Below, piece after piece: positions 1 to 64,000 of a DNA stretch of 64,000 nucleotides. Position numbers and translations under genes: made by a program. The notes below the pieces were generated by a model. The model had not been told where the DNA came from. It ran no database searches and was given only the letters and a program-made list of their open reading frames with translations. Source of the DNA: Thiohalobacter thiocyanaticus (GTDB taxonomy: Bacteria > Pseudomonadota > Gammaproteobacteria > Thiohalobacterales > Thiohalobacteraceae); the NCBI RefSeq assembly GCF_002356355.1, contig NZ_AP018052.1, forward strand, positions 868,001 through 932,000, given 5' to 3'. How positions within the stretch are numbered: position 1 is the first letter of the stretch; each line of letters begins with the position of its first letter.

Positions 1-256
1 AGGGCACGGTGTCGGTATGGCCGGCCAGCACCAGGCCGCCCTCGCCCGTGCCCAGCCGGGCGATCAGGTTGGCTTTGTCGGCATGCCCGGGCAGGGACTG
101 CACCTCGACCGCAAAGCCCAGGTCATCCAGCCAGCTGGCCAGCAGTTCCACCACCCGCCGGTTGCCCTGGTCGAAGTCCGGGTTCACGCTGCTGATCGAG
201 GGCGTGCCGATCAGGGCGGTGAGCATGTCCATGAGGTCGGGCGGGGAGGTGTGCAT
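1..256 (-). CDS. argE: Acetylornithine deacetylase, N-terminal part (cut by window edge)
   Basis: Reading leftwards from an ATG at 256, the frame stays open to the window edge and gives the first 85 residues of an M20-family metallopeptidase. It starts MHTSPPDLMDMLTALIG and includes IGTPSIS near residues 17-23 and the metal-site stretch LAGHTDTVP near residues 76-84; this His and Asp are the first zinc ligands in the family. The likely reaction is hydrolysis of N2-acetylornithine to ornithine in arginine synthesis. A succinyl-diaminopimelate desuccinylase is the main alternative, but the N-terminal sequence fits ArgE better. It is transcribed away from the GNAT gene at 556, across a repeat-filled intergenic region. 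Confidence 0.8.
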   Translation of the reverse strand, partial: MHTSPPDLMDMLTALIGTPSISSVNPDFDQGNRRVVELLASWLDDLGFAVEVQSLPGHADKANLIARLGTGEGGLVLAGHTDTVP

Positions 257-302
257 GGCTCCGATTCTCCGCCGCTGCCGGGGTTGATTCAAGCGTCGAG
301 AA

Positions 303-467
303 ACATTCAACGCAGGGGCGCAGAGACGCGGAGGCCGCAGAGTCAATTATGCTCCGAACGGCTTGTCGTCGGCGGTAATCCCTCCCAGATCAGAGGTGCT
401 TATAATTTTATGAATTCCTTCGCGATCCCCGCGTCTCTGCGCCCCTGCGCCCCTGCGTTGAGGTTTT
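303..467. repeat. Family D inverted repeat (AACGCAGGGGCGCAGAGACG arms)
   Basis: Left arm at about 305-335 (AACGCAGGGGCGCAGAGACG) is matched by an inverted right arm at about 430-467 (CGTCTCTGCGCCCCTGCG and a following GCGTTG). The same arms recur at 6915-7196 and 44222-44378, where they enclose a family A palindrome; here the centre is unrelated AT-richer sequence (near 395-420). The region between argE and the GNAT gene otherwise holds only promoters that I cannot place precisely. Confidence 0.75.
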
Positions 468-555
468 CACCGCCATCGCTCTACCGCCCGAAAAGAATTG
501 CTGGCGGTTGCCGGGGAACAGGCGATAATCGGCAGGGTCTTCCGGATCGAGTGAC

Positions 556-1656
556 ATGATACGCCCCGCTACACTGCAGGACATCGACGCCCTGGTTGCT
601 ATCGAGAACCGCTGTTTCGACAGCGATCGCCTGTCGCGGCGCCAGTTCCGTTATATGCTCACCCGGGCCAATGCCGCCACCCTGGTGACGACCGGGGATG
701 TGGACCAGCTGCTGGGTTATGCGCTGGTGCTGTTCCATGCCGGTACCTCGCTGGCGCGGCTGTATTCCATTGCGGTGGATCCGGCGGCACGCGGCCGCGG
801 CCTGGCGGAGACCCTGCTCACGGCGGCGGAGGTCGAGGCGACCGGTCGCGGCTGCGTGGACATGCGCCTGGAGGTGCGGCCTGACAATGCCGCCGCCATC
901 GCCCTGTACGAGCGTCTCGGCTACCGTCGCTTCGGCACCTTCGATGACTACTACGAGGATCATATGGAAGCGCTACGCTATGAAAAGCGTTTGATCCCCA
1001 GCCTGCGGCCGGACATGGTGCGGGTGCCCTACTACGAGCAGACGTTGGATTTCACCTGCGGGCCGGCGGCCCTGATGATGGCGATGAAGTCGCTGGATGA
1101 CACCATCGAACTCAGTCGTCGCACCGAAATCCGTATCTGGCGCGAGTCCACCACCGTATTCATGACCTCGGGGCACGGGGGCTGTGGCCCGCAGGGCCTG
1201 GCGCTGTCGGCCTATCACCGTGGCTTCGATGTGGACCTGTATCTGTCCTCGGCCGCGGCCATGTTCCTGGATTCGGTGCGCAGCGAGGAGAAGCGCGAGG
1301 TGATCCGGCTGGTCAACGAAGACTTCCTGGATGAGATCGAAACCCTGCCGATCCGGCTGTACGAGGCGCCGCTGTCGGTGGCTGAACTGCAGGCCGGCTT
1401 CGAGGCCGGCGGCATCCCGCTGGTGCTGATCAGTTCCTACCGCATCTACCGGGAGAAGTTTCCGCACTGGGTGGTGGTGACCGGGTTCGACGAAAGCTTC
1501 ATTTACGTACACGATCCCTACGTGGATTACGAAAAGGGCAAGACCCGCATGGACTGCATCAACATGCCGATCCTGAAATCCGATTTCGAGCGGATGGCGC
1601 GTTATGGCAAGTCGGTGCAGCGGGCGGCGATTATGGTTAAGAGGCGTGAGGAGTGA
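556..1656 (+). CDS. GNAT acetyltransferase fused to a C39-like (papain-fold) peptidase
   Basis: 366 residues, two domains. Residues 1 to about 145 are a RimI-like N-acetyltransferase, with the acetyl-CoA loop RGRGLA at 79-84 and NAAAIALYERLGYRRFG at 111-127. Residues about 150-360 are a C39-like peptidase: Cys158 in DFTCGPAA, His304 in FPHWVVVTG and Asp320 in IYVHDP form the expected catalytic triad. The next gene on the same strand (1806) encodes a RimK-like ATP-grasp ligase; this pairing was described in comparative genomics of amidoligase systems, where such ligases were proposed to make peptide bonds in small metabolites or on protein tails. The substrate is unknown. The peptidase could trim the substrate or the product and the GNAT domain could cap it; both are inference. 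Confidence 0.85.
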   Translation: MIRPATLQDIDALVAIENRCFDSDRLSRRQFRYMLTRANAATLVTTGDVDQLLGYALVLFHAGTSLARLYSIAVDPAARGRGLAETLLTAAEVEATGRGCVDMRLEVRPDNAAAIALYERLGYRRFGTFDDYYEDHMEALRYEKRLIPSLRPDMVRVPYYEQTLDFTCGPAALMMAMKSLDDTIELSRRTEIRIWRESTTVFMTSGHGGCGPQGLALSAYHRGFDVDLYLSSAAAMFLDSVRSEEKREVIRLVNEDFLDEIETLPIRLYEAPLSVAELQAGFEAGGIPLVLISSYRIYREKFPHWVVVTGFDESFIYVHDPYVDYEKGKTRMDCINMPILKSDFERMARYGKSVQRAAIMVKRREE

Positions 1657-1790
1657 GGGGTTGGAGTTGGAGTGGCGGGCCGTCCTCCCTTCAAGTCGTC
1701 ATCCCGGCGCAGGCCGGGATGACGCATCGAAGGGGGTGGTAACCACTGCCCGGGTTTTCTCCTCACTCCTTACTCCTCACCCCTCACTTG
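1643..1790. repeat. Nested palindrome: family F arms (GTGAGGAGTGAGG) around a family E palindrome
   Basis: The outer arms are GAGGCGTGAGGAGTGAGGGG at about 1643-1662 and the inverted CTCCTCACTCCTTACTCCTC at about 1761-1780. Inside them, at about 1697-1724, lies the palindrome CGTCATCCCGG/CCGGGATGACG. The left arm overlaps the 3' end of the GNAT-C39 gene and supplies its stop codon. The same nesting recurs at 61101-61280. Confidence 0.75.
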
Positions 1791-1805
1791 ATATAAAGAA
1801 TCGTC

Positions 1806-3293
1806 ATGGCCAAACATCTCATCGTCGTTGACCAGTTGAAGGACTGGCATCCGGAATTGCCGGAAGCCACGGTCATCAGTGTGGACGACTACCTGTCCGA
1901 TCCGCGCTATCTGCAGATGCGTCAGGTGCAGGTGATCAACCTGTGCCGCAGCTACCGCTATCAGAGCGCGGGCTATTACTGTTCGCTGCTGGCCGAGGCG
2001 CGTGGGCACCGGGTGCTGCCCGCGGTGAATACCCTGCTGGATCTGAGCGCCCGTGCCATCTACAGCCTGCAGATGGAGGATCTGGAAGATGCAGTGGAGA
2101 AGACGCTGCGACGCCTGGAGCGCTCCGAGTCCGAAAGCTTTACCCTGGATATCTTCTTCGGCGAATGCATCCACCGCCAGCTGCGCAACCTGGCGCGTCA
2201 GCTGTTCGAGACCTTCCCCTGTCCGCTGCTGCAGGTGGCCTTTCAGTACCAGGGCGGCTGGCAGATCGCGGCCATCCGGCCGCTGGCCCTGAACCGGCTC
2301 GACCCGGAGCAGGTCGAGATGCTGGCCGCGGCCTTCACCCGCTACCAGAGCCGGCGTTGGCGCTCGCCGCGGGTGCGCGCCGCCAGCCGCTACGACCTGG
2401 CCATCCTGCACAACCCGGATGATCCGCTGCCGCCCTCGGATGCACGGGCGCTGAAGCAGTTCGTCAAGGCCGGCAAGAAGCTGGGGGTGGAAGTGGATCT
2501 CATCACCCGCCGCGATTATGCCCGGCTGGCCGAGTACGATGCCCTGTTCATCCGCGATACCACCCGGATCAATCACTATACCTTCCGTTTCGCCAAGAAG
2601 GCCGACAGCGAGGGCATGGTGGTGATCGACGATCCGGTTTCCATTATGCGCTGCACCAACAAGGTCTACCTGACCGAACTGCTGCAGGCCAACCGCCTGC
2701 CGACGCCGCTGACCCGCATCCTGCATAAGCGCGACGAGAAGCGGGTGGCCCAGATCGTCGAACACCAGTTCGATTACCCGGTGGTATTGAAGGTGCCGGA
2801 CGGTTCCTTTTCGCTGGGCGTGTTCAAGGCCGGGGATCGCGGCGAACTGCAGCAGATATGTGCCCGCATGTTCCGCGACTCGGAACTGATCCTGGCCCAG
2901 GAATACCTGTACACCGAATTCGACTGGCGGGTGGGCATTCTCAATCGCACGCCGGTGTTCGTGTGCCAGTACTTCATGTCGCGCCAGCACTGGCAGATCG
3001 TCAACCACGGTCCCGGCGGGCGTTTCTCCGAGGGCGGCTATAAGGCCTGGCCGGTGGGGGAGGCGCCCGCGGAGGTGGTCTCGGTGGCGCTGCAGGCGGC
3101 CAACCTGATCGGCGACGGCCTGTACGGGGTGGACGTGAAGCAGAACGAGGGCGGCGTCTATGTCATCGAGGTCAACGACAATCCCAATCTCGAGGCCGGA
3201 GTGGAGGATGCCTTTCTCAAGGACGAACTCTACAGCCTGATCCTGCGCGAGTTCGTGCGGCGGCTGGACAGCCGGAAGCAGGGGGGAGTGTAG
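1806..3293 (+). CDS. RimK-like ATP-grasp ligase with RLAN-type N-terminal domain
   Basis: 495 residues. The N-terminal half (about 1-190) matches the domain that precedes ATP-grasp in this RimK subfamily (RimK-like ATP-grasp N-terminal). The C-terminal half is ATP-grasp: VVLKVPDGSFS at 326-336 provides the nucleotide-binding Lys, and GVDVKQ with IEVNDNPN at about 451-471 provides the metal-binding Asp, Glu and Asn. It should ligate an amino acid or peptide to a carboxylate with ATP. True RimK (ribosomal protein S6 glutamyl ligase) is about 300 residues and lacks this N-terminal domain, so S6 modification should not be assumed. It lies 149 bp after the GNAT-C39 gene, with a nested repeat between them. 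Confidence 0.85.
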   Translation: MAKHLIVVDQLKDWHPELPEATVISVDDYLSDPRYLQMRQVQVINLCRSYRYQSAGYYCSLLAEARGHRVLPAVNTLLDLSARAIYSLQMEDLEDAVEKTLRRLERSESESFTLDIFFGECIHRQLRNLARQLFETFPCPLLQVAFQYQGGWQIAAIRPLALNRLDPEQVEMLAAAFTRYQSRRWRSPRVRAASRYDLAILHNPDDPLPPSDARALKQFVKAGKKLGVEVDLITRRDYARLAEYDALFIRDTTRINHYTFRFAKKADSEGMVVIDDPVSIMRCTNKVYLTELLQANRLPTPLTRILHKRDEKRVAQIVEHQFDYPVVLKVPDGSFSLGVFKAGDRGELQQICARMFRDSELILAQEYLYTEFDWRVGILNRTPVFVCQYFMSRQHWQIVNHGPGGRFSEGGYKAWPVGEAPAEVVSVALQAANLIGDGLYGVDVKQNEGGVYVIEVNDNPNLEAGVEDAFLKDELYSLILREFVRRLDSRKQGGV

Positions 3294-3302
3294 GGTGGTC
3301 GA

Positions 3303-3381
3303 GTAGGATGGGTGGAGGCGCTTGCGCCGCAATCCATCGGTTATCCCGGTGATGGGTTGCGCTTCGCTTCACCCATCCTAC
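3303..3381. repeat. Family B palindrome (GTAGGATGGGTGAAGCGCAGC type)
   Basis: An imperfect palindrome with ends GTAGGATGGGTGGAGGCG and CGCTTCACCCATCCTAC fills the gap between the convergent RimK-like and chemoreceptor genes. Related copies lie at 10004, 31665 and 37707. It may act as a transcription stop for both genes by position, but it has no T-tract. Confidence 0.8.
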
Positions 3382-3385
3382 TGCC

Positions 3386-4957
3386 TCAATCCCCGAACTG
3401 CTTCAGCATGCTCTCCATGGTGTGCACCATCTCCGCCAACTGGGTGGCGTCACAGGCGCTCTGGCGCGCGGCGTCCAGCGTCTGGCCGGCGCCGTCGCTG
3501 ATGTTGGTGACGTTGCGATTGATCTCATCGGCCACTGCGCTCTGTTCCTCGGCGGCGGTGGCGATCTGGGTGGCCATGTCGGAGATGGTGGCGACGTTGT
3601 CGCTGATGGTGTTGAGCGATGCCACGGCCTGCTGGGCCTGCTCGACACTTTCATGCGCCGTGTTCTGACCCTGCTCCATCACCGCGGCGGCCGACTTGGC
3701 CTCGCCCTGCAGCCGCTCGATGATGGACTGGATCTCGCCGGTGGACTGCTGGGTGCGGGTGGCCAGCCCCCGCACCTCCTCGGCCACCACGGCGAAGCCG
3801 CGGCCGTGTTCTCCGGCCCGCGCGGCCTCGATGGCGGCGTTGAGCGCCAGCAGGTTGGTCTGCTCGGCAATGCCGCTGATGACGTCGATCACGGTGCCGA
3901 TGTCATCGGTCTGGCTGCGCAGGGATTCCATGGTCTGCGCAGCCTGGCCGACCTCGCCGGTCAGACGCTCGATGGTGGCAGCGGTGGCGTTGACCACCTG
4001 TTTGCCGGTGGCGACCTCCTGCTGGGCGGTTTTCGCGGCCTCCGCTGTCACCGAGGTGTTCCGGGCCACCTCCTGCACCGTGGCGGCCATTTCGTTGACC
4101 GCCGAGGCCACCTGGTCGACCTCGGCCTGCTGGGCCTGGGCGCCGTTCAGGGTCTGGTCGGAGGCCGCGGCGGTGGAACTGGCGGTGTGGGAGAGGCCGC
4201 CGGCGGTGTCGCCGACCCGACCGAGGATGGTGTTGATCTTCGCCTGTTGGGTCTTGAGTGCGGTGGCGAGTTGGGCGACCTCGTCCAGATCGCCGCCGTA
4301 GACGTGGTTGGCCAGCGGATTGTCGCTGAAACTCCGCGACTCGGCGGCAACCCGGCGCAGACGCCGGGTCAGGCCGTGGGCCAGGGCAAAGCCCGCGCCC
4401 AGCCCGGCGGCCAGCATGATGCCGGTGGCAGCGCCGCCGGCGCCGGTCAGTCCGGCCAGACCCAGGGTGGTCAGCCCCTGCAGCGCGGCGATGCCGGCAA
4501 AGTTGCGCCCCCGGGCGCCGATGCGCCGCCAGGCCGGAAAGGGATTGCCGCCCCGGTTGAGTCGGGCGTAGAACTTCTCGGCCCGGTCCCGGTCATCGGC
4601 CTCCGGCAGGGTCCGCACCGACTGGTAGCCCACCACCCGGCCCTGGTCGTAGACCGGGGTGACGTAGGCGCTGACCCAGTAGAAGTCCCCGTTCTTGCGG
4701 CGGTTCTTGACCAGGCCCAGCCAGGGGGTGTTGGATTTCAGGTGCGACCACAGGTTCTCGAAGGCCGCCGACGGCATGTCCGGATGACGGACGAGATTGT
4801 GGGGCTCGCCCAGGGCCTCCTGTTCGGAGAATCCGGAGACCTCGACGAAGGTGGCGTTCACATGGGTGATGCGGCTGTCCAGGTCGGTGGTGGAGACGAT
4901 CCGGGCGTCGGGAGCAAAGCTGATTTCCGTGCCGGTTACGGGCAGGTTTTTGCGCAT
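3386..4957 (-). CDS. aer: Aer-type chemoreceptor (PAS domain plus methyl-accepting signalling domain)
   Basis: 523 residues from the ATG at 4957, chosen because GGAAGG lies just upstream and the protein then begins like E. coli Aer. The open frame continues further upstream but that extension is not Aer-like. Residues 10-110 form the PAS domain that binds FAD in Aer ([37 protein letters not shown]). A hydrophobic, Gly/Ala-rich hairpin at about 153-200 anchors it in the inner membrane. The C-terminal half is the chemotaxis hairpin, with the conserved tip [20 protein letters not shown] near 372-391 that contacts CheA and CheW. It probably steers the cell by redox state or oxygen. No cheA or flagellar gene is in view. 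Confidence 0.9.
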
Positions 4958-5222
4958 GGGTGCCTTCCAGTCAAGTGTTGCCAAGGTGCCGCCGGCGCCC
5001 GCAATGGATCGGGAGGAGGACGGCCGGCGGCATGTGTCTGGGGTCGTGTTTCGTATCAGGCAAGCTTCGTGCCTGTATTCGATGGAGGTAGCGTTCAGTG
5101 CGGATAAAAATTGAATTTCCTGTAACATATAGATTATATGCATCTGAAAGCGCGGCAGGTGTGCGCGACCTGCCGGTTTCGTACAATAGTCGCTTTCAGC
5201 CCACACGGACCCGGAGACCCCG

Positions 5223-6905
5223 ATGACCAGCACCAGGCTCAACCGCTACAGTTCCCGCATCACCCAGCCCAAGTCCCAGGGCGCCTCCCAGGCCATGCTC
5301 TACGGCACCGGCCTGAGCGAGGCCGATATGGACAAGGCCCAGATCGGGATCGGCAGCGTCTGGTGGGAGGGCAACACCTGCAACATGCACCTCAATGACC
5401 TGGCGGCGCAGGTCAAGGAGGGCGTGATCGGCGCGGAGATGGTCGGCATGCGCTTCAACACCATCGGGGTCTCCGACGGCATCTCCATGGGCACCGAGGG
5501 CATGAGCTATTCGCTGCAGTCGCGCGACATCATCGCCGACTCCATCGAGACCGTGGTCAGCGCCCAGTGGTACGACGGCCTGATCGTGCTGCCCGGCTGC
5601 GACAAGAACATGCCCGGCGCCCTGATCGCCATGGGCCGACTCAACCGGCCCTCCATCATGGTATACGGCGGCACCATCAAGCCCGGCCACAGCCACGGCG
5701 AGACCCTGGACATCGTCTCCGCCTTCCAGAGCTATGGCGCCTTCCTGGCGCACAAGATCGAGGAGGAAGAACGCCGGGACATCGTCCAGCACGCCTGCCC
5801 CGGTCCCGGCGCCTGCGGCGGCATGTACACCGCCAACACCATGGCCTCGGCGATCGAGGCCATGGGCATGTCGCTGCCCTACAGTTCCTGCACCCCGGCG
5901 GTGGATCCGGCCAAGATCGAGGAGTGCCGACGCGCCGGCGCGGCCATGCGGGTGCTGCTGGAGCGCGACATCAAGCCGCGCGACATCATGACCCGGGCCG
6001 CCTTCGAGAACGCCATGGTCATGCTGATGGCCCTGGGCGGCTCGACCAATGCCGTGCTGCACCTGCTGGCCATGGCCCGCGCGGTGGACGTGGACCTGAC
6101 CCTCGACGACTTCCAGAAGGTCTCCGACCGCATCCCCTTCATCGCCGACCTCAAGCCCTCGGGCCAGTATGTGATGGAGGACCTGCACAACGCCGGCGGC
6201 ATCCCGGCGGTGATGAAATACCTGCTGGCCAACGACCTGATCGACGGCAGTTGCCTGACTGTGACCGGCAAGACCATTGCCGAGAACCTGGCCGGGCTGC
6301 CCGACCTGGAACCGGGGCAGCAGGTGGTGCACAGTCTGGACAACCCGATCAAGGAATCCGGCCACATCCGCATCCTCAAGGGCAACCTGGCCCCGGGCGG
6401 CTCGGTGGCCAAGATCACCGGCAAGGAGGGGCTGCACTTCTCCGGACCGGCCCGGGTCTATGACTGCGAGGAGGACATGCTCAAGGGGCTGGAGAACAAC
6501 GAGATCGACAAGGGTGACGTGGTGGTGATCCGCTACGAGGGCCCCAAGGGCGGCCCCGGCATGCCGGAAATGCTGACCCCGACCTCGGCCATCATGGGCG
6601 CGGGCCTGGGCAAGGACGTGGCCCTGCTCACCGACGGCCGCTTCTCCGGCGGCTCGCACGGCTTCATCATCGGCCACATCGTGCCCGAGGCGCAGGAGGG
6701 CGGCCCGCTGGGTCTGATCCGTGATGGCGACGTGGTCACCATCGACGCCGAGACCAATACCCTGAGCGTGGATGTCAGCGACGCGGAGATGGACCAGCGT
6801 CGCGCCGAGTGGGCCATGCCGCCTTACAAGGCCACCCGCGGCACCCTGTACAAGTACATCAAGGTGGTCAAGGATGCTTCACACGGCTGTGTGACGGACG
6901 AGTAG
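5223..6905 (+). CDS. ilvD: Dihydroxy-acid dehydratase
   Basis: 560 residues, the shorter IlvD type. It dehydrates 2,3-dihydroxy-3-methylbutanoate or -pentanoate to the 2-oxo acids in valine, isoleucine and leucine synthesis. Iron-sulfur ligand candidates are Cys53 (GNTCNMH), Cys126 ([10 protein letters not shown]) and Cys198 ([14 protein letters not shown]). The catalytic serine motif [11 protein letters not shown] is near the C-terminus. The ATG follows CGGAGACCCC, a usable ribosome-binding site, and a TACAAT -10 candidate lies at 5182-5187. No other ilv gene is adjacent, so it appears monocistronic. Confidence 0.95.
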
Positions 6906-6914
6906 ATAAAAATA

Positions 6915-7196
6915 TTCAACGCAGAGACGCGAAGGCGCGCAGAGGCCGCAGAGTTGTTGCTGCTAACCCCGCCATTGCCGTGTCGCTTCGCGACCGGCGA
7001 CGGCTGAAATTCCGTTTATAGCTTTGCGTTGAGAACTTGAATTACAGGGAGTAGGTCGGGTTAGCCCGGCAGGGCGTAACCCGACAAGGGGCAGGGATGG
7101 CTTTGTCGGGTTACGCGGTGCTAACCCGACCTACGCGACTTGAATTACAGGACGTAGGGTGGGCTTTGCGTTCTCTGCGTTGAGCACTTGAATCAC
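6915..7196. repeat. Composite repeat: family D arms around a family A palindrome
   Basis: A family D left arm (TTCAACGCAGAGACGCG, about 6914-6930) follows ilvD. A family A palindrome occupies 7051-7135 (GTAGGTCGGGTTAGCCCG to CGGTGCTAACCCGACCTACG). Family D right-arm pieces containing TTTGCGTTGAGAACTTG and TCTGCGTTGAGCACTTG occur at about 7022-7038 and 7174-7190, so the right arm is partly duplicated. The last piece runs up to the stop of the SH3-domain gene. No gene is visible inside. Confidence 0.8.
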
Positions 7197-7858
7197 AACG
7201 TATCCCAGCTGGAGCGCTTCTTCACCCGGATCCGCGGCAGGATCAGGCCGAGTATGATGCCGACGATGATCACGCCGGCGCCGACCATGAACCAGTCGCG
7301 CTTGGTGCGGTCGCTCAGGGCCTCGTTCTCCTGCGCCAGCCGCTGCTGCTCGCGTTCCATCTGCAGCATCCGGTTCTTGAGTTCCTTGTTCTCCTCGGCG
7401 ATGGCCAGGCTGCTGGAGGCGGTGCGGCGGATCTCCATCAGTTCCTGCTTGAGTCGGCTGTTCTCCTCCAGCAGGGCGCTGAGTTTGCCTTCCAGGCTGC
7501 CCTTCTCGCTCTTGAGGTTGCTCAGGTTCTCCAGCCGCTCGCGCTCGGCGGCCTGCAGTTCGGCCAGTTTCTTCTCGGCCCGGGCCAGGCGGTCGCGGGC
7601 CGAAGGGATGTCCATCAGCAGCCGGCTCAGTACCCAGCCTTCGACACCGCTGGGGGCGCGTACCCGGCTGTAGCCGGCGTCGGCGTTCACCTCCAGCACC
7701 TCCAGCGGTGTACCGCTGTCCAGCATGCGGATAATGCGGTGCTGGGTGCTGGTGCCGCTGCGCAGGGGTATCTCCAGCTGGTCGCTGACGTAGCGGGTCT
7801 CGGCCAGGGCGGGGGTGGCGAGCAGGCCGATCAGCAATGTCCATACGAAGGCTTTCAC
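7193..7858 (-). CDS. Periplasmic SH3-domain protein with C-terminal membrane anchor
   Basis: 221 residues from a GTG at 7858 preceded by AAGGGAGCC. Order: signal peptide (LLIGLLATPALA, cleavage near 20), a bacterial SH3 domain (about 22-90, with RVRAPSGVEGWVLSRLL), a long coiled coil (about 95-185) and a single membrane helix near the C-terminus (FMVGAGVIIVGIILGLILP), followed by a basic tail. This is the TIGR04211-type architecture. The SH3 domain probably binds peptidoglycan or a periplasmic partner, held at the inner membrane by the tail; the exact function is unknown. It is divergent from ampD, which fits a cell-wall role. Confidence 0.85.
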   Translation of the reverse strand: MKAFVWTLLIGLLATPALAETRYVSDQLEIPLRSGTSTQHRIIRMLDSGTPLEVLEVNADAGYSRVRAPSGVEGWVLSRLLMDIPSARDRLARAEKKLAELQAAERERLENLSNLKSEKGSLEGKLSALLEENSRLKQELMEIRRTASSSLAIAEENKELKNRMLQMEREQQRLAQENEALSDRTKRDWFMVGAGVIIVGIILGLILPRIRVKKRSSWDTL

Positions 7859-7999
7859 GTTGGCTCCCTTGAATCCGGTGTTGGTCCGGGCAGATTGTAG
7901 GCGATGCAGGGGATGCGGGAACCTGAACCCTTTCACGGCCCGGCGTTTGCGGTAGGATATCAGGACTGCATTGAAAATTCTCCGCCGGTGGAGGGGCAA

Positions 8000-8581
8000 T
8001 TGCGACTGCAACCAAACAGAGAATGGCTGGACGACGTCCGCCGGGTGGAATCCCCCAACCAGGACGCACGTCCCGACCCGGAGGACATTTCGCTGCTGGT
8101 CATCCACGGTATCAGCCTGCCGCCGGGCGATTTCGGCGGGCCCTGGATCGAGCGGCTGTTCTGCAACCGACTGGACCCCGATGTCCATCCCTATTTCCGC
8201 GAGATCGCCCACCTGCGGGTCTCGGCCCATCTGCTGCTGCGCCGCGACGGCGAGTTGATCCAGTTCGTGCCCTTCACCCGTCGGGCCTGGCATGCCGGCA
8301 GCAGCTGTTTCAGCGGGCGCGAGGCCTGCAACGACTATTCCATCGGCATCGAGCTGGAAGGCACTGACGAACAGCCCTACACCACGACGCAATATACGCG
8401 TCTGGCCGAGGTGATCGCCGTCCTGCAGGCGGCCTGGCCGGCCATCACCCCGGGGCGTATCGTCGGTCACTGCAATGTGGCGCCGGGGCGCAAGACCGAC
8501 CCCGGCCCGGCCTTCGACTGGTCGCACCTGGCCGGCCTGCTCGCCCCCGCCGGCGGCCTGGCCCAGGGAGATACGTCATGA
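8000..8581 (+). CDS. ampD: 1,6-anhydro-N-acetylmuramyl-L-alanine amidase
   Basis: 193 residues if started at the TTG at 8000, which has GGAGGGG five bases upstream and gives a length near the 183 residues of E. coli AmpD. An ATG at 7904 would add an N-terminal extension that does not look conserved. The zinc ligands are visible: His in LLVIHGISLP, His in VGHCNVAP and the Asp in KTDPGPAFDW; the substrate-side block NDYSIGIELEGTD is intact. The enzyme cleaves anhydromuropeptides in the cytoplasm during peptidoglycan recycling. The stop overlaps the ampE start (ATGA), so the two are translationally coupled. Confidence 0.92.
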   Translation: MRLQPNREWLDDVRRVESPNQDARPDPEDISLLVIHGISLPPGDFGGPWIERLFCNRLDPDVHPYFREIAHLRVSAHLLLRRDGELIQFVPFTRRAWHAGSSCFSGREACNDYSIGIELEGTDEQPYTTTQYTRLAEVIAVLQAAWPAITPGRIVGHCNVAPGRKTDPGPAFDWSHLAGLLAPAGGLAQGDTS

Positions 8582-9393
8582 AATTTCTCATTATCCTGCT
8601 GGCACTGGGGCTTGAGCGTCTGTGGCCACAGCTGCCGCAGTGGCGGCCCGTGGAGCGTTTCCATGCCTACACGGACGCCTTCCGCAGTCGCTTCACCCAA
8701 CCCTGGCTGCTGGGCCGGGGCGGACTGGTGGCGCTGCTTGCGCCCTGGTTGCTGGGCACCTGGCTGCTGCTGGAACTGCTGGAACCCCTGGACTGGCTGA
8801 TCGGCCTGGCGGTGCTGCTGCTGTGTCTGGGGCCGCGGGATCTGCTGGGCGACCTGCGGCGGCTGGGCGCGGACCTGGGCATCGGCGGCGCCGGACCGGA
8901 GTCGCTGGCAGCGTTCGGCCTGACCGGTACGCCGACGGGCGAGACCCTGGCCGGCGCCCTGATCCGGGAAGCCCTGGTGCGGCTGTTCGGGGTGGTGTTC
9001 TGGTTTGCCCTGCTGGGCCCGGTCGGGGCGCTGCTCTATCGTCTCACTCAGCTGCTGGCGGCACGCGAGGATGGCGAGGAGGACGACTTCGGTCTGGCGG
9101 TGTGGCAGCTGCAGGCCCTGCTCGACTGGCTGCCGGCGCGGCTGCTCGCCGCCACCGGGGCGCTGATCGGCAACTTCGATGCCACCCTGGCCGCCTGGCG
9201 TGAATGCGCTCCGGCCGATCCCTTCGACGATTCGCGGGAATTCGCCGCCGAGGTGGCGCTGGAGAGCATGGAACTGGAGTCCGGTACCGGGCCGGCTACG
9301 GCGCTGGAAAGCGCCCGCGGCTATCTGGTCCGCGCCGGCGTGGCCTGGCTGGCGCTGCTGGCGCTGTTGACCCTGGCGGACTGGTTGGCGTGA
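8578..9393 (+). CDS. ampE: AmpE-like inner-membrane protein
   Basis: 271 residues. Four hydrophobic segments are visible (near residues 1-15, 45-90, 135-160 and at the C-terminal LALLALLTLADWL), as in AmpE, a polytopic membrane protein encoded with AmpD. Family AmpE is a proposed sensory partner in beta-lactamase induction, but its biochemical role is uncertain. The start overlaps ampD by four bases and its stop overlaps the next gene (GTGA), giving a tight three-gene operon. No ampC or ampR is in the window. Confidence 0.82.
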   Translation: MKFLIILLALGLERLWPQLPQWRPVERFHAYTDAFRSRFTQPWLLGRGGLVALLAPWLLGTWLLLELLEPLDWLIGLAVLLLCLGPRDLLGDLRRLGADLGIGGAGPESLAAFGLTGTPTGETLAGALIREALVRLFGVVFWFALLGPVGALLYRLTQLLAAREDGEEDDFGLAVWQLQALLDWLPARLLAATGALIGNFDATLAAWRECAPADPFDDSREFAAEVALESMELESGTGPATALESARGYLVRAGVAWLALLALLTLADWLA

Positions 9394-10007
9394 GTGCAGG
9401 CGCTGAACCCGGCGCACGCTTTGATCTGCTGCGCCACGGCGAGCCGGTGGGCGGCAGGCGTTACCGCGGTCAGCGCGACGACCCCCTGAGCGAGACCGGC
9501 TGGCTGCAGATGTGGGCCGCGGTCGGCGCGGCGCCGCCCTGGATCCGCATCATCAGTTCGCCGCTGGCACGCTGTGCGGCCTTTGCCGAGGCCCTGGCCG
9601 AACGGTTCGCGCTGCCGCTCGACTATGAGGATCGTTTCAAGGAGATCGGCTTCGGCAGCTGGGAAGGTCGCACAACCGCCGAACTCGAGCAGGAGGTCCC
9701 GGCCGAACTGGCGCGCTTTCGCGCCGACCCGGTGGGCGGCCGGCCGCCGGGTGCGGAGCCGCTGGCGGAGTTCATTGCCCGCGTCGATGCGGGCTGGGGC
9801 GATTGCGTCGAGCGCTGTCGCGGTGAGTCGGTGCTGATCGTCGCCCATGCCGGCACCATCCGCGCCCTGATCGGTCGGGTGCTGGCGCTGCCGCCCGCGG
9901 CCCTGCAGCGCATCAAGGTGCCCTATGCCGGGATGGCCCGGATCGAGCTCGATAGCGCGCGCGGGGCCTCGCTGGCGCTGCCGGTGGGGCAGGGCAGGAG
10001 CGGGTAG
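9390..10007 (+). CDS. Histidine phosphatase family protein (CobC/PhoE-like)
   Basis: 205 residues from a GTG that overlaps the ampE stop. The phosphohistidine motif LLRHGEP is near residue 14, the second basic block SSPLARC follows, and the second catalytic His sits in VAHAGTIRALIGR. This is the small branch of the histidine phosphatase superfamily that includes alpha-ribazole phosphatase (CobC) and broad phosphatases. No cobalamin gene is nearby, so I do not assign cobC. Coupling to ampD-ampE may be incidental. Confidence 0.85.
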   Translation: MSAGAEPGARFDLLRHGEPVGGRRYRGQRDDPLSETGWLQMWAAVGAAPPWIRIISSPLARCAAFAEALAERFALPLDYEDRFKEIGFGSWEGRTTAELEQEVPAELARFRADPVGGRPPGAEPLAEFIARVDAGWGDCVERCRGESVLIVAHAGTIRALIGRVLALPPAALQRIKVPYAGMARIELDSARGASLALPVGQGRSG

Positions 10008-10086
10008 GATGGGGGAAGCGCAGCGCAACCCATCATTGAGCCTCTCTGCGATGGGTTGCGGCGCCCGGCGCCTCCACCCATCCTAC
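10004..10086. repeat. Family B palindrome
   Basis: GTAGGATGGGGGAAGCGCAG on the left and CGCCTCCACCCATCCTAC on the right make a palindrome that overlaps the ends of both flanking convergent genes. It supplies the TAG stop of the histidine phosphatase and the last bases, including the stop, of the gene at 10083. Confidence 0.8.
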
Positions 10087-10385
10087 GCCCCCGTCCCCAT
10101 TACCTCCTGTGTTTCCCGGTAGCCCACCTCGTAACCGTGGGTATGGGCCTTGCCCCAGGGCAGCAGGGCCTGGTCGGTGACCAGGTCTGCGGGGTCGGGG
10201 CTGATGCCGGCGGCGCGGATGGCATCACTGTGGCCGTGTTCGATCAGTCCGGCCAGCATGCCGTTGGCATAGCCGCGGTTGTACCACAGCTGGGCATCCT
10301 CGCTGTGGTGTTCGAATCCTTCGGTTTCCGCATACAGCCTGGCAACCAGCTTCAGCAGCCGCTCCAGTATCTCCTCACTCCTCAC
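10083..10385 (-). CDS. Small conserved-looking hypothetical protein
   Basis: About 100 residues, acidic and mostly helical ([39 protein letters not shown]), with no signal peptide or membrane segment. I do not recognise the family. Its coding look is good (consistent residue composition, few rare residues). The start is unclear: the only candidates are GTG codons inside a tandem TCCTCAC repeat at 10372-10400, and the stop lies in a family B palindrome, so both ends are framed by repeats. The true start could be a later Leu or Val codon. Confidence 0.55.
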
Positions 10386-10400
10386 TCCTCACTCCTCACT
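10372..10400. repeat. Tandem 7-bp repeat (TCCTCAC x4), family F
   Basis: Four head-to-tail copies of TCCTCAC (GTGAGGA on the other strand). The same motif occurs as the outer arms of nested palindromes at 1643-1790 and 61101-61280, so it is a dispersed element here caught as a short tandem array. It overlaps the presumed start of the gene at 10083-10385. Confidence 0.75.
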
Positions 10401-10505
10401 TCTGACGCGGCCCGGCATTCTACGCCGGGGGCCCCGGGGATTGGTATCCCCCGCTCCGGCACAGGTAGAATGACCGCTCCCGACGGCAGGCAACAGGCAA
10501 AGCTC

Positions 10506-11330
10506 ATGGCCAAACTCAAGCTGGTTTCCTTCAATGTCAACGGCATCCGGGCGCGGATGCACCAGTTGCAGGCATTGCGCGAGATCCATGCGCCGGCTGT
10601 CATCGGGCTGCAGGAGACCAAGGTCCAGGATCCGGACTTCCCCGTCGATGCCGTGAGCGAACTGGGCTACGAGGTCCATTATCACGGCCAGAAGAGTCAT
10701 TATGGCGTGGCCCTGCTGTCGCGCCTGCCGGTCAAGGCCGCCCGCTGCGGTTATCCCTTCGATGGCGAGGACGCCCAGCGCCGGGTGGTGAGCGGCACCT
10801 ACGCACTGCCCGGCGGCGACGAGATCACGGTCGTCAATGCCTATTTCCCGCAGGGCGAGAATCGCGACCACGCCGTGAAGTTCCCGGCCAAACGCCGGTT
10901 CTATGCCGACATGCTCAAGTACCTGGAGCAGGAATATTCCCCCGGGCAGAACCTGGTACTGATGGGGGACATGAATGTCGCGCCGCTGGATCAGGATATC
11001 GGCATCGGGCCGGACAATGCCAAACGCTGGCTGCGCGAGGGCAAGACCAGCTTCCTGCCCGAGGAGCGCGAGTGGTACCAGAAACTCATCGACTGGGGAC
11101 TGGTGGACAGCTTCCGCGGCTGCCATCCGGACACCGACGATCTGTTCAGCTGGTTCGACTACCGCAGCCGCGGCTTCGAGCGTGATCCCCGGCGTGGCCT
11201 GCGCATCGATCTCGTGCTCGCCACCCCGCCATTGATGGAGCGCTGTGTGGACGCCGGTATCGACTATGATATCCGCGCCATGGACAAGCCCTCGGATCAC
11301 TGTCCGGTGTGGGTGGAGATTGAAGGGTGA
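10506..11330 (+). CDS. xthA: Exodeoxyribonuclease III
   Basis: 274 residues, close to E. coli XthA (268). It is an AP endonuclease and 3'-5' exonuclease of base-excision repair. Catalytic features of the EEP superfamily are present: Glu in LQETKVQD (about residue 37), MGDMNVAP with the Asp/Asn pair, LRIDLVLAT and the terminal [10 protein letters not shown] with the catalytic His. The ATG at 10506 begins [17 protein letters not shown], as in the family. The frame runs open upstream but that part is repeat-derived. Confidence 0.95.
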
Positions 11331-11452
11331 GCAGTGAGGGGGGTGGTTGCCTCCTCTTCACCCCGTGCCGGAATTCTGTGATCCCGACGCGGTTTCCCGC
11401 CGCGTTTCCTGCTATCTTAAGCCCGGTATATCCCATTGCCGGCGAGGACGGT

Positions 11453-12868
11453 ATGAATCCGGAACTGGCCAACCGCATCCAGACCTATCTGGAAACCCGG
11501 GGCATTGCCTACCGCCTGCATGCCCATTCCCCGACCGAAACCCTGGCCGAGGCGGCCGAACGCAGTCAGCTGGGACTGCAATGCCTGGTGCGCGCGGTGC
11601 TGCTGAGCGATGCCCGGGGTCTGGTGCTGGCCGTGCTCCCGGCCAATCACCTGCTGGACTTTCACGCCATCCGTGAATGCCTGGGGCGTGACCTGCAGCC
11701 GGTGGACCGGCCGGTCGCGGCCAGCACCTTCGCCGACTGCGAAAGCGGTTCCGTGCCGCCGCTCGGCGCCCCCTATGGCCTGACCACCCTGGTGCATACG
11801 GCGGTGTTCGCGCAGCCCACGGTCTGCTTCGAGCCGGGTCTGCGCGACCGCCTGGTATGCATGGCGGGCGAGGTTTTCACCGAACTGCACCGCGACAGCC
11901 AGCGTGCCGAAATCGCCCGTCCCCTGTCGGTACTGGAGAGCCGGGACGTGCGTGAATTCACCCTGCCGGGTCAGTGGGAGCGCATGCCTGCCCTGCAGGG
12001 ACTGCATCCGGTCGACGACATTCGCGAGCGCATCACCGCCATCGATCGCCTGCCGGCCATGCCGGCCATGGCGCGCCGGCTGCTGCGGCTGCGCAATGAC
12101 GCGGAAGCCGATGTACAGGATCTGGTTGAGGTTGTCTCGGGGGACCCCAGTCTCACCGCTCAGATCCTGCGCTATGCCCGGTCGGGTTTCTTCAACTACG
12201 CCGGCCGCGTGGATACCCTGGATCAGGCCGTCACCCGGGTGCTGGGGTTCGAGACGGTGCTCAACATGGCGCTGGGTCTGGCCGCCAGCAAGGCCTTCCG
12301 CAATCCCGCCGACGGCCCGCTGGGGCTGCAGGCCTTCTGGCGCCATGCCGCCTACGGCGCGGCCCTGGCTCAGGCCATTGCCAGCCGCTACGGACGCAGG
12401 CTCGATCTCAAGCCGGGGCTGGCCTACCTGGCCGGATTGCTGCACAACTTCGGTTTCCTGCTGCTCGGGCATCTGTACCGGTCCGAGTTCTTTCTGCTCA
12501 ACAAGGTGGTGGCGGCCAATCCCCACATTCCGGTGGTGCTGATAGAGCGCCGCCTCATTGGTGCGAGTCATACTGAACTGGGGGCCCGCCTGATGCAGGA
12601 ATGGGCGATGCCGGAGCCGGTGGTGACCGCATTGCGTGAACATCACAACGAGATGTACAGCGGCGCCCATGATGCCTATGCCGGGCTGGTCTATCTGGTG
12701 GACTGGCTGCTGCGGCGCGAGGGGCTGGGGGATGGCGCCGAGGGCGAGCCGCCCACGGCGGTACTGACACGCCTGGGTCTGGAGTTGGAGCAACTCGATG
12801 AGCTGGTGGAGGCCTGCCTCCATGAGCGTCAGGGACTGGATGCAATGGCGCGACAGCTGGCGGCCTGA
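11453..12868 (+). CDS. YbaK-like domain fused to an HDOD domain
   Basis: 471 residues. Residues 1 to about 155 resemble the YbaK/ProXp aminoacyl-tRNA deacylase fold (ETRGIAYRLHAHSP, GAPYGLTTLVHTAVF). Residues about 190-460 are an HDOD domain (IDRLPAMPAMARRLLRLRND, VVSGDPSLTAQILRYA, LAYLAGLLHNFGFLLLGHL). HDOD proteins act in signalling and control of motility or differentiation and lack the full HD phosphohydrolase site. The position of the YbaK catalytic Lys (KTLL in E. coli) appears to be Arg here (LVRAVLL), so deacylase activity is doubtful. The ATG follows GGCGAGGACGGT. Confidence 0.82.
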   Translation: MNPELANRIQTYLETRGIAYRLHAHSPTETLAEAAERSQLGLQCLVRAVLLSDARGLVLAVLPANHLLDFHAIRECLGRDLQPVDRPVAASTFADCESGSVPPLGAPYGLTTLVHTAVFAQPTVCFEPGLRDRLVCMAGEVFTELHRDSQRAEIARPLSVLESRDVREFTLPGQWERMPALQGLHPVDDIRERITAIDRLPAMPAMARRLLRLRNDAEADVQDLVEVVSGDPSLTAQILRYARSGFFNYAGRVDTLDQAVTRVLGFETVLNMALGLAASKAFRNPADGPLGLQAFWRHAAYGAALAQAIASRYGRRLDLKPGLAYLAGLLHNFGFLLLGHLYRSEFFLLNKVVAANPHIPVVLIERRLIGASHTELGARLMQEWAMPEPVVTALREHHNEMYSGAHDAYAGLVYLVDWLLRREGLGDGAEGEPPTAVLTRLGLELEQLDELVEACLHERQGLDAMARQLAA

Positions 12869-12886
12869 GCGGCATTCTGCGCCGGA

Positions 12887-13411
12887 TTATTCTCCCTGCC
12901 GCGTCCGCGGCGGAAAGCGCTGCGGCTCCAGCCGCCAGCGCCGCGGCCCGGCGATCAGTACGATGAAGGACGGTCCGCCGTGGGTGCGGCTGCGACCCGC
13001 TGCCCCGGGGTTGATCACCCAGGGTTCGGCCGCATCGTCGCAGGTCAGGCGATGGCTGTGGCCATAGACGATGGCCCGGGCGCGCGGATAACGGCCTCGC
13101 AGTCGCTGGTGGCGCTGCGCCGCGCTGCGGCACTGGTGTCCGTGAACCGCCACCAATTCGCCCCCGGGCAGCGCCAGTGCGATCTCCCACTGCAGGTTGT
13201 CCAGCTGCATCCGTTCAGCCGCCGGCCATTTCGCGGGTATATCATTGTTGCCGCGAATGGCGACCACTTCACCCGAGCGCGGCCGCAGCTGATCGAGCAC
13301 CTGCGCGCTGCCGATGTCACCGGCATGCACCGCCAGGTCGCAGCGCGCAACCCGTTCGGCGATGCGCGGGTCCAGGTAACCATGGGTGTCGGCGAGCAGG
13401 GCAATGCGCAT
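12887..13411 (-). CDS. YfcE/MJ0936-type metallophosphodiesterase
   Basis: 174 residues. Metal-binding motifs of the calcineurin-like superfamily appear in order: LLADTHGYLD, HAGDIGS, IRGNND, VHGHQ and VYGHSHR. Family members hydrolyse phosphodiesters with Mn or Ni; the natural substrate is not known. The gene starts seven bases after the stop of the LEA14-like lipoprotein gene, so the two are probably one operon. Confidence 0.88.
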   Translation of the reverse strand: MRIALLADTHGYLDPRIAERVARCDLAVHAGDIGSAQVLDQLRPRSGEVVAIRGNNDIPAKWPAAERMQLDNLQWEIALALPGGELVAVHGHQCRSAAQRHQRLRGRYPRARAIVYGHSHRLTCDDAAEPWVINPGAAGRSRTHGGPSFIVLIAGPRRWRLEPQRFPPRTRQGE

Positions 13412-13418
13412 GCCGGCG

Positions 13419-13886
13419 CTAGCGGGGATTGAGAGCAAGTTCACCGCGCTGGCTGAACGGCAGCGGGGCGCGCAGGCCCTGCAGGCTGATGCTGCCTTCC
13501 AGGGCATAGCTGAAGGCCTCGCCGTCGCCGGGGCTGCGCAGCTGTTCGTAGATGCGCAGCAGGTTGCTGACCACGCTCACCGTGATTACCTGCTCGCCGT
13601 AGGCGGGCAGCGTTTCCAGATCGCGGCTCACGCCGGTGGCGAACTCGCGACCGTTGAGAAGCAGCCGGTAGCTCATCCCGCTGATGGGCAGATCGAAGTT
13701 GTTCGGGTTCTGGATGCGCAGGTGCAGGAGATAGCGTTGCTCGAACAGGGTGGCTTCGACCAGCTGCAGGTTGTTCAGGCTGACGCTGGGTGCCTCGGGC
13801 CGGGTGAGAAAATGACTGCAGCCGGCAAGAAGCAACAGCAGGGCGAGAGCCGGCAGCGAACAGCGATGGGAGCGGCAGCGGGGCAT
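13419..13886 (-). CDS. LEA14-like (WHy-domain) lipoprotein
   Basis: 155 residues from the ATG at 13886 with GAGGAC upstream. A lipoprotein signal LALLLLLAGC ends at the lipid-modified Cys near residue 21. The rest is one late-embryogenesis-abundant type 2 (WHy) beta-sandwich: LHLRIQNPNNFDLPISG is the diagnostic block. It should be a periplasmic membrane-anchored protein of unknown role. It lies upstream of, and probably co-transcribed with, the phosphodiesterase gene. Confidence 0.8.
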   Translation of the reverse strand: MPRCRSHRCSLPALALLLLLAGCSHFLTRPEAPSVSLNNLQLVEATLFEQRYLLHLRIQNPNNFDLPISGMSYRLLLNGREFATGVSRDLETLPAYGEQVITVSVVSNLLRIYEQLRSPGDGEAFSYALEGSISLQGLRAPLPFSQRGELALNPR

Positions 13887-14008
13887 GGCGACGTCCTCGT
13901 CAGTGCGGATTGTCCGCAATTGTTCGCGGACCCTGTCGCCGGGATAATAAACGAGGACGGGGCCGGTTGCAGCCCCGCGGGCGGGAGCAGGAACGGGGCG
14001 CGACGGCC

Positions 14009-14182
14009 CTATTCGTCAGCGAAGACGTCGAACAGATGCTGGCGCAGCAGTTCGGCTTCGCGGCGTTCTTCCAGGCGGCGCCGGGCAACGGCCTGACGCA
14101 GTGCGTTGGAACTCACCTTGCCCTTGTGTTTCCTGGCCGGTGCAGTCGATGAAACAGAGGTGGTATGACGTTTCGGGCTCAT
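14009..14182 (-). CDS. Small basic protein, 57 residues
   Basis: ATG at 14182 preceded by GGAGGACGCC, an excellent ribosome-binding site. The product begins MSPKRHTTSV and continues with a basic Ser/Ala/Lys-rich segment, then an amphipathic charged helix (VARRRLEERREAELLRQHLF) and ends FDVFADE. It resembles small gammaproteobacterial proteins annotated as the PA3496 family, but I am not certain. It lies 122 bp upstream of the LEA14-like gene on the same strand and may be co-transcribed. Confidence 0.7.
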   Translation of the reverse strand: MSPKRHTTSVSSTAPARKHKGKVSSNALRQAVARRRLEERREAELLRQHLFDVFADE

Positions 14183-14347
14183 GGCGTCCTCCCCGGTTGC
14201 TGGGTCGAAACGGCAAGTACACGCACACTTTCATGGTGGCGTCATGAGTTGTATCGGTCAAGCCCGGAGCCGGCTTTAGGCCGGCGTGCAGATTTACCTG
14301 TTCAACCGCCCGGACAGGGCGCGCTGCGGCGGCGATTGCCGCGGGAC

Positions 14348-14848
14348 TCAGCCGCGTTCGCGCTGCTGTCGGTCCAGTTCCGCGCGGTCGGCTTCCGACA
14401 GGTAGGGGGAATCGCCGAACATGGCGTTCTCGTCCTCCTCGCGCTTGTCGGTCGCGGCCTCGGTTGATGCCTTTGTCGCCGATTCCGCGCCGACCTGCGG
14501 GCTGTTCTCATTGCGACGTTCCGCCAGCTGCGGTCGTGTCTCGGGATTCTGCAGTGCGGGCGGCTGCTCGCCGCACAGATCCTGTGAGCTGGCGGCCAGA
14601 TGCCGATAGACCTCGCGGTAGCGTTCGGTCATGTCCTCGAACAGTTCCGCGGTCTTCTGGAAATGCTGGTTGACCTTCTGCTTGTACTGGTCGAGTTCCT
14701 CGCGGCTGCGCTCCAGTTCGGCCTGCAGGCTGCGGGCCCGGGAGTCCTGATTCAGCCACAGATAACTCACCAGAAATCCGCTTACCAGACCGAGCAGCAG
14801 CGCGATCAGCAACAGTGACCAGAAGGTGAACTCGTTGATGGCTTCCAT
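14348..14848 (-). CDS. zapG: YhcB/ZapG family inner-membrane coiled-coil protein (DUF1043)
   Basis: 166 residues. One membrane helix near the N-terminus (SLLLIALLLGLVSGFLVSYL, about 11-30), then a coiled coil (about 33-85, ELERSREELDQYKQKVNQHF) and a disordered tail. KVNQHFQKTAELFEDMTERY is a characteristic block. The E. coli homologue works in cell-envelope growth and division. It starts eight bases after the trmH stop and is probably in the same operon. It is slightly longer than E. coli YhcB (132). Confidence 0.88.
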   Translation of the reverse strand: MEAINEFTFWSLLLIALLLGLVSGFLVSYLWLNQDSRARSLQAELERSREELDQYKQKVNQHFQKTAELFEDMTERYREVYRHLAASSQDLCGEQPPALQNPETRPQLAERRNENSPQVGAESATKASTEAATDKREEDENAMFGDSPYLSEADRAELDRQQRERG

Positions 14849-14856
14849 GTTGCTCC

Positions 14857-15555
14857 TTAATTGTTGTCTGTCTGTGAGGTGAGGGTGCGCCTGATCTGTT
14901 CCGGAACAGGGTCGAGCAGGGCGCCGTCGGCGCCGATTCGCGGGTAGGGCAGTCCCAGGCCGTCATAGCGCTGCGCCAGGCGTGGATACCCCCAGCGGAA
15001 CAGCAGCCGTGCCCGCAGTTCCGGATCAAGACGGGGTGTGTCATAGCAGCCCGCCTGTTCGCGCTGGCGCTGTGCCTCATAGAGTATCACTGCCGCGGCC
15101 ACGGAGACATTCAGCGACGCGACCATGCCCGTCATGGGGATGGTGATTTCGGCGTCCGCCAGCGCCAGGGCCTGGCCGCTGACGCCGTATTTTTCCGTAC
15201 CCATGAGGATTGCGGTCGGTCTGCTGTAGTCGATCCGGCGGAAGTCGCGGGCGCGCTCCGACAGGTGAGCGGCGACCACCTGGAAGCCGCGCGCCTGCAG
15301 GGCATCGACCGCATCGGCGGTGGCGGCATGGTTGTGGACCCGAACCCATTTCTGACTGCCCATGGCCGTGCCCTTGCGGCTGCGGTAAGGACGTTCGGGA
15401 CTGACCGCATGCATGTCCAGCACCCCCACGGCATCGGCTGTGCGCTGGATCGCGGACAGATTGTGGGGTTTATGCACGCCTTCCAGGATCAGGGTCAGGT
15501 CGGGCTGGCGGCGGTCGAGTACTTCGATGATGCGTTGATAACGGGCAGGGGTCAT
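14857..15555 (-). CDS. trmH: tRNA (guanosine-18-2'-O)-methyltransferase
   Basis: 232 residues, SPOUT family. The three SPOUT motifs are present: an N-terminal EGVHKPHNLSAIQRTADAVG with the catalytic Arg, the SAM-binding ILMGTEKYGVS, and the knot motif ITIPMTGMVASLNVSVAAAV. It 2'-O-methylates G18 in the tRNA D-loop. The length matches E. coli TrmH (229). It is the first gene of a probable trmH-zapG operon, divergent from the HPP gene across an AT-rich 133-bp spacer. Confidence 0.93.
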   Translation of the reverse strand: MTPARYQRIIEVLDRRQPDLTLILEGVHKPHNLSAIQRTADAVGVLDMHAVSPERPYRSRKGTAMGSQKWVRVHNHAATADAVDALQARGFQVVAAHLSERARDFRRIDYSRPTAILMGTEKYGVSGQALALADAEITIPMTGMVASLNVSVAAAVILYEAQRQREQAGCYDTPRLDPELRARLLFRWGYPRLAQRYDGLGLPYPRIGADGALLDPVPEQIRRTLTSQTDNN

Positions 15556-15579
15556 GGGTTGGTTTCATGCAGTATGTTT

Positions 15580-15619
15580 GATGTATATTAAATGAATAAA
15601 ATATAGTGATGTATTCATT
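15580..15619. promoter_or_regulatory. AT-rich inverted repeats, possible NsrR-type operator
   Basis: GATGTATATTAAATGAAT at 15580-15597 shares its first 14 bases with the inverted reading of the near-perfect NsrR-like palindrome at 63927-63947. A second GATGTATTCAT copy follows at 15609-15619, and AATGAATA/TATTCATT (15591-15598 and 15612-15619) form an inverted repeat. The spacer lies between divergent trmH and the HPP gene. An Rrf2/NsrR site is plausible but degenerate; a plain AT-rich promoter is the alternative. Confidence 0.4.
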
Positions 15620-15631
15620 ATACTGCCCGGA

Positions 15632-15656
15632 CCCCTCCCGGTCCCGGAGGGAGGGG
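15632..15656 (+). terminator. GC hairpin followed by TTT in the HPP gene leader
   Basis: CCCCTCCC at 15632-15639 pairs with GGGAGGGG at 15649-15656, followed by TTTG. It lies 33 bp before the HPP start codon, inside its probable 5' leader, so it could attenuate that transcript. The T-tract is short. Confidence 0.4.
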
Positions 15657-15688
15657 TTTGTGCGGGCGGTAAGCTCTGAGGCCTGAAG

Positions 15689-16633
15689 ATGAAAGCGATT
15701 GCACGTGTGCTGGGCATCGATGCCGATACCACCGGTCATATGGAGAAACTGATCTCCGGTGTGGGCGGTTTTGTCGGGATCATCTGTATTATGTGGCTGA
15801 CCGCGCCACTGGCCGATGCCCGGGGTTTTCCACTGATCATTGCTTCCATGGGAGCTTCGGCGGTACTGCTGTTCGCCGCACCGCACGGCAAGCTGTCCCA
15901 GCCCTGGAACCTGCTCGCCGGGCACGGCGTATCGGCCGTGGTCGGCGTATTCGTCGCCCAGCAGGTCGAGCCGTTGCTGCTGGCCGGCTCCCTGGCGGTT
16001 GGCGGTGCAATCACGGTGATGTACTACCTGCGCGCCACCCACCCGCCGGGCGGTGCCACGGCGCTGGTGGCCGTGATCGGCGGAGAGCCCATCCGCGAAC
16101 TGGGCTACCTGTATGCCCTCACTCCCATCCTGGTCAATGCCGTGATCATCCTTGCCGTTGCCGTGCTGGTGAACGCCGCATTTCACTGGCGGCGTTATCC
16201 CCCCGGCCTGTACCAGCTGTTCGAGCGGAGTCAGGCGCATGCCGTTGCCGCGCCGCCGGCTTCGGATCTCGCGGACTTCGATCTGGAAGATCTGGACTAT
16301 GCCCTGGGGCGCATCGGTTCCTATATCGATGTCAGCGAGGACGATCTCGCCACCATCTACCGCCTGGCACGGGAACATGCTGATACCCGGCACGTCCCGC
16401 TCGATTCCATCCGCGTCGGGAGTTACTACTCCAACGGTGACTATGGCCACCACTGGTCGGTACGCCAGGTGGTGGATACCGACGAGCGCCCCGACGGCAA
16501 GGGCCTGGTGATCTACAAGACCGTGGCTGGCAGGAACCGCCGTCAGAGCGGGACCTGCACCCGGGACGAATTCGCCCGCTGGGCGAAATACGAGGTATTT
16601 CTCAACGAGAACTCCTGGCAGCGGGTTACGTAG
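15689..16633 (+). CDS. HPP family membrane protein with C-terminal soluble domain
   Basis: 314 residues. Residues about 20-165 contain four to five membrane helices with the family signature RATHPPGGATALVAVIGG near 111-128. Residues about 185-314 form a charged soluble domain (DLDYALGRIGSYIDVSEDDL, SYYSNGDYGHHW). HPP proteins include plant plastid nitrite transporters; bacterial function is mostly untested. The C-terminal domain is unusual for the shortest HPP proteins and may be regulatory. A possible NsrR-like site upstream would fit a nitrogen-oxide role, but that is inference. Confidence 0.82.
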   Translation: MKAIARVLGIDADTTGHMEKLISGVGGFVGIICIMWLTAPLADARGFPLIIASMGASAVLLFAAPHGKLSQPWNLLAGHGVSAVVGVFVAQQVEPLLLAGSLAVGGAITVMYYLRATHPPGGATALVAVIGGEPIRELGYLYALTPILVNAVIILAVAVLVNAAFHWRRYPPGLYQLFERSQAHAVAAPPASDLADFDLEDLDYALGRIGSYIDVSEDDLATIYRLAREHADTRHVPLDSIRVGSYYSNGDYGHHWSVRQVVDTDERPDGKGLVIYKTVAGRNRRQSGTCTRDEFARWAKYEVFLNENSWQRVT

Positions 16634-16668
16634 CCTTCTCTGATCGTGTGTCCTCCGCCTCGCAGCCG

Positions 16669-17637
16669 TCAGATGACCCGATTGCGGCTGTCGCCCGCCT
16701 GAAACGCCTCGATGTTGGCCTGCAGTTCGTCGATCAGACGCTGGCGTGCCTCGCGCGCGGCCCAGGCCACGTGCGGGGTGACGATCAGGTTGGGCAGGTC
16801 GGCGGTGAGCAGCGGATGCCGTGCCGGCGGCGGTTCACTGGCCAGCACGTCCAGCGCCGCGCCGCCCAGCTGCCCTGACTGCAGGGCCGCGAGCAGGGCG
16901 TCTTCATCCACGATGCCGCCGCGGGCGGTATTGATCAGCAGGGCGTGCCGCGGCATGCGCCGCAGTGCTGCCGCATCGATCAGTCCCTGCGTATGCGGCG
17001 TCAACGGGCAGTGCAGGGAAAGCACATCCGCCGTTTGCAGTACCGTGGGGAAAGGCGTGCGCCCGGGGCGCGGCTGCGCTGCCCCCGGACGTTCACTGAT
17101 CAGTACATGCATGCCGAAGGCCTCGCCCAGCCGCGCCACGGCATGCCCCAGTTCCCCGTAGCCCACGATGCCCAGCGTTCGCCCGGCCAGTTCCCCGACC
17201 GGATAGTCCAGCACGCAGAAGTGCAGCGACTGCGACCATGTGTCGCGTGCCGCCCGGCGGTGCTCGCTCAGCCGCCGCGTCAGGCTCAGGATCAGAGCGA
17301 AGGTGTGTTCGGCCACGGACGGCGTGGCGTAGGCGGTGACATTGCATACCCCGATCCCGAGCCGGCGCGCGGCCTCGAGATCCACATTGTTGGTCCCGGT
17401 GGCGGCCACGCAGATCAGCTGCAGCCGGCTGGCCGCGAGTGCATCGGCATCCAGCGGGCACTTGTTGGTAATGGCAAGATCGCGCCCGGACAGACGCGCC
17501 GCCAGTTGATCCGGTCGGGTATGGTCGTGCAACTCCCACGCGGGCAGGCTGGCCAGCAGGCCATCCAGGCGCAGATCGCCGGGATGCAGGCTGTCAAGAT
17601 CGAGGATCACGCCTTTGCGGCAGGCTGGGGTATCCAT
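16669..17637 (-). CDS. D-2-hydroxyacid dehydrogenase (hydroxypyruvate/glycerate type)
   Basis: 322 residues from the ATG at 17637. The NAD-binding glycine motif is [16 protein letters not shown], and the catalytic set is Arg in [14 protein letters not shown], Glu in the stretch after LDVLASEPP, and His in VTPHVAWA. The family reduces 2-oxo acids such as hydroxypyruvate or glyoxylate. HprA-like (glycerate dehydrogenase) is the closest subgroup by overall look; substrate cannot be fixed from sequence. It is divergent from the chemoreceptor gene. Confidence 0.88.
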
Positions 17638-17696
17638 GGTCCTGTTCGGGCTTGGCTCATGGTCTGATTGTAACACTCGCGCCGGTGCCCCGGACA

Positions 17697-17723
17697 TCAA
17701 GCTTCACGCCCGTCGGCCGATAT
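17697..17723 (+). promoter_or_regulatory. Sigma-28 (FliA) promoter of the chemoreceptor gene
   Basis: TCAAGCTT at 17697-17704, an 11-base spacer, then GCCGATAT at 17716-17723. Against the flagellar sigma-28 consensus TAAAGTTT-N11-GCCGATAA, six of eight and seven of eight bases match with exact spacing. It lies 68 bp upstream of the chemoreceptor start codon. Confidence 0.75.
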
Positions 17724-17791
17724 CGGGGTCAACCGGACACCCTTCGTGGAACGAGCGCGGCAGACACGCGCAGCCTGACAGGAGAACGACA

Positions 17792-19417
17792 ATGCACTGG
17801 CTCATGGGGAGCATTCGTAACAAGTTGCTACTGATTTCCGGCGGCGGCACCCTGCTGCTGCTGCTGGCGAGTTTCTTCGGGTTCGGGCAACTCAACGGGG
17901 CCATCGAGCGTTACCACCAGCTCAACGATGTTGAACTCATTCACGAACGTCTGGCTCAGCAGCTGGAATTGAGCTATCGGGAACAACAGCTGGCCTGGAG
18001 TCGGCTGCTGCTGCAGGCCGGCAGTGTCACGGAGCTGGAACGTCACTGGCTCGACTATCAGGCACTGGCGCAACGGGTGCGCGAGCAGGCCGACATCCTG
18101 GCCACGGAGATGGACGACTCCGAGATCCTGAGCCGTATCGAGGCCTTTCAGACCGATTATGAGCAGTGGGTTGCCGATCAGCATGCAGCGCTGCAGCTGC
18201 TGCGTCAGAACGGATTTGATGCTGATCGGGCGGGATTGACCACTGCCGCGGCAGACCAGCAGTTGACCACTCAGCTCGTTGGCCTGATCACCACCCTGCA
18301 GGACCGTACCCTGCAGACCAGTACGGCGGCCCGGGAGTCTGCCCGCGAAGGCTACCATCTCAGCCTCGGACTGATGGCAGTGGTGGTCGCGGTTGCAGCG
18401 GTCCTGTTCTTTGTCGGGGTGCAGACCCAGATTATCCGCCCGGCCCAGCATCTGGCCACCCGGCTCAAGGCCATCGCGACCGGGGATTTCACCGTCTCGG
18501 TGGATGTCACCCAACGTGACGAACTGGGTCAGATCGCCGATGCGGTGCGTGAGATCTGCGGTCACCTGGGCGAGATGGTGGGTGAGTTTTCACGCGTGTC
18601 CGCCACCCTGACCGGGGCCGCCGAGCAGCTGGCAGTGATTACATCCCACACCCGTCAGGGCGTCAAGGAGCAGCAGAGCGAAACCGATCAGGTGGCCACG
18701 GCCATCAACCAGATGACGGCCAGCGTACAGGAAGTGGCACAGAGCACCGTTTCCGCCGCCGAGGCGGCCAGCAATGCCGACAGCGAGGTCGGCAACGGCC
18801 AGCAGGTGGTGCGCGAGACGGTCCAGGCCATCAACGCGCTGGCCGCCGATGTCCGCCAGGGCGCGACGGTCATCGCCAAGCTGGACTCCGACAGCGAAAC
18901 CATCGGCACCGTGCTGGACGTGATCCGCGGCATTGCCGAACAGACCAATCTGCTGGCGCTCAATGCCGCCATCGAGGCCGCGCGGGCCGGCGAGCAGGGG
19001 CGCGGTTTTGCCGTGGTGGCCGACGAGGTGCGGACCCTGGCCCAGCGTACCCAGGAATCCACCGAGGAGATCCAGGCCATGATCGAGCGTCTGCAGGGCG
19101 GCGCGCGTGAAGCGGTGGAGGTCATGGAGCGCAGCCGCAGCCAGGCCGAATCCAGCGTCGAGCAGGCCTCGCGGGCCGATCAGTCACTGCAGTCGATCCA
19201 GGCCGCGGTGGCCACCATCCACAACATGAGCACCCAGATCGCCAGCGCTGCCGAGGAACAGGGCGCGGTGGCCGAGGAGATCAACTGCAACATCAGCAAC
19301 ATCACCGAGGTGGTCGGTCGTACCGCCGATGAGGCCGAGCAGATTGCCGCTTCGAGTCAGGATCTGAATACGCTGTCGGGTGAACTGCAGGCCGTGGTGG
19401 GCAGATTCCGGATCTGA
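17792..19417 (+). CDS. Methyl-accepting chemotaxis protein with periplasmic four-helix sensor
   Basis: 541 residues; ATG follows CAGGAGAACGACA. Membrane helices lie at about 12-32 and 192-212, flanking a mostly helical periplasmic domain of about 155 residues. HAMP follows ([18 protein letters not shown]), then the signalling hairpin with the tip [20 protein letters not shown]. The ligand is unknown. The gene carries a sigma-28 promoter, so it belongs to the flagellar regulon although no flagellar gene is in the window. It converges with regA. Confidence 0.92.
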
Positions 19418-19468
19418 CGTTGCGAGAGCCCGCATGCCCGGATCCGGCAGGCCCAGCCGCCGCAGGAA

Positions 19469-20002
19469 CTACTCGCGAACCGGGAATTTCTGCAGCTTGC
19501 GCTGCAGGGTGCGACGGTGCATGCCCAGGGCGCGGGCGGTAGCGGAGATGTTGTAATCGTGCTCGTGCAGCACACGTTGTATGTATTCCCATTCAAGGCG
19601 GCGTGGTGGCAGCGGCGTGATTGCAGGCATCACAGCGGAGTCGCCTTCGCGCTGAGCGAACGCTGCGATCAGATCGTCAGGGTCGGTGGGTTTGGTCAGA
19701 TATTGTATGGCTCCCAATTTGATGGCTTCGACAGCCGTCGCGATACTTGCATAGCCGGTAAGTACCACGATCCGCATCTGCGGGTCGTGGCGACACAGTT
19801 TCTCGACCACAGGCAGCCCCGAAAATTCGCCGAGTCGCAGGTCAACGACTGCGTATGTCGGCGCGAGTTTCTTTACAAGCCGCAGTGCGTCTTGCGGTGT
19901 GTGCGCACAACCCACTTCGAAGCCGTTCCGTTCCAGGGCCCGTCCCAGGGCCACGCAGAAGGCCTCGTCGTCATCGATCAGCGCAAGTCGCTCCCGCCCC
20001 AT
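19469..20002 (-). CDS. regA: RegA/PrrA/ActR-type redox response regulator
   Basis: 177 residues. Receiver domain 1 to about 115 with acidic pocket LIDDDEAF, phosphorylation Asp in YAVVDLRLGEFSGL, Thr in VVLTGYASIATAV and Lys in LTKPTDPDDL. The C-terminal Fis-type helix-turn-helix (YNISATARALGMHRRTLQRK) binds DNA. These regulators control photosynthesis, carbon fixation, respiration and other redox genes in proteobacteria. The start lies 14 bases after the regB stop. The Pro-rich linker (ITPLPPRR) is typical for RegA. Confidence 0.9.
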   Translation of the reverse strand: MGRERLALIDDDEAFCVALGRALERNGFEVGCAHTPQDALRLVKKLAPTYAVVDLRLGEFSGLPVVEKLCRHDPQMRIVVLTGYASIATAVEAIKLGAIQYLTKPTDPDDLIAAFAQREGDSAVMPAITPLPPRRLEWEYIQRVLHEHDYNISATARALGMHRRTLQRKLQKFPVRE

Positions 20003-20016
20003 GTTCGGTTCCTCGG

Positions 20017-21300
20017 CTAGACGCTGCTGTCGTTCAGCTGCAGACAGGGGAGTTGAATGCGAGTGCATAATCCGCCGCCATCACGGTTGAACAGGGTGAC
20101 ATAGCCTCCGAGTCTGCTGATGACGGCATGGGCCAGGAACAAACCGAGTCCCATGCCTTCGGGTTTGGTGGTGAACGGCTCCTTGCCGACACGTTGCTTC
20201 GCCTCGGAAGTGAGGCCGGCTCCCCGGTCGAGAATCTCCATGATGAGTTCATCCTGATCTATGTGCGCCCGCCATTCCACCTGATCGGGTGATGCCTGTG
20301 CAGCGTTGTCGAGGATGTTGATCAGTGCCTGGTTCAGCATACGGTCGACCATAATCGGGGCAGTGCGGCACTGGTCCTCCCAGTGGGTGTGGACGAAGGT
20401 GTCCGGTTGTGATCGCTTCCATTCCCGGAGCAGTTGCTGCAGGAACAGGTCGGCCCGCATCGGACCGCCGCCTGCAAGACGTATCTCTCCGGCCGATGCG
20501 GAAAGGGTCGATAGTGCGGCCTTGCAACGCTCAACCTGAGTGCCCAGTGTCGCGAGTCTCTGGCGTATCTGGGGGCAGGCGTCGGTGCAATCCTCCTGTA
20601 GGTCAGCCGTAATGAGCGACACGGTGGCGAGGGGTGTGCTCAGTTCGTGTGCAGTCGTGGCCGCCAGCATGCCTCTGGCGACCATCTGCTCGTCGCGTAG
20701 CGCCTGTTCTCGTGCACATGCAAGGTCGTCAGCCTGCTGGCGCATTGTCTTGCCCATGCCGACAACGAAGTAGGCGATTAGTCCGGAACTCAGCACAAAC
20801 CCCAGCCACATCCCGAGGACATGCATGTCGAATGAGCTCGAGCCCCCGTGTGCATGTGTCAGGTCAACATGGTAACGCATGAGAAATGTGTAGCAAATCA
20901 CGGTTGCGCCGGCCAGGGCCCAGGTATAGCGGCCGGGGAGCAGGGTCGCCGAGATGGTCAGCGGCAGCAGGAACAACAGGACAAACGGATTACTGGCGCC
21001 GCCGGAAAAGTAGAGCAGGGCGCTCAGCGCGATCACATCCACCAGCAGGTGACTGAAGAAATCCGGTTGTATCCGATGCCACTGTCGCTGCAGTGCATAC
21101 CAGGCCAGGAAATTGAACAGGGTAAGTGCGGCGATGATTGTACTGATGGGGAGAATCGGCAGCCGGATGTCGAGGAGTTCGACCGCGATGATCACAGCGG
21201 TGACCTGTCCGGTGATGGCGATGGTGCGCAGAGTGAATAAGCGTTTGAGGTTCGCTGTCTGCGAGACCATGCCGGTTGGTTGTGTGTTGTCTGGCCTCAT
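20017..21300 (-). CDS. regB: RegB/PrrB-type redox sensor histidine kinase
   Basis: 427 residues, six predicted membrane helices in the first half. The quinone-sensing signature GGASNPF near 100-106 is present, as in RegB. The phosphorylation site is TAHELSTPLATVSLI, the ATP-binding boxes are ALINILDNAAQASPD and GMGLGLFLAHAV. A Cys in TQVERCKAAL aligns with the redox-active cysteine of RegB. It should autophosphorylate according to quinone pool and redox state and pass phosphate to RegA. The start at 21300 has only a weak ribosome-binding site, so a slightly later Met is possible. Confidence 0.9.
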   Translation of the reverse strand: MRPDNTQPTGMVSQTANLKRLFTLRTIAITGQVTAVIIAVELLDIRLPILPISTIIAALTLFNFLAWYALQRQWHRIQPDFFSHLLVDVIALSALLYFSGGASNPFVLLFLLPLTISATLLPGRYTWALAGATVICYTFLMRYHVDLTHAHGGSSSFDMHVLGMWLGFVLSSGLIAYFVVGMGKTMRQQADDLACAREQALRDEQMVARGMLAATTAHELSTPLATVSLITADLQEDCTDACPQIRQRLATLGTQVERCKAALSTLSASAGEIRLAGGGPMRADLFLQQLLREWKRSQPDTFVHTHWEDQCRTAPIMVDRMLNQALINILDNAAQASPDQVEWRAHIDQDELIMEILDRGAGLTSEAKQRVGKEPFTTKPEGMGLGLFLAHAVISRLGGYVTLFNRDGGGLCTRIQLPCLQLNDSSV

Positions 21301-21751
21301 TGTGTGCCTGCGTGTTACCCGTTGACCCGGAAGCCGCGGCGCATGCGTTGGCACCGATTATGGGTGTCCGTTACTGCTACCTGCGATATGATCCATGTAA
21401 CCGCCAAACAATACAACTTCCCTTAAGACCATGCTGGTTGAACCACGGTCCGTTCCCAGGCGGATCGATCAGCCGTCGCTGGCCTGCGTGTTTGTCGCTT
21501 CCTGACTGACGTAATCGTGCATGGACTGCGACACTATGTCGCATAGGCAGGCGGTCGGTTTTGAGTTAGATTTTTCACCGCAGGCATAAATCCAATCGGA
21601 ACAACAGCTTTGTTCCATTCCGGAGCGGGTTTGTGTTTGTACGTTCCTTACTGAAACTGAGTTGACAGGGGCCGCGTTTGCAGGAGTGCCTGTCGGCATA
21701 AGGGATGGATCTGAGGTTGGTAACTCTATCACTACGACCAAGGTGAAAAGC
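21301..21751. other. 450-bp divergent intergenic region between regB and the TonB receptor gene
   Basis: This stretch is less GC-rich than its surroundings and carries the promoters of regB (leftward) and the TonB receptor (rightward), which I cannot place with certainty. It contains a possible 49-codon leftward frame (21469-21618) with five cysteines including CC and CLC, but without a clear ribosome-binding site. I see no riboswitch or clear metal-regulator operator. Confidence 0.5.
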
Positions 21752-24022
21752 ATGTTTACTGGGAAGTCATTCATGACAACGCCGACCGCAATCCTCGTCT
21801 TGACGGTTGTCATGACCGGCTTGTGCGCGGCGCAGGAAGTCGAATATCTACCGGAGATGACGATTAGCGGAGACTGGCAGACGATGCCGGCCAATATGCC
21901 GAGCCCGACGATCGGTGTCACCGCCAGAGAAATGGAAGAATTCAATGTCGTCGATACCGAAGACGCCTTGAAGTACGCGCCCAATATGGTTGTGCGTAAG
22001 CGCTACATCGGCGATCGCAATTCGATCATTTCCGTGCGCGGCACCAACACTCGACAATCGGCGCGCAGTCTGGTGATGGCGGACGGTTTACTGTTAAGTA
22101 ATTTCCTGGGTTCCGATTTCGGATTCCCGCCCCGCTGGTCAATGGTCAACCCGCAGGAGATAGAGCGGGTGGATGTGATTTACGGACCCTATTCGGCGTT
22201 ATATTCCGGTAATTCGCTCGGTTCTACAGTATTGATCACGACCCGGATGCCCACCTCCTTCACCGCCGATGCCAGGTTTCAGGCCTTCCGCCAGGAATTC
22301 GATCTCTATTCGACCGATGCCTCCTACGGTGGTCACCGGTTCAACGGCTTGGTCGGCGACCGGGCAGGCCGGTTTTCCTATCTGTTTACGCTCGACCGGC
22401 TGGACAATGAAAGCCACCCCATGAGTTTTGCCAGCCTGTACCCTTCCACCACGCCCGCAACCGGCAGCGAGACGGTTGTCACCGGGGCAGTGCCGGACCG
22501 AGACCAGAGGAACGCGGATCGCCTGATCATCGGCTACAACAGCGAGGGAGTGGACCATACGGTCCAGGATCAACTCAAGGCGAAGTTTGCCTATGACTTC
22601 ACCTCCAGCCTGCAGGGTATGCTCACTATCGGTTACTGGCAGCAGGACCGTGACAGTTCCACTGCCACCTATCTGCGGGATGCCGGCGGTAATCCTGTCT
22701 TCAGCGGGCCGATCAGCATCTCGGGTCTGCGTTACGATGTCCCTGCCGGCACCTTCGCTCCGAGTAACGGCGAGGACGCGCGCTGGTTGTATGGCGCCTC
22801 GCTCAAGACCAGAAATGTCGAGGGCTGGAACTTTGAGGCGACGGCGTCTCTGTACGAGGTGACCGAGGACATCACCCGCCGCTCGTCCAGCGCCGGCGCG
22901 GGTGCCGGCACGGTGGAATACGGCGACGATACCGGTTGGCGTACCCTGGATCTGCGGACGGATTATCGGCCGGCCGAACTCGTGGGTGGGCATTGGGTGA
23001 GCTTTGGTTATCACTATGACAGATACGCACTCGAAAACGTTGTCTACGATGCCGTGGACTGGCGGGCTGAGTCACTGGCCGGCATCAACAGCCGTTTCGC
23101 CGGACGTACCGAGACTCAGGCGGTCTATGCGCAGGACGCCTGGCAGATGAACGACTACTGGAAACTGGTGCTGGGTGCGCGCTACGAGCGCTGGCAGGCC
23201 TTCGACGGCAGGCGTGGCACGACCAATGCAAACATAAGTTACCCTGAACGCGAACAAAGCGAGTGGTCCCCCAAAGCCTCAGTGGAATACGCTCCCGATT
23301 CGCCTTGGCTGGTCCGGCTGTCGTTGGCCAGGGCGTATCGTTTCCCGACCGTAAGTGAGTTGTTCCAGGGGCGTGTCGTCGGTACGACGCTGGTCAACAA
23401 TGATCCGGATCTCAAGCCCGAGGAGGCCTTTTCCAAGGATCTTACCTTCGAGCGCTTCTTCACCACCGGGGTGTTGCGACTGTCCCTGTACGAAGAGGAT
23501 GTGCGTGATGTCATCATGAGTCAGACCAATACCACGGTATTCCCCAATGTGACCAACATCCAGAACATCGACCGGGTGCGTACTCGTGGAATCGAGCTTG
23601 CCTGGCAGGGCGAGAATACCTTCATTCACGGTCTCGACCTCAACGCCAGTGTCGCCTATAACCATTCCGAAACCCTGGAAAATGACAATAACCCTGATAC
23701 CGAGGGTAAGAACTTCTACCGCATCCCGCGCGTGCGTGCTGATCTTCTGGCGACGTATCACCAGACGCCGAAGCTGTCCTATACTGCCGCGGTGCGTCAC
23801 TCAGGACGGCAGTACAACACTCTCGACAACTCCGATACCAATACCAGCACGTTCGGCGCCACCAGCAACTTCACCGTTTTCGATGCCAAGCTGCGCTACG
23901 CTGTCAATCGGCAACTGCAGCTGGGGATCGGCATCGAGAATTTGACCGATGAACGCTACTTCGTCTATCACCCTTACCCGGGACGGACGCTTTTCGCCGA
24001 GCTCAAATTGTCGTTGAACTGA
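21752..24022 (+). CDS. TonB-dependent outer-membrane receptor
   Basis: 756 residues from ATG 21752, chosen for AAGGTGAAAAGC upstream and a good signal peptide (LVLTVVMTGLCAAQ). The plug domain is residues about 45-165 (DTEDALKYAPNMVVRKRY, ISVRGTNTRQSARSLVM, IERVDVIYGPYSALYSGNS). The barrel follows and ends in a classic aromatic-terminated strand (GRTLFAELKLSLN). The substrate is not stated by sequence. The next two genes encode an Asp-box beta-propeller with Cys/His motifs and a thioredoxin-like protein, which suggests uptake of a metal or metal complex, copper being my guess. No Fur or Zur box was found upstream. Confidence 0.88.
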   Translation: MFTGKSFMTTPTAILVLTVVMTGLCAAQEVEYLPEMTISGDWQTMPANMPSPTIGVTAREMEEFNVVDTEDALKYAPNMVVRKRYIGDRNSIISVRGTNTRQSARSLVMADGLLLSNFLGSDFGFPPRWSMVNPQEIERVDVIYGPYSALYSGNSLGSTVLITTRMPTSFTADARFQAFRQEFDLYSTDASYGGHRFNGLVGDRAGRFSYLFTLDRLDNESHPMSFASLYPSTTPATGSETVVTGAVPDRDQRNADRLIIGYNSEGVDHTVQDQLKAKFAYDFTSSLQGMLTIGYWQQDRDSSTATYLRDAGGNPVFSGPISISGLRYDVPAGTFAPSNGEDARWLYGASLKTRNVEGWNFEATASLYEVTEDITRRSSSAGAGAGTVEYGDDTGWRTLDLRTDYRPAELVGGHWVSFGYHYDRYALENVVYDAVDWRAESLAGINSRFAGRTETQAVYAQDAWQMNDYWKLVLGARYERWQAFDGRRGTTNANISYPEREQSEWSPKASVEYAPDSPWLVRLSLARAYRFPTVSELFQGRVVGTTLVNNDPDLKPEEAFSKDLTFERFFTTGVLRLSLYEEDVRDVIMSQTNTTVFPNVTNIQNIDRVRTRGIELAWQGENTFIHGLDLNASVAYNHSETLENDNNPDTEGKNFYRIPRVRADLLATYHQTPKLSYTAAVRHSGRQYNTLDNSDTNTSTFGATSNFTVFDAKLRYAVNRQLQLGIGIENLTDERYFVYHPYPGRTLFAELKLSLN

Positions 24023-24047
24023 CCACTTCGCTACAGGAATTGTGCCT

Positions 24048-25229
24048 ATGACATTGCATCTATACATCAAACGCGGTCTCTGGCTCTGTATGGCAATGCT
24101 GGCCGTGGTCATACCCTCCTATGCCGCCTCGCCGCAGATCAGTGTGGCCTCTGCCGCCTTCGATTCCGAGGGCGTTCTCTGGGTGATCTCACCGCGCGAT
24201 GGCCACATCTGGCTGCGCCGCTCACGCGATTTCGGCAGCAGCTTCACCCCGGCGGTTCGTCTCACCCCCGAACCGGAGGCCATCGTCGCAGACGGCGAGA
24301 ACAAGCCGAAGCTTCGTGTTACCGAGGATGGCGGGGTGTATGTGTCCTACACGCGGGCGCGGGATAAACCCTATACCGGTGACATTCGTCTGATCCGCTC
24401 CCATGACGGCGGCCTTGATTTTGAGCCTCCGGTCACTGTCAATGATAACCGCGATCAGATCAGCCATCGTTTCGATGCGCTGCAGGCGGCAGGCGACGGA
24501 CGACTCTGGCTGGCCTGGCTGGACAAGCGCGATCGGGCGGCAGCACAGCAACGGGGTGAGCATTACGCCGGGGCGGCGCTGTATGCGGCGGCCTCCAGTA
24601 ACGGTGGGGCGAGCATCCAGCCCAATGTCAAGCTGGCCGATCACACCTGTGAATGCTGCCGTGTGGCCATGGCGCTGGATACCGATGACACCCCGGTGGT
24701 GTTCTGGCGTCATATCTTCGGCCGTAATACGCGCGATCACGCCATGCTCAGGTTGGATGGGAAATCGGAGCCGGTTCGGATTGGGTCCGAGGGTTGGGAG
24801 ATCGACGCCTGCCCGCATCACGGCCCGGCGCTGGCGATCGGGCCGGACGGGCTGTACCACTTCGCCTGGTATACGCAGGCGCAGGGCCAGGCCACGCTGC
24901 ATTACCTGCGCAGCCGGGACCGTGGCGAAAATTTTTCCGCAGCTATGCAGTTCGGCGATGCCCGGGCGCAGCCGGGGCACCCGGACGTGATCAGTCTCGG
25001 TGACCGGGTGGTTCTGGTGTGGAAGGAGTTCGACGGCATGCGCAGCGCCGTCATGACGCGGGTCTCAACCGACGCCGGGCGCAGCTGGGGCCCGTCCCGG
25101 CCGGTGGCGTACAGCCAGGGGCCTTCCGACCATCCCGTGCTGCTGGCCTACCGGGAGCGGGTATTCCTGTCCTGGGCGTCGCTGGAGGAGGGCTATCGCC
25201 TGTTCGAAATCGACTTTGAGGGGGTGTGA
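24048..25229 (+). CDS. Secreted Asp-box (BNR/sialidase-like) beta-propeller with Cys/His motifs
   Basis: 393 residues, ATG with AGGA nine bases upstream; the signal peptide ends near ASYAA (residue 27). Five Asp-box-like turns recur (SRDFGSSF, SHDGGLDF, SSNGGASI, SRDRGENF, STDAGRSW), indicating a beta-propeller of the sialidase fold. The sialidase Arg triad is not evident, so enzymatic sialidase activity is unlikely. Two motifs stand out: CECC at 201-204 and CPHHG at 255-259. These look like a soft-metal site. The gene lies 25 bp after the TonB receptor and overlaps the region before the thioredoxin gene, so all three are one operon. Confidence 0.8.
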   Translation: MTLHLYIKRGLWLCMAMLAVVIPSYAASPQISVASAAFDSEGVLWVISPRDGHIWLRRSRDFGSSFTPAVRLTPEPEAIVADGENKPKLRVTEDGGVYVSYTRARDKPYTGDIRLIRSHDGGLDFEPPVTVNDNRDQISHRFDALQAAGDGRLWLAWLDKRDRAAAQQRGEHYAGAALYAAASSNGGASIQPNVKLADHTCECCRVAMALDTDDTPVVFWRHIFGRNTRDHAMLRLDGKSEPVRIGSEGWEIDACPHHGPALAIGPDGLYHFAWYTQAQGQATLHYLRSRDRGENFSAAMQFGDARAQPGHPDVISLGDRVVLVWKEFDGMRSAVMTRVSTDAGRSWGPSRPVAYSQGPSDHPVLLAYRERVFLSWASLEEGYRLFEIDFEGV

Positions 25230-25231
25230 CC

Positions 25232-25717
25232 ATGCGATACCGTGTTCGGCATTATTCGCTGATGGCCTGCCTGCTGGGTTGGGTCGGGCTTGCCCTTGCC
25301 GCGCCCGCGCCCAGGCCATTCGTGGCAGGGACGATGGGGCAATTGCTCACGGCTGAGCCCGATCGCGCGCGGGTCATCGTTTTCTGGTCGCTGGAATGCA
25401 GTTACTGCCAGGAGGAGTTGCAGTGGCTGGCCGGCCGCGATGGTAGCGAGGCTGAGGTGGTGCTGGTGGCCACCGACCCGGTTACCTCGGCTGAAGCGGT
25501 TTCCACGCGTCTGCGCAAATACGGCTTCGAGCCGGCGCGTCACTGGATTTTTGCCGAAGCCTTTGTCGAGCGCTTGCGCTATGACGTGGATCCGGGCTGG
25601 GGCGGCGAACTGCCCCGCACATATCTGGTGGCCGCGGGGGAGGAACCGATCGGCGTCAGCGGTCGACTCGATCGCGAGCGTTTCGATGCCTGGCTGCAGT
25701 CGGTGACTGGAGACTGA
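25232..25717 (+). CDS. Periplasmic thioredoxin-like protein (TlpA type)
   Basis: 161 residues; signal peptide LLGWVGLALAAPAPRP. The redox motif is WSLECSYCQEE (Cys-Ser-Tyr-Cys), and the cis-proline block is ELPRTYLVA. The order of elements fits TlpA/ResA thiol-disulfide oxidoreductases. It starts two bases after the beta-propeller stop. In this operon it could keep the Cys motifs of the propeller reduced or help load a metal; this is inference. Confidence 0.85.
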   Translation: MRYRVRHYSLMACLLGWVGLALAAPAPRPFVAGTMGQLLTAEPDRARVIVFWSLECSYCQEELQWLAGRDGSEAEVVLVATDPVTSAEAVSTRLRKYGFEPARHWIFAEAFVERLRYDVDPGWGGELPRTYLVAAGEEPIGVSGRLDRERFDAWLQSVTGD

Positions 25718-25721
25718 TGCA

Positions 25722-25982
25722 ATGCCGTGCGCACGGCCGGCAACGGGTGGATTCGGCCGTGGCCTGGCCCTGGTTGCAGCCGTGTTGCACGCGCTGTTGC
25801 TGGCCTCAATGGTTCTGCCGGACCCCGCGCAGCGGGATGCGCAGAAACTGACTCAGGGGTCTCGGGAGTGTGTGACAGATCTGCCCGCTGATTTCACCAC
25901 GTCCTTTGCCGCGGATGCCGGGACTGAGGCAACGGCCGGGTTCACCTCGCGCTCCCGATCAGAGCCGCGGCCGCCGCAATGA
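25722..25982 (+). CDS. Possible small membrane or periplasmic protein
   Basis: 86 residues with one hydrophobic segment (GLALVAAVLHALLLASMVLP, about 14-33) and a soluble tail with one Cys. It follows the TlpA-like gene by four bases. I do not recognise it. Other frames in 25720-26190 are also open because the DNA is GC-rich, so it may not be a gene. The remaining stretch 25983-26190, up to the convergent Nudix gene, shows no convincing coding sequence. Confidence 0.35.
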   Translation: MPCARPATGGFGRGLALVAAVLHALLLASMVLPDPAQRDAQKLTQGSRECVTDLPADFTTSFAADAGTEATAGFTSRSRSEPRPPQ

Positions 25983-26190
25983 GGCCTGACGCCTTCCGCG
26001 GTAATGCCGACCCGGTACTGATTGCGCTCACCCGCCGTGCCACTTCGCCCGGCCAGGTTGCCGGCCAATGGCGGTTTCATGGCCTGGGTGAAACCACCAC
26101 CAGTGCCAGCCGGCCCCGGGCACGCCGGCGGGCGAGACCGTATCCTGCGACGCAACTCCCCGGAGGCCGTCGGCAGCGGGTCTGATGGGG

Positions 26191-26733
26191 TCAGGCCGGG
26201 TGAAGACGAAATGCAATCCCGGGCGTTTCCGCTTGCGTCATGCGGTACAACCCCAGCAGAGTCTTGGCGTCGCGGATGGTCCCGTCACCGGCCCATTCCA
26301 GCGCCTGTTGCAGTGATACCCAGTGACATTCGATCAGTTCGTCGGCCTGGTGATCGGTCGCGACAGCCACAAGTTCCGTAGCGAGAAACAGGTGGATAAC
26401 CTCATCGCAGAAGCCCGGCGTGGTCAGGATCTCACCGAGTTCGCGCCATTCGGCGGCCTGCAGCCCGGCTTCCTCTTTCAGTTCCCGCTGTGCTGTGACC
26501 TGTGGTGCCTCCCCGGCTTCCAGCTTGCCCGCCGGCAGTTCCCACAGCCAGCCGCCGGCCGCATGGCGGTACTGGCGCAGCAGGCAGACCTGGTGGTCTT
26601 CATTCACCGCCACGACTGCGGCCCCGCCGGGGTGGCGGACCACTTCCAGCGTCTGGTCACGGCCGTCGGGCCGGGTGAAGTGTTCCCGACCGAGGTCCAC
26701 CAGTTCCCCTTTGTAGAGCGGAGTACGGATCAT
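26191..26733 (-). CDS. Nudix hydrolase (ADP-ribose pyrophosphatase type)
   Basis: 180 residues. A complete Nudix box is present: GKLEAGEAPQVTAQRELKEE followed by AGL. The preceding WELPAGKLE and following TTPGFCDEVIHLFLA fit the ADP-ribose pyrophosphatase (NudF-like) subgroup. It should hydrolyse ADP-ribose or related nucleoside diphosphate derivatives to AMP and sugar phosphate. It overlaps the upstream reductase gene by four bases (ATGA), the last gene of a three-gene operon. Confidence 0.88.
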   Translation of the reverse strand: MIRTPLYKGELVDLGREHFTRPDGRDQTLEVVRHPGGAAVVAVNEDHQVCLLRQYRHAAGGWLWELPAGKLEAGEAPQVTAQRELKEEAGLQAAEWRELGEILTTPGFCDEVIHLFLATELVAVATDHQADELIECHWVSLQQALEWAGDGTIRDAKTLLGLYRMTQAETPGIAFRLHPA

Positions 26734-27566
26734 TCCAGCAGGTCGTAGCAGCCGAGCAGCTGCCCGCAGCCCTCGGGGGCGAGCGGGTCGTAGTAGAGTT
26801 GGGCCAGCTGCAGCCGCGGCGCGGGTTCCAGGTGGCTGCCGTAGACGAAGGTGCTGAAGTCCTCGCCGCCCAGGATGCGGCCGGCGAAGGTCAGGTACAG
26901 CCGGTCCAGACGGCCGGCCTGAAGCAGGGTGTTGAGCACATGCGGGCCGCCGATGACGTAGATGCTGCGATAGCCGGCCGCGGCCAGGGCGTCCAGGGTG
27001 CGGCCGCCCTCGGCCTGGTGTCCCTCACCCACGTAGTGCGCCTGTACCCCGGCCTGTTCCAGCGCCTGGATCCGCTGCGGGTCGGCATCGGCGCCGGTGA
27101 GCAGATGCAGCCGCCGGTGCGGGTAGGCCGCGAGGGCCTGGACCGGGATGTCCAGGCTGGCGCTGATGATGGCAATGTCGGGCTGGGGCGACAGCCCCTG
27201 ATCCAGACGCCAGCGGCGCAGGTCGTCGAACTTCCGGCCGGCGCCGACGGGCAGGGTATCCTGGGCCTGGCCGATGGCGTATTCGCGGAAATAGCGCGCG
27301 CTGGTGATCAGCAGGTCGGCCTGGGTGCCCAGTTCCTGGAACAGCCGCCAGTCGCGCGGATTGGCAATGGCTGGCGGGACCTGGTGGGTGTCGCGGCCGG
27401 GTGCGGCCACGCCGATGCGGCCATCCAGACTGCTGATGAAATTGCTGTAGACAAAGGGCCGGCCGGGCTCGCCGCGGTGATGCAGCCGCTGCTGCAGATA
27501 CAGCCCTTCGAGGGCATGGTCCCGGCTGCTGCGCGGATAGAGTTGCTGGATGCTGGTGTCGGACAT
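26730..27566 (-). CDS. RibD C-terminal / dihydrofolate-reductase-fold protein
   Basis: 278 residues. The fold of bacterial riboflavin reductase domain is recognised from FVYSNFISSLDGRIG near residues 39-53, IYVIGGPHVLNTLLQAGRLD and LYLTFAGRILGG. It lacks the deaminase domain of RibD, so it may reduce another substrate with NADPH. Its start overlaps the stop of the spermidine-synthase-like gene (TGATG), and its stop overlaps the Nudix start. Confidence 0.82.
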   Translation of the reverse strand: MSDTSIQQLYPRSSRDHALEGLYLQQRLHHRGEPGRPFVYSNFISSLDGRIGVAAPGRDTHQVPPAIANPRDWRLFQELGTQADLLITSARYFREYAIGQAQDTLPVGAGRKFDDLRRWRLDQGLSPQPDIAIISASLDIPVQALAAYPHRRLHLLTGADADPQRIQALEQAGVQAHYVGEGHQAEGGRTLDALAAAGYRSIYVIGGPHVLNTLLQAGRLDRLYLTFAGRILGGEDFSTFVYGSHLEPAPRLQLAQLYYDPLAPEGCGQLLGCYDLLE

Positions 27567-28357
27567 CAGGTGAACAACCATTGCAGTGGCAGGGTGTTGT
27601 GGCGGCGCAGCTGGCGATACAGGTCGGGGAAGTCGAGTCCCAGCCGCTGTTTCAGCGCCGGCGCGGTGGCCTGCAGGGACCGGCGCGACGGCAGCCGCTG
27701 GAGGTGCGGGGCGCCGAACACGATCAGGTTGTTGCGCGCCTCCACCGGCAGGCGCAGCGAGCGCTGCCCGAGCGCAGCCTCGAAGCAGCGGATGTGGGCG
27801 CGGCAACGGGCCTTGTCGGTATTCCAGAGATTGAGGGCGATCAGGCCGCCTTCCCGCAGCCGCCGCTGACAGGCCTGCAGGAAGGGCTCGCAGGCCACGC
27901 CGGGATGCAGGCCGACGGCATCGAAGGCATCCACCAGGATCAGGTCGTACAGCGGCTGGGCCGGGTTGTGGATCAATTCGGTGCCGTCTCCGTGCTCGAT
28001 GCGGATGCGCGGATGCTCCGGCAGCTGAAAAAAGCGCCGGGCGATCTCGATCACTGCCTCGCGGTACTCGACGACGGTGATATCGGCCTCGGGATAATGG
28101 TGGGCCAGAAAGCGCAGCAGCGAGCCGCCGCCGAGGCCGATGATGAGGATCTCCGCGGGGCGGGGCTGGAACAGCAGCCCGGCCAGCATGGCCCGGGTGT
28201 AGCTCAGCACCAGGGTGACGGGGTCGGCATGGCTCATGCTGCTCTGGCGGGCGGCGGTGCCGAAATAGAGCGAGCGCGTGTACTGGTCGTCAATGACTTC
28301 CAGCACGCCGTGCGCGTCGCGTTCGATATGCACCAGTTGCCCCCGGCCGGCCAGCAT
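27566..28357 (-). CDS. Spermidine synthase-like methyltransferase-fold protein
   Basis: 263 residues; ATG 28357 has GGGAAG seven bases upstream. It has the Rossmann fold of polyamine aminopropyltransferases: ILIIGLGGGSLLRFLAHHYP, VVEYREAVIEIARRFF, and DLILVDAFDAVG. The catalytic Asp block in true SpeE (a GGGDGG motif) is here GLGGGS, so function as spermidine synthase is doubtful; many such orphan paralogs have unknown roles. It begins a tight operon with the RibD-like and Nudix genes. Confidence 0.8.
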   Translation of the reverse strand: MLAGRGQLVHIERDAHGVLEVIDDQYTRSLYFGTAARQSSMSHADPVTLVLSYTRAMLAGLLFQPRPAEILIIGLGGGSLLRFLAHHYPEADITVVEYREAVIEIARRFFQLPEHPRIRIEHGDGTELIHNPAQPLYDLILVDAFDAVGLHPGVACEPFLQACQRRLREGGLIALNLWNTDKARCRAHIRCFEAALGQRSLRLPVEARNNLIVFGAPHLQRLPSRRSLQATAPALKQRLGLDFPDLYRQLRRHNTLPLQWLFT

Positions 28358-28429
28358 CGTTGTTCTTCCCCTCCCCCGGCGATTCCGCCCATTGTAATGA
28401 CAAGGGCCTGGCTGCCAAGCAAAAAATGA

Positions 28430-28456
28430 CCGGCCCCGCGCAGGGCGCGGGGCCGG
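28430..28456 (-). terminator. Intrinsic terminator of the IscR-like gene
   Basis: A perfect 12-bp GC stem (CCGGCCCCGCGC with GCGCGGGGCCGG) and a three-base loop. On the minus strand it is followed by GTCATTTTTTG, a T-tract. It lies 32 bp beyond the stop of the IscR-like gene. Confidence 0.8.
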
Positions 28457-28487
28457 CCGCCGGAGGAGGGCACCGGGTCCGGCGGCG

Positions 28488-28949
28488 TCAGGCCGCGGAG
28501 CGGTGCAGGTTGCTGAACGGGCTCTTGGGCACAGTGGTGATGCGCGGCGCGTCCTTGGTGGTGGCGACCTCGGCCAGGCTGACATTGTCCAGATAGTCGT
28601 AGATCTGGTGGCTCAGGCGGTCCCACAGGCGCAGACTGACCGGACGGGCCTCGTCCTCGGGCATCAGCGGCTTGGAGGCGGTGGCAGCCACCGAGTCGTC
28701 GACGGCGCGCAGGATGTCGGCAATGCTGACCTCGCTGGCCGGACGCCGCAGGCAGTAGCCGCCGCCGGGGCCGCGCAGGCCGGTGACCAGGCCGTGCTTG
28801 CGCAGCTGAGCGAACAGCTGCTCCAGATACGACACCGAGATCGACTGTTCCACGGAGATGTCGGCCAGAGTCACCGGTCCCTGCTTGTGGCGCAGGGCCA
28901 GTTCGATCATGGCAGTGATGGCGTAACGTCCTTTGGTTGAAATCTTCAT
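28488..28949 (-). CDS. IscR-like Rrf2 regulator lacking the Fe-S ligands
   Basis: 153 residues; ATG 28949 has GAGAGGT upstream. The first 85 residues follow E. coli IscR closely: ISTKGRYAITAMIELAL, the winged helix ISVSYLEQLFAQLRKHGLV and GPGGGYCLRRPAS; Glu43 is kept. The cluster region is altered: IscR Cys92, Cys98, Cys104 and His107 are all absent (ATASKPLMPEDEARPVSLRL), and the only Cys is at 66. So it should bind DNA of the IscR type without a [2Fe-2S] cluster, or sense another signal. No isc genes are adjacent. Confidence 0.87.
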   Translation of the reverse strand: MKISTKGRYAITAMIELALRHKQGPVTLADISVEQSISVSYLEQLFAQLRKHGLVTGLRGPGGGYCLRRPASEVSIADILRAVDDSVAATASKPLMPEDEARPVSLRLWDRLSHQIYDYLDNVSLAEVATTKDAPRITTVPKSPFSNLHRSAA

Positions 28950-29022
28950 GGTTTTACCTCTCAGCTTATCCAATGCGGTTGCATTCGCGGGGCGAGTTGA
29001 AAACTGACTGTCTTGGTCAGGA

Positions 29023-29052
29023 ATCCTACTAATAACCCACTTGGATAGTCAA
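29023..29052 (-). promoter_or_regulatory. Promoter of the IscR-like gene, with possible self-operator
   Basis: On the minus strand TTGACT (29052-29047), an 18-bp spacer and TAGGAT (29028-29023) form a promoter about 75 bp before the start codon. The spacer and flanks (GACTATCC...ATTAGTAGG) loosely resemble IscR type 1 sites. CTGAC/GTCAG at 29005-29020 is a further small inverted repeat. The rest of 28950-29269 carries the divergent rsd promoter, not placed. Confidence 0.5.
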
Positions 29053-29269
29053 GAATTGTAGCAGAAAAATTCCCTGTTGTGAGTGATAAATCTTTGTAAC
29101 CTTTCTGTATCGGAATATATCCAGCTGAAAACCAATAGGAAATTTCAGCGCTCAGGAAGCGGCGGCAGGGCGGCTGGACAGTGGCGAGCCGTCGGGGGAT
29201 ACTGAGTCATTGACACAGAAAATCAATCGGTTATAGATTCATATCCAGGATGGAGCGAGAGTGAGAGAC

Positions 29270-29758
29270 ATGTCGAACAATAAAGCCAACGACCTCATGC
29301 CGGGCGAGGACCGGCGTCAGCGCCAGCGGGAACGGTTGCACGCCCTGGTCAATGCACGCAATCAGACGCTGGTCGAGTACTCCAGCCTGGCGGGCATCCG
29401 CCCCTACACCCCCGAGCACCGCACCGAGGATGCGCTGAAGCGCTTCTGCCAGATCCTGGTGGATTATGCCGCCACGGCGCATTTCCAGCTCTACCGCTAC
29501 ATCGCCGACGGCAAGGAGCGCCGCCAGGCCGTGCGCGCCATCGCCGAGCAGATCTATCCCCAGATCGTCTCCAGTACCGATGCCATCCTGGACTTCAACG
29601 ACCGCTATGATGTCGCCTCGCTGGATGACGGCCGTGTCGAGCACCTGGCCGAAGACCTGTCGCAGCTGGGCGAGATCCTGGCCGACCGCATCCAGCTCAA
29701 GGATCAGATCATCGAGGCCCTGGACGGCAGCCGTGCCGGGGAGCATAGCCAGCAGTAG
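29270..29758 (+). CDS. rsd: Rsd/AlgQ-family anti-sigma factor
   Basis: 162 residues, near E. coli Rsd (158). The match to family residues is clear: TLVEYSSLAGIRPY, LKRFCQILVDYAATAHFQLY and EQIYPQIVSSTDAILDFNDR. Rsd binds the primary sigma factor RpoD, and in E. coli it also interacts with HPr and SpoT. It favours use of alternative sigma factors in stationary phase. ATG 29270 follows GAGCGAGAGTGAGAGAC. An in-frame GTG at 29261 is a possible alternative. Confidence 0.85.
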   Translation: MSNNKANDLMPGEDRRQRQRERLHALVNARNQTLVEYSSLAGIRPYTPEHRTEDALKRFCQILVDYAATAHFQLYRYIADGKERRQAVRAIAEQIYPQIVSSTDAILDFNDRYDVASLDDGRVEHLAEDLSQLGEILADRIQLKDQIIEALDGSRAGEHSQQ

Positions 29759-29807
29759 CACCCCCTCCTCAATCCTCCCCCGTCGTGGGGGAGGAGGCAG
29801 CCGTGTA

Positions 29808-29833
29808 ACAGGCAGGTGTGATCACCTGCCTGT
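29808..29833. terminator. Hairpin between convergent rsd and methyltransferase-like genes
   Basis: A perfect 11-bp stem (ACAGGCAGGTG with CACCTGCCTGT) and TGAT loop. A second hairpin, CCTCCCCC with GGGGGAGG, precedes it at about 29774-29794. Neither has a strong T-tract; the position between converging genes suggests termination. Confidence 0.5.
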
Positions 29834-29838
29834 TCGCC

Positions 29839-30492
29839 TCATGTTGTCGGGTCGCTCAGCCGCCGGGCCTCCTCCACCGTCAATCGCCGCCAGGGTCGGG
29901 GAATCAGCGCCGGGACCCTGCGCCGGTATTCCCGGTAACGCTCGCCGAACTCGTCAATCAGCTTGCGTTCCTCCAGCCGGATCCCCACCAGCAGATAGGC
30001 CGTGATGCAGAGCGCGGTGACCAGCAGTGCCGGCGGCATGTCGCGCGTCCACAGGACAACCAGCCCCAGGCTGTACCAGGGGTGGCGCACGTGGCGGTGC
30101 AGCGGCGACAGGTGAAAACCGGTGATGTTGGCATGGCCGGTGGCCGCCTTCAGGCCGAGAAAGGCAGCCAGATCATAGGCCCGGGTCGCCCAGGCAAAGC
30201 CCGCCAGCGCCAGCAGGGCCAGGCCGTCGGCGAACCAGCCGGCCATGCCCTGCCATGCCCAGAGCGGTTCGCCCCGGTCATACCACAGCACCAGCAGGGC
30301 CAGCGGCGGCAGGATCAGCAGGCTGGACTGCAGGGTATAGAACAATCGGTAGCGCCGCTCCAGCAACGGCCAGCGGGTCTCGAACCGACGCCGGACCCGG
30401 GCGTCGGCCAGCAGTGAATGCAGCGCCAGGTACAGAAGCCAGACGAAGGTGAGCAGAGCGGCCTGGCTGACGGAGAAGGGGGAGGGAGCCAT
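29839..30492 (-). CDS. Isoprenylcysteine methyltransferase-like / NnrU-like membrane protein
   Basis: 217 residues, about six hydrophobic segments. The C-terminal half carries the methyltransferase signature of the ICMT/PEMT group: HRHVRHPWYSLGLVVLWT followed by RLEERKLIDEFGERYREY and RRRVPALIPRPWR. It should be an inner-membrane enzyme methylating a lipid or small molecule with SAM. NnrU (nitric-oxide-associated) shares the fold, but the sequence does not decide. It is divergent from fbp. Confidence 0.75.
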   Translation of the reverse strand: MAPSPFSVSQAALLTFVWLLYLALHSLLADARVRRRFETRWPLLERRYRLFYTLQSSLLILPPLALLVLWYDRGEPLWAWQGMAGWFADGLALLALAGFAWATRAYDLAAFLGLKAATGHANITGFHLSPLHRHVRHPWYSLGLVVLWTRDMPPALLVTALCITAYLLVGIRLEERKLIDEFGERYREYRRRVPALIPRPWRRLTVEEARRLSDPTT

Positions 30493-30528
30493 CGCAGGGT
30501 GATCTCGCCCGGGTCAGATATTTATTAA

Positions 30529-30544
30529 ATCAGAATATTCTGAT
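30529..30544. promoter_or_regulatory. Perfect 16-bp palindrome upstream of fbp
   Basis: ATCAGAATATTCTGAT at 30529-30544, flanked by AT-rich sequence (TTTATTAA on the left, AAACTTGGAATATTTT on the right). It lies 79 bp before the fbp start and close to the divergent membrane protein gene, so it is a strong candidate operator. I cannot name the regulator. Confidence 0.55.
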
Positions 30545-30622
30545 AAACTTGGAATATTTTGTCTCTCCATGCGTCCCTGAAGGGACGTGAACACCTACAT
30601 CAGACAGTACGAGGTTTCGACC

Positions 30623-31657
30623 ATGGAACACGGCACCACCCTAACCCAGTTCATCATCGAGGAACAGCGCCAGGTCCCGGGCGCGACCGGTGATTTCACC
30701 TCTCTGCTCAACGACACCCTGACCGCCTGCAAGAAGATCGCCTGCGCGGTCAACCGCGGCGGCCTGATCGGCATCCTCGGTTCGGCCGACACCGAGAACG
30801 TCCAGGGCGAGACGCAGAAGAAGCTGGATGTCATCTCCAACGACGTCATGGTCGACGCCCTGGAATGGACCGGGCACCTGGCCGGCATGGCCTCCGAGGA
30901 GATGGATGATCCGCTGCCCATCCCGGCCGAGTACCCGAAGGGCAAGTACCTGATGCTGTTCGATCCGCTGGACGGCTCCAGCAACATCGACGTCAACGTC
31001 TCGGTCGGGACCATCTTCTCCATCCTGCGCGCCCCCGAAGGCTGCGACAATCCCACGGTGGAGGATTTCCTGCAGCCCGGCACGCAGCAGGTCTGCGCCG
31101 GCTACGCCATCTACGGTCCGGCCACCATGCTGGTGCTGACCACCGGCCACGGCGTCAACGGCTTCACCCTGGACCGCTCCATCGGCGAGTTCATCCTGTC
31201 GCATCCGAACATGACCATCCCGGAAGAGACCGGCGAGTTCGCCATCAATATGTCCAACCAGCGGTTCTGGGAGGCTCCGGTCAAGCGCTATGTGGATGAG
31301 TGCATCGCCGGCAGCGAAGGTCCGCGCGGACGCGATTTCAACATGCGCTGGATCGCCTCCATGGTGGCAGAGGTGCATCGCATCCTGACCCGCGGCGGTG
31401 TGTTCATGTATCCCATCGACGAGAAGATCAAGGCCAAGGGCCAGGACGGCAAGCTGCGCCTGATGTATGAAGCCAATCCCATGGGTTTCATCGTCGAGCA
31501 GGCCGGCGGCGCTGCCAGCACCGGCCGCGAGCGCATCATGGAGATCCAGCCGAACGGGCTGCATCAGCGCGTGCCGGTGGTGCTGGGTTCGAAGAACGAG
31601 GTCGAGCGGGTGGAGGAATACCATCGTGAGGCCGATGGCAAGCAGGCAGTGGCGTAA
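30623..31657 (+). CDS. fbp: Fructose-1,6-bisphosphatase class I
   Basis: 344 residues from ATG 30623 (GAGG upstream). It removes the 1-phosphate of fructose 1,6-bisphosphate in gluconeogenesis and the Calvin cycle. Metal-binding motif [19 protein letters not shown] and [16 protein letters not shown] are present, and the N-terminal [20 protein letters not shown] is family-typical. A GTG at 30587 could add 12 residues. In an autotroph it would serve carbon fixation, but no cbb genes are near. Confidence 0.95.
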
Positions 31658-31664
31658 CAAAAGA

Positions 31665-31748
31665 GTAGGATGGGTGAAGCGCAGCGCAACCCATCGCGAT
31701 CTCCAGTGCCGTGATGGGTTGCGGCGCAAGCGCCTCCACCCATCCTAC
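31665..31748. repeat. Family B palindrome
   Basis: GTAGGATGGGTGAAGCGCAG at the left and GCGCCTCCACCCATCCTAC at the right. It lies between the convergent fbp and the gene at 31757. Confidence 0.8.
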
Positions 31749-31756
31749 CCGCGGTT

Positions 31757-32059
31757 TCAGAACTCGATATAGAAGCCGGCGCCGATCTCCAGCAGGTTTT
31801 CCAGCCTGGAGATCTCGCCGGCTTTCTTTTTTTCCAGCAGGTAGCGGCCCACCGGCTGGAACAGGGTCTCGCCCGTCTGCGGGCCGGCCGGGGTGAAACG
31901 CACGATCAGGGAGCGGAAGTACTCCGACGGCTCGGCGAAGGCCTCATCCAGGGTACGGATGGCCTCTTCGGCATCCATGTCGCTGAGATCGAGCACGGCA
32001 TCGGCGCTGTGCTTGTCGCCGGCGTAGCGCATGGCTTCGTTGATGTCGAAATGGGGCAT
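31757..32059 (-). CDS. Hypothetical protein, 100 residues
   Basis: The ATG is preceded by AAGGAGTGAACC, a very good ribosome-binding site. The protein alternates helix and strand (AVLDLSDMDAEEAIRTLDEA, FRSLIVRFTPAG, LFQPVGRYLLEKKKAG). The layout is faintly reminiscent of an Smr domain, but the DLHG and HGxG motifs are absent, so I give no function. It has no membrane segment. The stop lies just beyond a family B repeat. Confidence 0.7.
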   Translation of the reverse strand: MPHFDINEAMRYAGDKHSADAVLDLSDMDAEEAIRTLDEAFAEPSEYFRSLIVRFTPAGPQTGETLFQPVGRYLLEKKKAGEISRLENLLEIGAGFYIEF

Positions 32060-32075
32060 GGTTCACTCCTTGCCG

Positions 32076-32298
32076 GAAATACAGCCACGGAAAACACGGA
32101 AAGCACGGACCACGATTATAGCGAAAACACTCTGTGGTGCGGTCCTGCAGGTTGGGTCGGGCAGCCCTGTAGGTCGGGTTAGCCCGATACGGGCATAACC
32201 CGACGTTGCCGTCGTGAGTGTCGGGTTACGCTGCGCTAACCCGACCTACGATGTCTGCAATATTATCGTATTGTTCTGTTCCGTGTTTTCCGTGGCCA
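32076..32298. repeat. Composite repeat: family C arms around a family A palindrome
   Basis: Left arm ACAGCCACGGAAAACACGG at about 32074-32092 and right arm CCGTGTTTTCCGTGGCC at about 32281-32297. Inside lies the family A palindrome 32169-32250, ending CTGCGCTAACCCGACCTACG. The right arm overlaps the end of gloB. Confidence 0.8.
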
Positions 32299-33078
32299 TC
32301 AATCATATTCAACATCCTTCCAGCGGCGCAGGGTGATGAAGGTGTCCTGCGCATCGCGCATGGGCCGCCCGGCGTGGCGCTCGGCCATACTGATGACACC
32401 GGCGTCGTCGGTGCGCAGAAAGGGATTGGTGGCCAGTTCCAGCGCCAGTTCCGCCGGCACGGTGGGGCGGTCCGCCTCGCGTTCGTGCAACGCCGCGCGT
32501 TCGCGCGCCAGCAGTTCGGCGTTGTCGGGTTCGACCCATTTGGCGAAACCGATGTTCTCCAGGGTGTACTCGTGGGCGCAGTAGATGCGGGTCTCGGGCG
32601 GCAGCCGCCTGAGCCGCTGCAGTGAGGCATGCAGCTGCTCCACGCTGCCGTCGAATACCCGGCCGCAGCCGCAGGTGAACAGGGTGTCGCCGCAGAACAG
32701 GGCGTGATCGGTGTAATAGGCGATATGCCCGGCGGTGTGCCCCGGTACGTCGAAGACCTCGAATTCGGTGTCCAGTGCTTCCACCCGCACCCGGTCGCCG
32801 TCGCTCAGCCGCTGCGTGATCTGGGGGATGCGTTCCCCGGCGGGCCCGTAGACGGGCAGGCCCGGGTAGTGCTCGAGCAGGTGGCGGATGCCGCCGACGT
32901 GATCGCCGTGATGATGCGTGATCAGCAGGGCCGCCGGCTCCAGTTTCTCACGCTGCAGCGCGGCCAGCACCGGTGCGGCATCGCCGGGGTCGACAATGGC
33001 CACCTGCCGCTGTCCCGCCTGGCGGATGAACCAGATATAGTTGTCGCTGAAGGCGGGAACGGGTGTGATCGTGAGCAT
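32299..33078 (-). CDS. gloB: Hydroxyacylglutathione hydrolase (glyoxalase II)
   Basis: 259 residues. The binuclear metal site of glyoxalase II is complete: LLITHHHGDHVGGI (THxHxDH), the His in DVPGHTAGHIAYY and Asp in LFCGDTLFTCGCG, and His in IYCAHEYTLENIGFA. It hydrolyses S-D-lactoylglutathione to D-lactate and glutathione. Length fits the family (about 250-260). Start MLTITPVPAF is standard; a weak upstream Met (MPSTLILN) is possible. It is divergent from zapE. Confidence 0.93.
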   Translation of the reverse strand: MLTITPVPAFSDNYIWFIRQAGQRQVAIVDPGDAAPVLAALQREKLEPAALLITHHHGDHVGGIRHLLEHYPGLPVYGPAGERIPQITQRLSDGDRVRVEALDTEFEVFDVPGHTAGHIAYYTDHALFCGDTLFTCGCGRVFDGSVEQLHASLQRLRRLPPETRIYCAHEYTLENIGFAKWVEPDNAELLARERAALHEREADRPTVPAELALELATNPFLRTDDAGVISMAERHAGRPMRDAQDTFITLRRWKDVEYD

Positions 33079-33154
33079 GTTCAGAATGAGGGTTGAGGGC
33101 ATCTGGGCGGATGATAACGTCTTTGAACCGGGCAGGGCCACAGGGAGAACGTGA

Positions 33155-34255
33155 TTGAACGCCGGGCCGGCTGACATGCCGTTGCAGCGCTATTACGCCG
33201 ATCTGGCGCGGCTGGGCTGGCGCGAGGACCCGGCCCAGGCGGCGGCCATGCAGCAGCTGCAGCGGCTGTACGAGGCGCTGCAGCGCGGCCGGCCGCGTCA
33301 GGCCTGGCATCAGCGGCTGCTGCGCCGCCCCGTCCAGCCGGTACGGGGGCTGTATCTGTGGGGCGGCACCGGCCGCGGTAAGACCTGGTTGATGGATGTC
33401 TTCCATGACTGCCTGCCGTTTGCGGACAAGTCCCGACTGCATTTTCATGCCTTCATGCAGGAAGTGCACAGCCGCCTGCGCCAGCTGCCCAAGACCCCCG
33501 ATCCCCTGCCGGTGATTGCCCGTGAATGGTCGCGGCGGCTGCGGGTGCTGTGCCTGGACGAGTTTCATGTCAGCGATATCGGTGACGCCATGCTGCTGGG
33601 CGGGCTGCTCCAGGCCCTGTTCGCACGCGGCATCACCCTGGTCGCGACCTCCAATCTGGCCCCGGACGAACTCTATCTCGACGGCCTGCAGCGGGACCGC
33701 TTCCTGTTCGCCGTGGATCTGCTCAAGCGCCATACCGAAGCGCTGCATCTCAAGGACGGGGCGGATTACCGCTGTGCCCACCTGGACCGTGCCGGGAACT
33801 ACCACCTGGGGAGCGGGTCGGCAGTCGAGGCCCGCATGCGTGAGCACCTGCGGCAGCTGGCGCCGGAGATGAGCGCCGAGGCGGCGGAACTGGAACTGAA
33901 TCGGCGTCGGGTGAGGGTGCGGGCGCTGGCCGGGGGGCTGGCCTGGTTCGATTTCGGCGAATTGTGTGAACGTCCCCTGTGGGCGGCGGATTACCTGGAA
34001 CTGGCACGGCGATTCCACACCCTGCTGCTGTCCGGTGTGCCGGTCATGGACGAGGGCCGGGACGATGCCGCCAAGCGTTTCATGCACCTGATCGACGCCC
34101 TGTATGATCGCAACGTCAAGCTGGTGCTCGGTGCCGCTGCAACCCCGACGCAACTCTATACCGGGCGCTATCTGCAGTTCGCCTTCCAGCGCACCGCCAG
34201 CCGCCTTACCGAAATGACCGGCCATCGCTATCTGGCCCGTGCCCACCGGCCCTGA
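33155..34255 (+). CDS. zapE: ZapE/AFG1-like ATPase
   Basis: 366 residues from a TTG at 33155 with AGGGAGAAC upstream; an ATG at 33176 would give 359. Walker A is GGTGRGKTWLMD near 68-79, Walker B is VLCLDEFHVSDI, followed by LVATSNLAPDELY (sensor) and the C-terminal KRFMHLIDALYDR and KLVLGA. In E. coli ZapE binds FtsZ and destabilises Z-rings; mitochondrial AFG1 has protein quality-control roles. It appears monocistronic and is followed by the paired hairpins. Confidence 0.92.
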   Translation: MNAGPADMPLQRYYADLARLGWREDPAQAAAMQQLQRLYEALQRGRPRQAWHQRLLRRPVQPVRGLYLWGGTGRGKTWLMDVFHDCLPFADKSRLHFHAFMQEVHSRLRQLPKTPDPLPVIAREWSRRLRVLCLDEFHVSDIGDAMLLGGLLQALFARGITLVATSNLAPDELYLDGLQRDRFLFAVDLLKRHTEALHLKDGADYRCAHLDRAGNYHLGSGSAVEARMREHLRQLAPEMSAEAAELELNRRRVRVRALAGGLAWFDFGELCERPLWAADYLELARRFHTLLLSGVPVMDEGRDDAAKRFMHLIDALYDRNVKLVLGAAATPTQLYTGRYLQFAFQRTASRLTEMTGHRYLARAHRP

Positions 34256-34339
34256 AACCGCGCTGAGGGCCTCAAGGCCGGTTTGCGACTGCCCGGTGGA
34301 TAACGCCTGCTCCGGTCTGGATCAATTTACCGCTGCACA

Positions 34340-34421
34340 GTGCCCGCGGCCGGAATACCCTTGAGAGCTTAGCGTGCAGACTGCGCACATGCGCCCTCAA
34401 GGGTATTCCGGCCGCGGGCAC
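34340..34421. repeat. Long perfect hairpin 1 (26-bp stem) with conserved loop
   Basis: Arms 34340-34365 and 34396-34421 are perfectly complementary over 26 bp (left arm begins GTGCCCGCGGCCGG). The 30-base loop contains GCTTAGCGTGCAGACTGCGC followed by ACATGC. The same loop, but an unrelated stem sequence, occurs in the neighbouring hairpin at 34478-34553. No coding sequence is evident. Confidence 0.9.
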
Positions 34422-34477
34422 GACCCCGACCCCGTTCAGTCCGCATCTCAATTCGCATCCAGGCCGGGGAGGTGCCA

Positions 34478-34553
34478 GTGCCGGACGGGCCGGGTTTCCG
34501 GGCTTGGCGTGCGAACTGCGCACATGCACCGGCAAACCCGGCCCGTCCGGCAC
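34478..34553. repeat. Long hairpin 2 (20-bp stem plus 4 bp) with the same loop
   Basis: Arms 34478-34497 and 34534-34553 pair perfectly over 20 bp (left arm GTGCCGGACGGGCCGGGTTT), extended by CCGG/CCGG after a one-base bulge. The loop contains GCTTGGCGTGCGAACTGCGC followed by ACATGC, nearly identical to hairpin 1. Inside it GTGCG/CGCAC can form a small inner stem. It ends 24 bp before the stop of the DsrC-like gene. Confidence 0.9.
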
Positions 34554-34576
34554 CGGCTCTGGTTGTTGCTGCTGCG

Positions 34577-34867
34577 TCAGACGCAGCCGGTGGGCTTGGG
34601 CAGGCCGCCCCACTTGCAGATCAGCTTCATCGGCCCCTTCTTGAACACGTCATACAGGTGCTTGGTGCTGACGTCGGTGGCCTTGGCGAACTTGCGGATC
34701 GGCGGCACCACGCCGTCGGCGTCGTACATGCTGCGGGCTTCCTGGATGTAGCCCATGATCTCGTCCGTCATTTCGTAGCCTTCCGTCGCGGCCAGTTCCC
34801 GGGCGACTTCCTCGCTCCAGTCGTCGCGATTGATCAGAAAGCCTTCGTTGTCCAACTGCACATTCAT
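34577..34867 (-). CDS. DsrC-like sulfur-relay protein with both redox cysteines
   Basis: 96 residues. The C-terminal arm ends ICKWGGLPKPTGCV, so the penultimate Cys (CysA) and a second Cys eleven positions earlier (CysB) are both kept, as in true DsrC; TusE keeps only one. Early residues LDNEGFLINRDDWSEEVA also match the family. It is shorter than DsrC (about 110 residues) and lacks the KGNSQYLY-type loop before the arm, so it is a divergent DsrC-like protein. DsrC carries sulfur as a trisulfide between cysteines. No dsrAB, tusBCD or rhodanese gene is adjacent. Confidence 0.85.
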   Translation of the reverse strand: MNVQLDNEGFLINRDDWSEEVARELAATEGYEMTDEIMGYIQEARSMYDADGVVPPIRKFAKATDVSTKHLYDVFKKGPMKLICKWGGLPKPTGCV

Positions 34868-35022
34868 ACTGCCTTGCCTCGCTTGTTTTTGCGGTGAGTG
34901 TTAAAAGTTGAGTAATTTTATCAGGAATAGCGGCGGACTGTACAACCTTCGGGCGGCAGAAAACCCTGCAGGGAAAACGGGATCCTGTTGCGGCCGCCCG
35001 GAGGGCGGCCGGCGGCGAGGGG

Positions 35023-35829
<807 letters not shown>

Positions 35830-36079
35830 TGCTGTCAGTATCGTGATTCCCACGCGCTGCGGCGCTGAACCCCGTCACAGCCCGGCAGTCCCGCTGGAAT
35901 CCGCTGGCCGTCCGGGAACACTGAGGCGCTCGTCAGGATTAGCGCCGGCAGGGCATTAATCTTGAGACCAAGTTGCTGTTTTGGGGTGGAAGTGTGATCC
36001 ATTTGACGAAATGCCCCGGAATCGCCAGAGTATCCGGCCTGATTCGGGGATTTCCCCGCCACCCATCCGGAGTCGCGAT

Positions 36080-36364
36080 ATGGCATCGACGGTTGACGAT
36101 CTGAGCATCGAGTACGAGGAAGACGGCATCACCCTGGTCAAGCAGCTGGACAAGGTGGTCCTGTCCAAGGGCGCCTGGTCCACGGTGATCTTCCGCTACC
36201 AGGACTGGGATCGCCAGAAGGAGCAGTACAGCAAGGACAAGTACACCATCCGCCGTTACCAGAAACGCAACGGCGAGTACTTTCAGAAATCCAAGTTCAA
36301 CATCTCCAGCCCCGACCAGGCCCGCAGCCTGATCACCGCCCTGCAGGGATGGCTGGAGGACTGA
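36080..36364 (+). CDS. Conserved small protein, 94 residues
   Basis: A compact charged protein (LSIEYEEDGITLVKQLDKVV, LSKGAWSTVIFRYQDWDRQ, YTIRRYQKRNGEYFQKSKFN, ISSPDQARSLITALQGWL). I recall similar proteins in sulfur- and metal-metabolising bacteria, of unknown function; this is memory, not a search result. There is no signal peptide or Cys. It is monocistronic. Confidence 0.75.
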   Translation: MASTVDDLSIEYEEDGITLVKQLDKVVLSKGAWSTVIFRYQDWDRQKEQYSKDKYTIRRYQKRNGEYFQKSKFNISSPDQARSLITALQGWLED

Positions 36365-36450
36365 GCCACGCCCAGCCTTCTGGCAGGATATATGCTTCCC
36401 TTCCGGGCAGGACGTTATCCTGACGTCCTGCCGAAGCAGAGGGGGCAGAC

Positions 36451-36876
36451 ATGCGCAGCTATATCCGCCACCCGTGTGATATACCGATCGAGTTCAGCGA
36501 GGATACGGCCCGCTATCCCCGCCGTGAACGGCTGAGCAACATCAGTCAGGGCGGCCTCGCCTTCAGTGCCGCCCGGCCGCAGCGTCGCGGCCAGATACTC
36601 CGGCTGCGCATCCCCGATGTGCAGCCCCCGTTCGAGGCCCCGGCGCGGGTCAGCTGGTGCAATCCTGTCGGCGAGGGCTATGAGGTGGGCGTGGAGTTCA
36701 TCATGCCGGGCGACGAGTTCCGTGCCCGGATGGTGGAGCAGGTGTGCTATATCGAACACTACAAACGCCGGGTGCAGGCACTCGAGGGCCGGGAACTGAC
36801 CGGTGAGGAGGCGGCGCGGGAATGGATCGCGAAGTACGCTGCGCGGTTTCCCGACCTGGAGGGTGACGAACCCTGA
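36451..36876 (+). CDS. PilZ-domain protein
   Basis: 141 residues. The c-di-GMP motifs are present with one change: RSYIRHP near residues 2-8 (RxxxR) and LSNISQGGLAFSA near 30-42 (N/DxSxxG). The rest is the PilZ beta barrel (GQILRLRIPDVQPPFEAPAR, VSWCNPVGEGYEVGVEF) with a helical tail. It probably binds c-di-GMP and controls surface or motility behaviour through a partner. No diguanylate cyclase is nearby. Confidence 0.85.
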   Translation: MRSYIRHPCDIPIEFSEDTARYPRRERLSNISQGGLAFSAARPQRRGQILRLRIPDVQPPFEAPARVSWCNPVGEGYEVGVEFIMPGDEFRARMVEQVCYIEHYKRRVQALEGRELTGEEAAREWIAKYAARFPDLEGDEP

Positions 36877-36879
36877 ACA

Positions 36880-37674
36880 CTAGTCGTTTTCCGCCAGCCA
36901 GTCGCGCCAGGCGGTGAACAGTGCCGGATCGGAGGCCGAGACCACCGAGCGCGGGGCCAGGCGGGGAGCGAATACATCTTCCCCGTCGAGGGTGCGGCAG
37001 GTGCCGCCGGCCTCGGTCAGGATCAGGCTGCCGGCGGCCAGATCCCACAGCTTCTGGCCGCCGTGCAGGTACACATGGCCGCGTCCGGCCGCCATCCAGC
37101 CCCACTCCAGGGCGCAGGAACCGAAGTTGCGCTGCGAACTGTAGGGCGGCTGCTCCACCAGCCGCCGGCGCAGCGTGGGGGTCAGACGCTTGAAATCCAC
37201 CATGGCCACGGCCCGTTGCAGTTCGATGCCGCTGGCAGCCGCCTGCAGTTCCCGGTGGTTGAGATAAGCACCCCTGCCTTTCTGCGCACTGAAGCATTCA
37301 TCGCGCAGCGGATCATAGATGATACCGAGTTCCACCTCGCCGCCGCGGATCAGTGCCAGTGAGATGCCGAAGCAGGGAATGCCGGCGGCGAAGTTGCTGG
37401 TGCCGTCCAGCGGGTCCAGGCACCACAGGGGGGTGTCGGTATCGGCCAGCAGCATCTCCTGCTCGGCGGCCGACATCTCTTCGCTGAGAAAGGCGGCCTC
37501 GGGATGCAGTTCATGCAACTGTTCGCGCAGCCGGGCGTCGACCGCCAGATCGGCCTCGGTCAGCACGCTGCCGTCGGCCTTGTACTCATGGCCGATGCGC
37601 TGGAAGCGGGGGATGAGTTCTTCCTGGCCGACTTGGCGGACCAGGCCGTTCAGTTGATTGAGATCGAGGGTCAT
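36880..37674 (-). CDS. Inositol monophosphatase family protein
   Basis: 264 residues. The metal-binding motif is WCLDPLDGTSNFAAGIP near 83-99, and the C-terminal motif is QKLWDLAAGSLILTEAGG. The glutamate block FLSEEM is at about 62-67. Family members hydrolyse inositol phosphates, 3'-phosphoadenosine phosphate or fructose bisphosphate; the substrate is not decided by sequence. It converges with the PilZ gene, only three bases apart. Confidence 0.87.
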   Translation of the reverse strand: MTLDLNQLNGLVRQVGQEELIPRFQRIGHEYKADGSVLTEADLAVDARLREQLHELHPEAAFLSEEMSAAEQEMLLADTDTPLWCLDPLDGTSNFAAGIPCFGISLALIRGGEVELGIIYDPLRDECFSAQKGRGAYLNHRELQAAASGIELQRAVAMVDFKRLTPTLRRRLVEQPPYSSQRNFGSCALEWGWMAAGRGHVYLHGGQKLWDLAAGSLILTEAGGTCRTLDGEDVFAPRLAPRSVVSASDPALFTAWRDWLAEND

Positions 37675-37706
37675 GCAGACAGGGTCCTGGTGCCGGGTGT
37701 GATCGG

Positions 37707-37785
37707 GTAGGATGGGTGAAGGCGCGGCGCGCCGCAACCCATCATGAAATCGGGCTGCGCTGGGTTGCGTTGCGCTTCCCCCGCC
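37707..37785. repeat. Family B palindrome, degenerate right arm
   Basis: GTAGGATGGGTGAAGGCG at the left; the right arm TGGGTTGCGTTGCGCTTCCC is decayed relative to the copies at 3303, 10004 and 31665. Confidence 0.65.
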
Positions 37786-37812
37786 CTGCGGTCCTGGCGA
37801 CAGGTGCCTGCA

Positions 37813-39327
37813 TCAGGATGAACAACTCAGCGTAATCGACCGGCTCCAGTCCGGTGGCTCGGCGGCATAGGCCGCGTGTTCCGGCTGCTCGTCGAAGGGA
37901 CGCCGCAGGATCTGGAGCAGGCGTTCGAGCTCACTGTAGTCGCCCGCCTCGGCCTGTTCGATGGCCTGCTGCGCCAGGTAGTTGCGCAGGATGTACCTGG
38001 GATTGACCCGGTTCATTGCCGCCCGGCGCACGGCGTCATCGCTGTTTTCCCGGCGCAGCCGGTCGCGATAGCGTGCGCTCCAGGCGTCGAAGGCCTCGCG
38101 GTTGATGAACTGGTCGCGCAGTTCGCGATTGTCGGCGTTGTCGCCACTGTCGAACATCGCCAGCCGGCGGAAACTCAGGGTATGGTCGCGGCCATCGTCC
38201 GCCAGCAGGGCAAGGAATTCCTGTGCCAGCTCCAGGTCATGGGTGCCGGCCGTCTGCAGTCCCAGTTTGGCGCGCAGGCCAGCCTCATAATGCGCGGTGA
38301 AGATCTCCCGATAGCGTTCGAACTGGGCCGTGGCCAGTTCCGCGGCGGCCTCGGCGTTTTCATCCAGCAGAGGCAGCAGGGCCTGGCCCAGGCAGCTCAG
38401 ATTCCACAGTCCGATGTCGGGCTGACGGTCGAAGGCGTAACGGCCGGCGTGGTCCGAGTGGTTGCAGACGAAGCCCGGATCATAGGTGTCCATGAAGCCG
38501 AAGGGCCCATAGTCCAGGGTCAGGCCGAGGATGGACATGTTGTCGGTGTTCATCACCCCGTGGGCGAAGCCGATCAGCTGCCATTGTGCCAGCAGCCGTG
38601 CGGTGCGTTCGACCACCTCCTGATACAGTGCCAGGCAGGGATTGTCGGCCTGCTGCAGCTGCGGGTAGTGATGGGTGATGACGTAGTCGGCCAGCTGCTG
38701 CAGTTGCGGGAACTGGTTGCGGTAATAGAAGACCTCGAAGGAGCCGAAACGCACATGGCTCGGGGCGGCGCGCAGCAGCAGGGCACCGCGCTCGATGCGT
38801 TCGCGGTAGACCTCCTCATTGGAGCCGGCCATGCACAGGGCGCGAGTGGTGGGTACGCCCAGTGCGTGCATGGCTTCAGAGCACAGGTATTCACGCAGGG
38901 TGGAACGCAGCACCGCCCGGCCGTCACCGTTGCGCGAGTAGGGGGTGGGGCCCGCGCCCTTGGACTGCAGTTCCCAGCGTTCGCCGTGGTCGGTGCATAT
39001 CTCGCCGAGGATGATCGCGCGTCCGTCGCCCAGTTGCGGCACGTAGTGACCGAACTGGTGGCCGGCATAGAGCATGGCCACCGGTTCGCTGCCGGGCAGT
39101 CGGTGTTCGCCGTTCAGCCAGGCCAGGAATCCGGGCCGTCCGGCTGCGGCGGGATCCAGGCCGAGTTGCCCGGCCAGGTCGGCATTGAAGCTGATCAGGT
39201 GGGGGTCGCTCAGCGGGGTGGGGGCGACCGGCGAGTGAAAGGCCGGTCCCAGGCGGGCATAGCTGTTGGTGAATTCCAGCGTTTCCAGCGGGTGCAGCCT
39301 CGCCACGGGTGCGGAGGAAGTGATCAT
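37813..39327 (-). CDS. selO: Protein adenylyltransferase SelO
   Basis: 504 residues. SelO is a pseudokinase-fold enzyme that AMPylates proteins in oxidative stress. Characteristic blocks are visible: LYAGHQFGHYVPQLGDGRAI, LQSKGAGPTPYSRNGDGRAV, RAAPSHVRFGSFEVFYYRN, FAHGVMNTDNMSILGLTLDY and GPFGFMD. The C-terminus ends LSCSS, the site where animal homologues carry selenocysteine; here it is Cys. ATG 39327 starts MITSSAPVARLHPLETLEF. The divergent region to the iron transporter holds a Fur box. Confidence 0.94.
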   Translation of the reverse strand: MITSSAPVARLHPLETLEFTNSYARLGPAFHSPVAPTPLSDPHLISFNADLAGQLGLDPAAAGRPGFLAWLNGEHRLPGSEPVAMLYAGHQFGHYVPQLGDGRAIILGEICTDHGERWELQSKGAGPTPYSRNGDGRAVLRSTLREYLCSEAMHALGVPTTRALCMAGSNEEVYRERIERGALLLRAAPSHVRFGSFEVFYYRNQFPQLQQLADYVITHHYPQLQQADNPCLALYQEVVERTARLLAQWQLIGFAHGVMNTDNMSILGLTLDYGPFGFMDTYDPGFVCNHSDHAGRYAFDRQPDIGLWNLSCLGQALLPLLDENAEAAAELATAQFERYREIFTAHYEAGLRAKLGLQTAGTHDLELAQEFLALLADDGRDHTLSFRRLAMFDSGDNADNRELRDQFINREAFDAWSARYRDRLRRENSDDAVRRAAMNRVNPRYILRNYLAQQAIEQAEAGDYSELERLLQILRRPFDEQPEHAAYAAEPPDWSRSITLSCSS

Positions 39328-39446
39328 GAGCGGGATTGTGTCCCACCGGAGCGGGCATCGCAACCCGCAGAATTACAAGGATTTCATGTTCCTGCATCAG
39401 AGGAAATCAATCTCTGTCCCCTGCCGGGCTTGCATCGAAACGCCAT

Positions 39447-39465
39447 GAAAATGATAATTGTTACC
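39447..39465. promoter_or_regulatory. Fur box upstream of the iron ABC transporter
   Basis: GAAAATGATAATTGTTACC at 39447-39465 matches the 19-bp Fur consensus GATAATGATAATCATTATC at 15 of 19 positions. It lies 41 bp before the substrate-binding protein start, so iron repression is likely. Confidence 0.75.
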
Positions 39466-39505
39466 GTTTCCTTTCGGTCATGAGTTTTACAGGGGTAGTC
39501 CGAAG

Positions 39506-40543
39506 ATGTCTGTCATGTCGCTTTCACGCTGGATGCTGCCGTTTCTGTGTGCCTTGCTGCTCGCCGGTCCGGCGGTCGCAGCCGAGGTCAATCTTTACTC
39601 CGCGCGTCAGGAAAACCTGATCAAGCCGCTGCTGGACCGTTTTACCGAGCAGACCGGCATCGAAGTCAACCTGGTCACAGGCAAGGCGGATGCCCTGCTG
39701 CAGCGGCTGAAGAGCGAGGGCCGCAACAGCCCGGCCGACCTGCTGCTGACCACCGATGCCGGCCGCCTGCACCGCGCCCGGGAAGCCGGTGTGCTGGCCC
39801 CGGTCGCTTCGGACACCCTGAGCGAGCGCATCCCCGCGCACTACCGGGATCCCGAAGGTTACTGGTTCGGCCTGTCGGTGCGGGCGCGTCCCATTGTCTA
39901 TGTCACCGACCGGGTCAGGCCCGCTGAACTGTCGACCTACGAGGCGCTGGCCGATCCGAAGTGGAAGGGACGTGTCTGCATCCGCTCCTCCAGCAACATC
40001 TACAACCAGTCGCTGGTGGCGTCCATGATCGCCCATGATGGGGTCGAGGCGACCGAGGCCTGGGCCCGGGATTTCGTCGCCAACTTCGCCCGTCCGCCCA
40101 TCGGCGGCGATCGCGACCAGGTGCTGGCCGCCGCGGCCGGTCAGTGTGATGTCGCCGTGGTCAATACCTATTACCTGGGCGTGATGCTCAATGAGGACGA
40201 TCCGGAGCAGCGCGAGGCCGCCGGGCGGGTGGCCGTGTTCTGGCCCAACCAGGAGGGGAGCGGGGACGGGCGCGGCACCCACGTCAATGTCAGCGGCATC
40301 GCCCTCACCGCTGCGGCCGGCAACCGCGACAATGCGGTGCGTCTGATGGAGTTCCTCACCAGCGATGCCTCCCAGGCCTGGTATGCCCAGGTCAACCATG
40401 AGTACCCGGTGCGCGGCTCGGTGCCGGTCAGCGACACCCTGGCGGCCTGGGGCGACTTCAAGGCCGATGATTTGGACCTGCATCTTCTGGGGAAATATAA
40501 TGCCGAGGCGGTACGGCTGATGGACCGGGCGGGCTGGAAGTAG
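39506..40543 (+). CDS. fbpA: Ferric iron ABC transporter, periplasmic binding protein
   Basis: 345 residues; signal peptide LPFLCALLLAGPAVAAEV. The mature start VNLYSARQENLIKPLLDRFT and later AVVNTYYLGVML (with the paired Tyr iron ligands) match the FbpA/FutA/IdiA group. The block VNVSGIALTAAAGNRDNAV also fits. It delivers Fe(III) to the FbpB-C permease. A Fur box precedes it and a hairpin follows, favouring higher expression than the downstream genes. A MITE separates it from the permease. Confidence 0.92.
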   Translation: MSVMSLSRWMLPFLCALLLAGPAVAAEVNLYSARQENLIKPLLDRFTEQTGIEVNLVTGKADALLQRLKSEGRNSPADLLLTTDAGRLHRAREAGVLAPVASDTLSERIPAHYRDPEGYWFGLSVRARPIVYVTDRVRPAELSTYEALADPKWKGRVCIRSSSNIYNQSLVASMIAHDGVEATEAWARDFVANFARPPIGGDRDQVLAAAAGQCDVAVVNTYYLGVMLNEDDPEQREAAGRVAVFWPNQEGSGDGRGTHVNVSGIALTAAAGNRDNAVRLMEFLTSDASQAWYAQVNHEYPVRGSVPVSDTLAAWGDFKADDLDLHLLGKYNAEAVRLMDRAGWK

Positions 40544-40588
40544 CGCTGCCCCGGATTATTGCTCGATCCTTTCCCGAGGATCTGTCCA

Positions 40589-40611
40589 GGCGGGGTGCAC
40601 GGCACCCCGCC
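40589..40611 (+). terminator. Hairpin after fbpA
   Basis: A perfect 10-bp stem (GGCGGGGTGC with GCACCCCGCC) and three-base loop, followed by GTTGTTT. It could be a terminator or attenuator that limits read-through into the permease genes. Confidence 0.6.
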
Positions 40612-40635
40612 GTTGTTTGCGGGCCACGTATTTGA

Positions 40636-40959
40636 CCAGGGCCTGTTAACACTAATCTAATCGCCTCTGCTGGGGCTGATTTTTCGTCCAGCAAGGCAGA
40701 ATGAGTGAGGTGTAGTCATTCTACATGAGCGAATGATAACGCCGCTGGGCGGAATATCAGCCCCAGCCCTGCGGGTTGCGCCTGAAACAGCGCCACTCAT
40801 CGTTGCTCGTACCCACTACACTCGCTGCGCTCGCGGGGCAGGCTCTCGCTTATTTGGAATCACCAAACTGCGCTCCTCGCGCCTTTATGCCCTAAGGGTA
40901 TCGATTGGCGCTGTTTGAGGCACAACAGAGACGATTAGATTAGTGTTAACAGGCCCTGG
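40636..40959. mobile_element. MITE-like element with perfect 28-bp terminal inverted repeats
   Basis: CCAGGGCCTGTTAACACTAA continues for a further eight bases and is exactly inverted at 40932-40959. The 324-bp element has no gene that could encode a transposase; the interior is partly palindromic (GCCCCAGC, GGGGCTG). Target duplications cannot be called because CCA/TGG at the ends is palindromic. It sits between fbpA and fbpB. A passive element moved by a transposase elsewhere is the likely origin; the transposase family is not identified. Confidence 0.9.
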
Positions 40960-42634
40960 CACCACGACCCGGACTGTCCCGGGGGTATCCTCACGCCAGA
41001 ACTGGTTGAGCAGCGGCTGGCGTGCGGGCGTGCTGCTGGTGGCCCTGATTGTGGCCCTGCCGGTGCTGACGGTATTCAGCTTCGTGTTCGAGCCCGCCGG
41101 CGAGGTCTGGCGCCACCTGGCCGCCACCGTACTGCAGGACTATGTGGTCAATTCCCTGCTGCTGATGCTCGGCGTCGGCGCCGGCACCCTGCTGCTGGGC
41201 GTGTCCACGGCCTGGGTGACCACCACCTGCGAGTTTCCCGGCCGCAGAATCTTCGAATGGGCATTGCTGCTGCCCATGGCCATCCCGGCCTACATCATCG
41301 CCTACACTTATACCGGCCTGCTGGATTTCGCCGGGCCGGTGCAGACCGGGCTGCGCGAACTGACCGGCTGGGGCTACGGCGATTACTGGTTCCCCCAGGT
41401 GCGTTCACTGGGCGGTGCCGTGGTGATGCTGTCGCTGGTGCTCTATCCCTATGTCTACCTGCTGACCCGGGCCGCCTTCCTGGAGCAGTCGGTGTGCGTG
41501 CTCGAGGTCAGCCGCACGCTCGGGGCCAGCCCCTGGCGCACCTTCAGCCGGGTGGCCCTGCCATTGGCGCGTCCTGCAGTGATCACGGGGCTGTCACTGG
41601 CGCTGATGGAGACCCTGGCCGACTACGGCACGGTGCAGTACTTCGGCGTGAACACCTTTACCACCGGCATCTTCCGCACCTGGTTCGGCCTGGGTGATCC
41701 CGCTGCCGCGGCCCAGCTCTCGGCCCTGCTGATGAGCTTCGTGTTTGTGCTGATCCTGCTCGAGCGCTGGTCGCGCCGCCAGGCCCGCTACCACCACACC
41801 ACCAGCCGTTACCGCAGCCTGCCGCGGCACCGGCTGCGGGGCTGGCAGCTTCCGGTCGGGGTGCTGGTGTGCCTGGTGCCGCTGCTGTTCGGTTTCCTGG
41901 TGCCGGCCGGGCAGCTGCTGGTCTGGGCGCTGCGTACCGCGCCCGAGACGGTGGGAACGGGGTTCATCCAGCTGACCTGGCACAGCCTGATACTGGCCGG
42001 CAGCGCGGCCCTGATCGCCCTGCTGCTGGGCCTGTTCATGGCCTACGGCAAGCGCCTGCACGGCAACTGGCTGGTGCAGGGCGCAGTGCGCCTCGCCGGC
42101 ATGGGCTATGCCGTGCCCGGTACCGTGATCGCGGTGGGCGTGATGATTCCCTTCGCCGCCTTCGACAATACCCTGGACGGCTGGATGCGGGCGCAGTTCG
42201 GGATCTCCACCGGCCTGCTGCTGTCCGGCACCCTGGCCGCGCTGCTGTTCGCCTACACGGTGCGCTTCCTGGCGGTGTCGCTGCAGACGGTCGAGGCCGG
42301 ACTGGGGAAGATCAAACTCAGCATGGACGATGCCGCCCGCTCCATGGGCTACCCCCCGGGCGAGGTGCTGCGCCGGGTACACATGCCCATCATGCGCGGC
42401 AGCCTGCTCACCGCGGTGCTGCTGGTGTTCGTCGACGTGCTCAAGGAACTGCCGGCGACCCTGATCCTGCGCCCCTTCAATTTCAACACGCTCGCGGTGC
42501 GGGCCTATGAACTGGCCTCGGACGAACGCCTGGCCGATGCCGCCAGCGCTTCCCTGGCCATCGTGCTGGCCGGTATCATTCCGGTCATTCTGCTCAGCCG
42601 CAGCATCGCCCACTCCCGGCCCGGTCATGCCTGA
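40943..42634 (+). CDS. fbpB: Ferric iron ABC transporter permease
   Basis: About 563 residues and 12 membrane helices in two halves, each with the EAA-type loop that contacts the ATPase: VSRTLGASPWRTFSRVALPL in the first half and DDAARSMGYPPGEVLRRVHM in the second. The only early start in frame is a GTG at 40943 that lies inside the right end of the MITE. Later Val or Leu codons near 41003-41030 (TTG, GTG) are alternatives; these would delete only the first 20-30 residues before helix 1. The stop overlaps the ATPase gene by eight bases. Confidence 0.9.
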   Translation: MLTGPGTTTRTVPGVSSRQNWLSSGWRAGVLLVALIVALPVLTVFSFVFEPAGEVWRHLAATVLQDYVVNSLLLMLGVGAGTLLLGVSTAWVTTTCEFPGRRIFEWALLLPMAIPAYIIAYTYTGLLDFAGPVQTGLRELTGWGYGDYWFPQVRSLGGAVVMLSLVLYPYVYLLTRAAFLEQSVCVLEVSRTLGASPWRTFSRVALPLARPAVITGLSLALMETLADYGTVQYFGVNTFTTGIFRTWFGLGDPAAAAQLSALLMSFVFVLILLERWSRRQARYHHTTSRYRSLPRHRLRGWQLPVGVLVCLVPLLFGFLVPAGQLLVWALRTAPETVGTGFIQLTWHSLILAGSAALIALLLGLFMAYGKRLHGNWLVQGAVRLAGMGYAVPGTVIAVGVMIPFAAFDNTLDGWMRAQFGISTGLLLSGTLAALLFAYTVRFLAVSLQTVEAGLGKIKLSMDDAARSMGYPPGEVLRRVHMPIMRGSLLTAVLLVFVDVLKELPATLILRPFNFNTLAVRAYELASDERLADAASASLAIVLAGIIPVILLSRSIAHSRPGHA

Positions 42635-43685
42635 ACTGCTCGAAGTCGACAATTGCAGCCTCGCCTACGACGGTATCCCGGTCGTCAAGCAGGTCTCGTT
42701 CGGCCTGGAGACGGGCAATATCGGCTGCCTGCTGGGTCCCAGCGGCTGCGGCAAGACCACCCTGCTGCGCGCCATCGCGGGCTTCGAACTGCTGCAGTCC
42801 GGCGAGATCCGGCTGCGTGGCCAGGTCGTCAGCCACAGCGGCTGGGCCCTGCCGCCGGAGCAGCGCCGGGTGGGCATGGTGTTCCAGGATTTCGCCCTGT
42901 TCCCGCACCTCACCGTGGCCGGCAATATCGCCTTCGGGCTGCGCCATCTGTCCGAACGCGAGCGCCGGACGCGGGTGCGGGAACTGCTGGAACTGGTGGG
43001 CATGCCCGGCTATGCCTCGGCCTACCCGCATCAGCTCTCCGGCGGCCAGCAGCAGCGTATCGCCGTGGCTCGCGCCATCGCCCCGCGCCCCGAACTGTTG
43101 CTGCTGGACGAGCCCTTCTCCAGCATGGACGCCGAGTTGCGCGAGCAGCTGGCGCGCGAGGTGCGTGCCATCCTCAAGCAGGAGGAAATCACTGCCATCC
43201 TGGTCACCCACGATCAATACGAGGCCTTCGCCATGGCCGACGAGATCGGGGTGATCAACCAGGGCCGGCTGATGCAGTGGGACAGCGGCTACAATCTCTA
43301 CCATCGCCCGGCCAACCGCTTCGTGGCCGACTTCATCGGCCAGGGGGCGATCATCACCGGCGAGGTGCTGAACGACCAGCATGTCAATTCCGAACTGGGC
43401 ATCATTCCCGGACGCATCCCCGAGGGCTGCGTCCCGGGTTGCAAGGTCGATCTGCTGGTACGCCCCGATGACATCCAGCACGACGACGAAAGCGAGCTGC
43501 AGGCGCGGGTGGTGGAAAAGGCCTTCCGCGGCGCTGAATTTCTCTACACGCTGGAGTTGCACAGTGGCACCCGGGTGCTGTGCTTCGCGCCCAGCCATCA
43601 CGATCATGCCATCGGTGAATCCATCGGTATCCGGATGGAGATCGATCACCTGGTCATGTTCCGACAGGAGCGGCAGACAGCATGA
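42627..43685 (+). CDS. fbpC: Ferric iron ABC transporter ATP-binding protein
   Basis: 352 residues. Walker A is GPSGCGKTT, the Q-loop VFQDFALFP, the signature LSGGQQQRIAVARAIA, Walker B LLLLDEPFSSMD and the switch His in VTHDQYEAF. A C-terminal TOBE-like regulatory domain (about 240-352) follows. It powers the FbpB permease. It starts within the end of fbpB and its stop overlaps the slyD-like start by four bases (ATGA). Confidence 0.93.
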   Translation: MPELLEVDNCSLAYDGIPVVKQVSFGLETGNIGCLLGPSGCGKTTLLRAIAGFELLQSGEIRLRGQVVSHSGWALPPEQRRVGMVFQDFALFPHLTVAGNIAFGLRHLSERERRTRVRELLELVGMPGYASAYPHQLSGGQQQRIAVARAIAPRPELLLLDEPFSSMDAELREQLAREVRAILKQEEITAILVTHDQYEAFAMADEIGVINQGRLMQWDSGYNLYHRPANRFVADFIGQGAIITGEVLNDQHVNSELGIIPGRIPEGCVPGCKVDLLVRPDDIQHDDESELQARVVEKAFRGAEFLYTLELHSGTRVLCFAPSHHDHAIGESIGIRMEIDHLVMFRQERQTA

Positions 43686-44206
43686 GCGAAGATTCCAAGA
43701 CTCTCCATTTCGTCAGGAAACGCAACTACCAGAGCGTGGTCAGGGACAAGGTGGTACGGCTGCGCTACGCCGTGTTCGAGCAGGGCTCGGACCAGGCACT
43801 GGCCTATGACGACGACCTCTACTATCTGCACGGCGGCTACGGCGGCGCCTTTCCCAGGGTGGAACAGGCGTTGGAAGGCCTGGGCGTGGATGCCAAGATG
43901 GAGTTGGAACTGACCGCAGACGAGGCCTATGGCCGGTACGATCCGGACCTGTGCCTGGCCGTGCCGGCCGAGGAGATTCCTGAACAGGCACGCCAGGTCG
44001 GGGCGCAGCTGGAGGGCGAGAGCCCGGAAGGCGGCAGCCTGGATTTCACTGTCCGGGCGGTGGAGGGAGACACCGTCACAGTCGACGGCAACCACCCGCT
44101 GGCCGGCCGCGATCTGCGCTTCGTGCTGGAGGTGCTGGATATCCGCGACGCCACGCCGGAGGAACTGGAAGCCGGTTATGCCTTCCCGTCCGCTGACGAG
44201 GACTAG
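43682..44206 (+). CDS. SlyD-like FKBP-type peptidyl-prolyl isomerase
   Basis: 174 residues. The FKBP core is split by an insert-in-flap chaperone domain, as in SlyD: YAVFEQGSDQALA, YYLHGGYGGAFPRVEQALEG, and DEAYGRYDPDLCLAVPAEEI. The C-terminal histidine-rich metal tail of E. coli SlyD is absent; it ends GYAFPSADED. It is translationally coupled to the iron ABC transporter genes, so it may fold a transporter component. It would act in the cytoplasm. Confidence 0.87.
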   Translation: MSEDSKTLHFVRKRNYQSVVRDKVVRLRYAVFEQGSDQALAYDDDLYYLHGGYGGAFPRVEQALEGLGVDAKMELELTADEAYGRYDPDLCLAVPAEEIPEQARQVGAQLEGESPEGGSLDFTVRAVEGDTVTVDGNHPLAGRDLRFVLEVLDIRDATPEELEAGYAFPSADED

Positions 44207-44221
44207 TCAGCGACGGTGACG

Positions 44222-44378
44222 GGAACGCAGAGGACGCAAAGACACAGAGGCGCAAAGATTCTGTAGGTTGGGTTAGGTGCATGGCACCGTAACCCAACAT
44301 GCCGCGGGCTGTCGGGTTACGCTACGCTAACCCGACCTACGTGCCGCGCCTTTGCGCCTTTACGCCTCTGCGTTGAAA
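44222..44378. repeat. Composite repeat: family D arms around a family A palindrome
   Basis: Left arm GGAACGCAGAGGACGCAAAG at about 44222-44241 and right arm TTTACGCCTCTGCGTTGAAA. The family A palindrome sits at 44263-44341 with ends GTAGGTTGGGTTAGG and CGCTAACCCGACCTACG. It lies between the convergent slyD-like and msrB genes. Confidence 0.8.
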
Positions 44379-44388
44379 GGGTTTTATC

Positions 44389-44772
<384 letters not shown>

Positions 44773-44983
44773 GATCGTGCTCTTGTGTTCGGTGTTAAGT
44801 GACGCGGGTCAGGCCGGGTGCAACGGGTAATCCGCGCACACCCTGCCTCGGCGCCGGGCCGTTGATGCTGCCGAGTCTGCAGCCAAGTCCGGCTGATTGC
44901 CAGCCCCGCCGGGCGATATCCATACCGGATGCGGTAGAATGGCGGTTTTGAATCGTGACGACATGATCAGAGGTCCCTCCACC

Positions 44984-45367
44984 ATGTCCAGGCCCGTACT
45001 TCTGTCCATCATCGAACTGGGTGGCTATCCCAATTTCGCGCCCCTCTACCAGCGCCTGGGCTGTGAGGTGATCGTGGAGGGGACCATGCGCAAGGCGCTG
45101 GCTGCGGCGCGCAAACGCCAGCCGCGGGTGATCGTGGCCGAGTTCAATTTCCAGTCCGATTTCCGTGACCGCACCAGCAGTCTGGAGAGCCTGCTGGCGG
45201 TGGTGCAGCGACTGCCGGATACGCGGGTGATCGTGTTCTATGAGCAGGAATACGCCCACCAGCTGGCGCGGCTGCAGGCCCGCTTTCCCATCTTCCGCAC
45301 CCTGGCCTTTCCCATCGACGAGGCGGAGCTGGAGGCAGCGGTCAGCGCGGCACTGGCTTCTGATTGA
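44984..45367 (+). CDS. Hypothetical receiver-like protein
   Basis: 127 residues from the ATG at 44984 (AGAGGT ten bases upstream); an ATG at 44963 would add seven. Alternating strands and helices (RPVLLSIIELGGYPNFAPLY, RQPRVIVAEFNFQSDFRD, LPDTRVIVFYEQEYAHQLAR) resemble a CheY-like fold, but the phosphorylation Asp is not in place. Function unknown. It is flanked by msrB (divergent) and a composite repeat. Confidence 0.7.
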   Translation: MSRPVLLSIIELGGYPNFAPLYQRLGCEVIVEGTMRKALAAARKRQPRVIVAEFNFQSDFRDRTSSLESLLAVVQRLPDTRVIVFYEQEYAHQLARLQARFPIFRTLAFPIDEAELEAAVSAALASD

Positions 45368-45373
45368 TATTCA

Positions 45374-45568
45374 AGAGCGCCACGGAATACACGGAAAGCA
45401 CGGACAAAGAAAAATTATCCCAGCATATGCAGGTCGGGTTAGCCCATAGGGCGTAACCCGACATTGGCATCGAACCTGTCGGGTTACGCTGCGCCAACCC
45501 TGCCTACGGGATTCTGAACAAGCAATATGTAATTTTCCGTGCTTTCCGTGTATTCCGTGGCGCTCTTT
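45374..45568. repeat. Composite repeat: family C arms around a family A palindrome
   Basis: Left arm AAGAGCGCCACGGAATACAC and right arm GTGTATTCCGTGGCGCTCTT are a perfect 20-bp inverted pair at the two ends. The family A copy lies at 45430-45508. The right arm overlaps the end of the next gene and carries its TAA stop. Confidence 0.85.
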
Positions 45569-46028
45569 ATTTCTTAAATCCCCGCCGCCGGCTGCGGCCC
45601 TGGAACTGCTTGATGTCCTTCATGACCTCGTTGAAGGGGATGGCGTCGATGCTGCCGAAGCGCTGTTCGGCGCGGTTGAGGGTATCGAAGGCGTTCTCCA
45701 CCTTCCCGGCGCTGGCGCGTTCCGGCTGCACCAGGGTCTGGATGCCGAGCAACCCGCCGACCTGGACCCGGATCTCCTTGTTGTGCGGCAGCGGGCCGCC
45801 GATGTGAGTCAGCTGCAGGGCGAAACGGGCGTCCCGGCGCATCCGCTCCAGCAGGGCGATGCAGCGTCGGTTGGCGTCTTCGGACTGGCAGCCCACGCCT
45901 TCGCGGTCGGCAAGGTAGAAGCGGTGCATCTGGGTGCAGCCGACATGGCGGGCATTGATGGCCTTCTCGAAGATGCAGCGCCGTTGATTCACGGCGTCGT
46001 AGGTGGAGCGGTATTCGTCCTCTTCCAT
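45567..46028 (-). CDS. Conserved-looking hypothetical protein, 153 residues
   Basis: A soluble protein with four Cys in its N-terminal half (QRRCIFEKAINARHVGC, REGVGCQSEDANRRC) and a basic tail (RSRRRGFKK). I do not recognise the family. It follows the 79-residue gene by 15 bases on the same strand, so the two form an operon. The stop lies in the arm of a family C repeat. Confidence 0.7.
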   Translation of the reverse strand: MEEDEYRSTYDAVNQRRCIFEKAINARHVGCTQMHRFYLADREGVGCQSEDANRRCIALLERMRRDARFALQLTHIGGPLPHNKEIRVQVGGLLGIQTLVQPERASAGKVENAFDTLNRAEQRFGSIDAIPFNEVMKDIKQFQGRSRRRGFKK

Positions 46029-46043
46029 GGTGGAATGCGAGGC

Positions 46044-46283
46044 CTACTTTTCCCACTCCATCACGATCGGCTTCTCGCGCTTCTCCATCAGCCGTTCTTC
46101 GGCCTCGAGCTGGTTGGGCGCGAACATGACCTTGACCAGGATGTCCGTGTCCCGGCCCAGTTCGGCGCGGCGGTTGCGGGCGAACTTCTTGGCCTCCTGG
46201 AAGGAGTCGAACTCGGCCTGGTATTCCAGGTTCCTGGCGATACCGGTTGGATCCTGGGTGATGTCATAGATGTAATACGGCAT
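46044..46283 (-). CDS. Small conserved-looking protein, 79 residues
   Basis: ATG 46283 follows CGGAGGGCGACACG. The protein starts MPYYIYDITQDPTGIARNLE and has charged helices (FDSFQEAKKFARNRRAEL, EAEERLMEKREKPIVMEWEK). It looks like a small soluble partner protein; I do not know the function. It is upstream of the 153-residue gene, probably in one operon. Confidence 0.75.
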   Translation of the reverse strand: MPYYIYDITQDPTGIARNLEYQAEFDSFQEAKKFARNRRAELGRDTDILVKVMFAPNQLEAEERLMEKREKPIVMEWEK

Positions 46284-46446
46284 CGTGTCGCCCTCCGGGG
46301 GGTTGATCGATTCTGAGGTTGCGGGAAATTCTAACCCAGGCACCGGATGTGCGCATTAACCCCGGTAATCAAGCAGGTATTTGGGGTTTGTCGCTGCCAG
46401 CCATCCGTTACAATTGCTGGTAAAGCCATACAGGGGGTGCCTGAAC

Positions 46447-46803
46447 ATGCAGAACAAGCCCGATATCAAGACCGCCATCCCTCAGCAACGCTATCAGCTG
46501 GGCCAGTTTTCCGTGACTGTTCTGGGGGAGATCGAGACCGGGGACGCCAATGACTACCGCTATATCCTGGCCGTGGTGCATGAGGGCAACCCGGAGCCCG
46601 GCCTGTATCTGACCTGCGAACCGGCGCCCCGGGAGGCGCAGGACAAGGGCCGCTGGGCGATGCGCCTGATCCTGCCCGACGGCGCGCAGGTTTTCGCGGC
46701 CAACGATGCCTGGGACGATATCGATGCCTTTGCCCGTGACGGTCTGGCCGCAGTGCAGCAGTTGCTGCAGCTGACTGACGAAGAGCCCTTCCGGCTGCTG
46801 TAG
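46447..46803 (+). CDS. Hypothetical protein, 118 residues
   Basis: ATG 46447 has AGGGGGT upstream. A compact acidic domain of alternating strands (YQLGQFSVTVLGEIETGDAN, DYRYILAVVHEGNPEPGLYL, RWAMRLILPDGAQVFAANDA) ending in a helix. No signal or membrane segment. It lies 12 bases before the ferredoxin-reductase gene and is probably co-transcribed with it. Confidence 0.75.
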   Translation: MQNKPDIKTAIPQQRYQLGQFSVTVLGEIETGDANDYRYILAVVHEGNPEPGLYLTCEPAPREAQDKGRWAMRLILPDGAQVFAANDAWDDIDAFARDGLAAVQQLLQLTDEEPFRLL

Positions 46804-46815
46804 CCGTCCGCTGCC

Positions 46816-47874
46816 ATGACTCGCCGGGTCGAGCTGCTGCCTTCCGGGAATGTGTTCCAGGCCGAGGCCGGGGAGACCCTGCTGGAGGCCGCGCTGCGCT
46901 CCGGGCTCAACCTCAAGTACAACTGCAACAGCGGCAGCTGCGGCGACTGCCAGGCACGGCTGATCTCCGGCGAACTGGGCCGGATGGGGCATCACGACTA
47001 CGTGTTCAGCCGCGAGGAGAGGGCCAACAACCACTTCCTCATGTGTCGCGCCCATGCCGCCAGCGATCTGGTCCTCGAGGCCGTGGAGGCGCGCAGCGCC
47101 GAGGATATCCCGCATCATCGCATCACGACCACGGTGGCACGGCTCAATCCCTTGTCGGATACCGTGATGGAACTGCAGCTGCGCACGCCGCGCACCCAGA
47201 CACTGTGGTTCCTGGCCGGTCAGTACGTGACGCTCAGCGGCGAGGGCCTGCCGACCCGCAACAAGTCCATTGCCAGCTGCCCCTGCAACGGCATGCTGCT
47301 GCAATTCCATGTCCAGCAGGTGGAGGGGGATCCCTTTGCCGAGTACGTCTTCAACCGGATGAAGCCGCGCGACAAGGTCGAGGTGGAGGGCCCCTATGGA
47401 CGCTTCACCCTGGACGAGGACTCGGGCCGGCCGTGCCTGTTCCTGGCCTGCGAGACCGGCTTTGCGCCGGTCAAGAGCCTGATCGAGCATGCCATCTCGC
47501 TGGAGTTCGATCAGCCGTTGCGCCTGTACTGGGCGGTGTCGCGGCCGGAGGATCTGTATCTGGCCAACTACTGCCGTTCCTGGCAGGACGGCCTGGACGA
47601 CTTCCGCTTCATTCCGGTGGTGGGGCAGGGCGACAACCCGGACTGGACGTCGCCGCAGGTGCCGGATCTGGCCGATGTCCCGGGGCTGTCTCCGCGGGCC
47701 CGCCGCCTGCTGCACGCGGGCCTGCGCATCACGACCGACTATCCGGATCTGTCCGGCTTCGATGTCTATGTCAACGGCCCCGACGCGGACCTGGTGGCGC
47801 TGATCGAGCTGCTGGTCCGCCACGGCCTGCCGCCGGAGCGGCTGTTCGTCGATCGCATCGCGCATATTGATTAG
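46816..47874 (+). CDS. 2Fe-2S ferredoxin / FAD-NAD(P)H oxidoreductase
   Basis: 352 residues, three domains. Residues 1-92: plant-type ferredoxin with ligands in YNCNSGSCGDCQ and FLMCRAHA. Residues about 100-200: FAD domain. Residues about 200-350: NAD-binding domain, with FLACETGFAPVKSLIEHA. This is the architecture of reductases such as CDP-6-deoxy-glucoseen reductase (AscD) and oxygenase reductases. The usual FAD motif RxYS is replaced here by TRNKSIAS, which is unusual. The electron partner is unknown and no oxygenase gene is near. Confidence 0.85.
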   Translation: MTRRVELLPSGNVFQAEAGETLLEAALRSGLNLKYNCNSGSCGDCQARLISGELGRMGHHDYVFSREERANNHFLMCRAHAASDLVLEAVEARSAEDIPHHRITTTVARLNPLSDTVMELQLRTPRTQTLWFLAGQYVTLSGEGLPTRNKSIASCPCNGMLLQFHVQQVEGDPFAEYVFNRMKPRDKVEVEGPYGRFTLDEDSGRPCLFLACETGFAPVKSLIEHAISLEFDQPLRLYWAVSRPEDLYLANYCRSWQDGLDDFRFIPVVGQGDNPDWTSPQVPDLADVPGLSPRARRLLHAGLRITTDYPDLSGFDVYVNGPDADLVALIELLVRHGLPPERLFVDRIAHID

Positions 47875-47883
47875 GCAAAAATC

Positions 47884-48104
47884 AAGAGCGCCACGGAATA
47901 CACGGAAAACACGGAAATTTCATAATGCATGCCGAGGCGCTTTGCGCCCGGCATGAAATATTATCGATAGCATGTAGGTCGGGTTAGCCCGAAGGGCGTA
48001 ACCCGACATGGCCAGGCCAACGATTAGTGTCGGGTTACGCTACGCTAACCCGACCTACTTTTGGATTGGATTTATCTCGTCCGTGTATTCCGTGGCGCTC
48101 TTGA
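47884..48104. repeat. Composite repeat: family C arms around a family A palindrome
   Basis: Left arm AAGAGCGCCACGGAATACAC and right arm GTGTATTCCGTGGCGCTCTT are the same 20-base inverted pair as at 45374-45568. The family A copy lies at 47974-48058. It fills the gap between convergent genes. Confidence 0.85.
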
Positions 48105-48113
48105 ATTTTTCTG

Positions 48114-48416
48114 TCAGCCGGCATCGTCAGCCAGGCCGATGGTCTCGATGCGGTGGCCGCGCAGGCGGATGAAGCCGGTCTGGCGGGTGGCGCCGTCGCG
48201 GCTGTATTCGAAGCGGTAGGTGCGGGCCAGGGTGGCATGCCCGCGCGGGGCCCGGGTCAGGCCCAGGCGGCTCAGGGTGACGGTGGCATCCAGCAGCTGC
48301 AGGCCCTGCTGGTGGCAGGTGTCGCGGGCGCCGGCGGCGGCCAGGTCGCGGGCCTTCATACTGTCGAGCCAGAACAGAACCAACGCAGCCAGCAGGATGA
48401 GCAGCAGCGGGGTCAC
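48114..48416 (-). CDS. DUF3301-type membrane-anchored protein
   Basis: 100 residues from a GTG that overlaps the stop of the YdcH-like gene (GTGA). One N-terminal membrane helix (LLLILLAALVLFWLDSMKAR), then a small soluble domain (LLDATVTLSRLGLTRAPRGH, TYRFEYSRDGATRQTGFIRL) typical of DUF3301. Function is unknown; it is expected in the inner membrane with its tail outside. Confidence 0.75.
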   Translation of the reverse strand: MTPLLLILLAALVLFWLDSMKARDLAAAGARDTCHQQGLQLLDATVTLSRLGLTRAPRGHATLARTYRFEYSRDGATRQTGFIRLRGHRIETIGLADDAG

Positions 48417-48619
48417 GCGTCCAGGTCGGGAATCAGCGCGCTTTCCAGGCGGTGGATCATGTCCTTGAGCAGCAGCTTGCGTTTCTTCATCCGCTGCAGG
48501 GTGAGCTGGTTCATGGCCGGGTCCTGGTTCAGACGCAGCAGCGCCTCGTCCAGGTCCCGGTGCTCCAGCCGCAGGGCCTCCAGGCGCTGACGCAGATTGT
48601 GCTGTTCGGTTTGATCCAT
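48413..48619 (-). CDS. YdcH-family (DUF465) small coiled-coil protein
   Basis: 68 residues, a single helical hairpin: LEALRLEHRDLDEALLRLNQ, then LTLQRMKKRKLLLKDMIHRL. This is a complete DUF465 domain. Function is unknown. It is coupled to the DUF3301 gene by a four-base overlap. Weak upstream starts exist but MDQTEQHNLRQ is family-like. Confidence 0.85.
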   Translation of the reverse strand: MDQTEQHNLRQRLEALRLEHRDLDEALLRLNQDPAMNQLTLQRMKKRKLLLKDMIHRLESALIPDLDA

Positions 48620-48780
48620 GACCGGCCCGGTTCCTCGGCAACCGCCTGAAAGATTACAAAAAAAGAGGTTTTTACCGCACGCAGCAGCGGTGAAAATGCT
48701 ACACTGATGCGATTGCGCCGCACGCGGCCCGGCTATTGTCGATCCAAGCCCCGTCAATCTCAAGTACCAGTACTCTTTCC

Positions 48781-50964
<2,184 letters not shown>

Positions 50965-50974
50965 ACTCCCGGCT

Positions 50975-51265
50975 TCAGTGTACGGGAGCGTCCGCGCCCT
51001 GCGTCTGCCCGGCCAGACGCGCATCCACCTCCTGCTCCGCCGTAAGCCAGTCGTGCAGCGGGTCCGCCGGGGCAAAGCCGCGGGATTCGGCCCGCAGATA
51101 GGCCGCCTCGGCGATCATCTCATGACGGCGTTCCGGTGTGATCTGGGCGCGTGCAGCTTTTTTCCCGGATCCGGAAGCGCTCGCCCGTTTGGCAGGTGAA
51201 CCGGCGGTTTTTGCCGGGCTGGCAGGGGTCTTGCGGCGGCTGGTGCTCTTGCTGGCGCTCGTCAT
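50975..51265 (-). CDS. DUF2934-type protein with basic N-terminal tail
   Basis: 96 residues. A Ser/Lys/Ala-rich disordered N-terminus (about 1-40) precedes a helical DUF2934 domain (RHEMIAEAAYLRAESRGFAP, DPLHDWLTAEQEVDARLAGQ). Such proteins are common and uncharacterised. It converges with ygiQ. Confidence 0.75.
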   Translation of the reverse strand: MTSASKSTSRRKTPASPAKTAGSPAKRASASGSGKKAARAQITPERRHEMIAEAAYLRAESRGFAPADPLHDWLTAEQEVDARLAGQTQGADAPVH

Positions 51266-51365
51266 CTGTGTCTTCGCTCCATGAACTGTGAGGCATGCAT
51301 GATTGTTTCTGGGGCGGACCCCATTGAATTCGAGTTTAGTCCAGCCCCGATCCGCTGCAACAACA

Positions 51366-51389
51366 AACGCCTCCCCGAAGGGAGGCGTT
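51366..51389 (-). terminator. Intrinsic terminator with UUCG loop
   Basis: AACGCCTCCC and GGGAGGCGTT pair perfectly over 10 bp; on the minus strand the loop is TTCG and TGTTGTTG follows. It lies 54 bp beyond the stop of the cNMP-rhodanese gene. Confidence 0.8.
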
Positions 51390-51443
51390 GCGGTTTGCTC
51401 GCACCGGCCGCTGCCGGCCGGTTCTGCAGTGGTGCCGGGGGAC

Positions 51444-52544
51444 TCAGGCCGCCTCGGTTTCTCTGCCTTCCATCTCGGCCTGGCGGTCGTAGATGCTCTG
51501 GGTCTCGAATGGCCAGCTGCGGATGCCGCCGTCCAGTGACAGCACATCGAACTGGTTCTGGGCCAGGATCAGCGCGGCGACGGCGCTGCGGCTGCCGCCA
51601 TGGCAATAGACGATGTACTGCTTGTTCCGGTCCAGTTCCTCCATCCGGTTGCGCAGTTCGAACAGCGGGACCAGGCGCGCGCCCGGAATGTGGTGGTCGT
51701 CGAACTCCTCCGGATAACGCACATCGATCAGTTCGTGGCCGGTCTCGGCCATGGTACGCGCCACGCTGGGGTTGACCGTCTTGATCAGCGGGTTGCTGAT
51801 CAGTTCCTCGAAGGCGGCCTTGTCCAGCACCAGGACCTCGCCGTCCTCGGTCATCAGCACCGATTCATTGCGGGTGCTGCCGGAGATCAAAGCCTCGCAG
51901 CCGAAGGCGTCGCCCTCGCCGATATCGGCGATCTTGTGCGGCGCATCGTCATAGATGCCGCGCTGATAGACCTCGGCCCGGCCGTTGAGGATGATGTAGT
52001 AGGCATCACCCGCCTCGCCCTGCTGGATGACGTATTCGCCGGCCTTGACGACCTGGGTCTGCATCTTCTGGAACGCCAGTTCCACGGTTTCCAGCGGCAG
52101 GCGCCGGAATACCAGGGAGTTGCGCACCTTCTCCAGCAGCCTGGCGGTCTCGGCGCCGGAGTCCTCCATCATGTGCACGACCTCATCCCAGGAGATGAGG
52201 TTGTCCAGCATCTCGCGGTCGGCATGACAGATGATGCTGTCCTGGCGTGCCACCAGGGTGCAGGTCGCCGGGGCGGCCGGCAGCACCACGGGGCGCTTGC
52301 GGGTGTCGTCGGGGCCGGCCAGCGAGGTGATGGTGCCGCTGCAGATGACCTCCAGCCGGCCCTCGACCACGAACAGGTAGTCATGATCCTGGCCGCCGGC
52401 GATCTGGAAGATCTCACCCTCGCGCAGTTCGATGAAACGCACAATGTTGACGACCTCGCGCAGGCGTTCCTCGGACAGCAGGTTAAAGGGCTGATAGTGC
52501 CGCGACAGACGGTCGAGCACATGCTCCATCTTGATACTGAACAT
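51444..52544 (-). CDS. Double cyclic-nucleotide-binding domain protein with rhodanese domain
   Basis: 366 residues; ATG has GGGAGG upstream. Two cNMP-binding beta barrels in tandem (about 5-120, with IQIAGGQDHDYLFVVEGRLE-like residues, and about 140-245, with YVIQQGEAGDAYYIILNGRA), then a rhodanese domain (about 255-345) with active loop YCHGGSRSAVAAL, so the catalytic Cys is present. No DNA-binding domain is present, so it is not a CRP regulator. It may tie a nucleotide signal to persulfide transfer. It is monocistronic with terminators on both sides. Confidence 0.85.
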   Translation of the reverse strand: MFSIKMEHVLDRLSRHYQPFNLLSEERLREVVNIVRFIELREGEIFQIAGGQDHDYLFVVEGRLEVICSGTITSLAGPDDTRKRPVVLPAAPATCTLVARQDSIICHADREMLDNLISWDEVVHMMEDSGAETARLLEKVRNSLVFRRLPLETVELAFQKMQTQVVKAGEYVIQQGEAGDAYYIILNGRAEVYQRGIYDDAPHKIADIGEGDAFGCEALISGSTRNESVLMTEDGEVLVLDKAAFEELISNPLIKTVNPSVARTMAETGHELIDVRYPEEFDDHHIPGARLVPLFELRNRMEELDRNKQYIVYCHGGSRSAVAALILAQNQFDVLSLDGGIRSWPFETQSIYDRQAEMEGRETEAA

Positions 52545-52654
52545 GGGTGGGGGCCTCCCTTGGTGTTGTTCTTCCCCTGTTGGCAAGGGGTGTGAACAGG
52601 ATAACGGCGCCGGGCGGGCTGACTTGAGTCCGGGCGCGGCGGGAGGAGGCACAA

Positions 52655-52678
52655 AAAACCCCGCAGTTGCGGGGTTTT
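52655..52678 (-). terminator. Strong intrinsic terminator of the dnaJ-related operon
   Basis: AAAACCCCGCA and TGCGGGGTTTT pair perfectly over 11 bp with a two-base loop; TTTTTT follows on the minus strand. It lies just downstream of the gene ending at 52701. Confidence 0.85.
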
Positions 52679-52700
52679 GCCGGGGGCGGGATCAGCTGGT

Positions 52701-53108
52701 TCAGGCGTGAGTGGAGGAGCCCGAACTGTCCCAGGCGAAGGCGCAGTCCAGGTGGGTGCGTACCCGCACCATGCCGCTGAGGCCGTCCTCGATCATGCAG
52801 CTGAGGGGGGTGCGCCGGCGCAGGTGCTTGTTGCGGCGGTGCATCCAGATCGGGGCCATCTGGGGATTGGCCGGAAAGGTGGTGCGCAGGGCGTCGGCGA
52901 TGCCCAGGATGTGCTCGACCGATTCGTTGACCCGGGGCTCGTCCGGGAGGGCCTCGTTCATGTCGCGGAAACGGTTGATCCTGCGTGCGGGCGTGCCGTC
53001 CGGCAGGCACAGTATCCTGACCTGGTCGGAGTTCTGGGCGCCCCAGCTGTCCAGCATCCGGATCACGGCGCGGGTCAGGGCTACGCGTTCTTCATTGGTG
53101 AGGTCCAT
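52701..53108 (-). CDS. MbcA/ParS/Xre-type toxin-binding-domain-like protein
   Basis: 135 residues; ATG 53108 has AGGAG upstream. The C-terminal half (VEHILGIADALRTTFPANPQ, MAPIWMHRRNKHLRRRTPLS, CMIEDGLSGMVRVRTHLDC) has the pattern of the DUF2384 domain, which in antitoxins binds an RES-type toxin. No RES toxin gene is next to it; it is the last gene of a four-gene operon. The assignment rests on motif pattern only. Confidence 0.65.
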   Translation of the reverse strand: MDLTNEERVALTRAVIRMLDSWGAQNSDQVRILCLPDGTPARRINRFRDMNEALPDEPRVNESVEHILGIADALRTTFPANPQMAPIWMHRRNKHLRRRTPLSCMIEDGLSGMVRVRTHLDCAFAWDSSGSSTHA

Positions 53109-53158
53109 GGTCAACTCCTGGTCTCCCGGATCGCGGGGAGACGATGGCTGTATTGAAT

Positions 53159-53467
53159 TCAGTGGTCGCCGCTGCCGGGCTTGTCGCCGCGCAGGCTGGT
53201 GACATTCAGCGGCACCACAACCTCGCGCTTGGGCTCGTCGATGAAGCGCGGGCGCATGTTCATGGGACGGCCGAATTCCTCGGCCAGTTCCTGCTCGCGG
53301 GCGGCGATGAGGGCCAGACAGTCGCGAATGCCTTCGATGGTGTTTTCGGACAGCGGATGCCGGAAGCCGGGTTTGGCATGGGTGTCCTTGGCGACATCGG
53401 TGAGCACACGCTTCATCATGCGCAGGATGCGCTCTTCCTTGCTCAGTTCGGGTTCTTCGGAAGCCAT
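53159..53467 (-). CDS. Conserved-looking hypothetical protein, 102 residues
   Basis: A soluble charged protein: ELSKEERILRMMKRVLTDVA, then HPLSENTIEGIRDCLALIAA and a conserved-looking GRPMNMRPRFIDEPKREVVV. I recall similar proteins in Chromatiales-type genomes, sometimes labelled with unrelated names, but no function is known. It lies in the dnaJ-related operon. Confidence 0.75.
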   Translation of the reverse strand: MASEEPELSKEERILRMMKRVLTDVAKDTHAKPGFRHPLSENTIEGIRDCLALIAAREQELAEEFGRPMNMRPRFIDEPKREVVVPLNVTSLRGDKPGSGDH

Positions 53468-53512
53468 ATCACTACCTGCAGTGTCCGGCGGCACGCCGAT
53501 TGACGTACCTGA

Positions 53513-54148
53513 TCAATTTGGTCGGTCATTGTGCCACATGACCGGGCCGGTTTCATCCGCCGGCTGCTGGTCGGCCTGGGTATAGAAGCTGGACCAGGGG
53601 GAATCCGTAATTTTTTCAATCGCCTGAATAAACCCTTCGGTAGGTGCGGCCTCTCCCGGATGGATGCCCCAGACCTCCAGAAACAGGTTGGCATATCCGG
53701 CGTGTCCCTGCCAGTTCCAGTCCGTGATCGCGGCCTCGTGCCCGCAGTGCGCACAGGTCCGGTCCGTCCCGGGCCCGGTCAGGAGCTCGGCTGCCGCCAC
53801 GGACTTGCGGCAGGCCGGGCAGCGCACCCTGGCGCGCGGATTGGCGCGAAAGCGCGCCCGGGGCAGGAGGCGGGTGAGATGGAGATGACAGAACCGGCCC
53901 TGTCGTGCCGCGGTGTTGCGTGCCGCGGTATCGGCGGGGGGCTCGGTCTCGATATAGGGGGAGCAGCCGAGAAACACCAGTTGGTCAAGAAACTGCGCGC
54001 CGGTAGTGAAATGCTCGCGCCCGTCGAGTTCGAATGCCTGACCCAGGAAGCCGCACCCGTGCAGATGGGAAAGCAACGCTGCACGCTGCGCCGCGCTGAT
54101 ATCGTCGCGCTGCGGGAACAGGATGAGTTGATAGGCGGACAGGGACAT
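53513..54148 (-). CDS. Hypothetical protein with zinc-ribbon motif
   Basis: 211 residues. Two CxxC pairs (RVRCPACRKS and RTCAHCGHE) about 25 residues apart suggest a zinc ribbon in the middle. The N-terminal block (SLSAYQLILFPQRDDISAAQ) and C-terminal WGIHPGEAAPTEGFIQAIEK are unfamiliar. No membrane segment. It lies 12 bases after the dnaJ-related gene. Confidence 0.75.
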   Translation of the reverse strand: MSLSAYQLILFPQRDDISAAQRAALLSHLHGCGFLGQAFELDGREHFTTGAQFLDQLVFLGCSPYIETEPPADTAARNTAARQGRFCHLHLTRLLPRARFRANPRARVRCPACRKSVAAAELLTGPGTDRTCAHCGHEAAITDWNWQGHAGYANLFLEVWGIHPGEAAPTEGFIQAIEKITDSPWSSFYTQADQQPADETGPVMWHNDRPN

Positions 54149-54160
54149 GGCGTTGTGGTG

Positions 54161-54751
54161 TCAGCGGCTGCCGCCCTTGCCGAGCAGCAGGGCGGCAGCC
54201 TCGTTGATGGCCTGCAGGGTGGCGGTGTCGCCCCCGCGGTCGGGATGGTGGCGCATGGCCAGCCGGCGATACTGATCGCGAATGGCCGTCACGTCGGCAT
54301 CGGCATCGAGTTCCAGTACGCGCAGCGCCTCGACCCGCTGGTCCTGGCGCAGATAGCGTTGCCAGAAACGCCCCAGCATGGCCTCGACATCGGCTGCCGA
54401 GGTCTGCTCCAGGTTGGACCAGTCCAGGTAATAGTCGCGCAATGGATCATGTCCGCCCAGGGCCTGGGCGGCGTTCTCCTCCAGCGGCAACAGTTGAATG
54501 CGCAGTACGTGGATCCACAGGGTTTCATCGCCACCGGTCAGCAGGCGCTCGCGCAGCCGGTACAGGGCATGGAACAGAATGAAGTGGGTCTGGAACAGGT
54601 TCAGGCTGTCATCGAGACGGGCTGAGCCGAGCGCGTCCTCGTCCGTCTCGCGCAGTGCCTGCAGCAACCCGTGTTCGCTCAGTCCCTGCGGGTGGCGCTG
54701 CAGGATGGCGAGGAGCCGCTGGCCGAATTGCTCGATTGCCTGGGTGTCCAT
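54161..54751 (-). CDS. DnaJ-related protein with C-terminal J domain
   Basis: 196 residues. Residues about 1-115 are the DnaJ-related N-terminal domain (LARHPQ-like, FQTHFILFHALYRLRERLLT). The J domain is at the C-terminus (ALRVLELDADADVTAIRDQY) with the HPD tripeptide in MRHHPDRGGDTATLQAINEA. It should stimulate an Hsp70 (DnaK or HscA). It starts the four-gene minus-strand operon that ends at 52701. Confidence 0.88.
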   Translation of the reverse strand: MDTQAIEQFGQRLLAILQRHPQGLSEHGLLQALRETDEDALGSARLDDSLNLFQTHFILFHALYRLRERLLTGGDETLWIHVLRIQLLPLEENAAQALGGHDPLRDYYLDWSNLEQTSAADVEAMLGRFWQRYLRQDQRVEALRVLELDADADVTAIRDQYRRLAMRHHPDRGGDTATLQAINEAAALLLGKGGSR

Positions 54752-54789
54752 GTCCGGTCAGGTCTGTGCAGCCCAGCAGGGGGTCAAAA

Positions 54790-54977
54790 GCGCCACGGAA
54801 TACACGCAAAGCACGGAAAATTTGAATTCAATCATGTGTAGGTCGGGTTAGCCCGCAGGGCGTAACCCGACACGCGAACCGCGGACTGCGTCGGGTTACG
54901 CTTCGCTAACCCGACCTACAGATGCCGCAGCAAGCAACATACAATTGTCCGTGCTTTGCGTGTATTCCGTGGCTGTC
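54790..54977. repeat. Composite repeat: family C arms around a family A palindrome
   Basis: Left arm GCGCCACGGAATACACGCAA and right arm TTGCGTGTATTCCGTGGCTG. The family A copy lies at 54838-54920. The arms carry the change GCAAAG in both copies (compare GAAAGC elsewhere), so the two arms changed together. Confidence 0.8.
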
Positions 54978-55045
54978 AATACGCAAATTGTAACCCGGCG
55001 ACCCCGACATAGATAGATTCCACGCCCTGGTGGCGAATCCCGGTG

Positions 55046-55073
55046 TTGACCCCGGTCGGCGTTAGGCTATGCT
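55046..55073 (+). promoter_or_regulatory. Sigma-70 promoter before the His-rich gene
   Basis: TTGACC at 55046-55051, a 16-bp spacer and TATGCT at 55068-55073. The ATG at 55082 would lie within a few bases of the transcript start, so the message may be nearly leaderless, or translation starts later. No Zur box was recognised. Confidence 0.5.
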
Positions 55074-55081
55074 GTGCCGCC

Positions 55082-55405
55082 ATGCACCGACTGCGCCGCC
55101 ACTGCCGAAACCGCTCCCCGCGCCATGCCCTGCTGGCGCTGCTGCTGCTGTTCGCCGGCATGCAGGTGGCCAGCCTGACACATCTGGCCGAGCACGACTT
55201 CGCCCCGCATGAGCATTTCGGCCAGGCCTGCGATGTGCTGCATTATGCCAAGCACGGCGCCGACGGCCTGGCGGTGGATGTTTCAGTCGCCGGTCCCGAA
55301 CGCAACCGGCGTCCGCTGTACGTCGCGATCCCCGCCACTGGCGAACGCCAGTTCCATCATCACCCGGCGCAACCCCGCGCGCCGCCCCTGTCCCTGTTCG
55401 TCTGA
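55082..55405 (+). CDS. His-rich, membrane-anchored or periplasmic small protein
   Basis: 107 residues. One hydrophobic helix (LLALLLLFAGMQVASLTHL, about 17-35), then a His-rich stretch (HLAEHDFAPHEHFGQACDVL, followed by HYAKHG) and RQFHHHPAQPR near the C-terminus. This suggests metal binding in the periplasm, zinc being the best guess because the next genes are an outer-membrane protein, a ZnuA and a ZnuB. I do not recognise a named family. Confidence 0.65.
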   Translation: MHRLRRHCRNRSPRHALLALLLLFAGMQVASLTHLAEHDFAPHEHFGQACDVLHYAKHGADGLAVDVSVAGPERNRRPLYVAIPATGERQFHHHPAQPRAPPLSLFV

Positions 55406-55491
55406 GTCAACGACTGTGTTTGTTTCCGGCACCGCGCGCGTGAATGCGGTGGTGCCTGCTGAATCACGATTACAGGAACAGGAGCATCAGA

Positions 55492-56856
55492 ATGCGCAAT
55501 TTCACCCGGGCGACGCTGGCCGTCGCCGTCATGTCCGTCATTAGCCCGGCTGCGGCCGATCAGAATGCAACGGCTGAACTGGAAGCCGTGCGTGAGGAGA
55601 TCCGCGCCCTGCGCCAGGCCTACGAGAGCCGTATCAGCGAACTCGAAGGCAAGCTGGAACAGCTGGAATCGCAGCCGCGGAATGCCGGTGCTGATGCTGC
55701 GCCCGCTGCCCCGGCCCGGGCCCCGGCCGGCCAGCACCGCCGGGTCTACAGCAACGAGTTCAATCCCTCCATCGGCGTGATTCTCAACGGCCGCTGGTCC
55801 GGCTTTTCCGAGTCCGGGAGTGAAATCGCCGGCTTCGGCGTGGGTGAGGAAGGTGAGCGTGGCCGCGAGGGCCTGGCCGTGGACGAATCCGAACTCAATG
55901 TCGCCGCCAATGTGGATGACAAATTCTACGGCGCCATGACCGCGGCGATCGTGCGCGAGGAGGGCGAGGATAAGGTCGAGTTGGAGGAGGCCTATGTCCA
56001 GACCCTGGGCGGGGCCGGCCTGCCGACCGGCCTCAGTCTCAAGGCCGGCCGGGCCTTCTGGACCCTGGGCTATCTCAACGAGCATCACACCCACGAGGAC
56101 GATTTCGCCGATCGGCCGCTGCCCAGCCGGGTCTTCCTCAACAATGCCTTCAACGACGACGGCGTGGAGTTCAGCTATGTGCTGCCGACCGCGCTCTATT
56201 CCGAGATCGGCGGCGGGGTGTTCCGCGGCGATGACCTGCCGTTCGGCGATTCCACCGGCAGCGGCCCTGAGGCCTGGTCCCTGTACGGCCGGCTGGGCGG
56301 GGATATAGGCTACAACCAGAGTTGGCGCGTCGGGGCCTATGTCCTGTCGGGCGAGGCGGCCGACCGGGTGACCAACGAGGGTGATGTCGGTTTTGCCGGC
56401 GATACCGATCTGTATGTGGCCGATCTGCGCTACACCTGGGCGCCCACCGGCAATGCCCGCCAGCGGGAACTGACCCTGCAGGGCGAGTATTTCCGGCGCA
56501 GCGAGGATGGAAGCTACCGCGATGCCACCGCCGGCACCGGGAATGTGGCCGTGGACGATGCCGTCAACGGCGGCTATGTCCAGGCGGTATACAAGTTCCG
56601 GCCGCAGTGGCGGATCGGGGCGCGCTACAGCCTGTTGCAGGCACCGGACGTGCCTGCCGGCCTGGTCGGCAGCGCCCTGGACGGAGGCGGCCATGACCCC
56701 GAGGCCTATGCCCTGATGCTGGACTGGACCAACAGCGAGTTCAGCCGGGTGCGGCTGCAGTACAACCGCGAAGAGTTAAGCGAGGGATTGCGGGATGATC
56801 AGTTCATTGTGCAGTACATCATGAGCCTGGGCGCGCACGGGGCGCATAAATACTGA
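55492..56856 (+). CDS. Outer-membrane porin-like protein of a zinc uptake locus
   Basis: 454 residues; ATG follows CAGGAGCATCAGA. Signal peptide (MSVISPAAADQ), a short coiled coil (about 25-60), then a beta barrel (EFNPSIGVILNGRWSGFSES, VYKFRPQWRIGARYSLLQAP) ending FIVQYIMSLGAHGAHKY. It lacks a plug and TonB box. The block YLNEHHTHEDDFADRPLPSR is His-rich. It sits with a His-rich protein, ZnuA-like and ZnuB-like genes, so zinc passage is likely. Confidence 0.8.
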   Translation: MRNFTRATLAVAVMSVISPAAADQNATAELEAVREEIRALRQAYESRISELEGKLEQLESQPRNAGADAAPAAPARAPAGQHRRVYSNEFNPSIGVILNGRWSGFSESGSEIAGFGVGEEGERGREGLAVDESELNVAANVDDKFYGAMTAAIVREEGEDKVELEEAYVQTLGGAGLPTGLSLKAGRAFWTLGYLNEHHTHEDDFADRPLPSRVFLNNAFNDDGVEFSYVLPTALYSEIGGGVFRGDDLPFGDSTGSGPEAWSLYGRLGGDIGYNQSWRVGAYVLSGEAADRVTNEGDVGFAGDTDLYVADLRYTWAPTGNARQRELTLQGEYFRRSEDGSYRDATAGTGNVAVDDAVNGGYVQAVYKFRPQWRIGARYSLLQAPDVPAGLVGSALDGGGHDPEAYALMLDWTNSEFSRVRLQYNREELSEGLRDDQFIVQYIMSLGAHGAHKY

Positions 56857-56882
56857 TGTGTGGGCGATAGCAACGCAGCAGG

Positions 56883-57055
56883 GTAGGTCGGGTTAGCGCA
56901 GCGTAACCCGACGGGCCTGCGGTCAGTGTCGGATTACGCCCTGCGGGCTAATCCGACCTACGGGACTACGTGTTTTCTGTCATCCCGGCGCAGGCCGGGA
57001 TCCAGATGCCACTGTGTTCACAGGTTCACGCGGTGCTTCGGGATGACGATGCCAG
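56883..57055. repeat. Family A palindrome followed by a family E repeat
   Basis: Family A at 56883-56962 (GTAGGTCGGGTTAGCGCAGC to GCTAATCCGACCTACG) is followed at about 56978-57050 by a family E unit beginning GTCATCCCGGCGCAGGCCGG. There are no family C or D arms here. It separates the porin-like gene from znuA. Confidence 0.8.
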
Positions 57056-57164
57056 GCATGACAACGGCAATTCATGTAATGAACTGCTCTGTGCCTTCGC
57101 ACCCAGGAGGGCATAAACGTCTCCGCGTCCTTTGCGTTGCATCCGCGCTGCAAGGAGATTCTGT

Positions 57165-58076
57165 ATGCAATATATACGGACATTAGCAATAATCCTGCTG
57201 CTGACATCGGGCCTGGCCCGGGCTGCGGATCCGGTGCAGGTCTTCGCCTGCGAACCCGAATGGGCCGCACTGGCGCAGGAAATCGGCGGCGATGCGGTGG
57301 CGGTGTTTTCCGCCACCCATGCCCGCCAGGATCCGCATTATATCCGCGCCCGGCCCAGCCTGATCGCCGCCATGCGCCGCGCCGACCTGCTGGTATGCAG
57401 CGGAGGCGGACTGGAGGTGGGCTGGCTGCCGGTGCTGTTGCAGAAGGCGGGCAATCCGTCGGTCGCTGTCGGTGCCCCGGGCCACCTGCTGGCGGCTTCG
57501 GTGGTCGAACTGCGTGATGTGCCCGAGCACGTCGATCGCAGCCAGGGCGATGTGCATCCCGAGGGCAATCCCCACCTGCACCTGAATCCGCATAACATCG
57601 ATCGGGTCGCCGGGGTCCTGACTGAGCGGCTGCAGGGCATCGATCCCGACCGGGCGCAGCACTATCAGGCACGGCTGGAGGATTTCCGCCAACGCTGGGG
57701 TGTCGCGATCGGCGACTGGGAGAGACGCGGCATCCGGCTGCAGGGGCTGCCGGTGATCGTGCACCACCAGGCCTGGGTGTATCTCATCGACTGGCTGGGG
57801 CTGCGCGAGGTCGCCGCCCTGGAGCCGAGACCGGGTATCCCGCCGACAGCGTCCCATCTGGAGCGGCTGCTGCAGCAGGTGCGCGGGCAGGGCGCGGCCG
57901 CGATCCTGCGCACGCCCTACGCCGCGCCGGAGGCGGCCGACTGGCTGTCCGCCAGGACCGGTCTGCCGGTGCTGGTGCTGCCCTACACGGTCGGGGGCGC
58001 GGACGGGGTGAATGATCTGTTCGCCCTGTTCGAGCGGACCCTGGTGCAGTTGGAGTCGGTGCATGTTCAGCCTTGA
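57165..58076 (+). CDS. znuA: ZnuA-like zinc ABC transporter periplasmic binding protein
   Basis: 303 residues; ATG has AAGGAG upstream, signal peptide AIILLLTSGLARAADP. Metal ligands of the cluster A-I family can be picked: His in HARQDPHYIRA, NPHLHLNPHNID, and VHHQAWVYLIDW. The His-rich loop of many ZnuA proteins is short or absent. Zinc is the likely cargo (manganese is the alternative). The stop overlaps the permease start by 14 bases. Confidence 0.87.
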   Translation: MQYIRTLAIILLLTSGLARAADPVQVFACEPEWAALAQEIGGDAVAVFSATHARQDPHYIRARPSLIAAMRRADLLVCSGGGLEVGWLPVLLQKAGNPSVAVGAPGHLLAASVVELRDVPEHVDRSQGDVHPEGNPHLHLNPHNIDRVAGVLTERLQGIDPDRAQHYQARLEDFRQRWGVAIGDWERRGIRLQGLPVIVHHQAWVYLIDWLGLREVAALEPRPGIPPTASHLERLLQQVRGQGAAAILRTPYAAPEAADWLSARTGLPVLVLPYTVGGADGVNDLFALFERTLVQLESVHVQP

Positions 58077-58842
58077 ACTGCTCGGGATCCTGCTGCCCGC
58101 CCTGGTCGCGGGACTGGCGATTGGCTTGACCCATGCCCCGCTGGGGATCGAGGTGCTGCGTCGCGGCATCATCTTCATCGACCTGGCCATCGCTCAGATC
58201 GCCGGCCTGGGCCTGGTGGTGATGGAGCTCTACTGGCCGGACGCGGCGGGCTGGCTGCTGCAGGCAGTGGCGGTGGCCTGCGCCCTGGCCGCTGCGCTGC
58301 TGTTCCACTGGAGCGAACGCCGGTTGCCGGCCCAGCAGGAAGCGCTGATCGGCAGCAGTTTCGTGGTGGCGGCCTCGCTGGCCCTGCTGCTGCTGGCCGA
58401 TCAGCCGCATGGCGGCGAGGCCATTCAGCACCTGCTCTCCGGGCAGCTGCTGTTCGTGGGCTGGAGCGAGTTGACCCTGACCGTCCCGCTCTATGCCCTG
58501 GTACTGCTGGCCTGGTTCGTCTGGCCGCGGGTGCGTGCCGGGATCGGATTCTATGTCCTGTTTGCGCTGGCCGTGACCGCCTCGGTACAGCTGGCCGGGG
58601 TCTATGTGGTGTTTGCCAGTCTGATCCTGCCGGCTCTGGCTGCGGCGGCCTGGCCCGGACGGACTCTGGCTGTTGCCTGGGCCAGTGCCGCCATGGCGGT
58701 ACTGGCCGGGCTGACGGCGGCGCTGCTGCTCGACTGGCCGGCCGGACCGGTGCTGGTGGTCAGTTATGCGCTGGTTGCGCTGGCCGTGGCGCTGCCACGC
58801 TGGCGCCGCACAGGCCGTTCCCGCCCTGCCGAGAATGATTGA
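58063..58842 (+). CDS. znuB: ZnuB-like zinc ABC transporter permease
   Basis: 259 residues, about eight membrane helices, an ABC-3 family permease (LRRGIIFIDLAIAQIAGLGL is the conserved early helix; QLLFVGWSELTLTVPL follows). It starts inside znuA. No ATP-binding gene is in this locus or elsewhere in the window apart from fbpC, so its ATPase must be encoded elsewhere. Confidence 0.85.
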   Translation: MFSLELLGILLPALVAGLAIGLTHAPLGIEVLRRGIIFIDLAIAQIAGLGLVVMELYWPDAAGWLLQAVAVACALAAALLFHWSERRLPAQQEALIGSSFVVAASLALLLLADQPHGGEAIQHLLSGQLLFVGWSELTLTVPLYALVLLAWFVWPRVRAGIGFYVLFALAVTASVQLAGVYVVFASLILPALAAAAWPGRTLAVAWASAAMAVLAGLTAALLLDWPAGPVLVVSYALVALAVALPRWRRTGRSRPAEND

Positions 58843-58994
58843 CAGGGGGGCGGACAGGCGTGTGAAATCGATCACAGTTTTCCGGCTGCGGCGTCAGAAA
58901 CCCGTCATGACGGGGCTGAATTGCGAGCCGGATCACGGAGCGGGACTGCGCTTCGGGCAAGGATGGTCGCAACATTTCAGGGAGGTGATTCGAT

Positions 58995-59564
58995 ATGTAT
59001 CCCGCACACGACAACCTGTATCAGGAAGCCACCCTGTTCGACCAGGCCTTTGCTGCGCTGGGGCAGCGGTTGCGGGCCTGGCTGCCGGCCCGGGCGGAAC
59101 AGCGCTGGGCGCTGGCCTTCCGCGGCCAGGCCGCCCTGTTCGCCCTGCTGGGTCTCGGCGTGCTGCTGCATGGCCTGCAGGCCGGCGCGGCTGATGCTTC
59201 CCCGCTGGTTGCCCTCATGGCCTCGGCGGGCCTGATGGCGACAGCGCATTTCCTGTTCAACATCCCCCGCCAGGCGGCGCGCCCGGCGGCGCCTGCACGC
59301 GCACGGCGCGAACCCGCTCCCGCCCCGGTCCGGGACATGCACCGGAATCGACCGCAGCCGCAGCCACAGCCGCGGGTCTCGCCCCGGGACTTTCTCAATG
59401 AACTCCGCCAGGCCGGTGTGAATGTGCGCATCGCCAAGGCCCTCTTCACCGCCGGCGTGCGCACTCCCGAGGCGGTGCGCCGCAGTTCGGATACGGCCCT
59501 GCTGGCCATCCACGGCGTCGGCCCCGCCACCCTGCGCCGGCTGCGCGAGACGTTCGGGGAGTGA
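58995..59564 (+). CDS. Membrane protein with C-terminal helix-hairpin-helix
   Basis: 189 residues; ATG follows an excellent GGGAGGTGATT. Two membrane helices (about 45-65 and 72-90, with GQAALFALLGLGVLLHGLQA), a Pro/Arg-rich linker, and a C-terminal helix-hairpin-helix (DTALLAIHGVGPATLRRLRE). The HhH is a non-specific DNA-binding motif, so the protein might tether DNA to the membrane, but this is inference. It is monocistronic. Confidence 0.7.
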   Translation: MYPAHDNLYQEATLFDQAFAALGQRLRAWLPARAEQRWALAFRGQAALFALLGLGVLLHGLQAGAADASPLVALMASAGLMATAHFLFNIPRQAARPAAPARARREPAPAPVRDMHRNRPQPQPQPRVSPRDFLNELRQAGVNVRIAKALFTAGVRTPEAVRRSSDTALLAIHGVGPATLRRLRETFGE

Positions 59565-59666
59565 GGACTGGGCACAAAAGCCGGGATCGCTACGGAATAA
59601 CGCGGACACACTGAACAAGCCCCGACAGCCCTTCTCCTGACAAAGGCGCCCATCTCCACCGTTCGT

Positions 59667-59740
59667 CATCCCGGCACCGGCCTACGCCGGCACAGGCTCC
59701 AGCCGGGATCCAGAAGCCGCCGAGGTCACTGGATTACTCG
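59667..59740. repeat. Family E repeat, degenerate copy
   Basis: CGTCATCCCGGCACCGGCCT and CAGCCGGGATCCAGAAGCCG with GAGGTCACTGGATTAC. The segment GGTCACTGGAT is shared with the copy at 61143-61222. Confidence 0.65.
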
Positions 59741-59844
59741 CTGCGCCCGCCCGACTACCCTGAAGGGCATAAAGGGCCGCCGTATTTGTCCCCTTCCTTC
59801 GCCTGTTGCACACTGTCCGGCCTCGGAAATCACCGGAGCTGGAA

Positions 59845-61104
59845 ATGTCATCTTCTCCCGATATCGAAACCGGCCGCCGCAAGCTGGCCTGGGCGCGTGC
59901 GCACATGCCGGTGCACGCCGAGTTGCGCCGCCGCTATGGTGAGACGCGGCCCTTCGCCGGACTGACCATTGCGGTCTGTTCCCATATCGAGGCCAAGACG
60001 GGAGTATTCGTGGAGACTCTGGCGGCAGCCGGGGCGGAGGTGGTCTTCACCGGCAGCGAACCCGGTTCGAGTCAGGACGACGTGGTCGCCGCGCTGAACG
60101 CACAGGACGGCATCAGCGGCTATGCCGAACGCGGCGTGAGCGAGGAACGGCTGCTGGAACTGCATCTGGCTGCGCTGGAACACGGACCCGACCTGATCCT
60201 GGACGATGCCGCCGAACTGACCGCCTGCCTGGTGCACCGGCGTCCGGAACTGCTGCAGGGGCTGCGCGGCATGTGCGAGCAGACCACCACCGGGGTGCAG
60301 CGCATGCAGGCCATGGCGCGCGAGGGCGCGGTGAAGTTTCCCGCCTACGCGGTCAACGATACGCCCATGAAACACGAGTTCGACAATATCCACGGTACCG
60401 GTGAATCCTCCCTGACCAACCTGCTGCTGACCACCAACCTGTTGCTGGCCGGCAAGCAGGTGGTCGTCGCCGGCTACGGCGACTGTGGTCAGGGTATCGC
60501 CCACAAGGCCCGGGCCCTGGGTGCCCAGGTCACGGTGACCGAGATCGAGCCGCGCCAGGCCCTGCGCGCGCACATGGCCGGTTTCCGCGTGACCGCCATG
60601 GCCGAGGCCGCGGCCTGGGGCGAGATCTTCATCACCACCACCGGCAACCGCGAGGTGATCCGCGCCGAGCATTTCGAGCGCATGCGCGACGGCGCCCTGC
60701 TGGCCAATGCCGGGCATTTCAATGTCGAGATCGATGCCCGTGCGCTGGCGGAAATGGCGGTGGCGCGGGAGGAGGTCCGGCCCGGTATCGAGGCCTTCCG
60801 TCTGAATGATGGCCGTGAACTTCACCTGGTCGCCGAGGGCCGGCTGGTCAACCTGGCCACGCCGACCGCCATGGGACATCCGGTGGAGGTGATGGATCAG
60901 ACCTTCGCTATGCAGTTCATGGCCGCGCTGCACCTGTACCAGCACGCCGATGAACTAACACCCGGCGTGCACGCGGTGCCGGATCTGGTGGACCGGCAGG
61001 TGGCCGAGATCAAGCTGCAGACGCTGGGGATCGGCATCGACGCGTTGACCGAGTCCCAGCAGCGCTTTCTGGATACCTGGCGGGTGGAGGAGATCAAGGG
61101 GTGA
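59845..61104 (+). CDS. ahcY: Adenosylhomocysteinase, short (archaeal/Thermotoga-like) type
   Basis: 419 residues. Splits S-adenosylhomocysteine into adenosine and homocysteine in the methyl cycle. Active-site blocks: CSHIEAKTGVFVETLAAAGA, EQTTTGVQRMQAMAREGAVK, AVNDTPMKHEFDN. NAD motif: VVVAGYGDCGQGIAHKARAL. It is shorter than the about 470-residue enzymes common in proteobacteria and ends KLQTLGIGIDALTESQQRFL before the tail, which lacks the Lys-Tyr C-terminal extension. Acquisition by transfer is possible. No SAH riboswitch was seen upstream. Confidence 0.9.
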   Translation: MSSSPDIETGRRKLAWARAHMPVHAELRRRYGETRPFAGLTIAVCSHIEAKTGVFVETLAAAGAEVVFTGSEPGSSQDDVVAALNAQDGISGYAERGVSEERLLELHLAALEHGPDLILDDAAELTACLVHRRPELLQGLRGMCEQTTTGVQRMQAMAREGAVKFPAYAVNDTPMKHEFDNIHGTGESSLTNLLLTTNLLLAGKQVVVAGYGDCGQGIAHKARALGAQVTVTEIEPRQALRAHMAGFRVTAMAEAAAWGEIFITTTGNREVIRAEHFERMRDGALLANAGHFNVEIDARALAEMAVAREEVRPGIEAFRLNDGRELHLVAEGRLVNLATPTAMGHPVEVMDQTFAMQFMAALHLYQHADELTPGVHAVPDLVDRQVAEIKLQTLGIGIDALTESQQRFLDTWRVEEIKG

Positions 61105-61280
61105 GGCGTGAGGATTGCGAGCTGCAGCGCAAGCCTGTTACCTCCCATCACGTCATTCCCGCGCAGGCGGGAATCCACATACCTCCGCGGTCACTGGATC
61201 CCCGCCTGCGCGGGGATGACGGCGAGGTGGAAATGACAACCGCCATGCGAATTCCCTGATCACGCATCACGCCTCACTCC
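61101..61280. repeat. Nested palindrome: family F arms around a family E palindrome
   Basis: GGGTGAGGCGTGAGGATTGC at the left overlaps the ahcY stop, and CACGCATCACGCCTCACTCC at the right overlaps the ispG stop. Inside, at about 61143-61222, GTCATTCCCGCGCAGGCGGG and CCCGCCTGCGCGGGGATGAC form a long inverted repeat. It is the twin of 1643-1790. Confidence 0.8.
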
Positions 61281-62495
61281 GTAATTCCGCTCCACGTAGT
61301 CCTCGATCAGCGCCTGGAAGTCCTGCGCCAGCGTCTCGCCCTTGAGGGTGACGGTCTTCTCGCCGTCGACATAGACCGGCGCGACCGGGCGCTCGCCGGT
61401 GCCGGGCAGGCTGATGCCGATGTTGGCCTGTTTCGACTCGCCGGGGCCGTTGACCACGCAGCCCATCACCGCCACGGTCATGGCCTCCACGCCCGGGTAC
61501 TGCTCGCGCCAGACCGGCATCTGTTCGCGCAGGTATGACTGGATGTCCTGTGACAACTCCTGGAAATAGGTGCTGGTGGTGCGGCCGCAGCCGGGGCAGG
61601 AGACCACCTGCGGCAGGAAGCTGCGCAGGCCCATGGACTGCAGGATGGACTGGGCCACCTGCACTTCCTGAGTCCGGGACGCGCCCGGCTCGGGGGTGAG
61701 CGAGATGCGGATGGTGTCGCCGATGCCTTCCTGCAACAGTACGGCCAGGGCGGCAGTGGAGGAGACGATGCCCTTCACCCCCATGCCGGCCTCGGTCAGG
61801 CCCAGGTGCAGCGGATAGTCGCAGCGTCCGGCCAGATCGCGATAGACGGCGATCAGATCCTGCACTCCGCTCATCTTCACCGACAGGATGATGCGGTCGT
61901 GGGGTAGTCCCAGGGCCTCGGCCTGGCGGGCGCTGTCCAGGGCAGAGGCGATCAGGGCCTCGCGGGTCACCTCTTCGACCTCGCGCGGCTGCGGCAGGCG
62001 GGCATTCTCGTCCATCATCCGCACCACCAGGGCCTGGTCCAGGCTGCCCCAGTTCACGCCGATGCGCACCGGCTTGTCGTATCTGCAGGCCAGTTCGATG
62101 ATGGTGGCGAACTGTTCATCCTTCCGGCTGCCGCGGCCGACATTGCCGGGATTGATGCGGTACTTGGCCAGCGCCTCGGCACAGCCGGGGTACTTCGTCA
62201 GCAGCTTGTGGCCGTTGAAGTGGAAATCGCCGATCAGGGGCGTGGCCAGGCCCTGGGCATCCAGGCGTTCGCGGATCGCCGGGACGGCTGCGGCGGCGGC
62301 TTCGGAATTGACCGTGATGCGCACCAGTTCCGAGCCGGCGCGCGCCAGTTCGGCCACCTGGGCCGCCGTGGCTGCGATGTCGGCCGTGTCGGTGTTGGTC
62401 ATGGACTGGACCGCCACCGGGGCCGGACCGCCCACGGTCACGGGACCGATGCGGACAGGGACACTGGGACGACGCTGGATCGGAGATGCATTCAC
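61260..62495 (-). CDS. ispG: (E)-4-hydroxy-3-methylbut-2-enyl-diphosphate synthase
   Basis: 411 residues, the two-domain form. Reduces MEcPP to HMBPP in the MEP isoprenoid pathway. 4Fe-4S ligands: Cys in [12 protein letters not shown] and Cys in [13 protein letters not shown], with Glu following. N-terminal TIM barrel blocks: [20 protein letters not shown] and [13 protein letters not shown]. No other isoprenoid gene is adjacent. Confidence 0.95.
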
Positions 62496-62713
62496 GGCAG
62501 ATACCGGGCGGGCTGGAGGTTCACGAGCGGAACATTATGACAGGATTTGCGGTCGGAAGAGAGACCCATCCCCCCCTGGCCGGGTAAACTTCCCGGTTCT
62601 TACACCGCCCACCCGCCCGGCAGCGCCAGATCCTGACCGGGATCAATTGCGGGCAGGACCGGCGGGTATAGGCTTTTCATTCGGAGACAGAATCTCCCGG
62701 AGCAGGAATTGCG

Positions 62714-63154
62714 ATGCGTTTGACCACTTTCAGCGACTACACCCTGCGGGTATTGATCTACCTCGCCGTGCAGGAGCACTCCGTAACCACCATCGCCGGG
62801 ATTGCCGAGGCTTACGGCATTTCCAAGAACCACCTGATGAAGGTGGTCCATCAGCTGGCCGGCGACGGTTATGTGGAGACCACCCGCGGCAAGGGCGGCG
62901 GGGTCCGGCTCAAGCAGGCCCCCGAGGCGATCTCCATCGGTGCCGTGCTGCGCCGCACCGAGGCCGATTCGGTCCTGGTGGAGTGCTTTCGTCCGCAGGG
63001 CTCTGAGTGCCGCATCGAGACGGCCTGCATGCTGCGCGGGATATTTCACCAGGCCGAAGAGGCCTTCTACGGCGTGCTGGACGACATCACCCTGGCGCAG
63101 GTGGTGGAGAACCGGGCCCGGCTGCAGGCGCTGCTGCCCGGTACGGCGGATTGA
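62714..63154 (+). CDS. nsrR: Nitric-oxide-sensing Rrf2 regulator
   Basis: 146 residues. Rrf2 winged helix (ISKNHLMKVVHQLAGDGYVE, RGKGGGVRLKQAP). Cluster ligands are Cys91, Cys99 and Cys105 (VECFRPQGSECRIETACML) with Asp8 (TFSDYT), as described for the [4Fe-4S] NsrR ligand set. NO destroys the cluster and releases DNA. A near-perfect palindrome of the NsrR type lies 770 bp away, before the convergent TusE-fusion gene, which is thus a probable target. Its own promoter is not clear. Confidence 0.9.
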   Translation: MRLTTFSDYTLRVLIYLAVQEHSVTTIAGIAEAYGISKNHLMKVVHQLAGDGYVETTRGKGGGVRLKQAPEAISIGAVLRRTEADSVLVECFRPQGSECRIETACMLRGIFHQAEEAFYGVLDDITLAQVVENRARLQALLPGTAD

Positions 63155-63168
63155 TGCCCTGGCAGGTT

Positions 63169-63247
63169 GTTGAAAAACTTCCCGGCAGCATCATGTCATT
63201 CCCCTCTCCCACCGCGCGGGGGAGAGGGGAATAAAGGGTTTTTCAAC
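63169..63247. repeat. Nested palindrome between nsrR and the TusE fusion gene
   Basis: Outer arms GTTGAAAAAC (63169-63178) and GTTTTTCAAC (63238-63247) enclose a 13-bp GC-rich hairpin (ATTCCCCTCTCCC, 63198-63210, with GGGAGAGGGGAAT, 63220-63232). It is another nested-palindrome type (G). It lies between converging genes and may also terminate transcription. Confidence 0.75.
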
Positions 63248-63253
63248 GGTCTG

Positions 63254-63898
63254 CTAGTGTTCGCCCTTCACGCGTAGCAGCCCGGCCAGCCGGTTGCCCT
63301 GTTTCTGCGGACCGCCGCGCGGAAACAGGTCGTGCAGGTAGCGGTTGCTGCCCCTGTCCTTCCCCCAGCGCCGGCGGAACTCCTTGATGATCTCACGCAC
63401 GTTGGCCTGCAGGTGGTGCTGCTCGTAGAAGTCGCGCAGATAGCGGACGATCTCCCAGTGCTCCGGGGTCAGTTCCAGCCCTTCATGAGCGGCCTCGGCG
63501 CGCACGAAGCCTTCCGACCAGTCGTCCAGGTTGACCAGGTAGCCTTCGCTGTCGGTGACGATCTCCTGACCGTCCACCTCGAGGGTGCGGGTCTTCATGT
63601 TGGGGTAGGCGGTGCTGCCGCCCTTGGTGCCGCCCGGCGCGCCGCGGGTGTGGACGCTGTCGCCGTCGGTGGGTGACCAGATGCTGATGTCCACCCGGCC
63701 CTCGAGGTGACCGTGATAGCGCACCGCCCCCATGACACTGATCTTGCCGCTGGCCGGGGGGATGTCGAACACCGCCACGCCCTCGCGGTCGGTGCTGGTG
63801 GTCAGCGGATGCTCGGGATCCGTATCCAGATAGAGGATCACCGGGGTGCGTTTCAGCGGCTGGTTGCGAATCCGCATGGAGGCATGGACTTCGAGCAT
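63254..63898 (-). CDS. TusE/DsrC-family domain fused to an N-terminal beta domain; catalytic cysteine missing
   Basis: 214 residues. Residues about 1-85 form a small beta-sandwich-like domain (RTPVILYLDTDPEHPL, STDREGVAVFDIPP); residues about 100-214 are TusE-like (EVDGQEIVTDSEGYLVNLDD, WEIVRYLRDFYEQHHLQANV, DRGSNRYLHDLFPRGGPQKQ). The TusE arm normally ends in LPKPxxCx; here it ends LAGLLRVKGEH, with no cysteine in the whole protein. So sulfur transfer is impossible and a regulatory role, as suggested for Cys-less DsrC homologues (RspA), is likely. A Met near residue 100 could start a standalone TusE-like form. An NsrR-type operator lies 29 bp upstream. Confidence 0.85.
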   Translation of the reverse strand: MLEVHASMRIRNQPLKRTPVILYLDTDPEHPLTTSTDREGVAVFDIPPASGKISVMGAVRYHGHLEGRVDISIWSPTDGDSVHTRGAPGGTKGGSTAYPNMKTRTLEVDGQEIVTDSEGYLVNLDDWSEGFVRAEAAHEGLELTPEHWEIVRYLRDFYEQHHLQANVREIIKEFRRRWGKDRGSNRYLHDLFPRGGPQKQGNRLAGLLRVKGEH

Positions 63899-63926
63899 GG
63901 GTCATCACTCCTGATTCGATAATATT

Positions 63927-63947
63927 AGATGTATTTAATATACATCT
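63927..63947. promoter_or_regulatory. NsrR-type operator
   Basis: AGATGTATTTAATATACATC plus a final T forms a 21-base palindrome with eight perfect bases at each end (AGATGTAT and ATACATCT). It agrees with the NsrR consensus of ATGYAT half-sites separated by an A/T-rich centre. It lies 29 bp before the TusE-fusion start codon and could also serve a divergent gene beyond the window edge. The nsrR gene is next to the fusion gene. Confidence 0.75.
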
Positions 63948-64000
63948 CGCTGATTATCATAGCGACCCTGTCTATGGGATTTTTTATGGGAAATTTTCGA

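Follow-up and report, generated by a model that had tools for sequence, protein, structure and literature searches.

A cluster-less IscR paralogue of Thiohalobacter thiocyanaticus, possibly an IscR branch fixed in its apo form

Introduction

What does an IscR-type regulator respond to when the ligands of its Fe-S cluster have been lost, and does it still belong to the Fe-S regulon? The question is raised by a gene located in a 64,000-nucleotide stretch of the Thiohalobacter thiocyanaticus genome (contig NZ_AP018052.1, positions 868,001 to 932,000, hereafter the window), the product of which, a cluster-less paralogue of IscR, is designated here as IscRx. Holo-IscR represses isc via two type I motifs (PMC9362927), and the cluster-less variant IscR(C92A) of Escherichia coli binds to sites of type 2 and acts as a regulator at promoters of this type (PMC12594620). 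Below, the genomic context, conservation and predicted regulation of IscRx are analyzed and compared with these two modes of action.

Results

The gene and its protein

IscRx is encoded on the minus strand (28488..28949, ATG start at 28949, stop included) and comprises 153 amino acids, sharing 54% identity with one intact IscR of the same genome. Its affiliation with the Rrf2 family follows from both PF02082 (117.8 bits, cut-off 30) and TIGR00738 (122.5 bits, cut-off 73.3). Of the NCBIfam models the IscR one (TIGR02010) was the best, its score of 160.9 bits lying below the equivalog cut-off of 207.55, and the CymR model NF047409 gave 106.9 bits, below its cut-off of 195. The best phmmer matches in the PDB were E. 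coli IscR chains (E-value 2.6e-34).

The functional residues were compared in an alignment with 98 rows of intact IscR, among them E. coli IscR. At the positions of Cys92, Cys98, Cys104 and His107, IscRx has Ser, Glu, Pro and Leu, and the only cysteine of the window protein is Cys66 (codon at 28752..28754, minus strand, as computed from the ATG at 28949), belonging to the wing strand. The wing motif GPGGGY and the Glu43 of the recognition helix are retained. An earlier note on this DNA had read the protein as having an IscR-like DNA-binding half and none of the four Fe-S ligands, and had proposed an alignment with IscR relatives as a check; both statements hold in that alignment, in which no ligand position is occupied by Cys or His, and the former also agrees with the PDB matches.

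The AlphaFold2 model of IscRx (mean pLDDT 78.0) displayed a winged helix, a long helix 104-121 and a low-confidence tail, with an average pLDDT of 60 in the block 91-100. Foldseek recognized CymR (best match 2y75) and apo-IscR as the nearest folds; the modelled fold is that of IscR/CymR. Annotation by similarity would name the gene IscR and imply a cluster sensor, which the protein is probably not.

Orthologues and conservation

With each locus counted once (G317 and L037 being one sequence), 22 orthologous IscRx loci were revealed, spread over three families of Gammaproteobacteria. The order of the window is represented by 11 sampled genomes, all of one family (f1), and ten of them carry an orthologue, scoring 268 to 298 bits with profile A1, all other matches being at or below 181 bits. 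In the remaining genome, G009 (93% complete), profile A1 found no orthologue, which counts against the reading preferred in the Discussion. Seven further orthologues came from named contigs, including a Thiogranum sp. MAG, and a survey of the class gave ten genomes of three families with at least 239 bits, the next match having 198 bits; because this survey covered 369 genomes, the families named here are a minimum.

The four cluster ligands are absent from all 22 loci, so their loss is an inherited one; 15 fetched loci, which gave no protein by the start pattern or were omitted, with identical proteins removed, are not counted in this comparison. In a tree built without the ligand loop all 16 IscRx rows formed one clade (SH-aLRT 99), apart from the intact paralogues IscR1 and IscR2, many other forks of the same tree being unresolved. 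Three other Cys-less IscR-type proteins (L027, L050, L058) fell outside this main clade; therefore, the ligands have probably been lost more than once.

The conserved neighbourhood of IscRx in the window includes a divergent Rsd/AlgQ-like gene (29261..29758, plus strand) and, downstream on the minus strand, SpeE-like, RibD-like reductase and NUDIX genes (approximate span 26191..28330). These names, read from the sequences, are tentative. That Rsd, NUDIX and the RibD-like gene have remained neighbours of IscRx argues for its vertical inheritance and against a recent horizontal transfer, as far as gene order can tell. In many relatives a further gene, roughly 1.4 kb long and seemingly encoding a YbaK-HDOD fusion, is located between Rsd and IscRx (loci L143, L145, L248, L249 and L038); it is absent from the window.

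Within f1, the mean identity of the DNA-binding half (residues 1-84) was 90.8% for IscRx (21 pairs), 82.5% for IscR1 (21) and 85.7% for IscR2 (10), the IscR2 means here and below resting on a smaller genome set than the other two. For the ligand loop the corresponding values were 39.0, 81.2 and 76.7%, and for the helix following it 70.4, 70.2 and 67.8%. Judged by these values, DNA binding by IscRx appears to be strongly constrained and cluster binding unconstrained. Cys66 is present in 21 of the 22 loci; in the 98 intact rows the same position holds 14 different residues, with three Cys and an entropy of 2.48 bits. Thr56 and Arg69 of IscRx are fixed in the same manner. The proteins of 21 of the 22 loci end with Ala-Ala (window 28491-28496), a terminus found in 10 of the 98 intact rows, and the tail preceding it is variable; the terminal pair resembles a ClpXP-type tail and may be a protease tail.

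Operators and promoter upstream of IscRx

A sigma-70-like promoter, TTGACT-18-TAGGAT (29023..29052, minus strand), was recognized upstream of IscRx by consensus match only. It is overlapped by a type-1-like operator A (TTGACTATCCAAGTGGG, 29036..29052, minus strand), which covers the -35 hexamer; operator B (CTGACCAAGACAGTCAG, 29004..29020, minus strand), with a perfect core, lies 32 bp from A. Site A is weak, with two mismatches over the 17-mer, which we also counted against the preferred reading.

Sought in the 200 nt before the gene, the core TGAC-N7-(G/C)TCA was perfect in 16 of the 22 IscRx loci and had at most one mismatch in all 22, the latter figure including L036, with 93 nt upstream of the gene before the contig start and a match that is probably due to chance, and G010, in which the listed one-mismatch stretch differs from the aligned site. 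In 100 rounds of shuffling the mean numbers were 0.15 (maximum 2) and 2.98 (maximum 8), respectively. The 67 other gene starts of the window had no perfect core, and 16 of them reached at most one mismatch, for which reason the count of perfect cores is the telling one.

All ten f1 promoters of IscRx possess two sites 31-33 bp apart, one of them over the -35 hexamer; outside f1 there is one operator and no conserved pair. Tandem sites also precede suf, at a distance of 32 bp in G000, G001 and G002 and of 35 bp in G004, so that the layout of the window IscRx promoter is the one seen at the suf operon of the same genome (32 bp). No type-1-like site was found at suf of G005 and G009, and the suf promoter of G010 was not recovered. 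Upstream of suf and iscR genes, the best type-2-like matches had at least two mismatches, none being convincing; this lack of a target site, together with the type-1-like sites at suf of the window genome, likewise speaks against the preferred reading. Like IscR, IscRx has, by sequence match, a putative promoter of its own with type-1 operators. Given the Fe-S control predicted for this promoter, the constitutive regulator suggested in the earlier note is unlikely.

Other type-1-like sites

Searched over the whole genome, a loose type-1 pattern was too noisy (668 matches against 476 in the control), and the zero-mismatch suf site (2424161) was absent among the matches listed. Because of this noise a stricter pattern, TTGACT-N6-(G/C)TCA, was adopted; in the 11 f1 genomes it gave 63 matches against 24 in the reversed control, both strands being counted and a palindromic site hence twice. 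The surroundings of chosen matches were inspected in 16 fetched stretches and L220. Type-1-like matches were located before suf, iscR2, ErpA-like, small ABM-like and cold-shock-like genes, the last beside clpS/clpA; these gene names, read from the sequences, are tentative. Other matches to the strict pattern, inside genes or elsewhere, may be due to chance.

A perfect type-1-like site (G000:C1:3125279-3125294; L163, L220 site 5280) overlaps the promoter of the small ABM-like gene, and the same pairing of gene and site occurs in G004, G005, G006 and G008; by this pairing, the gene may be an undescribed member of the Fe-S regulon. Another perfect site, a palindromic one (G000:C1:2083374-2083390; L301), lies between clpS/clpA and the cold-shock-like gene, and G002 and G005 likewise have a site in this position.

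Linkage to iscU

Directly 3' of IscRx in the window there is a terminator-like hairpin with a T run (28428..28458, minus strand; consensus match only), therefore the gene is probably a single-gene unit in this genome. Outside f1, iscU, on its own, is the next gene after IscRx in all 12 loci; in f1, a position as the first gene of an isc operon is absent. The iscU start lies 34-59 nt behind IscRx in 11 of these loci and 115 nt behind it in the twelfth, G317, in which iscU is truncated by the contig end. A recent duplication would account for the identical partial copy in G317, which may also be an assembly artefact.

The iscU linked to IscRx is the sole NifU_N match in five of six genomes (G090, G214, G162, G272 and G367); G317 has an additional match beside iscS. 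The isc operons of G090, G214, G272 and G367 (L268, L269, L270 and L271) read iscR-iscS-(iscA)-hscB-hscA-fdx and have no iscU, as judged by eye, with some short genes masked by antisense frames. Apparently, one promoter controls both a cluster-less IscR and the IscU scaffold there, since iscU sits behind IscRx and is gone from isc. In f1 the link is lost, iscU being either absent or placed in a normal isc operon. The IscU tree was poorly resolved and was not used to deduce the direction of the iscU move. The former statement that the gene is separated from isc genes is thus correct for the window genome, which has no IscU by PF01592, and fails for the family, given the 12 loci outside f1. Taken together, the type-1-like operators and, in the relatives, the promoter-proximal position before iscU place the gene, as predicted from sequence, within Fe-S biology.

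Intact IscR and other Fe-S genes of the same genomes

In the window genome (one contig of 3,233,441 bases) three more matches were found, L002, L003 and L004. The first two have all four ligands each, which answers the question, posed earlier, of whether a second, intact IscR exists: there are two. L004 (window 62714-63154), an Rrf2 gene resembling NsrR, encodes three cysteines and has an IspG-like gene nearby. L003 occupies the usual isc place behind a cysE-like gene, iscS and iscU being missing there; an intact iscR remaining behind cysE, with iscS and iscU gone from the locus, was noted at L006 (8778-9269). The Pfam model NifU_N (PF01592) detected no IscU in the window genome, the best match to the IscS model had 374.1 bits (cut-off 643.2), and SufB/D-type proteins are present.

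An intact IscR was found in 9 of the 9 orthologue-bearing genomes of one check, and every genome checked has one, the check covering those nine and other f1 genomes, with G162 left out. The f1 genomes keeping IscRx possess ISC only (G006 and G003, with IscU as fragments there), SUF only (G000, G001, G002 and G005) or both ISC and SUF (G004, G007, G008 and G010).

Discussion

Because IscRx has lost the ligands, has kept the DNA-binding half and still lies inside the Fe-S circuit, it probably signals by its amount and not by a cofactor. Our preferred reading, which we consider about evenly poised between right and wrong, is that of an IscR branch fixed in its apo form, the input of which is its expression level, set through repression by holo-IscR. 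Of its elements, the sequence, the ligand loss, the pattern of conservation, the operator sequences, the regulon neighbours and the iscU linkage in relatives are observed, and we infer that the protein carries no cluster and binds DNA, that holo-IscR represses the gene, and that there are target sites on which IscRx acts. IscRx would bind DNA as an IscR-type dimer without an Fe-S cluster, and intact holo-IscR would repress its promoter through the tandem type-1 operators. Upon cluster shortage, repression would be lifted jointly at IscRx, suf, iscR2 and the erpA-like gene, and IscRx would accumulate. The accumulated protein, as an always-apo IscR, would regulate targets of the apo kind (type-2-like sites), feedback on its own promoter also being possible. 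The two jobs of the single E. coli IscR would thereby be divided between two proteins.

Against this reading we weighed three others. That IscRx is an iscR copy which has lost its function and is decaying could be supposed from the loss of the cofactor site and the disappearance of iscU from its neighbourhood in f1. However, neither intact paralogue has a DNA-binding half as conserved as that of IscRx, the reading frame is open in every locus, and promoter and synteny are conserved; the pattern of conservation led us to reject a decaying pseudogene, and we regard such a relic as scarcely credible. Another role would be that of a dominant-negative partner: by dimerizing with intact IscR, or by competing with it, at type-1 sites, IscRx would relieve repression whatever the cluster supply. 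The near-identity of the DNA-binding half and the dimer helix to those of intact IscR, the co-occurrence of both proteins in one genome and the shared regulon, as judged by motif, are consistent with it, but Glu43 is invariant in the set A2, and in E. coli this residue keeps apo-IscR off type-1 sites. An IscR E43A mutant bound to DNA is reportedly the subject of PDB entry 4hf2, going by its title. We hold a dominant-negative role to be decidedly improbable.

Sensing through Cys66 had been put forward in the earlier note as well; the residue could be a thiol reacting with electrophiles, quinones or sulphur species, or the single Cys ligand of a cluster bridging the protomers. Its near-invariance in IscRx, against the 14 residue types of the intact rows, suggests something beyond plain DNA binding, and there are precedents: within the Rrf2 family, SifR senses quinones through a single thiol (PMC9218516), and IscR of Rhodobacter sphaeroides needs one Cys, C142 (PMC4618611), a bridging cluster having been proposed for it. 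Yet the orthologue of G367, in which operator and iscU are kept, carries Ser66 and is devoid of cysteine, and so neither a thiol nor a single-Cys cluster is essential in that lineage. Moreover, the model places Cys66 in the wing strand (65-67), distant in sequence from SifR C102 and R. sphaeroides C142, and Thr56 and Arg69 are equally fixed. A part of that claim survives, in that the near-invariance points to some role of Cys66; as the sensor the residue is dispensable at least in G367, and we consider this explanation unlikely.

The main caution about the locked-apo reading comes from the Rhodobacteraceae, the IscR of which lacks three Cys and was once thought to be cluster-less; the R. sphaeroides protein, in spite of lacking the usual Cys, binds a cluster via C142 (PMC4618611). 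The description of IscRx as permanently apo in the earlier note coincides with the best-supported reading and, given that case, has to be put as inferred. The Rhodobacteraceae type, with which D. shibae IscR (PDB 7zpn) is grouped by its entry title, resembles IscRx in the three missing Cys and one Cys elsewhere. In R. sphaeroides, however, this is Cys142, in the C-terminal part of a protein that is encoded by the first gene of the isc-suf operon and binds a cluster (PMC4618611), whereas the only Cys of IscRx is residue 66 of the DNA-binding half, not a C-terminal one, and IscRx stands beside an intact IscR.

Compared with E. coli IscR (TIGR02010; PDB 4hf0/4hf1/4chu), IscRx has the same fold, GPGGGY, Glu43, recognition helix, length and upstream type-1-like operator, and differs by its missing cluster ligands, the variable loop in their place and a score under the TIGR02010 cut-off. 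CymR of Bacillus subtilis and Staphylococcus aureus is likewise an Rrf2 fold without an Fe-S cluster, but it shares 37-42% identity with IscRx (Foldseek), occurs in other hosts and serves cysteine metabolism. SifR/YwnA, a cluster-free repressor of the Rrf2 type with one reactive Cys (PMC9218516), is sequence-distant, has its Cys elsewhere, and no linkage to an Fe-S regulon was seen. The IscRx family is distinct by the company of intact IscR, the position of its lone cysteine and the iscU operon. In the literature searched, in which subscription journals were thinly covered and ISCR elements produced noise, making the absence a weak one, no cluster-less IscR paralogue beside an intact IscR was found.

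It is conceivable, although we would sooner doubt it, that several gammaproteobacterial lineages pair a cluster-bearing IscR acting at type-1 sites with a type-1-controlled, cluster-free paralogue that runs the apo programme and in some of them apparently shares a transcript with the sole IscU. If this split is real, a transcriptional relay has taken the place of a cofactor switch, and IscRx would show that cofactor sensing and output are separable in evolution. According to PMC12594620, it is not known why productive regulation at type-2 promoters requires apo-IscR when either form binds; a conserved, natural cluster-free IscR beside an intact one would offer a locked-apo protein for probing type-2 regulation. 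That iscU can move out of the isc operon to a place behind a different IscR-type gene, in turn, changes the way in which Fe-S regulons should be annotated.
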